Shown here piece after piece: positions 1-40,378 of a stretch of 40,378 bases of DNA; positions within the stretch are counted from its first letter, which is position 1; each line of letters begins with the position of its first letter. The notes below the pieces were generated by a model, which was not told the DNA's origin, made no database searches, and saw nothing but the letters and a program-made list of their open reading frames with translations. The position numbers and the translations under genes were made by a program. This stretch comes from Rhodopirellula europaea 6C. GTDB lineage: Bacteria > Planctomycetota > Planctomycetia > Pirellulales > Pirellulaceae. The stretch spans positions 1 through 40,378 of the forward strand of contig NZ_ANMO01000048.1 of the NCBI RefSeq assembly GCF_000338295.1, written 5' to 3'.

Positions 1-1357
1 CCTTCCACTGCACCAGTCGATACCGTTCGGTTCGAATGGATCGCCCCAGCTTTCGCTTCGGGTAAGCGTGATAGGCATGGTCGCGAACTCGCGCCGATGG
101 ATCTTGGAGGACGGGGACCAAGCTGACTCCGTCGATTGGTTGAGGGCCGCTCGGTGCGGGCAGCCCAGCCAACTCTGACAAGGTCGGGAAGATATCGACG
201 CTCTCGGCCAATTGTTTCGTCGAGCTGCCTGGCTGAGTGACACCCGGCGCGGTGATCAAGATCGGGATCCGGTTGGCTTGTTCGTAGTTGGTATGTTTCG
301 TCCAAATGCCGAGATCGCCAAGGTGAAAACCATGATCGCCCCAAAGCACAACGATTGTGTTGTCAGAAAGTTCTAGACGGTCGAGTTCCTCGATTACTTT
401 TCCGATCTGGGCGTCGACGTAGCTGACGCTGGCGTAGTAGCCATGAATCAGATTGCGTTTCAGTTCATCGTCAAAGTCGGCGTTGGGTTCGGTGGGAACT
501 GGTTTGTAATTTGAAATTTCTCCGCCACGTTTTCCGGCCACCTTGGGGGCGTTTGCTGGCAGGTCTTCGTGCTGGGGCATGGGAAGCGAAGCTGGGTCGT
601 ACAGATCCCAATATTTCTGTGGTGCACTGAATGGCAAGTGAGGCCGGGCAAATCCTGAAGCGATGAAAAATGGCGTTCCATCGGATTGTCGACGTTGCTT
701 TGCCGCTTGCAGTCGCTCGATCGTTTCGGCGGCGACGCGACCGTCGGCGTAGTCTTCATCGTTGGCATCGGGCGATTCATACGCGGCCCCTCGAGGAAGC
801 GATTTGATCTGGCCCAGCATCTGATTGGTGAAGTAGGCCTCTTCGCGAGTCAGTTGCCCGCCATCGGTGCTGGCCGGTTCCAGGTACTCGATGACCTTTT
901 CTTTGAAGTGTGGAACCGAGAACGATTCTGGGTCGCCATGATTGCCGTGGCCGATGTGAAAGATCTTGCCCAGCGACTCGGTTCGATAGCCACCATGTTT
1001 GGCAAAGTGTTGAGGCATCGTGACCGCGTCGGGAATGATCTGGCGCAGTTGGCTGTCCAGCCCGTAGAGGCCCGTCGATGTTGAGTGTGAACCCAGCATC
1101 AACGTGAAACGCGATGGCGCGCAGACGGCTTGGTTGCAGTACGCCATTTCGAACCGCATGCCGCGATTGGCCAGCGAATCGATGTGCGGCGTTTTCGCGA
1201 TCGAGTCTCCATAACATCCAAGAGCAGGTTTCAGGTCATCGACCAAGATCAGCAAGACGTTGGGGTGTTCTTTCGCTTGAAGATTGGAACTTAATGAAAG
1301 CAAAGAACAGATGACGAGCGTCAGCAACGCGACGATCGTTTGGAGTTTGGTCGACAT
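1..1357 (-). CDS. Iduronate-2-sulfatase-like sulfatase, 3' end cut off by window
   Basis: The first 452 residues of a type I (formylglycine) sulfatase are visible; the C-terminus lies outside the window. ATG at 1357 gives an N-terminal hydrophobic signal peptide (about residues 8-28), then the metal-binding start LILVDDLKPALGCYGD (about 36-51) and the sulfatase signature CAPSR, with Cys79 as the residue expected to become formylglycine. A later GDHGFHLG motif supplies further metal-site residues. The layout QAVCAPSR plus LVDDL closely resembles iduronate-2-sulfatases, so the substrate is probably a sulfated polysaccharide, acted on in the periplasm or outside the cell; the exact substrate cannot be read. 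Sulfatases are unusually numerous in marine planctomycetes. It is divergent from the peroxidase gene to its right. Family is certain, specificity is not. Confidence 0.93.
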   Translation of the reverse strand, partial: MSTKLQTIVALLTLVICSLLSLSSNLQAKEHPNVLLILVDDLKPALGCYGDSIAKTPHIDSLANRGMRFEMAYCNQAVCAPSRFTLMLGSHSTSTGLYGLDSQLRQIIPDAVTMPQHFAKHGGYRTESLGKIFHIGHGNHGDPESFSVPHFKEKVIEYLEPASTDGGQLTREEAYFTNQMLGQIKSLPRGAAYESPDANDEDYADGRVAAETIERLQAAKQRRQSDGTPFFIASGFARPHLPFSAPQKYWDLYDPASLPMPQHEDLPANAPKVAGKRGGEISNYKPVPTEPNADFDDELKRNLIHGYYASVSYVDAQIGKVIEELDRLELSDNTIVVLWGDHGFHLGDLGIWTKHTNYEQANRIPILITAPGVTQPGSSTKQLAESVDIFPTLSELAGLPAPSGPQPIDGVSLVPVLQDPSARVRDHAYHAYPKRKLGRSIRTERYRLVQWK

Positions 1358-1913
1358 TGGGATGAGGGAATTCGCGTGGGGATGGGGATGGGCGAAACGC
1401 GTGATTGCACGGATCGGAGGAAAGAATCGTCGATGGATGGCCTGTGGTTGTCTTTCGATTGGTTGTCACTTTTGGAAAGCGACATGAATCTTGATTGTGA
1501 TCCGTTGTTTCACAGCATTTCGAGAAGTCGTTGACGCCATCGGCCGCGTTATTTTGCACCAGACAGCAGTGAATGGCAAATCGTAGAGTTGGTTTCGGTC
1601 CTGACGCAGCTTCTTCTGAAAGATCGAACAGGCGTAGCGAAGGCCTCCGGGAGATTCCAGCCACCAACTGGCGAGACAATTTGGGAATTGATTCTGTTTA
1701 GAAATTTTGTCGATAATTCGCGGCGTTTCGTGCACCAAATGGGTGGGGAAGTCTCAGTTGGATTACGATTGGGATGTTTCGCCTCTCACCCTCGCTTTGA
1801 GTTTTCTCACAGCAACCTTCATCGTCGGCTTGCGTTTCGCCGATGGAAGCGTTGTCTCGGTTGTCATCGCCAACGTTGTTGCACACCTAATGTTGTTCCG
1901 GTCGAAGCGTACG
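1358..1913. other. Intergenic region between divergent sulfatase and peroxidase genes
   Basis: No convincing gene is seen in these 556 bases. An open frame runs into the peroxidase from 1707 and would add 69 residues, including a hydrophobic stretch, but the LEPR-XLL motif normally lies near the N-terminus, so this is judged to be leader DNA. A possible sigma-70-type promoter lies at 1688-1717. Confidence 0.5.
1688..1717 (+). promoter_or_regulatory. Possible sigma-70 promoter for the peroxidase gene
   Basis: TTGATT at 1688-1693 and GATAAT at 1712-1717 are separated by 18 bases, giving 4/6 and 5/6 matches to the housekeeping consensus. Transcription would start near 1724, downstream of the alternative start at 1707, which agrees with translation starting at 1890 or 1914. 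This is a pattern match only. Confidence 0.35.
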
Positions 1914-4028
1914 ATGAACCATCCTGGTCGCAAGCGACGCCCATTGCGAAGCGAACAATTGGAAGCTCGGCAGTTGCTGGCAGCCGATTTCGGTGGGTAT
2001 CGACACAACATCTATGATGCCGAAGACGTCAACGATGACGGTCGTGTTTCAGCCATCGACGCGTTGTTGATCATCAATGCGATGACCAACGAGACCGCTC
2101 GCGATGAAAGCATGTTCACCGATGTCAACGATGATGGTCGACGCAGTGCTTTGGACGCTCTGCGGGTGATCAATCGAATTGAACGCGGCGATGTGTTTCC
2201 GATTGATACCAGTGCCGACGAAGAGCTGAACCTGTTGCTTCCGGAGATGTCGTCTGAAGTTCGTTCGATCGATGGCACCGGAAACAATCCCAACGATCAC
2301 TTTTGGGGTAGCGTTGGGCAACGTTTGATTCGCATGGCGCCAGCGGCCTATGGCGATGGCATTTCAACGCTGGCGGGAGCCGACCGACCCAGCGCACGCG
2401 AAGTCAGCAATGTGTTGTCGGAAATGAACACAAGTCAGGCGCTCAATGATCGTGGGCTGTCTGCATTCGTTTATGTGTGGGGGCAATTCATCGATCATGA
2501 CTTGGGATTGAGCGAAAGCGACGAGCACGGCGAGGCCATCGATATCGCGGTGCCAGAAGGAGATCTCTGGTTCGATCCGACTGGTTCTGGTGAAGCGGTG
2601 ATCCCGATGACGCGAACGCCGATCGCGGAAGGAACCGGGACATCGGTTGATAACCCGGCTCAACAGTTCAATCAAATCACGGCCTTCATCGATGGCTCGA
2701 TGGTTTACGGGAGCGATGCGGCAACCGCCGAAAGGCTAAGGACGTTTGTGGGCGGCCGAATGGCGATCTCCGAAGACGGACTGCTTCCGATGGACGAAAG
2801 CGGAATGGTGATTGCCGGCGATGTTCGCGCCAGTGAGAACGTTGGCTTGACGGCAATCCAGACGCTGTTTGTCCGAGAGCACAATCGTTTGGCCGATGAA
2901 ATATCGGGCTCTGACCCCGAAGCAACCGACGAAGAAATTTACCAACGAGCTCGTTTGGTCGTCGCCGGGTTGATTCAATCCATCACCTACAACGAGTTTC
3001 TGCCGGCACTGTTGGGTGAGCACGCGATGGAACCGTATCGCGGCTACGACGCATCCGTGAATCCTGGCATCGCAAATGAGTTTTCAACCGCCGCGTTTCG
3101 GTTGGGGCACAGCGTGCTTCGAGACGAAGTTGGGTTCATGTCCAATGATGGACGTGAGAGCCAAAACGAGATGGAATTGAAAGACGCGTTCTTTCATGCG
3201 TCGATGTTGGAAGAGACGGGGATCGATTCGTTATTGAAATACGACGCATCGGTTTGGGCTCAAGAGGTGGATTTGGGCGTGGTCGATTCGTTGCGGAACT
3301 TCTTGTTCGGGCCTCCGGGTGCGGGCGGGTTGGATCTGGTTGCCATGAACATCCAGCGTGGCCGCGATCATGGCTTGAGCGACTACAACTCGACGCGAGC
3401 AGCGTACGGCCTGAATCGAGTGGAATCGTTTGACCAAATCACCGGTGACGTTTCGTTGCAGCAGAAGTTGACATCGTTGTATGGAAGCGTCGACAACATT
3501 GATCTTTGGGTCGGCTTGATGGCCGAAAATCACCAAGACGATGCATCAGTTGGCGAGCTGACAGGCAAAATCATTGCCGACCAATTTCAGAGGACTCGCG
3601 ATGGCGATCGGTTCTTCTACAGGAATGTGCTGAACGATCTGGAGATTGAATCGCTGGAACGATCCACGCTGGCGGACGTGATCGAACGCAACACGAGCAT
3701 CGAAGGTTTGCAAGAAAACGTTTTTTCGATGCAAGTCGAAATTCGCGGCCGGGTCATCCTGGCCAGCTCGGTTCCGCCCACGACGATGCCCAGCAACCTT
3801 CGCGAGGACGAAATGCGTGGTGTGGAGGGAATGACGATCGAGTTGATCGACGGAGCTGGGACGCTGGTCGATTCCACAGCGTCTGATCAGCACGGGAATT
3901 ACCGGTTTCGATCGCTCAGTGAGACCGGAGACTACCAAGTCCGACTTTCGCAATCTGGTGAGACGATCGATGTCCTCATCGCTCACGGTGAAGAGCGAAT
4001 CCGCGGGCTGGATTTTTACGTCGCGTAA
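1914..4028 (+). CDS. LEPR-XLL exported animal-type haem peroxidase with dockerin repeats
   Basis: This 704-residue protein has four parts. Residues 1-26 carry the planctomycete LEPR-XLL-type motif (SEQLEARQLLAAD). Residues about 39-88 hold two dockerin-like calcium loops (DVNDDGRVSAIDALLIINAM and DVNDDGRRSALDALRVINRI). Residues about 120-600 form an animal-type haem peroxidase domain with GQFIDHD (distal His195) and RLGHSVLR (proximal His399), plus NIQRGRDHGLSDYN. About 610-704 is a Cna-B/SdrD-like beta domain (YRFRSLSETGDYQVRL). Peroxidases of this family oxidise halides or organic substrates with hydrogen peroxide; the true substrate is unknown. The motif implies export to the surface or medium. 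The start at 1914 was chosen because the motif sits close to the N-terminus in this family; ATG 1890 is possible, and the frame is open back to 1707. The next gene shares the same LEPR-XLL and dockerin plan. Confidence 0.9.
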   Translation: MNHPGRKRRPLRSEQLEARQLLAADFGGYRHNIYDAEDVNDDGRVSAIDALLIINAMTNETARDESMFTDVNDDGRRSALDALRVINRIERGDVFPIDTSADEELNLLLPEMSSEVRSIDGTGNNPNDHFWGSVGQRLIRMAPAAYGDGISTLAGADRPSAREVSNVLSEMNTSQALNDRGLSAFVYVWGQFIDHDLGLSESDEHGEAIDIAVPEGDLWFDPTGSGEAVIPMTRTPIAEGTGTSVDNPAQQFNQITAFIDGSMVYGSDAATAERLRTFVGGRMAISEDGLLPMDESGMVIAGDVRASENVGLTAIQTLFVREHNRLADEISGSDPEATDEEIYQRARLVVAGLIQSITYNEFLPALLGEHAMEPYRGYDASVNPGIANEFSTAAFRLGHSVLRDEVGFMSNDGRESQNEMELKDAFFHASMLEETGIDSLLKYDASVWAQEVDLGVVDSLRNFLFGPPGAGGLDLVAMNIQRGRDHGLSDYNSTRAAYGLNRVESFDQITGDVSLQQKLTSLYGSVDNIDLWVGLMAENHQDDASVGELTGKIIADQFQRTRDGDRFFYRNVLNDLEIESLERSTLADVIERNTSIEGLQENVFSMQVEIRGRVILASSVPPTTMPSNLREDEMRGVEGMTIELIDGAGTLVDSTASDQHGNYRFRSLSETGDYQVRLSQSGETIDVLIAHGEERIRGLDFYVA

Positions 4029-4270
4029 CTGCCGCGTGAGGGAATGGGCCACCCGAGGACGGGGCCGCTATTTGGTGCAAACGTTGCGAAACGCGGCGTG
4101 AAGTGAGACTGCGGGGATTGGTGTGACATTGCCGTCTGAAAGGTGCCCCTTATCAGCGGCCCATCAGGTGAACGCGAGGTCGGATCCCCGTTCGTGATGG
4201 GAAGGGCTGGCGATTGGTGCAATCGCGGATGCCTGCTTTTCCCCTCGTCTCATTGCAGTGTCTGCCCAAT

Positions 4271-6154
4271 ATGAATCAACGGAAGAAACGAACGCGTCGC
4301 CTTGCGATCCAATCTCTCGAAACTCGCCGTGTGCTCGCCGCCAGTCTGGGGTGGGACGGCCCCGGTTTGGGCAGTGCCGCTCTGACCTACACGATTACGG
4401 GGTCACCGAGCACGCTGACTCAGGAGGAGACCGATGCGGCGATCGAAACCGCTTTCGATGCTTGGGCCAGCGTCGCGGACATTGAGTTCACAGAAGTCGA
4501 CCAAGTCGGACTGAATGATTCCATTGATATCTCGTTTGAGAATTTGGATGGAAGAGCGGGCACGCTCGCTCAGGCGTATTTTCCGGACGACGTGAACCCG
4601 GCGCGGTTGGCCGGTGACATCCAATTTGATCTTTCGGAAAGCTGGGAAGTTGGCAATTCGCTGGGCAGTGCGGCGTTCGATTTGGTGTGGGTCGCGGTGC
4701 ATGAAATCGGCCACTCGTTGGGACTGGATCACGCCGATGCCTCCGGAAGTGTTTTGGCTCCGTTCGTTTCCGCCAATCAATCGTTCACCGAACTGGATGA
4801 AGATGACGCCATTGCGATCACACAGTTGTACGCGGCGGCGGAAACTGCGGCGGACGAGCCTGTTGATGAGATGGATTCGACCAACGATTCCGAGGGCTCA
4901 GCCGATGATGAGACCACCGATGCCGAAGACGACCCGGTGCTGGAAGATCCTTCGGTGGACGATTCCGGCGATAAAGATGAGCAGGATTCGGATTCCGGAA
5001 ACAATGATTTCCGGAACCGTTGGTTCGTCTGGAACCGCTGGTTTCGAAACCGTTTCCAACAACGGTTTAGCGGCCGTTTGGACGCGGATCTGAATGCGTA
5101 CAACTACGTCAATCCAACGGATGTCAACGAAGACGATCGCACGACGGCATTGGACGCGTTGATGATTATTAATCGTCTCAATCAAACGTCGGAGGCTGAT
5201 TCGGATGACGCCGAGATGGATGGATTGTGCGACGTCAACGGTGACGGAACGGTGACATCCTTGGATGCGTTGATGGTCATCAATGCAATGAACGATGCGG
5301 ATGTTGACGACGTTGCTCCCGAGTCAACCGAGACGGAAGTCGACATGGAATCGGATGAGGAGGAAGAGAGTTCGGAAACGGACTCCTTGGACGACACCGA
5401 TGTTGTTTTCGATGAGGAGGACGAATCAACGATCGATGACGGCGGCTTGGTCGACGATCCGACTGCAGTGGACGACGAAACGATCGACGAGAAACCTGAT
5501 TCCAGTGAAGACACGGAATCCGACGAGGAATCTGATTCCGGCGAAGAGACTGGCGACGAATCAGCCGACGACGATGTCATCGATGATGAGATGGTCGATG
5601 ACGGGGAGACCGAAGACGATGAAGAAACAATGTCCGAGGAAGACTGTGATCATCGTGCGGAGGGATTTCATCGACAGAACTATGGTTTGTTCCGTGCTGG
5701 TTTGTTCAGCGGCGACGTTGCGACCTTGATCGAGCGATTGGATGCGGATGGCGATTCGGCGCTTTCGGAAGAAGAGGTGTCCGGGCGGTTGTGGGAAAAA
5801 CTTACGGGGCTCGAGGCCGACGGTGACGCCGATGGATTGTTGACCGCGGAAGAATTGGAAGCCGCGTTCTTGGCCGCTCGTGAGGAACGTTTCTTATCGA
5901 AAGATACCGACGAAGACGGTTTGATCACGGAGACCGAAGTTCGCGATCGGCTTTGGGCGAAGTTGGCCGAGGCGGATGCAGACGCCGATGGCGGTGTTTC
6001 TTTCGCGGAATGGGAGGCTTTCCGGGAAGAAACTGAGGCGGATGAATCGGAGGCTTTCTCACCGGGATCGTCGCGATTCGACCGAGTCGACGCGGCATTC
6101 AGCGTGGCGGGCCGGGATGCCCCTCGGGAGCGTTTCGCGAGGTTCCGTCGTTAG
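4271..6154 (+). CDS. LEPR-XLL matrixin-like zinc metalloprotease with dockerin and EF-hand repeats
   Basis: A 627-residue exported protein. After the LEPR-XLL-type motif (IQSLETRRVLAAS) comes a matrixin-like (M10) catalytic domain, with the zinc site HEIGHSLGLDH (His144, His148, His154; Glu145 catalytic), the usual HExGHxLGLxH form. No cysteine-switch propeptide is seen before it. Two dockerin-like loops follow (DVNEDDRTTALDALMIINRL near 284, DVNGDGTVTSLDALMVINAM near 321), then a very acidic Asp/Glu/Ser linker (about 340-475), then four EF-hand-like loops (LDADGDSALSEEEV, ADGDADGLLTAEEL, KDTDEDGLITETEV, ADADADGGVSFAEW) to about residue 600. It should cleave proteins outside the cell, with folding probably dependent on calcium. 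ATG 4271 was preferred to the open frame from 4214 because it places the motif at the N-terminus. It lies 242 bases after the peroxidase; co-transcription is possible but unproven. Confidence 0.88.
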   Translation: MNQRKKRTRRLAIQSLETRRVLAASLGWDGPGLGSAALTYTITGSPSTLTQEETDAAIETAFDAWASVADIEFTEVDQVGLNDSIDISFENLDGRAGTLAQAYFPDDVNPARLAGDIQFDLSESWEVGNSLGSAAFDLVWVAVHEIGHSLGLDHADASGSVLAPFVSANQSFTELDEDDAIAITQLYAAAETAADEPVDEMDSTNDSEGSADDETTDAEDDPVLEDPSVDDSGDKDEQDSDSGNNDFRNRWFVWNRWFRNRFQQRFSGRLDADLNAYNYVNPTDVNEDDRTTALDALMIINRLNQTSEADSDDAEMDGLCDVNGDGTVTSLDALMVINAMNDADVDDVAPESTETEVDMESDEEEESSETDSLDDTDVVFDEEDESTIDDGGLVDDPTAVDDETIDEKPDSSEDTESDEESDSGEETGDESADDDVIDDEMVDDGETEDDEETMSEEDCDHRAEGFHRQNYGLFRAGLFSGDVATLIERLDADGDSALSEEEVSGRLWEKLTGLEADGDADGLLTAEELEAAFLAAREERFLSKDTDEDGLITETEVRDRLWAKLAEADADADGGVSFAEWEAFREETEADESEAFSPGSSRFDRVDAAFSVAGRDAPRERFARFRR

Positions 6155-6282
6155 ATGTTCCGTCGCTAATTCGATGAGTTTCGAAAAATTCCGAAAAAGA
6201 AGTGACGGTTTGTGGTTTGCCTCGCAACTAGTTCCTTGCGAATGATGATGCGAGCTCAGACTACTCTTCGGAAGGCAAAGCG

Positions 6283-6960
6283 ATGGTCGCCACAGACTCC
6301 TCTTGGACGGCACGCGAAAACGATTCCAGCGACCGAGAAGGTTGGGGCAACGATCTCGGGTTCATGGAGTTGTTGGACCACGCACGCGCTGGCGACAGGG
6401 AGGCCCTCGGACGCTTGCTGCAGTGGTACACGAACTATCTGACGATTCTCGCCACCACGCAGTTGGATCGTCGGCTTCGCAGAAGAGTCAATCCATCGGA
6501 CATCGTTCAAGAGGCGATGTTGGAAGCTCATCAGGACTTCGGCGATTTTCGCGGCACCAGCCAAGGTGAGCTGCTTTGCTGGTTGCGGACAATTTTAATT
6601 CACACGTTGCATCGCAGTTTTAAACGCCACGTTCAGGTTCAAAAGCGAGACATTCGTCGCGAAGTTTCTTTGGAAGCGGTTAGCAATCGATTGGAAGAAT
6701 CGGCTTGCAACTGGGCGGGGATCTTGGCTGGCAATGAGCCTTCGCCGAGTGCGCCGATGCGTGCTCGTGAGGGTGCCGTGGAATTGTCCAATCAGCTCAG
6801 CAAACTGAAGCCGCACTACCGCGAAGTGATCGTTCTTCGCGTGCTGCAAGGACTTTCGTTTGATGAGATCGCGGAACGAATGGATCGCAAGTGCGGTGCT
6901 GTTCGGATGCTTTGGTTGCGAGCGTTGGAGAGTTTCAAAGCGTCCGAGGAACAGCGTTGA
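6283..6960 (+). CDS. ECF-type RNA polymerase sigma factor
   Basis: A 225-residue sigma-70-family protein with region 2 (LRRRVNPSDIVQEAMLEAHQ, about 62-85) and region 4 (HYREVIVLRVLQGLSFDEIAERM-type helix-turn-helix, about 175-215), and no regions 1 or 3, as in ECF factors. Its stop codon TGA overlaps the ATG of the next gene, a Ser/Thr kinase, by one base, so the two are translationally coupled. Planctomycetes are known to carry ECF groups encoded beside Ser/Thr kinases, and no anti-sigma factor with a zinc motif is present here. I infer that the kinase controls this sigma factor or its output. The target promoters cannot be read from this window. Confidence 0.92.
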   Translation: MVATDSSWTARENDSSDREGWGNDLGFMELLDHARAGDREALGRLLQWYTNYLTILATTQLDRRLRRRVNPSDIVQEAMLEAHQDFGDFRGTSQGELLCWLRTILIHTLHRSFKRHVQVQKRDIRREVSLEAVSNRLEESACNWAGILAGNEPSPSAPMRAREGAVELSNQLSKLKPHYREVIVLRVLQGLSFDEIAERMDRKCGAVRMLWLRALESFKASEEQR

Positions 6961-9629
6961 TGGTCGCATTTGAATTGTCGACAGACGAATCGCAATCGAC
7001 CGATCCATCGCTGCTGCGCGGTCTGAATGAAGAGCAACAATCTCGGCTGACGAAATTGTTGGACGAGTACTTGGTCGGTTTGGAAAACGGCGAGTCGTTA
7101 GACGCGGATGAGATCGTTCGGCAGAACCCCGATCTGGGACCCGTCTTTCATTCCTACCTTGAGAAGTTAAGAGCTCTCTACGGCGTCGCCGCGGGGATGC
7201 AACCCACTCTCGATGCACCTTCGGTTCCCCTGCCGGCGGACAAACAGCTCGGTGACTTCCTTTTGCATCACGAGATTGGTCGTGGTGGGATGGGAGTCGT
7301 CTACGAAGCCAGCCAGCAGTCGCTTGATCGACGCGTCGCGATCAAGTTGCTGCCGCTGGCTTCCATGTTGGATTCGACCCAGATCGCTCGTTTCAAAAAC
7401 GAAGCTCATGCGGCCGGTTTGCTGCAGCACCCACATATCGTTCCGATTCACAGCGTCGGCAGCCATCAAGGCGTTCACTACTACGCAATGCAGTTCATCG
7501 ATGGGATTGCTTTGGATGCTTGGGTGCGCGAACGTCGTGAGGAAAAGATAGCCGGGCAGTCCGCGGATGGATCGAAAGAACGGTCCAGCGATTCCCGCTC
7601 GGAATCAGCGGAACAACGACGCGAGACTTGGAAGCAAGTGATTCAGTGGGGGATCGACATCGCCGACGCTTTGCACGTTGCCCATGAAAATGGTGTGGTC
7701 CATCGCGACGTGAAGCCATCGAACTTGATGCTTGACCGGTCCGGCAAAATTTGGGTGACCGATTTTGGTTTGGCACGCTGTCAGACGGAGATGTCATTGA
7801 CGCGGTCGGGCGACGTCATCGGAACGATGCGGTACATGAGTCCCGAGCAATCTCGCGGGCAGTCAGCTTTGATTGATGGACGGGCCGATGAGTATTCGCT
7901 GGCCGCAACCTTATACGAATGCTTGACGCTGCGATACGCCCACGAAGGCGAAGACGCGGCAACGATTCTGAAGAAGATCGACAATGAGGAAGTGATCCCG
8001 CTGCATTTGTTGCGACCTGATTTGCCTCGTGATTTGGGGACCGTGATCTCGAAAGCGATGTCGAAGAACCGCGAAGATCGGTACGAGACCGCGAAGGAGT
8101 TTGCCGAGGACATGAAGCGGGTGCTGCTAGGCGAACCCACCATTGCTCGACCACCATCGGTCGCGGATCGGTTGGTTCGGCTGGCGTCGAAGCATCGTCG
8201 TGTTGCGTTCGTGGCAGCCTTGATTGTGACGCTGGGTTTGGTCGGTTCCGCCATCGCGAATGCCAAGTTAGCGGCTGCGAAACTTGTGTCGGACGAAAAC
8301 GCCATGCGGGCCACTCGGGGAGAGTCGTTGGCGCGAGAGGCTTTAGATCGGATGGGGACGCGCATCGCCGAGCTGTTGGTCGATGTTCCCGGGGCAGACC
8401 CGGTTCGCCGTTTGTTGCTGTTGGAAATGTTGGATTACTACGAACGGTTCGCTGCGGAAATCAAAAATGATCCAACGCTTAGCGAGGATTTCGCGATGAC
8501 GCTCGCGCATGCGGGCAGGTTGCAGTCGGAGCTTGGTGACAGTGAGCAGGCGATCGCGGCGCTTAAGCGTAGCGAATCAATCTATGCGGAATTGGCCGGC
8601 AGTGTTGCTGCCAATGACCCGGTCCGATTGCACTGGGCAACGTGTCAGAACAATTTGGCACAGGCGTTGGTGCGGGCAGGGAAATTCGAAGATGCAGCTC
8701 GATACTTTGTGCGAGCGATGGCGATCCAGCGGGCACTGGCGGACCAAGGTCACTCGTTTCCTCTGCACCGGGACGCTGAAGTTTCGTTGGCAGCCACGCT
8801 GAACAACATGGGTTTGTTGCTAATGCGAACAAATGCAACCTCCGAGGCAGAATCATATTTCGTAAAATCGATCGAGCGACTTCAGACACTGTTGATCGAA
8901 CCGGTGTCGGATGCCAAGCGACTGAACGGCATGACGAACGATCCGGCTTCCTTGAAGCTTGTTGCGGTGCAGTCGAACTTGGCGGGGCTGTTGATGGAAT
9001 CAGAACCCGAACGAGCGATTCATCATGCTGGCCAGGCACTTGAATCGCAATTGAGTCTTTTGCAGTCGAATCCAAGCGACGCGAAGATTGCTGGGCAGAC
9101 GATTGTGACGCTCAACACGCTCGGTGCGGCGCAATCTGCGATGGGTAGGAATGCCAAAGCAATCGAGACATTCGAACAAGCCATTGAGCTGGGCAGCCAA
9201 GTCGTGCTTCGCTGGCCCGATCACCCGAACTATCGAAGGGATTTGGCGCTGAGTTTCAATCAATTGGGTTTGGTTCGATCAAAGATGAAGTCCCTGGGGA
9301 AGGCACGCACGGCGTTTGAAAAGGCGTTGGAAATTGGGCAGCCGCTAGCGACTCAATTTCCAGAAGATGCAGAGACGCAAAGCATGCTGGGTGGGGTTTG
9401 GAACAACTACGGATTCCTTCAGCAGCAACTGGGAGATGCGGGGGCGGCTGCGGAGGCGTATTCCCAAGCAATTCGGCTGCAATCGGTCGCGGTTTCGGTT
9501 GCACCCGAAGTGGTTCGTTACAATGAATTCCTGCGAAAGCACCGGGCGAACTATCAAAGCGTGATGGAATCCACCGGCAATTCGCTGCCTCGAGAAGAGC
9601 TACAAGGATCGATTCATGAAGCCAACTAA
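6960..9629 (+). CDS. Membrane Ser/Thr protein kinase with C-terminal TPR repeats
   Basis: An 889-residue Hanks-type (PknB-like) kinase. The N-terminal 100 residues are the usual planctomycete pre-kinase segment (EYLVGLENGESLDADEIVRQ). The kinase domain spans about 100-375: glycine loop GRGGMGVVYE (from 107), VAIK lysine Lys129, HRDVKPSN with Asp250, DFG with Asp268, and GTMRYMSPEQ. A single transmembrane segment follows at about 415-437, then TPR-like helical repeats to about 870 (for example AKAIETFEQAIELG and GKARTAFEKALEIG). The kinase lies in the cytoplasm and the TPRs probably on the other side of the membrane. ATG 6960 overlaps the sigma-factor stop (TGATG); an upstream in-frame start at 6891 is less likely. 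The 3' end overlaps the next gene by 14 bases. All catalytic residues are present, so it should be active. Confidence 0.94.
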   Translation: MVAFELSTDESQSTDPSLLRGLNEEQQSRLTKLLDEYLVGLENGESLDADEIVRQNPDLGPVFHSYLEKLRALYGVAAGMQPTLDAPSVPLPADKQLGDFLLHHEIGRGGMGVVYEASQQSLDRRVAIKLLPLASMLDSTQIARFKNEAHAAGLLQHPHIVPIHSVGSHQGVHYYAMQFIDGIALDAWVRERREEKIAGQSADGSKERSSDSRSESAEQRRETWKQVIQWGIDIADALHVAHENGVVHRDVKPSNLMLDRSGKIWVTDFGLARCQTEMSLTRSGDVIGTMRYMSPEQSRGQSALIDGRADEYSLAATLYECLTLRYAHEGEDAATILKKIDNEEVIPLHLLRPDLPRDLGTVISKAMSKNREDRYETAKEFAEDMKRVLLGEPTIARPPSVADRLVRLASKHRRVAFVAALIVTLGLVGSAIANAKLAAAKLVSDENAMRATRGESLAREALDRMGTRIAELLVDVPGADPVRRLLLLEMLDYYERFAAEIKNDPTLSEDFAMTLAHAGRLQSELGDSEQAIAALKRSESIYAELAGSVAANDPVRLHWATCQNNLAQALVRAGKFEDAARYFVRAMAIQRALADQGHSFPLHRDAEVSLAATLNNMGLLLMRTNATSEAESYFVKSIERLQTLLIEPVSDAKRLNGMTNDPASLKLVAVQSNLAGLLMESEPERAIHHAGQALESQLSLLQSNPSDAKIAGQTIVTLNTLGAAQSAMGRNAKAIETFEQAIELGSQVVLRWPDHPNYRRDLALSFNQLGLVRSKMKSLGKARTAFEKALEIGQPLATQFPEDAETQSMLGGVWNNYGFLQQQLGDAGAAAEAYSQAIRLQSVAVSVAPEVVRYNEFLRKHRANYQSVMESTGNSLPREELQGSIHEAN

Positions 9630-11076
9630 CGACTCAAGAATCTTATTGCTCGAACAACTTGAATCACGTTCATTGTTGGCCGGTGGGATCTTCACGCATT
9701 CTGATATGGGTGCGAACAAAGGAATCGACCGATCGCAAATTGATCGAGCCGTTCCGACGTTGCAACGAACTGCGGCTCAAATCAATTCCGGTGGCGGACG
9801 CGATGGTGCCGGGGCTCAGAATCTTGGGGCTCAGAATCTTTCTGAACGTGCGCACGATCCCGGTGCTGCACGCCCGATGCGAGACTTTGCCGCAATCGCA
9901 AGACCGTCGCAACAACATGGTCAACACGGCCAACGCGATGGAGGACAGCATGATCGGAGACAACAACTCTCGGGGCGTGAACCACGCAGCAGTGAATTGC
10001 GAGCAAGCGATCTGACCAGCCAATCATCGCAGTCAAGTTCGCAAATGTCGGTTGGTGGATCATCCAACAATCAGAGCGTTCGGTCGTCTGAGTCCAGTTC
10101 TGTGTTGTGGGTGGTTCAATTTGTCATTGATTCGCCGCGACCATCCAACAGTGTGAGTGTTGGTGATGTGCTGAATGGTTTGAGCGGAGGCAATGATCGT
10201 TCATCGACAGGCGAAGGAACCGTGCTGGCTCGAGCGAACTCCGCCGCCGGTTCATCGGAGTCTGGTTCGCCGGGTCGGAGCAGCGATGCAAAAGCAACCG
10301 TTTCGAATGCTGCAACGAACAACAACGGATCCGTTCAAGGCAATGGATCAGCGGTTGCCTCCGTCGATGATTCACCCGCCAAAGTCGCAAACGCGAACGC
10401 AGCCGAACGGACGAGTGATTCGGTTGCTAGCTCGCAAGTCGCGACGGTTGAATCCTCATCGCGTATCGCCGGCGAAGTGGATGGGGGAACGATCGATTGG
10501 TTGCCGCGTGTGTCCAGCAGCGACGTGTCGTTGGATGCTTCTCAATCGGACGATGATGCGTGGGAGTTGGACGAACGCACTCTCGAACAATTGCGCAAGG
10601 TGGCTCGAGATGCGACGGATGATCTGACGGAGGACGTTGAATCGGGACGCGTTCTTGACACCAGCGAAACGCCGGTGTTGCAAGGGAATTCTGTCGACGA
10701 TGCTCTGGCAAGTTGGTTTGGATCACCCACCGGCTTGATCGATGGGATCCGATTCCAAGACGCATTGCCAACGGTTGTCCCGACGTTCTCACCTGGAATG
10801 GTGGACATTGCTTTGGATGCGACCGTGGGAGTCCACCGGACGATTGGCTTGATGGCTTCGTCGGAATCGGTTCCGACACCGGTCGTTGTGAACGAAGTCC
10901 GCGACGCTGTTTTGGCTGCGATCGCGTTTGAGACCGATGCACTGGCACAGCCGGCATTGGACACTCGGCCGCTGCGGTTGTCTGGATTCGCTTATCCGGG
11001 CGTCGCAATTGTTGCGGGGACGTTGGCACTGAACGCACGTCGACGTCGTTCGGGAGTTCTGCTGACCAGCCGCTGA
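9616..11076 (+). CDS. Serine-rich LEPR-XLL surface protein of unknown function
   Basis: A 486-residue protein with no enzyme domain that I recognise. It starts with a clear LEPR-XLL motif (LLLEQLESRSLLAGG, residues 10-24), followed by a long low-complexity region rich in Ser, Asn, Gln, Gly and Ala (about 60-300), and a more ordered acidic stretch (about 310-430). The C-terminus has a hydrophobic segment (FAYPGVAIVAGTLALNA, about 456-474) followed by RRRR and a short tail, which resembles a sorting or anchoring tail. Its start lies inside the end of the kinase gene (14-base overlap), so the sigma factor, kinase and this protein form one translationally coupled unit. I infer a cell-surface protein made or controlled together with the kinase. 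A perfect 15-bp duplication lies in the coding sequence at 9811-9840. Confidence 0.75.
   Translation: MKPTNDSRILLLEQLESRSLLAGGIFTHSDMGANKGIDRSQIDRAVPTLQRTAAQINSGGGRDGAGAQNLGAQNLSERAHDPGAARPMRDFAAIARPSQQHGQHGQRDGGQHDRRQQLSGREPRSSELRASDLTSQSSQSSSQMSVGGSSNNQSVRSSESSSVLWVVQFVIDSPRPSNSVSVGDVLNGLSGGNDRSSTGEGTVLARANSAAGSSESGSPGRSSDAKATVSNAATNNNGSVQGNGSAVASVDDSPAKVANANAAERTSDSVASSQVATVESSSRIAGEVDGGTIDWLPRVSSSDVSLDASQSDDDAWELDERTLEQLRKVARDATDDLTEDVESGRVLDTSETPVLQGNSVDDALASWFGSPTGLIDGIRFQDALPTVVPTFSPGMVDIALDATVGVHRTIGLMASSESVPTPVVVNEVRDAVLAAIAFETDALAQPALDTRPLRLSGFAYPGVAIVAGTLALNARRRRSGVLLTSR
9811..9840 (+). repeat. Perfect 15-bp tandem duplication inside the LEPR-XLL gene
   Basis: GGGGCTCAGAATCTT occurs twice without a gap, encoding GAQNL-GAQNL. 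It keeps the reading frame and suggests slippage-driven variation in the low-complexity part of the protein. Confidence 0.95.
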
Positions 11077-11215
11077 AAAATCGGTGTGCGCTGAGAATGC
11101 CGTGGATCGCAAAGGCGAAAACGGAACCTGGGGGGACTTTGCGGGTTCAATGCTTCATCGGGGGCGTTCTGGACGTTCCTAGTCATTCCCCACCGGCATT
11201 CTCGGAGCTGGAATC

Positions 11216-12673
11216 TTGCGACACACAACCTTTTTCTTTGGTATGGCGTTCTTTGCGTGCTGTGCCACTCACACCGTATCGCCCGCCAACGGCAACGATA
11301 TCAATCGCGATTGGCCGCGGTGGCGTGGTCCGGATGCGTCGGGAACGGCGTTGGAATCCAGTCCGCCGGTGACCTGGAGCGAGTCCGAAAACATCCTTTG
11401 GAAGATCGATGTGCCCGGCATCGGGAGCAGCACCCCGATCATCCTTGGCGATCGCGTGTACGTCAGTACCGCGGTGAAGACGGACCAAGTTGCCGAAGGT
11501 GCTGGTTCGGGCGAAGCGTCAAACCAAACTCCGCCGGAATCGGGCCCACCACGGGGAGAACGCCAAGACGGAGAACGCCGTGCTGAGGGAGGCCGTCCGG
11601 ACGGTGGGCGAGGCGGATCGGATCGCGGAGGCCGTGGTCGTGGACGAGGCGGTCGCGGTGGTGCCAAGCCGACGAACGTCTACGACTTCGTGGTGATCGC
11701 TTACGATCGCAACAACGGCAAAGAGATTTGGCGGACCTCGGTGACCCAAGAAGTGCCTCACGAAGCTGGTCACAACACCAACACCTTTGCGTCATCTTCA
11801 CCGGTGACCGATGGCGAGAAGTTGTACATGTCATTTGGATCGCGAGGCGTTTATTGTCTTGATCTGGATGGCAAGCAACTGTGGAGTGTGGATCTGGGAC
11901 AGATGCAGACTCGAAACCAATTCGGTGAAGGAAGCTCACCCGCGGTTCACAATGGCGTCTTGGTTGTGCCGTGGGATCACGAAGGGGAATCGTTCATCGT
12001 GGCTCTGGACGCCGCGACCGGCGAAGAAAAGTGGCGGCAAAGCCGTGATGAGCAAACGACTTGGTCGACGCCTTTGATCACCGAGTACGAAGGTCGAACG
12101 CAAGTCATCACGAACGGTTCCAAACGAGTTCGGAGCTATGATTTGACGACTGGCGAATTGATTTGGGAATGCGGTGGACAAGCCGGCAATCCAATCCCCT
12201 CGCCGGTTCGGTTCGAGGACAACGTCATCGTGATGACTGGCTATCGAGGCTACGCGATCTATTCCATTCCACTGAGTGCAAAGGGTGATGTCACCAACAG
12301 CGACGTGATCACTTGGATCGAAGAAGACGCGGCTCCCTACGTGCCGTCGCCGGTTCTTTACAAAGGCCAGCTCTACTTTGTGAAGTCCAACAATGGTGTG
12401 TTGGTTTCTCGGAAGGCCAAGACCGGTGAGTTAGTCATCGATCAAACACGCCTGCCAGATATCTCGTCCGTTTATGCCTCACCGGTGGCAGCGGCTGATC
12501 ACATCTACTTCACCGGACGCGATGGAACCACGTTGGTTTTGAGTCACGGCGACGAAATGGAAGTGGTCTCGGTGAACAAGCTGGACGATGAAATCGATGC
12601 TTCGGCGGCCATCGTCGGGGACCAAATTTTCCTGCGAAGCAAGTCGCATTTGTACTGCATCGGTAAGGAATGA
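11216..12673 (+). CDS. Exported PQQ-type beta-propeller protein with Arg/Gly-rich insertion
   Basis: A 485-residue beta-propeller protein of the PQQ/BamB-like repeat family. It has a signal-like N-terminus (residues 2-26), the planctomycete opening DWPRWRGPDASGTALES, and blade motifs such as GKEIWRTSV, GKQLWSVDLG, GEEKWRQS and GELIWECGG. The full PQQ-dehydrogenase active site is not seen, so it is more likely a scaffold or binding propeller than a proven dehydrogenase. An unusual Arg/Gly-rich insertion (about residues 115-147, with GGRGRGRGGRGG) interrupts the first blades. The start is TTG at 11216, chosen because GGAG at 11204-11207 stands 8 bases before it and the signal peptide is then complete; ATG 11243 is the alternative. 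A hairpin follows the stop. Confidence 0.85.
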   Translation: MRHTTFFFGMAFFACCATHTVSPANGNDINRDWPRWRGPDASGTALESSPPVTWSESENILWKIDVPGIGSSTPIILGDRVYVSTAVKTDQVAEGAGSGEASNQTPPESGPPRGERQDGERRAEGGRPDGGRGGSDRGGRGRGRGGRGGAKPTNVYDFVVIAYDRNNGKEIWRTSVTQEVPHEAGHNTNTFASSSPVTDGEKLYMSFGSRGVYCLDLDGKQLWSVDLGQMQTRNQFGEGSSPAVHNGVLVVPWDHEGESFIVALDAATGEEKWRQSRDEQTTWSTPLITEYEGRTQVITNGSKRVRSYDLTTGELIWECGGQAGNPIPSPVRFEDNVIVMTGYRGYAIYSIPLSAKGDVTNSDVITWIEEDAAPYVPSPVLYKGQLYFVKSNNGVLVSRKAKTGELVIDQTRLPDISSVYASPVAAADHIYFTGRDGTTLVLSHGDEMEVVSVNKLDDEIDASAAIVGDQIFLRSKSHLYCIGKE

Positions 12674-12685
12674 ATTTGGTTCTGG

Positions 12686-12714
12686 CCAGCATCCATCGCT
12701 TAGATGAATGCTGG
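12686..12714 (+). terminator. Hairpin after the PQQ-propeller gene
   Basis: CCAGCATCCATC (12686-12697) pairs with GATGAATGCTGG (12703-12714), 11 of 12 bases, across the loop GCTTA. It starts 13 bases after the stop codon. There is no following T-tract, so it is a terminator or RNA-stabilising stem rather than a textbook terminator. Confidence 0.5.
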
Positions 12715-12736
12715 TAGCATGAACGATTCCAATCGG

Positions 12737-12762
12737 GCGACTGACAGATGGATGCCAGTCGC
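12737..12762. repeat. Second inverted repeat before the hydrolase gene
   Basis: GCGACTG (12737-12743) and CAGTCGC (12756-12762) form a 7-bp stem with a 12-base loop. The loop contains GATGGATGC, which could instead pair with the left arm of the hairpin at 12686, so alternative RNA folds are possible. It may be part of a compound terminator. Confidence 0.4.
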
Positions 12763-12816
12763 TCGATCGTTTGTTTCAACAGTTTTTCATCGCCCCATTG
12801 AACAGTTGAGCCCAGC

Positions 12817-13665
12817 ATGTGTGATCAGGACCATTTCGAAGAAGATCTGAAGAAGTATTCGCGTCGTGATATCGGTACGCTTGCCGCAGCCGGACTCGGT
12901 GCGGCGATGATGCTTCCTCGAGTCGCCAATGCCGCTGAAGTCAGCGAGCAGGATGTTGAAATCGAAACACCTGACGGCAAGTGTGACGCCTACTTCGTAT
13001 CGCCATCGACGGGCTCGCATGCTGCGGTTTTGATTTGGCCCGACATCTTTGGTTTGCGACCCGCGTTCCGGCAAATGGGGAAACGTTTGGCGGAGTCTGG
13101 GTACAGCGTGTTGGTGGTCAATCCCTTTTATCGCCAGCAGAAAGCACCGACCGCCGCCAACGGAGCGAACACGTCGATCTCGGATGTTCGGCCCTTGGCT
13201 CGCTCATTAACTCCCGAGACACACACGACGGATGCAAAAGCATTTGTCGCTTGGTTGGACAAGCAATCGCAAGTGGACACGGACAAGCCAATTGGAACGA
13301 CCGGTTATTGCATGGGAGGACCAATCGTCTTCCGTACCGCCGCTGCCGTTCCCGATCGCGTAGGTGCGGCGGCCACTTTTCATGGTGGCGGATTGGTGTC
13401 CGACGGAGAGGATAGCCCGCATCGTTTGATCCCAAAAATGAAAGCGGACTTCCTGATCGCCATCGCCGAGAACGATGACCAACGCGATCCCGAAGCGAAG
13501 TCGGTGTTGAAGGAGTCGTTTGCAGAAGCGAACTTGGATGCTGAGATCGAGGTGTATCCCGCCGGGCATGGTTGGTGTCCGCCTGACACTCGTGTCCACA
13601 ATCCCGAACAAGCCGAGAAAGCTTGGAGTCGGATGCTCGCCTTGTTCGAATCCGCTCTGGTTTGA
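12817..13665 (+). CDS. Tat-exported dienelactone hydrolase family protein
   Basis: A 282-residue alpha/beta hydrolase. A twin-arginine signal YSRRDIGTLAAAGLGAAMML lies at residues 14-33, so it is exported folded. The hydrolase domain shows the nucleophile elbow GYCMGG with Cys165 (cysteine rather than serine, as in dienelactone hydrolases), Asp220 (IAENDDQRDP) and His251 (YPAGHGW), a complete Cys-Asp-His triad. The dienelactone hydrolase family opens lactone or ester rings in aromatic degradation, but many members have other or unknown substrates, and a periplasmic location here argues against the classical chlorocatechol pathway. It stands alone between the propeller gene and the phosphatase gene. 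Family sure, substrate unknown. Confidence 0.9.
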   Translation: MCDQDHFEEDLKKYSRRDIGTLAAAGLGAAMMLPRVANAAEVSEQDVEIETPDGKCDAYFVSPSTGSHAAVLIWPDIFGLRPAFRQMGKRLAESGYSVLVVNPFYRQQKAPTAANGANTSISDVRPLARSLTPETHTTDAKAFVAWLDKQSQVDTDKPIGTTGYCMGGPIVFRTAAAVPDRVGAAATFHGGGLVSDGEDSPHRLIPKMKADFLIAIAENDDQRDPEAKSVLKESFAEANLDAEIEVYPAGHGWCPPDTRVHNPEQAEKAWSRMLALFESALV

Positions 13666-13814
13666 CGTTGCCCACTCGCCGAACGTGAGCCGGTTGACGA
13701 CGTAATCTCGCCAGAATATCGTTGATCGTCGCTGGGCGATATGTGTGCTTGATTAGCGACGTTGCGACCGGCGTTTGAACTAGCGATGGTATCCGTCAAT
13801 CCTTGAAAGTGATC

Positions 13815-14453
13815 ATGAGTGAGTTGAACACCATTGGTTTGTTCCCATCCTTGAGATCCTTTGTGGACCAGCGGCGAGCCGAGTCAGGTTCGATCTCCGA
13901 GGAACGCCTTGATGATCTAAAGCAATTGGCAGGCTACGTTCGCGGTGAGATACAGAAATCTCACCCGGTGCAGCTGACCTTTATCTGCACACACAATTCG
14001 CGTCGCAGTCACTTGGCGCAAATTTGGGCAAAGGTGGCTGCAGATTTGTTCGGGTTGCAGAGCGTGCAAACTTTCTCCGGCGGGACTGAAGCGACGGCAA
14101 TGAATTCGCGAATCGTTGCTTCGTTGAAAAGGATTGGGTTTGAAGTCGACGTGAAGACGGAAGACAAGAGCAACCCGACCTATGCGGTTCGCTACGCCGA
14201 GCAATCGGAGCCTTTGTTGTGCTTCTCAAAGATTTACAGCAAGTCGCCCAATCCGACGAGGCATTTCGCGGCGGTGATGACTTGTTCGAGCGCCGATCAG
14301 GCTTGTCCAATTGTTCCCGGATGCGATCTACGCTTGCCGATACGTTACGAGGATCCCAAGGTCTCTGATGACACGCCTGGGGAAGCCGAGATCTACGACG
14401 AGCGATGTCGGCAAATCGCCAGAGAAATGATCTACGCGATGGCTTTGGTGTAG
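13815..14453 (+). CDS. Low-molecular-weight phosphatase / arsenate reductase-like protein
   Basis: A 212-residue cytoplasmic protein of the LMW protein-tyrosine-phosphatase/ArsC (thioredoxin-type) superfamily. The P-loop CTHNSRR gives Cys58 and Arg64 (CX5R), and YEDPKVSDD holds the general-acid Asp-Pro. Two cysteine-containing stretches (VMTCSSAD and ACPIVPGC) are typical of the ArsC-like subfamily. It could dephosphorylate tyrosine or reduce arsenate; no ars operon surrounds it, though a second, unrelated arsenate reductase gene lies at 24 kb. Start choice: ATG 13815 was preferred over TTG 13803 or GTG 13809 because GAAAG lies a few bases before it. Confidence 0.82.
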   Translation: MSELNTIGLFPSLRSFVDQRRAESGSISEERLDDLKQLAGYVRGEIQKSHPVQLTFICTHNSRRSHLAQIWAKVAADLFGLQSVQTFSGGTEATAMNSRIVASLKRIGFEVDVKTEDKSNPTYAVRYAEQSEPLLCFSKIYSKSPNPTRHFAAVMTCSSADQACPIVPGCDLRLPIRYEDPKVSDDTPGEAEIYDERCRQIAREMIYAMALV

Positions 14454-14777
14454 GACTTCGGCGTCAGTCTTCGAATCGATCTCTTGCGGGGGTTGGATCG
14501 TTGGGTGAACAAGCGACGAAGTTTACTAACCGCCGGTGCCAGCAACTTTTGTCTGCAAGAGAAGCCTACCACGACCAAATCCATCGGGCGGATGGTTAAC
14601 CCCTTGCGGAGCGGTGTGTGGCAGCCCGCGTCTGAAAACGTTGTGCCATCGGGACTTACGTTCAATGCAGGCACGCGTTTTGCGGAGCATTGCCGTAGCC
14701 GGACATCTACAGTGCGACGCCAGCCGAAAATGGCTACCGCCTAAATGAACCGTAGAGACTGACCCAAAGCAACCCAA
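14454..14777. other. Intergenic region without recognised gene
   Basis: These 324 bases hold short open frames with no recognisable domain (the longest plus-strand one is 14484-14744). No promoter, hairpin with T-tract or repeat stands out. It probably carries the promoter for the Old Yellow Enzyme and alcohol dehydrogenase genes, but I cannot place it. Confidence 0.5.
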
Positions 14778-15935
14778 ATGGCTTCCAATAAGATGAACGC
14801 TTCCACATCAAACGCTCCCAAGTCCGCATTGTTCCAGCCGCTGGAGATCGGCGGACTGACGCTACCCAACCGCATCGTGATGGCTCCGCTGACACGAGCA
14901 CGCGCCGGGGTGGAACGCATGGCTAACGAAATGATGGCCGAGTACTACACGCAACGAGCTTCCGCTGGTTTGATCATCAGCGAAGCCACCGTGGTGTCCG
15001 AACAAGGCATCGGGTGGCCTCAATCACCGGGGATCTACAACGACGAGATGGCAGAACGATGGAAGATCGTTGTGGATTCGGTTCACGAAGCCGGCGGCCG
15101 AATCTTTCTGCAGTTGTGGCATACCGGGCGTGCGTCGCACAGTGATTTTCACGATGGCGATCTGCCGGTGGCGCCATCGGCAATTGCGATTGAAGGCGAC
15201 GGCGTGCACACCCCGTCAGGAAAGAAGCCTTACGAAGTTCCACGCGCTCTCGAAACCAACGAACTGCCGGGCATCGTGGAGGACTATCGCAAAGCGGCCG
15301 AACGTGCCAAGTCGGCGGGCTTTGACGGTGTAGAAATTCACTCCGCCAACGGCTATCTGTTGGACGAGTTCTTGCAGTCCAAATCCAATCACCGCGAAGA
15401 TCAATACGGTGGCAGCATCGAGAATCGTTACCGACTATTGGGCGAAGTTGTAGATGCGGTCACGAGCGTTTGGCCAAACGATCGTGTTGGTGTCCGGTTG
15501 GCTCCCAATGGCTCGTTCAACGACATGGGATCACCCGACTATATCGAGCAATTCACCTACGTCGCACGGCAACTTGATCAGTATGGGCTCGCGTATCTGC
15601 ACGTGATGGATGGCACCGGTTTCGGTTTTCACGAACTCGGACCCGCGATGACGCTCGCGGATTTCCGGAAAGTATTCAGCGGTACTCTGATGGGCAACGT
15701 TGGCTACACGCGAGAGTCCGCGGAAGAGGAAATCGTGGACGGAGCGGCGGATCTGATTGCTTTCGGCCGTCCATACATCAGCAACCCGGATCTCGTGGAG
15801 CGTTTTGAGAATGGGTGGCCTCTCGCTGATGCGGCCGACATGTCCGTTTGGTACTCGCACGACGCGGAAGGCTACACCGATTTTCCAACTTACCAAGCGG
15901 AATCGAAACAGCACGAGTCCTGCGGCGCCAAATAG
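14778..15935 (+). CDS. Old Yellow Enzyme-type alkene reductase
   Basis: A 385-residue FMN-dependent TIM-barrel oxidoreductase of the OYE/NemA family, which reduces activated C=C bonds or nitro compounds with NAD(P)H. Seen directly: LFQPLEIGGLTLPNRIVMAP at the start of the barrel, QLWHTGRASH, and the substrate-binding pair in EIHSANGYLLDEFLQ (His188, Asn191, followed by Tyr193), plus the phosphate-binding end GAADLIAFGRPYISNPDL. The length is normal for the family. It is followed after 75 bases by a zinc alcohol dehydrogenase on the same strand, so the two probably form an operon handling reactive aldehydes or enones. ATG 14778 gives a 16-residue leader before the conserved core. Confidence 0.95.
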   Translation: MASNKMNASTSNAPKSALFQPLEIGGLTLPNRIVMAPLTRARAGVERMANEMMAEYYTQRASAGLIISEATVVSEQGIGWPQSPGIYNDEMAERWKIVVDSVHEAGGRIFLQLWHTGRASHSDFHDGDLPVAPSAIAIEGDGVHTPSGKKPYEVPRALETNELPGIVEDYRKAAERAKSAGFDGVEIHSANGYLLDEFLQSKSNHREDQYGGSIENRYRLLGEVVDAVTSVWPNDRVGVRLAPNGSFNDMGSPDYIEQFTYVARQLDQYGLAYLHVMDGTGFGFHELGPAMTLADFRKVFSGTLMGNVGYTRESAEEEIVDGAADLIAFGRPYISNPDLVERFENGWPLADAADMSVWYSHDAEGYTDFPTYQAESKQHESCGAK

Positions 15936-16010
15936 GAAGCGTTGAAGTTTCTGCCAAACGTCGACGATCAGCTGGTCGCACTCCCAATTCACTTTTGAAG
16001 AGAGATCTCA

Positions 16011-17021
16011 ATGAAGACCGTTCATGCCTACGCCGTCAAAGAATCCAAAGGAACCTTTGAAGAGTTCGAGTATGAACTCGATGACATCGGTTCCGACGAG
16101 GTCGACATCGACGTCGAATCGTGCGGGATTTGTCACAGTGACATCAGTATGGTCGACAACGATTGGGAGATGAGCGAATACCCGCTCGTTCCCGGACACG
16201 AGGTGATTGGCAAGGTTTCGTCGGTGGGCGATCACGTCACTCATCTATCGGTGGGCGACCGTGTCGGTCTGGGATGGCATGCGGGTTATTGCATGGTGTG
16301 CGACCAATGCATGAGCGGTGATCACAATTTGTGCAGCGATGCTCAGGCAACGATTGGTGGCCGCCACGGAGGATTCGCCGACACCGTCCGGGCTCAATCA
16401 GCCAGCGTCGTGAAGATTCCTGATTCGCTGAATGCGAAGGAAGCGGGGCCACTGCTGTGCGGAGGAATCACCGTATTCAATCCTTTTGTTCAATTGGATC
16501 TATCACCAACCTCTTCCGTCGGTGTCATCGGGATCGGCGGGCTCGGGCACCTCGCCCTCAAGTTCGCAAACGCCTGGGGATGCGAAGTTACCGCGTTCAC
16601 CTCCGAATCCAAGGAGGAAGAGGCCTTGGAAATGGGCGCTCATCACACGATCAACTCGCGAGACATGGATGCGATCAAGAACACGGACCTGCGTTTTGAC
16701 CTAGTGATTTCAACCATCAATGTGCCGCTGGATTGGAACGCCGTTCTTGGAACGCTGAAGACTCACGGTCGTTTGCATATGGTCGGTGCGCTCACCGAAC
16801 CAATGGAAATTGGATTGCTGCCGCACATGCTTTTTAACCAACTGACGCTGGGTGCATCCCCCGTGGGACCGCCGGTCATCATTCGACGAATGCTGGACTT
16901 TGCCGCTCGCCACCAGATCGCTCCCGTGACCGAGCACTATCCGATGAGCAAAGTCAATGATGCGTTTGAACGGCTTCGCAGCGGTGACGCTCGTTACCGG
17001 ATTATCTTGGATCGCGACTGA
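16011..17021 (+). CDS. Zinc-dependent NAD(P) alcohol dehydrogenase, CAD-like
   Basis: A 336-residue medium-chain dehydrogenase of the cinnamyl-alcohol-dehydrogenase/YahK-like group, which interconverts aldehydes and alcohols. Catalytic zinc ligands are visible in SCGICHSD (Cys41) and PGHEVIG (His63, Glu64); the structural zinc site is Cys94, Cys97, Cys100 and Cys108. The nucleotide-binding loop is [13 protein letters not shown] (near 180). The length and order are normal. ATG 16011 follows a purine-rich GAAGAGAG ribosome-binding site. It lies 75 bases after the Old Yellow Enzyme gene and is convergent with the efflux operon, with a hairpin between them. Confidence 0.94.
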
Positions 17022-17058
17022 AGCGACGAGTCGTGATTCCACGTCGGTGCTCAATCAA

Positions 17059-17081
17059 AGAGTGATTGTCACCATCACTCT
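17059..17081. terminator. Hairpin between convergent dehydrogenase and efflux genes
   Basis: AGAGTGAT (17059-17066) pairs perfectly with ATCACTCT (17074-17081) around a 7-base loop, with GTTT after it on the plus strand and CTTTG on the minus side. It overlaps the permease stop codon (17075-17077). It is a plausible bidirectional terminator. Confidence 0.5.
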
Positions 17082-20000
17082 GTTTCTGGTGCGAACATCT
17101 TTTGGATGTCTTCCAGAATCAGATACAGACATGGCACCAAAACGAGAATGATCGCTGTGGCGAAGAGAATGCCAAAACCGAGCGAGATCGCCATTGGAAT
17201 GATGTATTGAGCTTGTAGCGAGTCTTCGAAGATAAGCGGCGTCAAACCGCCAAACGTCGTCAGGGTGGTCAACATGATGGGACGAAATCGACGGAGTCCG
17301 GCCTGTGAGATGGCATCGAATGCGGATTGATCTTTTCGATGGCGGTTTGCATAGTCGATCATGATCAGTGAGTCATTGATGACAACGCCCGACAGGGCAA
17401 TCACTCCCATCAGACTGACCAGTGACAGGTCATAACCAAGCATGATGTGTCCGATGATCGCGCCAACGACGCCGAAGGGGATTGCAACCAAAACAATCAG
17501 CGGTTGTACGTAGCCTTTGAATGCGATCGCGAGCAGCGAATAGATCACAGCGAGCGCCAAGCCGAACGATCCCCAGAGTGACGCGGTAGCCTGTCGCATC
17601 TCCGCATCGCTGCCTTCAAAGCTCCAGGTGATTCCGGGGAAGTCTTCACGAAGCTTGGGAAGTTCCGAGTTTCGTAAAGCTTCGATGACCTGAGTAACGG
17701 CACGTTTGGGTTCCACATCCATCGAGACACTGATCGTTCGTCTGCCGTCGCGGCGATTGATGGATCGAAACGCCAGCGTTTCTTCCACTTCGGCGACGTC
17801 CATTAGCGGAACCTCCGCTCCGCTCGGTGTGCGAATGATCAAATCTTCCAGGTTGTGAATGTCCTCACGCTGTTCTTCGGGAAGCTTGACTCTGACTTCG
17901 GTTTCGTTGGTTCCACGAATCAGTCGCAACGCCAATGATCCAAAGAAGGCACCTCGCAATTGTTCGCCCAGTTCTTCATCGGTCAGGCCAAGTGAACGCC
18001 CCTCCGGACGAAGCCGGAAATCGTATTGCGTTTTTCCTTTGTTGTAGTTGTCGTTGACATCCCGAGCGTTGGAATACAGTTCGACTCGTTCAACGAATGC
18101 GGTGGCGGCTTGCTCCAACACCTCAATGTCGCTGTGACTGAGGTCAATGCTGATGTCGCGTCGGTAACCGCCCGGTCCTCGTTCGGCTTCAAAAGTGACT
18201 TGATTGACACCTGGCAAGTCGCCGATCTGCTCACGCCACAAATCGATGACCTCGTTGGCAGTCATGTCTCGTTGGTCCGGTGGTTTCATCACGATTTCGA
18301 CGTCGATGAAACTCTGGCCGCGGACGTTGGTTTTGATGCCTTCGGCAACCTCGTACAGGTTGTGTTCTTCGAACATCTTGATGCTCGCTTGCGTCACCGT
18401 GTCCGCAATTTTCGCGGCTTGATCCTGCGTCGTACCAACTGGCATTCGTACGCCGGCTTCGATTTCATCAGCGGACACTTCTGGCATCAGGATCAATCCC
18501 ATGTGAGCACTGGTCGCATAGCCGCCGATCACAACGAACAACGCGAGAGCCAATGAGGCGGTGACGTATCGATGCCGAAGGCTGAGGATCAGGATGGGAC
18601 GATAAAAGAATTCCACCAAACGATTGAACGCTTGGCTGAATCGTTGCTGCAAATGGTGCAGCCGCGCACCGATGCTGTTGGGATTTCGTCCCGCGTCGCG
18701 CGCGTGGGCCAAGTGAGCCGGAAGGATGAACAGAGATTCAACCAGCGACAACGCCAGGACGATGATCACAACGACCGGCAAGGGACCCCAGAATTTGCCG
18801 GTTTCGCCAGGAATGAACAGCAGCGGAACGAACGCGACGATGTTCGTCAGGATGCTGAACGTGACCGGTCCAGAGACTTCTTGGGTACCTTCGACAGCGG
18901 CGGCTTCGTGATCCTTGAGTGTCTGTCGTTTCTCGTAAACGTTTTCTCCCACGACCACCGCGTCATCGACGACGATGCCCAGCACAACAAGAAAGCCGAA
19001 CAACGAAATCATGTTGATGCTGACACCGGCGGCAGGTAGCAACAACACACCGCCGATGAAAGAAACCGCCATTCCCATCATCACCCAGAACGCCAAACGG
19101 AATTCAAGGAACAAAGAGAGAATCACCAGCACGATGACGACGGCCATCGCAGCGTTCTCGGCGACCAACATCAAACGTCGGCGGAATTCTTCGGCGTTGT
19201 TGCTGTCGATTCGCCACTTCACGCCTGGTGGAAGAGCCGTTTCGAATTCTTCCATTGTCTCTTGGACTGCTTCGGCCACATCCATCGGCGACTGTGATCC
19301 GACACGATAGATGTCGAGTTCGACCGATGGCGTTTGGCTGAATTGTGAGTGGAATCCGACTTCTTCAAATCCGTCGCGAATTGTGGCGATATCACCGAGC
19401 GTCACCATCGGACCGTCTCGCCCGGCCACGATTTCGATGCCAGCGAACTCTTCCGCCCATTGTTTGCGAGCTTTCACACGGAGCAAGATTTCGCCGGCGG
19501 TCGTTTGCACGGAACCGGCCGCGACATCTTGGCTGGACGTGCGAATGATTTGAGCGACGTCGGGAAGAGTCAGCCCGTACTCACGCAAACGTTGACGTGG
19601 GATTTCGACATGCGTCACATACGCTGGAACGCGACGCAATTCGACTTGTGTGATCTGTTCTTTGGATTGCAGTTGATCGCGAAGTTGTTCAGCCAACTTG
19701 CGCAGTGCCCAGACGTCGATCGGACCGTAAATCGCGACCTGCATCACTTCTTGCTGACGAGACTGCAGTCGCACTTCGGGTTGTTCGATTTGATCCGGAA
19801 AGGTGCGGATCCGGCTGACTGCTTGGTCGACGTCCTGCAAGACTTTCATGCGGTCTTCGCCGCCGACCAATTCGATCAGAACTTCACCACGGCCTTCGCG
19901 AGCTTCGCTGGTGACTTCTCGAATGCCTTCGACACCCCGAACGGCTTCTTCGATCGGACGCAAAATTCCCTGTTCAACTTCTTCCGGGGCGGCGCCCGGG

Positions 20001-20182
20001 TATCCAACGGCGACTTCGACAATGTCGAGCTGAAACTGAGGGAAGACTTCTTTTTGAATCGCATACGCTGACCAGATGCCACCACCGAGCAGCAGCAACA
20101 TCAACAGGTTGGCCGCAATGGAATTGCGTGCCATCCATGCGATGGGGCCACCCTCGGGAACCATCTTGCTCAACGACGTCAC
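17075..20182 (-). CDS. RND efflux pump inner-membrane permease (HAE family)
   Basis: A 1035-residue AcrB-like proton-driven antiporter. It has the N-terminal transmembrane segment (about 21-42), two large periplasmic loops, and two sets of transmembrane helices. The proton-relay pair in TM4 is present ([14 protein letters not shown], Asp406 and Asp407), as is QKEVFPQ in the first periplasmic stretch. It pumps small molecules out through the adaptor and outer-membrane channel encoded just upstream; the substrate cannot be deduced. The start is GTG at 20182, which forms a GTGA overlap with the adaptor stop, indicating translational coupling; ATG 20164 is the alternative. No regulator gene adjoins the operon. 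Confidence 0.95.
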
Positions 20183-21441
20183 TCGGTTGTCTCCTCAGTT
20201 TCGTCGGAGTCCACCGTCTCTTCACTCTCTACTTCATCGTCCGTGATCTTGCGCAAACCAACTCCGTCGGCCACGGTCGCCAGCGTGGTCGTCACGATGT
20301 CTTCGCCTTCTTCAATCCCTTCACGAATGTAGGCGTACTCTGCGTCACGAAAGACCACCTGAGTCTCGCGAATTTCGAGTTGTTCTTCTTTCATCACCCA
20401 GACCGTGTCCTGATCGCGGACATAATCGCGAGGCATGCGGATCACATCGTTGATCTCTTTGCCTTCGATTTGCGTTTCGATCAACGTGTCCAAGATCAAT
20501 GGTGGTGCATCCGATTCTCGTCCGAGCGGATCGGCGACTGTGATCAAGACACGAGCCAGTCGAGTTTGTTGGTCGAGGGTTCCGATCAACCGGGCGACCC
20601 GGCCTTCGCGTTGCGCGTCGGGCCCCCAAGCGTCCGTGTTGCGCAGGATGACCTTGGATCCTTCGGTCGATGTTCCGTCATCGTTAATTTTAGGGAATTG
20701 AATCCATCGCAATGTTCGAATGGGAACCGCCGCCATGATCCAATACTCGTCCACACCGATCAGACGCGCGAGCTCGTCGCCCGGTCTGACTTGAGAACCG
20801 ATGTTGACCGATTGCGTCAGGATTTGAGCATCGAATGGAGCGGTGACTTCCGTTCGATCGAGGTCCAGCTGCGCTCGTTCCAGCGATGCTTTCGCCGCTG
20901 CCATCTCCGCTTTGATCGATGCGATTTGAGGTTCCCGCAACACAAGGCCGCGGTTGGTGTCGTCGATGGTGTCTTCGAGCATTTCCAGCTCTTTCACCGC
21001 CAGACGCTGGCGAGCTTGTTCGATTTCCCACAACGCTTCTTTCTGCAGCAATTCACTGTTGCTGATCGAGACCGCGTTTTCGAAGTCCGACGGATCGATC
21101 CGCAGCAACAGGTCGCCTTTGCTGACCATGCCGCCGGGGATGAATTCAGGCGAGAGCTCAACCACTTGGCCGCTGATTCGCGGGCCAAGCGTGATGTCCT
21201 GGGCTGGTTCGACGGTTCCGAGCACCACTAACTGAGGCGAGTAGGTGCCTCGTTCCGCAGTGATGGTGTCCACCAAAGCCGACGATTTTCGCGTCGCGTT
21301 GATCTGCTGGGCGGTGGGTTCGGTCTTGTTGATCACGACCACCGCGGCGGCGGACGCACCTAGAATTGCCAAGCAGGTGATGGTGGTACCAAGGATGCGA
21401 AGCCAGCGCCATTTGGGTCGCTGTTTCGACGCATCACTCAT
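20179..21441 (-). CDS. RND efflux periplasmic adaptor (membrane fusion protein)
   Basis: A 420-residue HlyD/AcrA-like adaptor. An N-terminal membrane anchor (about residues 12-36) is followed by the lipoyl-like half ([15 protein letters not shown]), an alpha-helical hairpin (about 120-210), the second lipoyl half ([20 protein letters not shown]), and beta-barrel and membrane-proximal domains. The C-terminus is acidic. ATG 21441 lies 8 bases inside the 3' end of the outer-membrane gene, and the stop overlaps the permease start, so the three genes are tightly coupled. An in-frame extension to 21510 would run deeper into the upstream gene and is rejected. Confidence 0.94.
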
Positions 21442-22867
21442 CGACAACGGTCTCCGGGATGATTTCCACGGTGGATTCCAATAATTCAAAGTCTTGTGGA
21501 CGGGTGTCAAAATCGCCTGCCAACGCCAAGTACAGCGAGACGCGAATGAGCACCAAGTCTAGTTGAGCCGAAAGCGTTTCGCGCTGCAATCTTTGCTGTG
21601 CCGTGATTGCACTGAGCACGTCCAGATAAGTCGCATCACTGATCAGATATTGCTCTCTCAACTGCTCGGAGGACTGTCGAGCCAGTTCGACTTGATTTTC
21701 CAGGTGTTCGATCCGTTCGAGCTGGTAGCGTTCTTGGGCCAATGCGTCTTCGACTTCGCTGAATGCGTTCAGCATCGTCTGCCCATAAACATTGAACAAT
21801 TCGCGTTTGACGGCCGCGTTTCGGTCGACTTCAGCCCGGCGCTGCCCACCGTCAAACAGCGGGGCAATCATTTGTGCACCGATGGATACGAACCAATCGC
21901 GGAACAGCGTTTCGGGGGATTCCGACACGTTCAGCAGCGATCCCGTGAGATTGATCCGAGGATATTGGGCACTGATCGCGGAAGCCAGGTCTCGGTCAGC
22001 AGCACGGAAGGCCAAGTAATCACGCCGAACGTCTGGCCGGCGTTTTAGCAATTCCGAAGGCAGGCCAGTCGATGGCAGAGGCGGCAACGGTGGCAGAATC
22101 GAACCGGGCTCGTATTCTGCGGCTTGAGGCATCTCGCCAAGCAGCACCGCGAGTTGATGTTCCAGGACTTCGATGCGGACTTTCTCGACGACGATTTGCT
22201 CCAGCGTCGCTTCGACCAGTTGTCGCTGTCGAAGCACGTCGGGGCTGCGGATCAAACCTGAGGCAAAGCGTGCTTCCTGTAGCGCCAGCCCCATCTGGTT
22301 GTTGTCGAGTTGTTCGTTGAGCAACTTGATTTGGGCGTGCCCTTCGATCAGCGAGAACCACGTTCGAGCGATCTCTGCGGTCAGGGTCAATGCAATCGCG
22401 TGGTAGTCTTCTCGCGTGGCGGATGTTCGCAAGCGTTCGGCATCCACGCGGGATTCAATTTCGCCCCACAAGTCGACTTGGTATCCGGCATCCAATCCCC
22501 AAATGAAACTGGAACGATCTCTGCCCGGACCCATCGTGCTGCCATAGTCAGCAACTCCATTCAGATCCGGCCACAGATCGGATGCTTCGCGACGTGTCAC
22601 GGCTCGGGCCGCATACAAACGTTGTAGAGCCGCGGCGAGAGTGAAGTTGCCTTGCAGTGCAACTTCAATCTCTGCGTTGAGTGTCGGATCGTTGAAGCTG
22701 GTCCACCAACGATCCGGCGGAACCACTTCACCCGGAGTCGAAAACGGTGGCGGGGTTTGTGTGCGGAAGGTCCAAGTGCTGTCTGGATTGGCGCAGCCGA
22801 CACCGATCAGTAGCAATGCAATGAGCCACCGGGCGGGGAGCAACCTCGCGAATCGAACCATAGACAT
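21434..22867 (-). CDS. Outer-membrane efflux lipoprotein (TolC/NodT family)
   Basis: A 477-residue outer-membrane factor. The signal peptide ends in a lipobox (LIGVGC, Cys25), so it is a lipoprotein like OprM. Two TolC-type repeats follow, with long helices and the usual linkers ([40 protein letters not shown]). It forms the outer channel for the pump made by the two downstream genes. It is the first gene of the operon; the promoter should lie in or before the 70-base gap to the squalene-cyclase-like gene. Confidence 0.94.
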
Positions 22868-22937
22868 GAAGGCCGAATTACGAGATTCGGCGGTCCGAAA
22901 TCCAGTCCAATTCAGGACTTGTTACATATCGCGGTGG

Positions 22938-23972
22938 TTATTCGTCGTGTTTCACGCTCGCTGACTGTTTCGCGTTTGTTGACAAAGCGATGACCGCCCA
23001 AGCACTGCCCCAGTCATTCGCGGTTGGAGTCGCATGACCTTTCGCGGATGCTTTGGTGCCGGGGACTTTCCAGCGCCCATTGGGTTCTTGAGTCGCGAGG
23101 AGGTACTTCACCGCAAGATTCAAAACACTCGAGTCCGTGCCTGTCATCGCCAGAGCGTGCAGGGCGTATCCGGTGCCCAGCGCGTCGCTCCCGTCCGCCA
23201 ATTTCCACCCCCAGCCACCATCTTCGTTTTGGTGATCCAACAACGCGGATCGCCATTGTTGAGTCGATGCGTGGGGCAGCGATTGTTCGGATAAACGGCG
23301 ATCCATCTCACGAGCTAGCAACAACCGAGCGGCCAAGAACTCCGTTGATTCGGGCTGGTCGATGGAGTCGACGAACTGGATCGCGGTGGAGGGATCAAAC
23401 TCAACGTGCTCTCTCATCAAGGCGAGCGCCGTCCAAGCCGTCGTTGTGGCGGTGGTCTCTTTTGTTGGTCGACGTTGAGCGGGAAGTTGTCCGCACGCAC
23501 GCCAGGATCCGTCAGCGGATTGTTCTTCGAGCAGCTTCTCTGCAAAACGCGATCGCCAGTCAGTGCCGCCCGGAACAGAGGAGGCATTCGTACGAGGGAT
23601 CGCCAGCAAGAGTTGCGTCATCGTGTCGATGTTCGCTGCCATCGTCGCGGACTTGTCCAGATCCTCCTTTTGCTCTGGTTTGACGAAGTTGGCGACATCG
23701 GTGGACCAACTTTCCCAATCATCGAGCTGGTCGGAAACGGCGATCGATTCGGTTCGCCGAGCGGCTTCGTGACTCCAAATTAGAGTCGGGATCTGATGGC
23801 ATGAAACACACCCGCGTTTTTCAATCCACCGTCCACCGGCCTGCTGAACATATTGCAATCCACTTTGGATCGAACGCGTGGCGTCCTGCGACCACGCAGG
23901 TTGGCCAGCCAACGCCACTCCGCCGATCCAAATCAAAGCACTCGTTGCGGCAACGCGAGATCGGAAAGTCAT
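22938..23972 (-). CDS. Prenyltransferase/squalene-cyclase-like repeat protein with haem c motif
   Basis: A 344-residue exported protein with a signal peptide (about residues 1-29). Directly after it lies CVSCH (Cys55, Cys58, His59), a haem c attachment motif, followed by alpha-alpha repeats of the prenyltransferase/squalene-cyclase type, seen as SADGSWRACG, ENEDGGWGW-like HQNEDGGWGWKLAD, and QEPNGRWKVPG. The acidic DXDD motif of true squalene-hopene cyclases is not seen, so it is unlikely to be a working cyclase. The combination suggests a periplasmic cytochrome with a helical barrel, function unknown. It is on the same strand as ArsC upstream (70-base gap) and the efflux operon downstream (70-base gap). 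Confidence 0.75.
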   Translation of the reverse strand: MTFRSRVAATSALIWIGGVALAGQPAWSQDATRSIQSGLQYVQQAGGRWIEKRGCVSCHQIPTLIWSHEAARRTESIAVSDQLDDWESWSTDVANFVKPEQKEDLDKSATMAANIDTMTQLLLAIPRTNASSVPGGTDWRSRFAEKLLEEQSADGSWRACGQLPAQRRPTKETTATTTAWTALALMREHVEFDPSTAIQFVDSIDQPESTEFLAARLLLAREMDRRLSEQSLPHASTQQWRSALLDHQNEDGGWGWKLADGSDALGTGYALHALAMTGTDSSVLNLAVKYLLATQEPNGRWKVPGTKASAKGHATPTANDWGSAWAVIALSTNAKQSASVKHDE

Positions 23973-24042
23973 GGAAAGTGCCTTCGGGGAGAAACGATCG
24001 CGGATACCACTATCCTATCCTGATCGCATCAGTCGATCTCGA

Positions 24043-24393
24043 TCAGGCTTCGAGAATCTCAGCGATCTTTTCCGTTGGACGGCCAATCGCGGCTTTTCCG
24101 TTGTGGATCACGATCGGACGTTCGATCAACTTGGGGTTCTCCACCATGGTGGCGATCCACTGTTGGTCGGTCAGCGTTTGCTCACCCAAGTTCAATTCTT
24201 TGAACAACGCTTCTTTCTTACGGACCAAGTCCTTCGCGGGGATGCCCAGTAACTTCACGATCTCGGCGAGTTCTTTTTTCGTTGGCGGCGTGTCCAGGTA
24301 CTTGATGACCTCTGCTTCGACGCCGCGTTCATCCAGCAGTTGCAAAGCCTGACGTGACTTTGTGCATCGAGGGTTGTGATAGATCTTGGTCAT
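24043..24393 (-). CDS. arsC: Glutaredoxin-type arsenate reductase ArsC/YfgD-like
   Basis: A 116-residue ArsC/Spx-fold protein. It has NPRCTKSR with the catalytic Cys10, and the conserved PP and arginine-containing tail ERPIVIHNGKAAIGRP. The length is typical for the glutaredoxin-coupled arsenate reductases (arsenate to arsenite) and for their YfgD-type relatives of less certain activity. There is no arsenite exporter or ArsR gene nearby, which weakens a dedicated arsenic role. It lies 85 bases after the NAD(P)-binding gene on the same strand. Confidence 0.88.
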   Translation of the reverse strand: MTKIYHNPRCTKSRQALQLLDERGVEAEVIKYLDTPPTKKELAEIVKLLGIPAKDLVRKKEALFKELNLGEQTLTDQQWIATMVENPKLIERPIVIHNGKAAIGRPTEKIAEILEA

Positions 24394-24478
24394 ACTGAGG
24401 TCGAGTTGAGAATGGAGTACGAGGGCGGTCGAGTTGGAGCAAGCTGTGTGAATATCTGAAACGTCGGGACGAGATCAT

Positions 24479-25210
24479 TCAATCCCGGTTGTAGAGCACC
24501 GGCGTTTTGCCTTTCCAACGGTTCCATGTTTCGTCGTCGGAGATCAACTCGGCCATCAGGTGAGCGACATTGATGCGGCTTGATTTTCCAGAGTTAAAAA
24601 GCGGGCTGCGAATCGGCGAAGGTTCAAGGTCGTACTTGGTGACCTCGTCCGCATCGTGCAGCGAGTCCGGACGAATGATGGACCATTCAATGTCGGGGTC
24701 ACCTTCATCGCTTTGAGTTTGCAGGAATTCAGCCGCTTGTTCGTTGTCGACGTGAGGTGGAACCAATGTTCGCAGCAATGCGAACGCGCATCGTTCCGCG
24801 ATCGAATGGGTTTCGTTCAAGCGATGATTTCTGACTCCCGACGAGCTCATCAGCACGAAGCGAACCGGCTTGGGGGCGGAGGATTTCCGGGCCGCTTTGC
24901 ACAACCGTTCGGCCGCATTCGTGACCAACCGGCGCGGTTGGCCGTACATGCCTTTCAGTGTCAGGTTGTGACCCAAGCACGATGCAATGGCATGGCAACC
25001 TTCGACCTGAGCGATCAGTTGCTGGTCGGTAAGATCGAGCAGACTTCCCTCGGTGACCGTGAAGGCGGCTTCGTCGAATTCGCCCAGCAGTTCACGAAGG
25101 CGCGAGATGGATCGAATCACAGTCACCACATGGTGCCCGCGTTTGAGCAGTTGCTGAATCAACAAGTGACCTGTTTGACCGGTTGCTCCGGCCACGAAAA
25201 CCTTCGACAT
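24479..25210 (-). CDS. NAD(P)-binding SDR-like protein (atypical NmrA/YwnB-type)
   Basis: A 243-residue Rossmann-fold protein. It opens with VFVAGATGQTGHLLIQQLLK (GxxGxxG, Gly8, Gly11, Gly14), which binds NAD(P), and contains VRFVLMSSSGVRNH and IEWSIIRPDSL, hallmarks of the atypical SDR group that includes NmrA-like and epimerase-like proteins. A catalytic YxxxK is not evident, so it may be a redox sensor or a reductase of unknown substrate. ATG 25210 is chosen because the Rossmann motif then starts at residue 3; an in-frame extension to 25333 would only add unrelated residues. Confidence 0.85.
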   Translation of the reverse strand: MSKVFVAGATGQTGHLLIQQLLKRGHHVVTVIRSISRLRELLGEFDEAAFTVTEGSLLDLTDQQLIAQVEGCHAIASCLGHNLTLKGMYGQPRRLVTNAAERLCKAARKSSAPKPVRFVLMSSSGVRNHRLNETHSIAERCAFALLRTLVPPHVDNEQAAEFLQTQSDEGDPDIEWSIIRPDSLHDADEVTKYDLEPSPIRSPLFNSGKSSRINVAHLMAELISDDETWNRWKGKTPVLYNRD

Positions 25211-25271
25211 CACAATTTCCAAAAAGACATGTTGGCCAAGCAAAGTGCCAATGCGAATCGGCGGATGGGAA

Positions 25272-27098
25272 TCATCGCGTGAGCAATGGTTCGACCCAGA
25301 TTCCCCAATCGCCACCGCGACCGTTGCCGCCATCGGTCACCTTCAGAGTCAGGGTTTGCACCTTGCTGACATCAATGTCGAACGCACTGCCCTGGCCGGC
25401 GGTCACGCGAGTTGCTTTCCACAGCGATTTGCCATCACCAACAATCTCAAAATCGACTTGCCCAAACAAGTTGCCTTGAATCCCACTGCGTCCGCGAAGA
25501 CGTTTCCAGTTCCCATCAAGTTTGTAAATGTGTTTGGCTGGTGCGTGAGCGTAGATTCCATGAGCAAAGTAATCGCCACCCAGAGACAGCAATCGCTTTC
25601 TATCTGGTACGGAGTTGTAGGTGGGCCGCAGCCATCCCACTTCGGCCGACTGTGGGCGAATCGTCGAGAGCCAAATTGATTTGGTGGTCGTTGGGATCTG
25701 GTCAGAGTCAATCGAAATTGCTTGTTCGAGGTTTTGAAAACGCTCCAACACCCTTTGGCCGATGCTGGCGAGCTCATCGTCTGAGCCCGCGATTTCGCGA
25801 AGCAATTGGGTGGCGTTTTCGACCGAGCCAGCTTGCAGTTGATCGATCACCGGTTTCAGTTCCAGCTCCAGTTTCGCGATCGAAAGGTCGGGTGTTCCAT
25901 CCGCATTGATGCTGTACCGCAGCGAACGCGTGCTCGTCGTGCCGTTGACGTGACAGGACACGATTCTCAGTTCACCGGATGTCTTCGGGCGAAGCGGACC
26001 GCTGCGCATGGAGAATTTGCCGTCAGTGCCCGGAACGGATGTTGCCGTTGTCGCGTCGTAGTCGCCACCTCCATCCGGATCGCAATAGGCAACTACCGCG
26101 TGCGATGGAATCGTACTGTTGACACGCCCGTCAATCTGGATCGATTGCTCTGGGCCAACCGACAGACGCAAGGCATGGAAGTCGGTGGCGGGGCGATCGT
26201 AGATCGATCGGGCGACTTGCCGGTTGAAGACCGGATGAGCCGCCAATCGAAACGCATGAGTTTGAGTGATGAAAGTTCCTTTGCCTTCGCCACGCAATTG
26301 TTGGGCATAGGTTCGATTGCCCGATCCCATCAAAGCTGTGCCACGTTCGGCTTCGTCGACACGTTGGCGACAATGTGGCAACGAAAGAGCATGGCCGAGT
26401 TCATGGATCACGCCGCCAATGAAGATTGAGTTGTGACGGCCAATCGTGATGCGTCCGTATTCGCCGTCTCGGATCGGCGTTGGGTCACGAAAGCGACGGG
26501 TGTCCAGGATCTCGGAATCGCATTGCCAAGCGGTTCCCGATAGATGACTGCCGCCACCGTAGTAAGGACTGTGATGTGAGATCTTGCTGGCAACGGGATC
26601 GTAGTCCATCAAGTTGCAAAACAGCAGCAACACGGATGCGTCGGCGTCGATGCCGCGTTGCCGCAAAACCGGGATCACTTCGTCACTGATTTTCTGTCCA
26701 TCGGGTTTGTCGTAGTCCGTTTGTTCACCGACCACGTCAATAATGTCGATTTGTCCTCGTTCGTTTCGCAATGTGTGCATGGAACGATTCGGGAAACCAT
26801 GTCGCTTGAGTTCGCTCTCATAGAACTTCGCGGTTTCCTCGACGATCCTACGGATTCGTGCGGTGTGGTTGGCCGCCGGTTGACGATCGCGAGGCGTGAA
26901 GTACACCACGACAACACGACCGGGGGATTCGATCGGATCCACCTTGATCGCTTGAGCGATTCGCTTGCGAGCCGTGGCAACGGACGAAGCAGACGCCTGC
27001 ATTCGAACGGCAGGGGGCCCGTCGGCGAGACAAGTCCTGGTGCTTGGAGCGAACACCAACGAGATCGCCAGAACGGCAAGCATCGAGAATGATTTCAT
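25272..27098 (-). CDS. Metzincin-like exported protein with C-terminal NPCBM domain
   Basis: A 608-residue secreted protein. The signal peptide spans about residues 1-25. A metalloprotease-like domain contains HELGHALSLPH (His232, Glu233, His236, His242), a metzincin-type HExxHxxxxxH zinc site in which the usual glycine is replaced by serine, followed by GTALMGSGN, a likely Met-turn. The C-terminal about 140 residues resemble the NPCBM carbohydrate-binding domain (LGGDYFAHGIYAHAPAKHIY, GQVDFEIVGDG, DWGIWVEP). It may bind glycans and cut a surface protein; the target is unknown. ATG 27098 begins a clean signal peptide; ATG 27161 is an upstream alternative. It follows the nrfA gene by 143 bases. 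Confidence 0.8.
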   Translation of the reverse strand: MKSFSMLAVLAISLVFAPSTRTCLADGPPAVRMQASASSVATARKRIAQAIKVDPIESPGRVVVVYFTPRDRQPAANHTARIRRIVEETAKFYESELKRHGFPNRSMHTLRNERGQIDIIDVVGEQTDYDKPDGQKISDEVIPVLRQRGIDADASVLLLFCNLMDYDPVASKISHHSPYYGGGSHLSGTAWQCDSEILDTRRFRDPTPIRDGEYGRITIGRHNSIFIGGVIHELGHALSLPHCRQRVDEAERGTALMGSGNRTYAQQLRGEGKGTFITQTHAFRLAAHPVFNRQVARSIYDRPATDFHALRLSVGPEQSIQIDGRVNSTIPSHAVVAYCDPDGGGDYDATTATSVPGTDGKFSMRSGPLRPKTSGELRIVSCHVNGTTSTRSLRYSINADGTPDLSIAKLELELKPVIDQLQAGSVENATQLLREIAGSDDELASIGQRVLERFQNLEQAISIDSDQIPTTTKSIWLSTIRPQSAEVGWLRPTYNSVPDRKRLLSLGGDYFAHGIYAHAPAKHIYKLDGNWKRLRGRSGIQGNLFGQVDFEIVGDGKSLWKATRVTAGQGSAFDIDVSKVQTLTLKVTDGGNGRGGDWGIWVEPLLTR

Positions 27099-27241
27099 CG
27101 GTGGGCGAATCGTCTGCGTCAAAAGGAAACGTGCATGGCCGTGGGCATCTCGGATGCTCATGATCGGCCATGCGGTGCAGACTCATCAAGGGGAAGAGAC
27201 CGGCGCGAAGGCCAGGCGTCTTCCAATTAATTGATCGCAGG

Positions 27242-28807
27242 TTATTCGTCCGTCGAAGCTTCGGAGTCTTCCGGACTCGCGTCTTCGGAAGCCGCTGGTT
27301 CCACATCAATCCGGTACGCTTTCGCGATCGCTTGTCGGCTGTAGTCGATCGATTCACCCAGGATTCGTGCGGATTCTTGGCTGGCATGGAATCCCTTGCT
27401 GTTTTCGCTGGCAATGTAGTCCAGACGCCACATCGCTTTGCGTTGCAAGTCACGAATCGGTTTGAGTTGTTCTTCGGTTGCACCGGCCTCTTGGACTTCG
27501 ATGATCGCGTCCAGCATTTCGGTCATCGCATTGGCAGCGCGATCGATCAGAGCTCTTGTTCGGTCTTGGATCACGTCCACGCGAGCTTTGATTTCGGCCT
27601 CGGGAACCTTGTGGCAGGTTTGGCAGGCCTTGTTGATGTTCATCATCGGGCTGCGAACCCAGTGACTGCTGACCTTGGTCGCACCGACCTTTTCGAACGG
27701 CATGTGGCAATCGCTGCAACTGACGCCGGCTCGGGCGTGAATGCCTTGGCTCCAAAGTTCGAACTCAGGGTGTTGAGCTTTGTAGACTTTGGTGCCGGTG
27801 GTTTTGTGAACGTAGTCGTAGAACTCTCCGCCATCGGGGAACGTGGTGGCGTCCCATTCGGCCTCGAGGTTTTCCATCTTCAATCCGTTGCTCCAGGGGT
27901 AGGTCAACGTCATCTTGTTCGCACAGTAGTACTCGACGTGGCACTGGCCGCAGACAAACGATCGCATCTCTTGGCGAGTCGCCATCGTGTTCGGATCGTA
28001 GTCGCCCTTTTTGCCGCTATCACGCCAGGACTGAATGCTGGGCAAGTGTGGAACTTCAGCGTCGCTCTTGGCAAGTTTGTCGATGCCCAAGATGAATCCG
28101 GGACGAGTGACTCGAATCGACATCGTCTCGGGGTCGTGGCAATCCACGCATGAAACCGGATGGGCACCGCCGACATGGGGATCGCCGCTCGCGGCGTCAA
28201 ATCCATCGGGAGTCTTTTCGAGTTCCGCATGGATCTCTTCGTACTTCTTGGTGCTGACCGATCGGAAGCCCGCCAAGACCGCCTCCTGTTGAAACCCATC
28301 GGCCAGTGATTTCGCGTCGGCCGGTTTGCCTTGTTCTTCCAATCCGATGCGTCGGTACGTCGCGGCGATGGACGCGTGGCAGTGCAAGCAAGCACCGGAT
28401 TGTTGAACGTCGGTCACTCGCTTGGTGACTTCTTGGTCGGCCAACATGTGAGCGTGACCACGTGCTTCGCGATAATCAATGCTGAAGGCATAGCCAGCAA
28501 ACAATCGTTTCAGCCAAGGCGATTCTTCCAGCTTGCTGGGTGGCAGAGCGTGGTTGCCGCCGAAGTCGGTGTAATCGTCGTTGACCGTTTTCAGGTAGTC
28601 CTCGTATTGCTGCGGGAAGTTCAGACCCCAGGGTTCTGGGTCGGTGCTGATTTCAGTGACGTCGACCACCTTGGTGAACGGAGCCCTGGCCTCTTGCTTG
28701 CGTTCAAAGATGTTGACCAGCAACGCGACAACGCCGAAGGTTGCGAAAGCGGTCAGTGCGGTCAATAGAATCAGCCATCCGAAGCTGCGTGGTTGCTGAT
28801 CGGACAT
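27242..28807 (-). CDS. nrfA: Ammonia-forming cytochrome c nitrite reductase NrfA
   Basis: A 521-residue pentahaem cytochrome c. It catalyses the six-electron reduction of nitrite to ammonium in the periplasm. Five haem motifs are seen: CLHCH (Cys140-His144), CVDCH (220-224), CGQCH (286-290), CSDCH (364-368) and CQTCH (395-399). The family hallmark CGQCHVEYYC is present. The first motif, at the position of the active-site haem, is CXXCH and not the classical CXXCK. The N-terminus has an uncleaved membrane anchor (about 10-32). It lies 82 bases downstream of nrfH, forming the usual nrfHA electron-transfer pair fed by menaquinol. The C-terminal tail is acidic. It may also act on hydroxylamine or sulfite. 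Confidence 0.95.
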   Translation of the reverse strand: MSDQQPRSFGWLILLTALTAFATFGVVALLVNIFERKQEARAPFTKVVDVTEISTDPEPWGLNFPQQYEDYLKTVNDDYTDFGGNHALPPSKLEESPWLKRLFAGYAFSIDYREARGHAHMLADQEVTKRVTDVQQSGACLHCHASIAATYRRIGLEEQGKPADAKSLADGFQQEAVLAGFRSVSTKKYEEIHAELEKTPDGFDAASGDPHVGGAHPVSCVDCHDPETMSIRVTRPGFILGIDKLAKSDAEVPHLPSIQSWRDSGKKGDYDPNTMATRQEMRSFVCGQCHVEYYCANKMTLTYPWSNGLKMENLEAEWDATTFPDGGEFYDYVHKTTGTKVYKAQHPEFELWSQGIHARAGVSCSDCHMPFEKVGATKVSSHWVRSPMMNINKACQTCHKVPEAEIKARVDVIQDRTRALIDRAANAMTEMLDAIIEVQEAGATEEQLKPIRDLQRKAMWRLDYIASENSKGFHASQESARILGESIDYSRQAIAKAYRIDVEPAASEDASPEDSEASTDE

Positions 28808-28889
28808 GACAAACCTTTGCGAACGAAGATTGAAAGAAGAGGACGAATAGGAAAAACGTCAAAGAACGAGGTCGACACCAAAAACGGTG

Positions 28890-29426
28890 TCAACGCGGAT
28901 GCATCCAGTCCACTTTGCCGTGACCCGCATGGCCGACGTCGGCATGGCAATGGACGCAGTTCTGCATGTCACCTTGCGAGGTCGCGGGCAACAACGCATG
29001 CACAAAATCTCGATGGCAGTCCACGCAAGTGCTCTGAGTGACTCGGCGGTTGCGTGGTTTGATTTCGATCGGATCGGAATAGCCACCCAAGGTGAATGCC
29101 AAGGAGTGGAAGAATCCATTGTCGCCTTTGACGACCCACTTGCCGATTTTGTCGTGCGGCAGGTGGCAATCATTGCAAACGGCAACATGGTGGTGAGAAC
29201 TCTGCTGCCAAGAATCAAAGTGCGATTGCATCACGTGACAATTGACGCACGTCTCGGGTTGGTTGCTCAGGTAGCTGGCGCCTTTGCCGTAACCGAAAGT
29301 GAACGTGCCGATACCGGCGAGCAGTCCGAGTACCAAACAAAAGGCAAACGTTGCTTTTGAATTCCGGGTTTTCGCGGAGTTCTTGGTCGGCATCGGTTCC
29401 GACGGATCGCCGGTGGCAGATCGCAT
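28890..29426 (-). CDS. nrfH: Tetrahaem quinol dehydrogenase NrfH
   Basis: A 178-residue NapC/NirT-type membrane cytochrome. A transmembrane anchor (about 25-47) is followed by four haem c motifs: CVNCH (60-64), CNDCH (84-88), CVDCH (134-138) and CVHCH (157-161). CVNCHVM at haem 1 supplies the methionine ligand typical of NrfH. It takes electrons from menaquinol and passes them to NrfA, the next gene. ATG 29426 is preceded by AAAGGAA at a usable distance; an in-frame extension to 29516 exists but carries no conserved sequence. ATG 29393 is a further alternative. Confidence 0.94.
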   Translation of the reverse strand: MRSATGDPSEPMPTKNSAKTRNSKATFAFCLVLGLLAGIGTFTFGYGKGASYLSNQPETCVNCHVMQSHFDSWQQSSHHHVAVCNDCHLPHDKIGKWVVKGDNGFFHSLAFTLGGYSDPIEIKPRNRRVTQSTCVDCHRDFVHALLPATSQGDMQNCVHCHADVGHAGHGKVDWMHPR

Positions 29427-29504
29427 GATGATCCATTCCTTTCGCGTGACCCAAGACAAGTCAGAGATGACTCGCTTGGTGAAATGGAATGTAGCAACTT
29501 GCTT

Positions 29505-29516
29505 GTGCACGTGCAC
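29505..29516. promoter_or_regulatory. 12-bp perfect palindrome upstream of nrfH
   Basis: GTGCACGTGCAC at 29505-29516 is a perfect 12-bp palindrome about 80 bases before the nrfH start, in the region expected to hold its promoter. It could be an operator for a dimeric regulator. It matches neither the FNR site TTGAT-N4-ATCAA nor any other operator I recognise. Confidence 0.35.
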
Positions 29517-29634
29517 GTTTTGAACAACGGAATTCTGCTCTGATGTCAGAACTTCATCGGCCCCTATTCACTGCGGTCGGACTTTTGCAATCTTGGTGTG
29601 CTAGTTTGCCCAGTTGTAGTGTTCGCTTGTGACC

Positions 29635-30090
29635 CTATGGCACGCTCTCGTAACCATCCGGTGCGCGGAGAAGCTTGTTATGCGTGTGGACTCGTCGTGT
29701 GGGCTGCCCATGTGGATTGACGAGCTCGCCACCGGCTTCACACCACCCCAGTATTCCCGGTCGATAGTTACGAGCTTGGATTCCGTTTTGCAGGCAACGT
29801 TGAGCGAAAAGCAAGCTGCGACCGCCGACCGTGCAGGACGCAATCACCGTTCGGTTTTGGAGATCGTCCCGCTGCAACCAAAATTCGTCCATCGAAATGG
29901 CACCGGGGATTTGCGAAACATCTCGCTCGGATTGTGAACGGACATCCACCAGGACGAATGACTCGTCATCCTGTTCTAGCAAGGCGCGTAGTTCCTCGGT
30001 CGAGATATCTTCGACTCGGCTTCGCCTGACGAACGGGGCGATCCAATTGAGCCAGCGAACAAATTGCTCGGAAAGCCAAATCATCTGCAT
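29635..30090 (-). CDS. Rhodanese-like sulfurtransferase
   Basis: A 151-residue single rhodanese domain (about residues 28-125). VLVDVRSQSERDVSQIPGAI is the usual domain opening, and the active loop is ASCTVGGRS with Cys86, so it can carry a persulfide. A short unrelated tail follows (about 126-151). It probably moves sulfane sulfur in the cytoplasm. It lies 208 bases upstream of nrfH on the same strand, and about 600 bases from the persulfide-dioxygenase-like gene, so it can belong to either unit. ATG 30090 was used; ATG 30084 is equally possible. Confidence 0.88.
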   Translation of the reverse strand: MQMIWLSEQFVRWLNWIAPFVRRSRVEDISTEELRALLEQDDESFVLVDVRSQSERDVSQIPGAISMDEFWLQRDDLQNRTVIASCTVGGRSLLFAQRCLQNGIQARNYRPGILGWCEAGGELVNPHGQPTRRVHTHNKLLRAPDGYESVP

Positions 30091-30373
30091 CCCCTAAACG
30101 ACAATTGAAATGCGAAGTAGGTCGTCGATCACCTGAAAAGCATCGGTGAAAAAGTAAACAATGCGACCACGATCTACGATTGAATTTACCGGCGAAGGTG
30201 CCTGTGACGTTACTGAGATTCGTTTCGAAGGTCTGAGTATGATCATCGGTGACAATTCATAGACCCATGGTACCGAAATGTTGTCATCACAACGGGGGAT
30301 GCATCGATACGTTCAGTTGACGAACCAACACATTCCTCGATTCCGGATCATGTGAGATGCCATTTCTAAGCAT

Positions 30374-30667
30374 TTGTTCGCTTCGACCGATGCCGTCGCG
30401 GGAGCGTCTGTTCGCCAGAGAAAGTTTGGCGACCAAGCGTATGGTGCGTTAATCGAATCGGGACGCAGGATTTGTCCGCTGGTCCCCATACCCGAAAACA
30501 TCGAAGGCCATCAAGCTTACCCGCGGATCCCAGATCTATCGGAGGTGCCGAAATCGGTTTCCTTCACTACCCCGCCCGAGGTGACCGTGATCGACGATGG
30601 CAGTTACATCTTGGTGTTGCTTGCTTGTGAATGCGAGCAACTTGGCGTTCGAGACCTGGAAGATTGA
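30374..30667 (+). pseudogene. Decayed CoA-binding domain (YccU-like) gene remnant
   Basis: The frame encodes VAGASVRQRKFGDQAYGALIESG (in two parts: VAGAS is the CoA-binding loop, then RKFGDQAY), EGHQAYPRIPDLSEVP and FTTPPEVT, which follow the order of the about 140-residue CoA-binding proteins of the YccU type. After PPEVT the similarity stops, leaving VIDDGSYIL and an unrelated end. No good ATG or ribosome-binding site precedes it (only TTG 30374), and the last third, including the nucleotide-contact region, seems deleted. I infer a pseudogene. Such CoA-binding genes often accompany stress-protein clusters like the one to the right. Confidence 0.6.
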
Positions 30668-30699
30668 GGGCCTGGAAGACGGAATGTGACCGTCGCCGG

Positions 30700-32100
30700 C
30701 TATTTTTCGACGCAGTAGCCCGCGTTTTTCCAGGCACTCATGCTGCCGGGCACGTTGTGAACCTGCTGGAAACCGTTTCGTTGCAACACGCTCGCAGCGA
30801 TGCTCGCTCGATACCCACTGCCGCAATAAACCGCGACGGGTTCGTCTCGGTTCAGGTCCAACTCGCCGTTGACGCCGTTTCTCATCTCAGCGACGTAGTG
30901 GTGTTTCGCTCCTGAAATTCGATTGGATTCGAACTCGGAAGGGGCACGGACGTCGAGGATCTGAAACTCACTCTGGTGTTCGTTCAGATCGTGAACGGTG
31001 AGTTGTGGAGTGGTCGACAACGGCAGTCCGGCATTGTCCCAAGCTTTCATACCGCCGACGAGATAGCCTTCGAAGCGATGCAATCCGACGACCGCAAAAT
31101 GCCACGCGATCCAATCCAATTGGGTCTCATCATCCGCGACGAGCAAGATCGGCCGATCGTAGTCGAGCATGTCGCCGGCCCAGACAGATAGTTCAGGTCG
31201 GTCACCCAAGTTGATTGCACCCTCAATGTGGCCTCCACCAAACGCGAGCATTTGACGTGTGTCGACGAGCTGTGCTTGGCCAGTCTGAATGGCTTCTTGG
31301 AACCGTTTCGGAGGCAGGCCCGGAACGACGGGAGCGTGACCAATCAGATCGGGACCCTTGGCATTGATCTTCTTCAGAATCGGATAGTGTTGGGGCACCG
31401 GCGGGGCACCCTCGCTGACGAACTTTGCGAATTCGTCAAAGTCTTCGTGCTGCAAGAACGCATTGTTTTTCCGTTCCTGGCCAATGGTCGTCATCGGTCG
31501 TTCACCGATGCTGGCTCCACACGCCGAACCCGCACCATGACATGGGTAAACGATGACGTCATCGGCGAGTTTCAGGTAGTAATCACGAAGCGTTGAGAAC
31601 AGTTGCTTGGTGAGCTCTTCGGTTTCTTCCTCCCCCAGCAAATCCGGGCGACCAGCGGATCCGACGAAGAGCGAGTCACCACTGAGCACACCCCAAGGTT
31701 CGTTTGGCGAATCGGAATCAGCCAGCTCGTACGACAAATGTTCGGGCGTGTGACCAGGCGTGTGTCGGGCGGTAATTGTTGTGGATCCGAATTCAAACGA
31801 ATCTCCATCCTTGATTCTTTGAACGTCGAATCCGTAGCTGGCATCGCCTTCACCGCTCGCGAAAATCTTTGCGTTGCCGACTCTGGACTGCAGTTCGCGC
31901 GAACCGCTCATGAAGTCCGCGTGGATGTGAGTCTCAAAGATGTGCGTGATTGCGACGCCGTGTTGACGGCTGAGCTGGACGTAGGTCTCGACGTTTGGTT
32001 GTGGGTCGATGATCGCCGCGGTTCCGGTGCTGTCATCGCCGATCAAGTAGGACAGTTGCGAGATTCCTTCCGTTTGAATGCTCTCAAAAATCATGGTCAT
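30700..32100 (-). CDS. MBL-fold persulfide dioxygenase-like protein with two rhodanese domains
   Basis: A 466-residue protein of the MBL-fold sulfur dioxygenase type (CstB-like plan). The metallo-beta-lactamase domain (about 1-235) has ETHIHADFMSG (His58, His60, Asp62), RHTPGHTPEH, LSGDSLFVG and YPCHGAGS, binding a non-haem iron in this family. Two rhodanese domains follow. The first (about 255-350) lacks the catalytic cysteine (the loop reads LLVADDETQLDW); the second has YCGSGYRAS with Cys426. The expected reaction is oxidation of low-molecular persulfides to sulfite or thiosulfate, in the cytoplasm. ATG 32100 follows AGGTGA at good spacing; GTG 32109 is possible. It is downstream of the DUF442 gene with a strong hairpin between them. 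Confidence 0.9.
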   Translation of the reverse strand: MTMIFESIQTEGISQLSYLIGDDSTGTAAIIDPQPNVETYVQLSRQHGVAITHIFETHIHADFMSGSRELQSRVGNAKIFASGEGDASYGFDVQRIKDGDSFEFGSTTITARHTPGHTPEHLSYELADSDSPNEPWGVLSGDSLFVGSAGRPDLLGEEETEELTKQLFSTLRDYYLKLADDVIVYPCHGAGSACGASIGERPMTTIGQERKNNAFLQHEDFDEFAKFVSEGAPPVPQHYPILKKINAKGPDLIGHAPVVPGLPPKRFQEAIQTGQAQLVDTRQMLAFGGGHIEGAINLGDRPELSVWAGDMLDYDRPILLVADDETQLDWIAWHFAVVGLHRFEGYLVGGMKAWDNAGLPLSTTPQLTVHDLNEHQSEFQILDVRAPSEFESNRISGAKHHYVAEMRNGVNGELDLNRDEPVAVYCGSGYRASIAASVLQRNGFQQVHNVPGSMSAWKNAGYCVEK

Positions 32101-32144
32101 CGGACTCACCTGGATGTCTGGAAAAAAATGTCAGTGGAATCGGT

Positions 32145-32174
32145 CCAGCGAGGTTCGTCGTGGAACCTCGCTGG
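32145..32174. terminator. Perfect 12-bp hairpin between DUF442 and MBL genes
   Basis: CCAGCGAGGTTC (32145-32156) and GAACCTCGCTGG (32163-32174) pair perfectly around a 6-base loop. On the minus strand a run of seven T follows about 15-20 bases later, too far for a classical terminator. It could end part of the DUF442 transcript, protect its 3' end or control the downstream dioxygenase gene. Confidence 0.6.
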
Positions 32175-32220
32175 GTTCCGTTGCCGCAAATGAGCGACCG
32201 CGGTTCGAGTTCCCAAAAGA

Positions 32221-32682
32221 TCAATTCGCGGCAGCTTGCGTGCGGTTGTCGACGTATTGCTTCACGAATTGTTCCAGCTCGGGTTTGTCGCATTCGAAGC
32301 CCATCTCTTTGGCTTTCTCGAGTGCTTGTTCGCCCGAGATGCCTTGTTCCACCGCGGTGTGCATCATCATCATCGCTCCGGCCCGCTTGCCACTTTTGCA
32401 GTGAGCGAAAACCGGTTTGGGAAGCGATTGATATTGCTCCCGAAATTGATCCACTTTCGTTTCGTCCATACCGTCCATTGAGACTGGGACGTGGAGATAC
32501 TTCAGGCCGGTTCCCTGCACGACCTCGCCTTCTTCTTCTGGAGACAAGGGCTGTTCGTCCTCTCCCGCCGTTCGAAAGTTGATCACAGAACGAAAGCCGT
32601 CGTCTGGCAACGCTTTCAGTTCTTCCTGGCTGGGTTGTGGGCCGACGGTCAATTGATCGTTGAATTTCATTCGATTTGACAT
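32221..32682 (-). CDS. DUF442 beta-lactamase-hydrolase-like phosphatase-fold protein
   Basis: A 153-residue protein of the DUF442 (BLH-like) family with a tyrosine-phosphatase fold: LTVGPQPSQEELKALPDDGF at the N-terminus and the active loop FAHCKSGKRAGAM with Cys95 and Arg100. The loop is CX4R, one residue shorter than CX5R of classical phosphatases, as usual for this family. DUF442 domains occur beside or fused to sulfur dioxygenases and sulfide:quinone reductases, so a role in persulfide or sulfide handling fits the downstream MBL/rhodanese gene. ATG 32682 follows CGGAG. A sigma-54-type promoter lies about 70 bases upstream and is divergent from the universal stress gene. Confidence 0.88.
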   Translation of the reverse strand: MSNRMKFNDQLTVGPQPSQEELKALPDDGFRSVINFRTAGEDEQPLSPEEEGEVVQGTGLKYLHVPVSMDGMDETKVDQFREQYQSLPKPVFAHCKSGKRAGAMMMMHTAVEQGISGEQALEKAKEMGFECDKPELEQFVKQYVDNRTQAAAN

Positions 32683-32748
32683 AAGGAACTCCGTGTCCGA
32701 TGGGGATGTTTTGGTTGGAAAGTGTCGTCTGTCGAAGATCTACCAATG

Positions 32749-32764
32749 AGCAACTGATGTTCCA
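32749..32764 (-). promoter_or_regulatory. Sigma-54 -24/-12 promoter candidate for DUF442-MBL genes
   Basis: On the minus strand TGGAACATCAGTTGCT keeps the invariant GG-N10-GC and the TTGC of the -12 element (consensus TGGCACG-N4-TTGCW). Transcription would start near 32738, leaving a leader of about 56 bases before ATG 32682. Confidence 0.65.
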
Positions 32765-32881
32765 GATGCTTGTGCCCACCAGCACGGCGGTGCTGAATTC
32801 GATTGCCTTTGTGAGCTGATGCCGTGTTCTCGCCGGGACATCCTCAGGTGGAAACGCAATGTGTGCAAACGCCGGACATCG

Positions 32882-32899
32882 GTGTGACGGATCGCACAC
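32882..32899. promoter_or_regulatory. Dyad TGTG-N8-CACA upstream of divergent stress and DUF442 genes
   Basis: GTGTGACGGATCGCACAC has matching outer arms GTGTG and CACAC. Its centre is 51 bp upstream of the GG of the plus-strand sigma-54 site and 128 bp from the minus-strand one. It resembles the dyads at 35477 and 38044. It may be an enhancer site for the NtrC-type regulator, or a Crp-family operator (TGTGA-N6-TCACA-like). Confidence 0.5.
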
Positions 32900-32939
32900 T
32901 TCCAGGCGTTTGAGTGCCGGAAAACCGGCTTGGACGGTT

Positions 32940-32955
32940 TGGCACCAAGATTGCA
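32940..32955 (+). promoter_or_regulatory. Sigma-54 -24/-12 promoter for universal stress gene
   Basis: TGGCACCAAGATTGCA matches the consensus TGGCACG-N4-TTGCW at all but one specified base. Transcription would start near 32966, about 75 bases before ATG 33041. Position, orientation and near-perfect match make this the strongest promoter in the window. Confidence 0.8.
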
Positions 32956-33040
32956 ATTTTGTGAAAAGGACCACCGCTGCGAGCGATCAGGCGTTGCTAT
33001 CTAGGTTCGGGATCGCATTTCAAAACCAGGAGTCAGAGTC

Positions 33041-33952
33041 ATGCACAACGTTCTGTTGGCCATTGATGGGTCGAAAGCTTCAGAAGAAGCCGCCAAGTTT
33101 TTTGCTCGCATTCCCCACTTTGATCCAGTCGAATTGACCCTGGTGTCGGTTGTTCATCGACGCTTTGTGCATGCCAGCTATGCGACCAATGAACTGGTCG
33201 AAAAAGCGTTTGAACAGGATCGCGTGGACGCTCTGCGAAGCTTGGATCGCATCGCCGAGCTGTTCGATGGTGCGAACGTTCGCGTGCGATCGGAACTGAT
33301 CGAGGGCGTCGTTGGTGAATCCATCGTGCAAAAGGCGAGAGACATTCGGGCTGATCTGGTGGTGGTGGGAGCGACCGGGCACTCCCAAGTCAGCCGCATG
33401 TTGCTTGGAAGTATTAGCGACTTCGTGGCAACTCATTCGCCGTGCAGTGTTTTGGTCGTGCGTCCCCAATCCATTCCCAAAGCTTCTGCTCCACTAAAAG
33501 TCTGCTTGGGTTACGAGGGCACCGGCCCGTGCCAAGCCGCCTTGGAAGAGTTGAAAGAGAGTCCTTGGCGTGGAGAAACGGAACTGCATGTTGTGACGGT
33601 TGCCGCTTGCCTGAACGAGATGTACGCCGATTCGGACTGTGTCCAGCACTACAAGGATCAACTCGTCCAAGCAAAAGAACAGCTTGAAGAAGTGTCGGAT
33701 TCTGTAACAACCCACTTCATCGAGGACGTTCACTACGGCGAAGGCATCACGCGTTTTGTGGAAAGCCACGACATCAACTTGGTTGTCTTGGGCGAAACGC
33801 CTCGATCGCAGTTCAGTCGTTTCCTCTTGGGAAGCACTTCCCAGTACGTGCTGAGACACGTTCCTTGCAGTGTGTGGATCACTCGTAACCGAATGATCGA
33901 AGGCTTGAAGGGGAAACAGTCCAAGTCGGATGCACGCTCGGCGTTGAGCTGA
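33041..33952 (+). CDS. Tandem universal stress protein
   Basis: A 303-residue protein with two UspA domains (about 1-145 and 150-290). The first begins HNVLLAIDGSKASEEAAKFF and ends with the ATP-binding loop GATGHSQVSRMLLGSISDFV; the second ends with VVLGETPRSQFSRFLLGSTS, also followed by PCSVWI. Usp proteins bind ATP or act as dimeric scaffolds in starvation, oxygen or redox stress. AGGAG at 33028-33032 precedes ATG 33041 by 8 bases. A near-consensus sigma-54 promoter lies 85 bases upstream, so it needs an enhancer-binding activator, most likely the NtrC-type protein encoded at 36.4-37.9 kb. Divergent from DUF442. Confidence 0.93.
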   Translation: MHNVLLAIDGSKASEEAAKFFARIPHFDPVELTLVSVVHRRFVHASYATNELVEKAFEQDRVDALRSLDRIAELFDGANVRVRSELIEGVVGESIVQKARDIRADLVVVGATGHSQVSRMLLGSISDFVATHSPCSVLVVRPQSIPKASAPLKVCLGYEGTGPCQAALEELKESPWRGETELHVVTVAACLNEMYADSDCVQHYKDQLVQAKEQLEEVSDSVTTHFIEDVHYGEGITRFVESHDINLVVLGETPRSQFSRFLLGSTSQYVLRHVPCSVWITRNRMIEGLKGKQSKSDARSALS

Positions 33953-34019
33953 AGGCGATTGCTTGAATGAGCAACGAAGCGACGGTCGATATCAATCGAT
34001 CGTTGGCTCGGCAGTCAGG

Positions 34020-34041
34020 ACGTAGCGTGGAAACGCTACGT
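34020..34041. terminator. Hairpin downstream of the first universal stress gene
   Basis: ACGTAGCGT (34020-34028) and ACGCTACGT (34033-34041) pair perfectly around GGAA, 68 bases after the stop. No T-tract follows. It may stop or stabilise the stress-gene transcript. Confidence 0.45.
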
Positions 34042-34065
34042 TGTACTGGCCGTTTCGGCGTTGGA

Positions 34066-34227
34066 GGGCTGTTGATTAAGTCGTGTACCGAATAGAAACA
34101 GTTAGCCGATGGGCGTTAGCCACGGTAGGCATCTGATCAACCGCCGCTAACGCTGTAAGGCGTATTAAATCAACAGCCCGTTAGCCAAGGTGCTTACCAC
34201 GAAAACCGCGGCTAACGCCCAATCGGC
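34066..34227. repeat. REP-like element with overlapping inverted repeats
   Basis: Two inverted repeats interlock. GGGCTGTTGATTAA (34066-34079) matches the reverse complement of 34165-34179 with one indel. The second pair is 34104-34126, which reads GATGGGCGTTAGCCACGGT, and 34205-34227, with one mismatch and one indel. Extra GCTAACGC-like copies lie at 34146 and 34180. The GGCGTTRGCCACGGT core returns in the palindrome at 39780-39843, so this is probably a chromosomal repeat family. There is no gene here. Confidence 0.75.
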
Positions 34228-34342
34228 AAATTTAGTATGAGGCCGTCCAGGTAATCACTCTCAACGAAAACCAATTTGGTTGAGAGGCCGGACGTTTCAG
34301 GTTGCTGCGAGGCTCGGCTTCCTAAGCACCAGGGGCCAATAT

Positions 34343-34396
34343 CCGAAGGCTCTGTGCCCGCCGAAGGCTCTGTGTCGGCCGAAGGTGCTGGGCCAG
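34343..34396. repeat. Three 18-bp imperfect tandem repeats
   Basis: CCGAAGGCTCTGTGCCCG (34343-34360) is followed by CCGAAGGCTCTGTGTCGG (34361-34378) and the more diverged CCGAAGGTGCTGGGCCAG (34379-34396). They end 7 bases before the stop codon end of the second universal stress gene, in its 3' untranslated region. No coding role is evident. Confidence 0.85.
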
Positions 34397-34402
34397 CGAA
34401 CG

Positions 34403-35350
34403 TCAGGTGCCGGCCAAAGATTGCTCGGCGATCTGTCGATGTGCTTTAGCCCGGTCTTCTCGATCGCGAATGATCAGGACGCTGCAATCCGCATGGCGGA
34501 GGACGTAGCGTGAGGTGCTGCCCAGGAACACGCGGGTGAGCAAGCCACTGTCGCTGTCGCCCGTCACGGCCAAGTCACATCCGTGTCGACGTCCGTATTC
34601 GACCAATGCTTCGCCCACATGGTCCGACTCGACGAGGTGACTCTCGGTGTTCAGGCCAAATTCTTGAAGCTTCGTTTCGAAGTCGAGGATCTGGGCTTGA
34701 GCCTGTTCGTACTGTGCCTGCCATGCCACAGACGCTTGCTGACGAAGGTCTTGTCGATAGAACGAGAACCGGTCCAGGACGCGAACCAAATGAACTTCCA
34801 CGTTGGGACGCAACTTCAATTCACGTAGCCATGCCAGCATTCGTTCGTCTTCCGGGCGTCCCGACAACGCCAGCATGATCTTTTGCAAGTCCGGTTCCAC
34901 ATCGGCTTCGCTGGTGGGACGCACAACGAGAGTACTCGTGTCCGCGTGCGTGGCCACATAGTCGGACACGCTGCCCAGCAGCACGCGTTCGATCGCGGAG
35001 TGTCCGATCGCACCGAGAACGATCAGGTCCGCGCCGGATTCCTCGGCCACATCTAACAAGGATGATGTCGGTGGTCCAATGGGCACATGGGTGTGAACCG
35101 AGTGAACATGGTCCTGAGACGTCAAATCGCTCGCTACTGCCTCAATCGCTTCGCGATTTCGGTCGGTTTCGATTTCTAGGAAACTGCCGAAATCCATCGG
35201 CATGCTCATCCCACCTGTGTCGACCAACATTGGCGGTGCAACCACAGAAACCAAGTCAAAATCAATGGGCTTTCGAAGCGGTAAGCGTGTCGCAAACTCA
35301 ACCGCTTGTTGCGAGTAAGAAGACGAATCGACAGCCAGTAGAATTCGCAT
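34403..35350 (-). CDS. Tandem universal stress protein
   Basis: A 315-residue protein with two UspA domains: MRILLAVDSSSYSQQAVEFA starts the first, whose loop is GAIGHSAIERVLLGSVSDYV; the second ends GDSDSGLLTRVFLGSTSRYV followed by DCSVLIIRD. Both halves keep the G-2x-G-9x-G(S/T) nucleotide-binding pattern, although the second is weaker. Likely a cytoplasmic stress protein. It is the third gene in the minus-strand order regulator, Usp, Usp, but has its own sigma-54-type promoter and dyad in the 190-base gap before it. Confidence 0.92.
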   Translation of the reverse strand: MRILLAVDSSSYSQQAVEFATRLPLRKPIDFDLVSVVAPPMLVDTGGMSMPMDFGSFLEIETDRNREAIEAVASDLTSQDHVHSVHTHVPIGPPTSSLLDVAEESGADLIVLGAIGHSAIERVLLGSVSDYVATHADTSTLVVRPTSEADVEPDLQKIMLALSGRPEDERMLAWLRELKLRPNVEVHLVRVLDRFSFYRQDLRQQASVAWQAQYEQAQAQILDFETKLQEFGLNTESHLVESDHVGEALVEYGRRHGCDLAVTGDSDSGLLTRVFLGSTSRYVLRHADCSVLIIRDREDRAKAHRQIAEQSLAGT

Positions 35351-35430
35351 TGTTCAATTTCCAAGTCGAGGTTCTGAACATGATTGTTTCGAAAAGTTGA
35401 AGTTTCCAACCCCATGCGAAAGGAAGCATT

Positions 35431-35446
35431 TGCAAGGTTCAGGCCA
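35431..35446 (-). promoter_or_regulatory. Sigma-54 -24/-12 promoter candidate for the second stress gene
   Basis: On the minus strand TGGCCTGAACCTTGCA matches the consensus TGGC----G-N4-TTGCA, with two substitutions in the -24 element. Transcription would start near 35420, about 70 bases before ATG 35350. Confidence 0.7.
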
Positions 35447-35476
35447 ACTGACATTTTGTTAGGAATGGCAACACGA

Positions 35477-35495
35477 GTGTGACGCGATGTCACAC
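35477..35495. promoter_or_regulatory. Dyad GTGTGAC-N5-GTCACAC upstream of stress gene
   Basis: GTGTGACGCGATGTCACAC has perfect 7-bp arms around GCGAT. Its centre is about 41 bp upstream of the sigma-54 GG, one helical turn closer than in the dyad at 32882. It is the best-formed copy of the TGTG-CACA element. Confidence 0.65.
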
Positions 35496-35540
35496 ATTGG
35501 CCTTGCCGCGAGACAGATCGCACGGATCCGAGTTCCGTGG

Positions 35541-36452
35541 CTAGCGAACGATCAACACGGATTGGGTGGCGTGCCGGACGACAAAGCGACTGACGCTTCC
35601 CAGCATAACTTGCTCCAGCAACGAGTCATCTTGGTCGCCGACGGCAATCAAATCACACGCATGCTCGTTCGCGTATTCGAGGACCGCCCGTCCGACATTC
35701 GGCGACTCCAGTAAGTTTGATTTAACGTTCATTCCTAGAGCTTCCAAACGCGGTCGGGTGGACTCCATCAGCTTCCAGGCCGCGGATCGGACTTCTTCCA
35801 TGTAGGCGGCGACTTTTTTGAGCAAATGCAGCTCGTACTCGGGGTGTGTTTCCATCACGTGAACCAAGTGCACTTCGCAATTCGGTACCAGTCGCAACGC
35901 TGCGATCCAGTCCGGCAATGCGTTGTCCGATTCGGCATTGCTGATGGCGATCACCACACGCGAAAATAATCCTTGAGACGGTTCGTCATCTGTTTTGACA
36001 GGTCGATGCACCAAGCAGGTACGCGTGGAGCGATTGGCGACATAATCAGAGGTGCTGCCCAAGAGGATTCGCGAAAAGGCCGAATGACCGACGGAGCCGA
36101 TCACAATCCAGTCCGCGTCGAACCGTTCGGACATTTCTATCAAGCCGCGACCGGCATGTCCTTTCGAAACGGAGATCTCACACGAGCTGAACGTTTCACC
36201 GAACTTCTGCTGCAGTTGTCGTAGTTGAGTGTTTTCAGTCTCAACTCGCGAGTCAAACACATCCTGCGGGATCCACGGCATGGATGTGTCATCGATGGTG
36301 TATAGCGGCGGTTCTGGGACAACCGTTGCCAAACAAACTTCGCAGGCCGCAGCCAATGCGGATTCGGATAACGCCTGCAATGCTTCGTGCGAGGGGGCGG
36401 AGGAGTCAATGCCGACAAGTGTGCGAAGCTTGGGGTTGTTGCATGCAATCAT
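35541..36452 (-). CDS. Tandem universal stress protein, coupled to the sigma-54 regulator
   Basis: A 303-residue protein with two UspA domains. The first starts LRTLVGIDSSAPSHEALQAL and has GSVGHSAFSRILLGSTSDYV; the second has GDQDDSLLEQVMLGSVSRFV and ends at TQSVLIVR. ATG 36452 overlaps the stop of the upstream regulator gene as ATGA (36449-36452), so translation is coupled and both are on one transcript. That coupling of a Usp to an NtrC-type regulator suggests a feedback or partner role. Cysteine-rich spots near the N-terminus (residues 4, 37 and others) are unusual but of unknown meaning. Confidence 0.92.
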   Translation of the reverse strand: MIACNNPKLRTLVGIDSSAPSHEALQALSESALAAACEVCLATVVPEPPLYTIDDTSMPWIPQDVFDSRVETENTQLRQLQQKFGETFSSCEISVSKGHAGRGLIEMSERFDADWIVIGSVGHSAFSRILLGSTSDYVANRSTRTCLVHRPVKTDDEPSQGLFSRVVIAISNAESDNALPDWIAALRLVPNCEVHLVHVMETHPEYELHLLKKVAAYMEEVRSAAWKLMESTRPRLEALGMNVKSNLLESPNVGRAVLEYANEHACDLIAVGDQDDSLLEQVMLGSVSRFVVRHATQSVLIVR

Positions 36453-37909
36453 AGCGTTTCTTCCGCTGGCATGCCTTGTTCGAAACGTTCGAGCAGTCGA
36501 TACAGTTTGCGTCGATGTATACCCAAGTGGCGAGCTGTTTTGGCCTTGTTTCCTCCGAGCTGTTCCAGCACCTTCAATACATGTGTCTTGATCAAATCGT
36601 CCACTTTCAAGCTGCTGTCCCCGAGCATCAGGGGAGGTGTCGATTCGGCTGGGGATTCTTCGTCGATAGGATCCGCGCAGGTGGTTTCTTCACCAATGCA
36701 TGATCCGTCCGAATTCGCAGACGAATCCGGTGTCGAACCGGAATTGGATGTCAGATTGGACAATTCGCGGGGTAGATCATCCATTGTGATCACTTGGTGA
36801 TCCGCCAGGATTGTGGCTCGCTCGACGACGTTGATAAGCTGTCGAACGTTGCCGGGCCAATGGTACTGAACCATCGTGTCGAGAGCTTCTTTATCGAAAG
36901 ACCAACCGCGCGGGAGGAAATGATGAAGCAGCAGTTCAATGTCGCCTTCACGTTGTCGAAGGGGTGGCAGATTAAGCGTGAGAACATTGATGCGGTAAAG
37001 CAGGTCCTCTCGAAATCTGCCTGCTTGGACTTCTTCCAAGAGATCGCGGTTGGTGGCGGCGATCAGTCGCACTTTCACTTTGCGTTCTCGATGGCAACCG
37101 ATCCGGCGAAGCGATCCATCTTCTAAGACACGAAGCAATTTGGGTTGCAAAGCGGGAGGCAGTTCGCCGACTTCATCGATAAAGAGTGTGCCTCCGTCTG
37201 CGACTTCAAACAGTCCCGGTTGATCGGCCGTGGCTCCTGTGAACGATCCCTTTTGATGTCCAAAGAGTTCGCTCTCGACCAACTGGGGCGGCAAGGCGGC
37301 GCAGTTGATCGTCACGAATGGTCGATCTGCCAAATCGCTCTGTTGCTGGACCGATCTCGCGACGACTTCCTTGCCTGTCCCGCTTTCTCCTTCGATCAGA
37401 ACCGGTTTTCGAGTTGGAGCAACTTTCGTGATCATCCGCGAGAGTTCTTTCATCGTGAGCGAATTGCCGATGAGTTTGGGAGTCGGGCGGTTTCGATGCA
37501 CGATCGCTTTGAGCTGTTGGTTTTCTTTCTTGAGGTGGCCACGCTGCTGAGCCAGTTGGACGCGGTGTTCGAGATCAGCGAGTGAACATGGCTTGGTCAG
37601 AAAGTCGCAAGCACCCATCTGCATCGCTTGCACGCACGCCTCGATGGTTCCTTTGCCAGTCAGAAAAACAACTTCGACGTCGTGGGATTCCTCGTGGACG
37701 CGTTGCATCAACTCCAGTCCACTCATGCCGGGCATGTCGATGTCGAACACGGCCACGTCGAATGCCTCTCGGTCGAGGAACGACAGGGCTTCGGCTCCAC
37801 TGGCTGCCAACCGGACCGTGTGTCCCATCCGCTCCATGAACTTGCCACAACTGCGACGGTAGTCATCTTCGTCATCAACGAGAAGCATTTTGATGGCGGT
37901 TTGGCTCAT
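36449..37909 (-). CDS. NtrC-family sigma-54-dependent response regulator
   Basis: A 486-residue transcription activator. Receiver domain (about 5-120) with phospho-acceptor Asp56 in [10 protein letters not shown] and Lys107 in TKPC. AAA+ domain (about 145-375): Walker A GESGTGK (174-180), the sigma-54 contact loop GSFTGA (221-226; consensus GAFTGA, so one substitution), Walker [11 protein letters not shown] (Asp245, Glu246), and WPGNVRQL. C-terminal Fis-type helix-turn-helix (about 440-478, [20 protein letters not shown]). It uses ATP to open sigma-54 promoters. ATG 37909 gives a normal receiver start; a TTG at 37924 is possible. It is divergent from the kinase gene, and a Usp gene follows with overlap. 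Confidence 0.95.
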
Positions 37910-37966
37910 GGTGATACCGATCAAGAAGAAGACGTGTCAGCGATCTGTGTTCGCTCAGATCGAACT

Positions 37967-37981
37967 GCGATCCCTGTTCCA
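37967..37981 (-). promoter_or_regulatory. Possible sigma-54 promoter for the regulator gene
   Basis: On the minus strand TGGAACAGGGATCGC keeps GG-N10-GC but has TCGC instead of TTGC. Its -24 half TGGAACA is the same as in the DUF442 promoter. Transcription would start near 37955, about 45 bases before ATG 37909. The match is weaker than the others. Confidence 0.4.
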
Positions 37982-38043
37982 GCACGCCAAAACCTGGCAG
38001 GAAGCCTTTTGGCCCTCTATTTCGTGCGTCAGGGATCACTGGG

Positions 38044-38059
38044 TGTGCATTATGGCACA
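38044..38059. promoter_or_regulatory. Dyad TGTGC-N6-GCACA between regulator and kinase genes
   Basis: TGTGCATTATGGCACA has perfect 5-bp arms and the same TGTG-N8-CACA spacing as the dyad at 32882. It lies 72 bp from the GG of the minus-strand and 143 bp from that of the plus-strand sigma-54 candidates, so one site could serve both divergent genes. Confidence 0.5.
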
Positions 38060-38192
38060 GTTGACGCAGGCGATGACAGCAAACTCCAAAACGAGCTGCG
38101 GTGAAACCATTTCTCGTAGCATCGGCAGAGCCGGCTGTTCGATAGGCGTTAGCGGGCAGGTTCGTTGAGCGGTGGTGTCACAAACCACCGCA

Positions 38193-38207
38193 TGGCATGA
38201 CGTTCGC
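38193..38207 (+). promoter_or_regulatory. Possible sigma-54 promoter for the histidine kinase gene
   Basis: TGGCATGACGTTCGC keeps GG-N10-GC and seven of the other consensus bases, with TCGC for TTGC. Transcription would start near 38218, about 70 bases before ATG 38289. A perfect 7-bp inverted repeat, CGGTGGT (38170-38176) and ACCACCG (38184-38190), abuts it upstream. Confidence 0.5.
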
Positions 38208-38288
38208 GATGCGAGCGAGTGATAGAAGTGTCGATTTCAGAAATGCAAGAAGAATCGTTTTGTCGCCATCCATTTGTCGTCTGACCCC

Positions 38289-39740
38289 ATGACTTATCTC
38301 AACCACATTCTCATCATCGAGGACGAGCTTGATGCTGCCGAATCATTGTCGGACATGTTGTCCATCGATGGGTTTGAAATCACAATTGCTGCGAGTGTGC
38401 AAGACGCGATGAAGCTGTTGGAGGAGCAGCGGTTTGGCGTGATCTTGACGGATCGACATTTGCCCGATGGTTTGATCGAGCATCGACTGCAGGAAATCTT
38501 GGAAGTCAGTTCCAGGACACCCGTCATCGTTGTGACGGGGTACAGCGATCTGCAAGCTGTTATCCTTGCGTTTCGCCAAGGGATCTCGGACTACGTGATC
38601 AAGCCGATCATCCCGGAAGATTTGATCCATACCGTTCGTCGGATTCTTGACCGACGTGTTTTGGAGCAGCATCTCAAGGTCGAGCATGCCTTTGCCGAAC
38701 GCATCCAGTCAACGGCCGAAGCGATCATCTTGGTGATTGATTTCGATGGCCGAGTGATCCACTTCAATCGGTTCTTTACGGAGCTGACGGGCTGGGCTCA
38801 GGACGACCTGATCGGAGAGAATTGGTTCGAGCGATGTATCTATCCGGAAGACAGGGATCTATTGATCAATGTTTGCGACACGATGTCTCGAACCGATCGC
38901 TATCGTGGGTGCACGAATCGGATTCGTTGTAAGAACGGCGAGGCTCGCGAAATTCGATGGTCGAATTCCAAGTGGAGTGAATCCGATGGCGGTCAGCAGT
39001 TCATTCTCGCCATTGGAATCGATGTTTCCGACTTGGAAGAAGCGACTCAGCGTGCCGTTCGTGCGGAGCGTTTGGCTGCGATCGGAGAAACCGTCGCGGC
39101 CTTGGCGCACGAAAGCCGTAATGCGATTCAGCGAATCAATGCAGCGTCAGAAGTCCTTGCGATCAATGTTCGCGGCAATGTGGATTCGGAAGAGGAATTG
39201 TCCGTTGTCCAGCGAGCTGCATCCGATTTGTCGACGCTGCTAGAAAGCGTGCGAGCATTCGCGGCACCGATTCAAGCGAAGATGGAGTGTGCGGACCTTC
39301 GTGAGATATGGCGACGGTCTTGGGATGATCTGAAGTGCAAACGTTCGGGCCGCGATGTTCTGCTGGTTGAGAATGTGACCAGCTGTTTGCGAGAAGTGAA
39401 AGTTGACGTTTGCCGGATGGAGCAACTTTTTCGCAACCTGTTTTTAAATGCGCTCGAGGCCAGTGACGGTCCCGTTCGCATTGAGATTGACTGCGAATGC
39501 AACGAAGAAATGGTGTGTTTGAAAGTGATCGATGACGGACCGGGGCTCAGTGCGGAGCAATCCGCTCATCTGTTCGAGCCCTTCTACACGACCAAGCCAA
39601 CCGGAACCGGTTTGGGGATGCCCATTTGCCAACGCATTGCGGAAGCTCATGGCGGCACGATCGCCGCCGGGAATCATTCGAATGGAACGGAGGTGGCGAT
39701 TTGCGTTCCACGAGTGAAGGCAGCAGTTTTGGTGAGCTGA
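38289..39740 (+). CDS. Histidine kinase with N-terminal receiver and PAS domains
   Basis: A 483-residue cytoplasmic protein. Receiver domain about 5-122, with Asp55 in VILTDRHLPDG and Lys105; PAS domain about 135-250 (STAEAIILVIDFDGRVIHFN, LTGWAQDDLIG); HisKA with His274 in ALAHESRNAIQRI; HATPase with Asn387 (FLNALEA), DDGPGLS, FEPFYTTK and GTGLGM. No membrane segment is seen, so it senses an internal signal or receives phosphate from another kinase through its receiver. The divergent NtrC-type regulator is the probable partner. ATG 38289 is used; TTG 38274 is an alternative. No strong ribosome-binding site is visible. Confidence 0.93.
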   Translation: MTYLNHILIIEDELDAAESLSDMLSIDGFEITIAASVQDAMKLLEEQRFGVILTDRHLPDGLIEHRLQEILEVSSRTPVIVVTGYSDLQAVILAFRQGISDYVIKPIIPEDLIHTVRRILDRRVLEQHLKVEHAFAERIQSTAEAIILVIDFDGRVIHFNRFFTELTGWAQDDLIGENWFERCIYPEDRDLLINVCDTMSRTDRYRGCTNRIRCKNGEAREIRWSNSKWSESDGGQQFILAIGIDVSDLEEATQRAVRAERLAAIGETVAALAHESRNAIQRINAASEVLAINVRGNVDSEEELSVVQRAASDLSTLLESVRAFAAPIQAKMECADLREIWRRSWDDLKCKRSGRDVLLVENVTSCLREVKVDVCRMEQLFRNLFLNALEASDGPVRIEIDCECNEEMVCLKVIDDGPGLSAEQSAHLFEPFYTTKPTGTGLGMPICQRIAEAHGGTIAAGNHSNGTEVAICVPRVKAAVLVS

Positions 39741-39779
39741 TTCAAAGATTCAAACAGATACTCAGGTATCATCGGGTAT

Positions 39780-39843
39780 GTGAGCCATTCGGCGTTGGCC
39801 ACGGTTCCCACGCTTAACCGGGGCCAACGCCCAAACGGCTCAC
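39780..39843. repeat. REP-like palindrome between convergent genes
   Basis: Three nested pairs are seen: GTGAGCC/GGCTCAC (39780-39786, 39837-39843), GGCGTTGGCC/GGCCAACGCC (39791-39800, 39822-39831) and CGGTT/AACCG (39802-39806, 39816-39820), with loop CCCACGCTT. The core resembles the element at 34104-34227. It lies 40 bases after the kinase stop and 64 before the PhnA stop, so it can end both transcripts. Confidence 0.8.
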
Positions 39844-39906
39844 GGGATTCAATCCAATCATTCCTGCTCGTCCTGTCGATCGCAGGCATTCCACGACGCC
39901 GAGCGA

Positions 39907-40245
39907 TCAGGCCTTGCGCACAAACTCGGACTTCAATCCCATCGCTCCGATTCCATCGATCTTGCAGTCGATGTCGTGGTCGCCATCGACCAAGCGGATG
40001 TTCTTGACTTTGGTGCCCACTTTGACCGTCTGGCCGGCACCTTTGACTTTCAAGTCCTTGATAACAACCACCGTGTCGCCATCTTCGAGTGCGTTCCCGT
40101 TGGCGTCGCGAATGACGTCTGCTTCCGTCGCGGCCTCGGCCTCAGCTGGCGACCATTCATGCCCGCAGCTGGGACAAACCAATAGGATGCCATCTTCATA
40201 GGTGAATTCGCCGGCACACTCGGGGCAATTTGGCAGGTCACTCAT
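39907..40245 (-). CDS. phnA: PhnA/YjdM-family zinc-ribbon protein
   Basis: A 112-residue protein of the PhnA (YjdM) family. A zinc ribbon with Cys7, Cys10, Cys24 and Cys27 (CPEC, CPSC) is followed by the conserved PhnA core [20 protein letters not shown] and [20 protein letters not shown]. The name comes from alkylphosphonate genes, but the family has no proven phosphonate activity and is often found alone. The length is normal. ATG 40245 places the zinc ribbon at the N-terminus; the frame is open further upstream to 40377 but carries nothing conserved. It is convergent with the histidine kinase gene. Confidence 0.92.
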
Positions 40246-40378
40246 TCGAAAAAGTTCGTTTGATGGGATCGGATAGGATGAAACGTCATTGTCGCAGGTT
40301 GAGCGGATGCGCGTAGTGGACGTTGCCTTTTGAATGCATTCTATCGTCTGCCCTCTCCATTTCTTATGAGGGAGCACG

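Follow-up and report, generated by a model that had tools for sequence, protein, structure and literature searches.

The question raised by this locus is whether genes for universal stress proteins (Usp), for putative persulfide removal and for a two-component system, which lie close together in the window (the whole stretch of 40,378 nucleotides analyzed) from the marine planctomycete Rhodopirellula europaea 6C, are switched by a single sigma-54-dependent circuit. Judging from the sequence, the block is probably a sigma-54 regulon under its own NtrC-type response regulator (RR), which is autoregulated and works with a hybrid kinase (HK) to control Usp proteins. The conserved promoter sites and the predicted regulator motif suggest one self-controlled circuit that switches the stress-protein genes on together, probably, by analogy with known systems, when oxygen or energy is low.

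Genes and protein features

RR (36449 to 37909, minus strand; the reading frame is also open from a TTG at 37924) contains a receiver (PF00072), a sigma-54 AAA+ domain (PF00158) and a Fis-type helix-turn-helix (PF02954), all above the Pfam cut-off. In an alignment of 18 sequences, 20 protein letters (not shown) were invariant or nearly so, and the GAFTGA-type loop reads GSFTGA, with F and T invariant in 18/18. This loop variant is among those expected to remain active according to the accessible part of a sigma-54 survey (PMC4641369). The first-pass annotation was right that the block encodes an NtrC-family activator, the GSFTGA motif being intact, and RR is presumed to be the activator of the circuit. 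One match to rpoN was found in the genome. Plasmid records matching RR numbered at least 5,000, all with less than 60% identity among the matches listed.

HK (38289 to 39740, plus strand; also open from a TTG at 38274), the presumed kinase for RR, is a soluble hybrid kinase of the receiver-PAS-HisKA-HATPase type, in which the HisKA match lies below its Pfam cut-off and the H-box HESRNA is invariant among 16 aligned sequences. Two Usp domains each were assigned by Pfam to UspA (33041 to 33952, plus strand), UspB (34403 to 35350, minus strand) and UspC (35541 to 36452, minus strand). UspC, the third Usp gene, which had been overlooked previously, overlaps the RR gene by 4 nt, and RR and UspC are therefore expected to be on one transcript. 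Further Usp genes of the same genome lie on contigs C120 and C168. The two remaining genes, presumed to be co-transcribed, encode a protein with a DUF442/Blh-type phosphatase-like (sulfur transferase) domain (32221 to 32682, minus strand; Pfam BLH_phosphatase), for which the top-scoring NCBIfam model is that of Blh's N-terminal part, at a score below cut-off, and a CstB-like protein with a metallo-beta-lactamase (MBL) domain and two rhodanese stretches by Pfam (30700 to 32109, minus strand), which matches 3tp9 (1.2e-80) and 3r2u (2e-64) over nearly its full length.

Conservation of the sigma-54 promoter sites

The five GG-N10-GC sites proposed in the first-pass annotation were all found in place and in the proposed orientation, and the TGG-N8-TTGC pattern was confirmed in three of them; their distance of 55-85 bp to a start codon was roughly right, the three sites measuring about 67-86 nt from the end of the -12 element. 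The expectation that the sites would be kept in related genomes was borne out for UspA (TGGCACCAAGATTGCA, 32940 to 32955, plus strand; GG..GC kept in 4/4 in the intergenic alignment, and the site in 6/6 genomes), for DUF442-MBL (TGGAACATCAGTTGCT, 32749 to 32764, minus strand; 4/4 other genomes with the gene), and for UspB (TGGCCTGAACCTTGCA, 35431 to 35446, minus strand) and RR-UspC (TGGAACAGGGATCGCA, 37966 to 37981, minus strand), both kept in 5/5 aligned relatives, but the HK site (TGGCATGACGTTCGCG, 38193 to 38208, plus strand) is absent from one of five relatives. The latter is kept in 2/5 in the intergenic alignment and was found in 4/5 by direct scan, used as a check because a MAFFT alignment of the HK upstream region had misplaced it. 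Of 26 loci with an RR ortholog or paralog, 14 had YGGAAC-N5-TCGCW upstream of that gene, at protein identities as low as about 60%.

By pattern alone the TGG-N8-TTGC sites are hardly above chance (16 in the window vs a shuffle mean of 6.65, sd 3.07, with 2 of 100 shuffles reaching 16); by conservation the sites are above chance, since the three intergenic regions hold ten GG-N10-GC matches in total and the five others are kept in no relative. The UspA promoter is one of 12 perfect TGGCAC-N5-TTGCW sites genome-wide. As a genome-wide detector this pattern, exact or with one mismatch, was rejected as unenriched (302 sites at one mismatch or fewer vs 399 for the reversed control) and was replaced by the stricter WTTGGCAY-N6-TGC, which gave 40 sites vs 5 for its reversed control; by crude ORF calling, 22 of these 40, including both Usp sites, fall within an ORF, and the other 18 are intergenic. 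In the accessible part of a published study rpoN was not regulated in heat shock, and the term 'universal stress' does not occur in that part of the text (PMC2754498).

Enhancer-like dyads

Enhancer-like dyads, which do not appear in the first-pass annotation, were found near these promoters. Between RR and HK, an exact GTGC-N6-GCAC (RR enhancer 1, 38045 to 38058, no strand assigned) lies 77 nt upstream of the RR TGG, and about 20 nt from it is RR enhancer 2 (GTGATCCCTGACGCAC, GTG-N10-CAC, 38024 to 38039, minus strand), which is at the same place in 6/6 genomes. Before UspA, GTGTGACGGATCGCACAC (32882 to 32899, no strand assigned) has one mismatch to GTGC-N6-GCAC, its 14-mer core begins 56 nt upstream of the UspA TGG, and it perhaps also serves DUF442. 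The dyad before UspB, GTGTGAC-N5-GTCACAC (35477 to 35495, no strand assigned), is a longer-spacer form of the same type, kept as GTG-N9-CAC in 6/6 genomes.

Among 3,328 dyads ranked upstream of RR (4-base half-sites, spacers 0-12), GTGC-N6-GCAC came first, with 11 of 23 loci compared to 4 for the next best, after the near-identical loci L045 (G004), L048 and L052 (both G009) had been dropped from 26; an exact copy within 350 nt was not found at the other 12. It was upstream of other activators at 1 of 71 loci (L140-L210), an imperfect control drawn from many phyla and often with a kinase gene directly upstream. Exact dyads and sigma-54 sites 40-100 nt apart formed 34 pairs in 0.52 Mb (34 loci from RR-bearing genomes) and 3 pairs in 1.09 Mb (the 71 other-activator loci). 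The distances cluster at 46-47, 56-58 and 75-78 nt, phased with the helix (Rayleigh p of about 1e-4 at periods 10 and 10.5, seven periods tried; 34 loci, excluding L045, L048, L052, L062 on the same contig as L138, L064, L264 of G004, and L272-L277), p-values that are optimistic since these loci also supplied the dyad and are related to one another, and since called ORFs contain some of the pairs. Only 2 of the 40 strict promoter sites carry GTG-N8..10-CAC at 56-58 nt, both before Usp genes, and one further site carries it at 122 nt.

Several observations count against a circuit run by RR through this dyad. In a comparison over 29 loci (window, L045-L063, L131-L139, near-identical ones included), the control CGTG-N6-CACG was nearly as enriched as GTGC-N6-GCAC (54 vs 28 per Mb; 75 vs 32), and a longer-spacer mixed dyad was more enriched (94 vs 29). 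The GTG-to-CAC spacer is 8 or 10 for UspA, 9 for UspB and 10 for RR enhancer 2, which is odd and counts against a single dimeric binding protein. In relatives, promoter and dyad were seen before P-type cation ATPase and nitroreductase-like genes; the pair was not found at Usp homologs in the RR-bearing relatives G010, G012, G018, G023, G025 and G035 or at one in G003, and those of G008 have promoters with weak dyads. Within the 29 loci, a candidate nitroreductase promoter at L059 12553 was discarded since it falls inside that gene. The gene at L059 13359 is preceded by a site that has a dyad with one mismatch 68 nt away.

If the promoter sites were chance matches, a pattern close to background would be expected, as is seen for the pattern by itself, but conservation with five internal negative controls and the genome-wide excess of strict sites (40 vs 5) make this barely credible. 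The promoters could also be real and driven by another activator, with the dyads bound by a Crp/Fnr-family protein. Sites of that family have the shape TGTG..N6..CACA, the UspA element TGTGACGGATCGCACA matches the CRP shape TGTGA-N6-TCACA but for one base, and the varying spacer fits too; yet the dyad tops the ranking upstream of RR itself, is upstream of only 1/71 other activators and is helically phased to the sigma-54 sites, so that this explanation appears quite improbable.

Proposed circuit and the persulfide operon

With RR as the binding protein, and taking the sequence features, conservation, dyad enrichment and phasing as the observed basis, we infer how DNA binding, phosphotransfer, expression and signal may be connected. 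HK (receiver-PAS-kinase) would feed RR, phosphorylated RR dimers would bind dyads of the GTGC-N6-GCAC type, and RR would form an AAA+ ring that opens sigma-54 RNA polymerase at the UspA, UspB and RR-UspC promoters, and probably also at those of HK and DUF442-MBL. The predicted enhancers are flanked by divergent sigma-54 promoters (RR/HK and UspA/DUF442), so that each may act in both directions; RR would raise synthesis of itself and its kinase, hence positive autoregulation. The likely trigger would be oxygen or energy limitation, and the output would be Usp proteins and, in the R. baltica clade, persulfide removal too.

Counting the window, 5/6 close genomes have DUF442 and MBL-rhodanese genes at this place, and in the more distant loci these genes did not turn up next to RR; the persulfide link is confined to the R. 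baltica clade. No enhancer at a conserved position before DUF442 was found among the close genomes. An exact dyad for DUF442 alone (32772-32785), beginning just 21 nt upstream of the DUF442 TGG, was rejected, being present in the window and not conserved in aligned relatives; a relaxed dyad lies at 42 nt in L046, and L047 has one at 122 nt. Because the link is clade-limited and a common-place dyad is missing, 'stress and persulfide' is not the core, and the autoregulated circuit proposed earlier is upheld, by inference from conserved promoters and RR, for its Usp part and narrowed to one clade for its persulfide part.

DUF442-MBL may even lie outside the RR regulon, with a different activator acting on its conserved sigma-54 promoter and its proximity to UspA incidental. 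The missing common-position dyad and the absence of DUF442 near RR in the more distant loci agree with this, but the UspA dyad is about 120 nt upstream of the DUF442 promoter, close enough for an enhancer, and 5/6 close genomes keep the divergent arrangement; we consider it somewhat unlikely. That the signal is not oxygen or energy but sulfide/persulfide or nitrogen oxides, as the adjacent DUF442, MBL-rhodanese, rhodanese and NrfHA genes might suggest, is rendered unlikely by the lineage-specific nature of the sulfur genes and by recurring partners that are a hybrid kinase, a PAS kinase and a double receiver, often with Usp.

What recurs as the core is the regulator and the hybrid kinase; Usp genes, a second kinase and a double receiver frequently accompany them, and this points to a response to oxygen or energy limitation as the preferred reading. 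The double receiver and second soluble kinase are encoded outside the window, on C47, another contig from this genome, and adjoin RR in R. sallentina (L138). In G000, G004 and G005 a second locus combines a double receiver, a PAS kinase and Usp with a hybrid kinase of the same make as HK; it lacks RR, and its Usp promoter bears the same dyad, so that a single RR probably serves both loci. More tentatively, and at less than even confidence, GTGC-N6-GCAC may mark a hitherto unassigned planctomycete low-oxygen/energy regulon, in which two receiver-PAS hybrid kinases at separate loci would feed one autoregulated NtrC-type regulator, the PAS kinase and double receiver would act as a brake, and a DosR-like set (Usp, P-type cation ATPase, nitroreductase-like) would be switched on via sigma-54. 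On this view AAA_33 and dihydroorotate-dehydrogenase-like neighbours may be co-transcribed, one enhancer would be shared by each pair of divergent promoters, and the R. baltica clade would have acquired persulfide removal in addition. To our knowledge, few planctomycete regulators have an assigned motif and target list; the predicted motif, regulator and targets are testable in cultivable Rhodopirellula and would define a stress or low-oxygen circuit.

Comparison with known systems

The MBL-rhodanese and DUF442 proteins resemble the persulfide dioxygenases CstB and Blh. The window protein shares with CstB-type persulfide dioxygenases the MBL domain and two rhodanese stretches over the full length, and the DUF442/Blh-type protein beside it adds a Blh-type likeness; unlike CstB/Blh, the window gene lies behind a predicted sigma-54 promoter, and its persulfide dioxygenase activity is putative. 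Studholme and Dixon are said to have surveyed in 2004 the enhancer-binding proteins of Pirellula sp. strain 1, and may name some window promoters. Usp genes (COG0589) are enriched among predicted sigma-54 promoters in Planctomycetia, and that source, in its accessible part, links them to no activator, dyad or circuit (PMC12316311).

The closest plan is that of NmpRSTU of Myxococcus xanthus, as far as the accessible part of its description goes (PMC11841059), an autoregulated sigma-54 regulon that includes a Usp and responds to low oxygen. Both systems have an NtrC-type regulator and an adjoining hybrid kinase with an N-terminal receiver, and a second soluble kinase and a protein consisting solely of two receivers are common to NmpRSTU and the circuit's genome; the double receiver matches that of Corallococcus at 33% over residues 6-238 of 252. 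They differ in that HK has an extra PAS domain and a PAS kinase replaces the protoglobin kinase, which was not found, the second kinases scanned being PAS kinases. The NmpRSTU dyad GCGCA-N5-TGCGC was likewise not the motif upstream of RR, where GTGC-N6-GCAC was the top dyad (4-base half-sites, spacers 0-12). RR as NmpR ortholog was rejected in a reciprocal-best-match test with a Corallococcus NmpR-like protein as stand-in for M. xanthus NmpR: the Corallococcus protein ranked second for RR (333.1 vs 338.7 bits), and RR ranked fourth in the reverse search against G000.

In gene content the likeness is to the DosR hypoxia/dormancy regulon of mycobacteria, for which the accessible part of the source lists the Usp Rv2005c, the nitroreductases Rv3131 and Rv2032, and also Rv1997 and Rv2004c (PMC5309233). 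The kinds of genes overlap, and no homology of the regulators is claimed. DosR belongs to a different regulator family and acts without sigma-54; Rv1997 is presumably a P-type cation ATPase and Rv2004c an AAA_33-type protein. If the proposal holds, sigma-54 control would bring together a phosphorelay of Nmp-like plan and a set of genes resembling that of DosR, outside their original groups.

Sigma-54 promoters of the regulatory block

The sigma-54 promoters of this block, which lies in a genome of 7.19 Mb, are conserved, and the genes behind them probably form an autoregulated regulon. The first-pass annotation had proposed an autoregulated circuit joining universal stress proteins (Usp) to sulfane-sulfur oxidation; its main point was right, while its persulfide emphasis turned out to be specific to one lineage, the R. 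baltica clade. From left to right the block carries MBL-rhodanese (-), DUF442 (-), UspA (+), UspB (-), UspC (-), the NtrC-type response regulator RR (36449..37909, -) and its presumed partner, the hybrid kinase HK (38289..39740, +). UspC and RR overlap, and UspC is expected to lie on the RR transcript. The genes NrfA and NrfH and a rhodanese gene adjoin the block (27242-30090). The gap between UspB and UspC, about 0.2 kb in the window, is about 2.6 kb in the relative G002 (locus L047, 5721-8369) and about 5.7 kb in G009 (L048, 3090-8756). Intergenic imperfect palindromes that resemble one another (GTTAGCC / GGCTAACGCC-like), recognized by eye at 34050-34250 between UspA and UspB and at 39780-39845 after HK, look like a dispersed repeat.

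All five GG-N10-GC sites named in the first-pass annotation, before UspA, DUF442, UspB, RR and HK, are present where they were claimed. The pattern TGG-N8-TTGC occurs 16 times in the window against 6.65 expected; by pattern alone the five sites would not convince, but their conservation does. The three intergenic regions hold ten GG-N10-GC sites, and the five unnamed ones are kept in none of the aligned relatives, while the named ones were kept in 4/4 (UspA), 4/4 (DUF442), 5/5 (UspB) and 5/5 (RR) relatives, and before HK in only 2/5 as aligned. The HK element was misplaced by the alignment, and a direct scan located TGGCAY..C.TTCGCG upstream of HK in G004, G005, G002 and G009; in G011 it found none. 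Upstream of RR, YGGAAC-N5-TCGCW was present in 14 of 26 loci. Genome-wide, the strict pattern WTTGGCAY-N6-TGC occurred 40 times and its reversed control 5 times, an excess that points to a real promoter class, although crude ORF calls place only 18 of the 40 between genes.

The MBL protein has nearly full-length matches in 3tp9 and in 3r2u (CstB); the match of DUF442 is to the N-terminal part of Blh. Only the R. baltica clade has the pair at this place; in the G011 locus it was not found. The sigma-54 promoter of the pair is kept in the five genomes with the gene, the window included.

Enhancer-like dyads and the regulator

The first-pass annotation had overlooked enhancer-like inverted repeats (dyads), which footprints show conserved upstream of the promoters. 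In the 350 nt upstream of RR orthologs and close paralogs (26 loci minus three near-identical ones), GTGC-N6-GCAC was found in 11 of 23, ranking first of 3,328 half-site/spacer combinations (next best 4), in comparison to 1 of 71 loci of other activators. Among the 12 RR loci without the exact dyad, L049 and L050 carry one-mismatch or relaxed forms, L138 has an exact one about 418 nt upstream, outside the scanned stretch, and in some no dyad form was found. The RR protein, most similar among the relatives compared to that of G004 (95% identical), comprises a receiver, an AAA+ domain with GSFTGA and a Fis-type HTH, and the HTH segment is nearly invariant in 18 aligned sequences, as expected if these have a binding motif in common.

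Dyads in exact form that precede a sigma-54 site by 40-100 nt numbered 34 in loci from RR-bearing genomes (0.52 Mb) and 3 in the other loci (1.09 Mb). Over whole loci the density of the dyad itself was 75 per Mb vs 32 in the other-activator set, but a control dyad, CGTG-N6-CACG, was likewise commoner (54 vs 28), as was a longer-spacer mixed form (94 vs 29). Dyad-to-promoter distances cluster at 46-47, 56-58 and 75-78 nt, with Rayleigh p ~1e-4 at periods 10 and 10.5 of seven tried and p <0.005 for all periods from 9 to 11 at the first threshold; these statistics err on the optimistic side, given that the loci share ancestry and also served to derive the motif. The window has an exact dyad at RR (77 nt), one with a single mismatch at UspA (32882-32899, 56 nt), one with a longer spacer at UspB (35477-35495) and, at the second RR site (38024-38039), GTG..CAC with spacer 10. 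The GTG-CAC spacing varies by target, being 8 or 10 (UspA), 9 (UspB) or 10 (second RR site), and each version tends to persist at its own promoter among close relatives. Among the 40 strict sites, GTG-N8..10-CAC at 56-58 nt was found only at UspA and at a single further Usp gene, which lies on C47, another contig of this genome.

At a common position before DUF442 no dyad was found, and DUF442-MBL may draw on the UspA enhancer, which lies about 120 nt away, or may be served by another activator. Promoter plus dyad are missing at Usp homologs of G010, G012, G018, G023, G025 and G035 and at one in G003, and in G008 the promoters are there but their dyads are weak; RR is present in G003, G008, G010, G012, G023 and G025, and G018 has a 57% homolog. 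G006 and G007 are without an RR ortholog, and their examined Usp homologs, all distant (best about 35% identity), carry no sigma-54 sites, which is weakly consistent with the circuit. Two perfect TGGCAC-N5-TTGCW sites on contig C182 of this genome (9957 and 13207, same strand, about 3.25 kb apart) have no relaxed dyad upstream and are perhaps promoters of another sigma-54 activator.

Kinases and a second locus

HK is a soluble receiver-PAS-kinase. On contig C47 an HK paralog, a PAS kinase and a protein made of two receivers are accompanied by two genes for Usp, two dihydroorotate-dehydrogenase-like ones and one of the AAA_33 kind. G004 and G005 share this kinase set and also have a Usp, with RR absent from the 19 kb taken; at this second locus the Usp dyad is exact in the window's genome and in G004, and G005 shows one mismatch. 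In G011 a PAS kinase directly follows HK, and in R. sallentina hybrid kinase, PAS kinase and double receiver stand divergent to RR. These parts thus seem to form one system, which is split in the R. baltica clade. In Roseiconus (L131, 5820-6614) a hemerythrin-domain gene lies beside the PAS kinase; a hemerythrin is also given as an NmpR target in Myxococcus (PMC11841059).

Candidate further targets

In relatives, the combination of exact dyad and sigma-54 site was also seen before a P-type cation ATPase (L278; L265 as a partial ORF), a DeoC-type aldolase in G004 (L264, promoter score weak) and a cNMP-binding gene adjoining an Fe-S protein gene (L059). Several exact dyads lie near the L278 ATPase and a divergent 158-aa gene (10300-10600, G001), both candidate targets. 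The site CGGCATGATC.TTGCA with a one-mismatch dyad at 67-68 nt stands before similar-length genes at L056 986, L058 7451 and L059 13359, the last nitroreductase-like with its dyad at 68 nt. One putative nitroreductase promoter was discarded because its site sits inside the gene. For the AAA_33 and dihydroorotate-dehydrogenase-like genes of C47 no dyad-linked promoter of their own was found, and transcription of the AAA_33 gene may start at the Usp promoter. That intragenic site and the missing direct link of the C47 genes slightly lower the odds of a wider DosR-like, low-oxygen/energy regulon under GTGC-N6-GCAC and one autoregulated RR, which we regard as possible but less likely than not.

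Comparison with known systems

The link between Usp and sigma-54 is already in print, a 2025 survey reporting Usp genes enriched among predicted sigma-54 promoters in Planctomycetia (PMC12316311). In searches of open-licence papers no published description was found of a circuit with this regulator and the GTGC-N6-GCAC motif. A 2004 study of Pirellula sp. strain 1 by Studholme and Dixon may name some of these promoters. The target kinds overlap with those of mycobacterial hypoxia regulons, for which PMC5309233 names a Usp and nitroreductases.

The closest parallel in design is NmpRSTU of Myxococcus, a proposed low-oxygen response with the plan predicted here: an NtrC-type regulator, a receiver-first hybrid kinase, a second soluble kinase, a double receiver, autoregulation and a Usp target (PMC11841059). 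In a Corallococcus version, located via a protoglobin search, the double receiver shares 33% identity with the one here across residues 6-238 of 252. RR and the Corallococcus NmpR-like protein failed the reciprocal best match test, the second kinase carries PAS here and globin in NmpRSTU, and the dyads differ; for these reasons the Rhodopirellula system is not a member of NmpRSTU, but it works like it.
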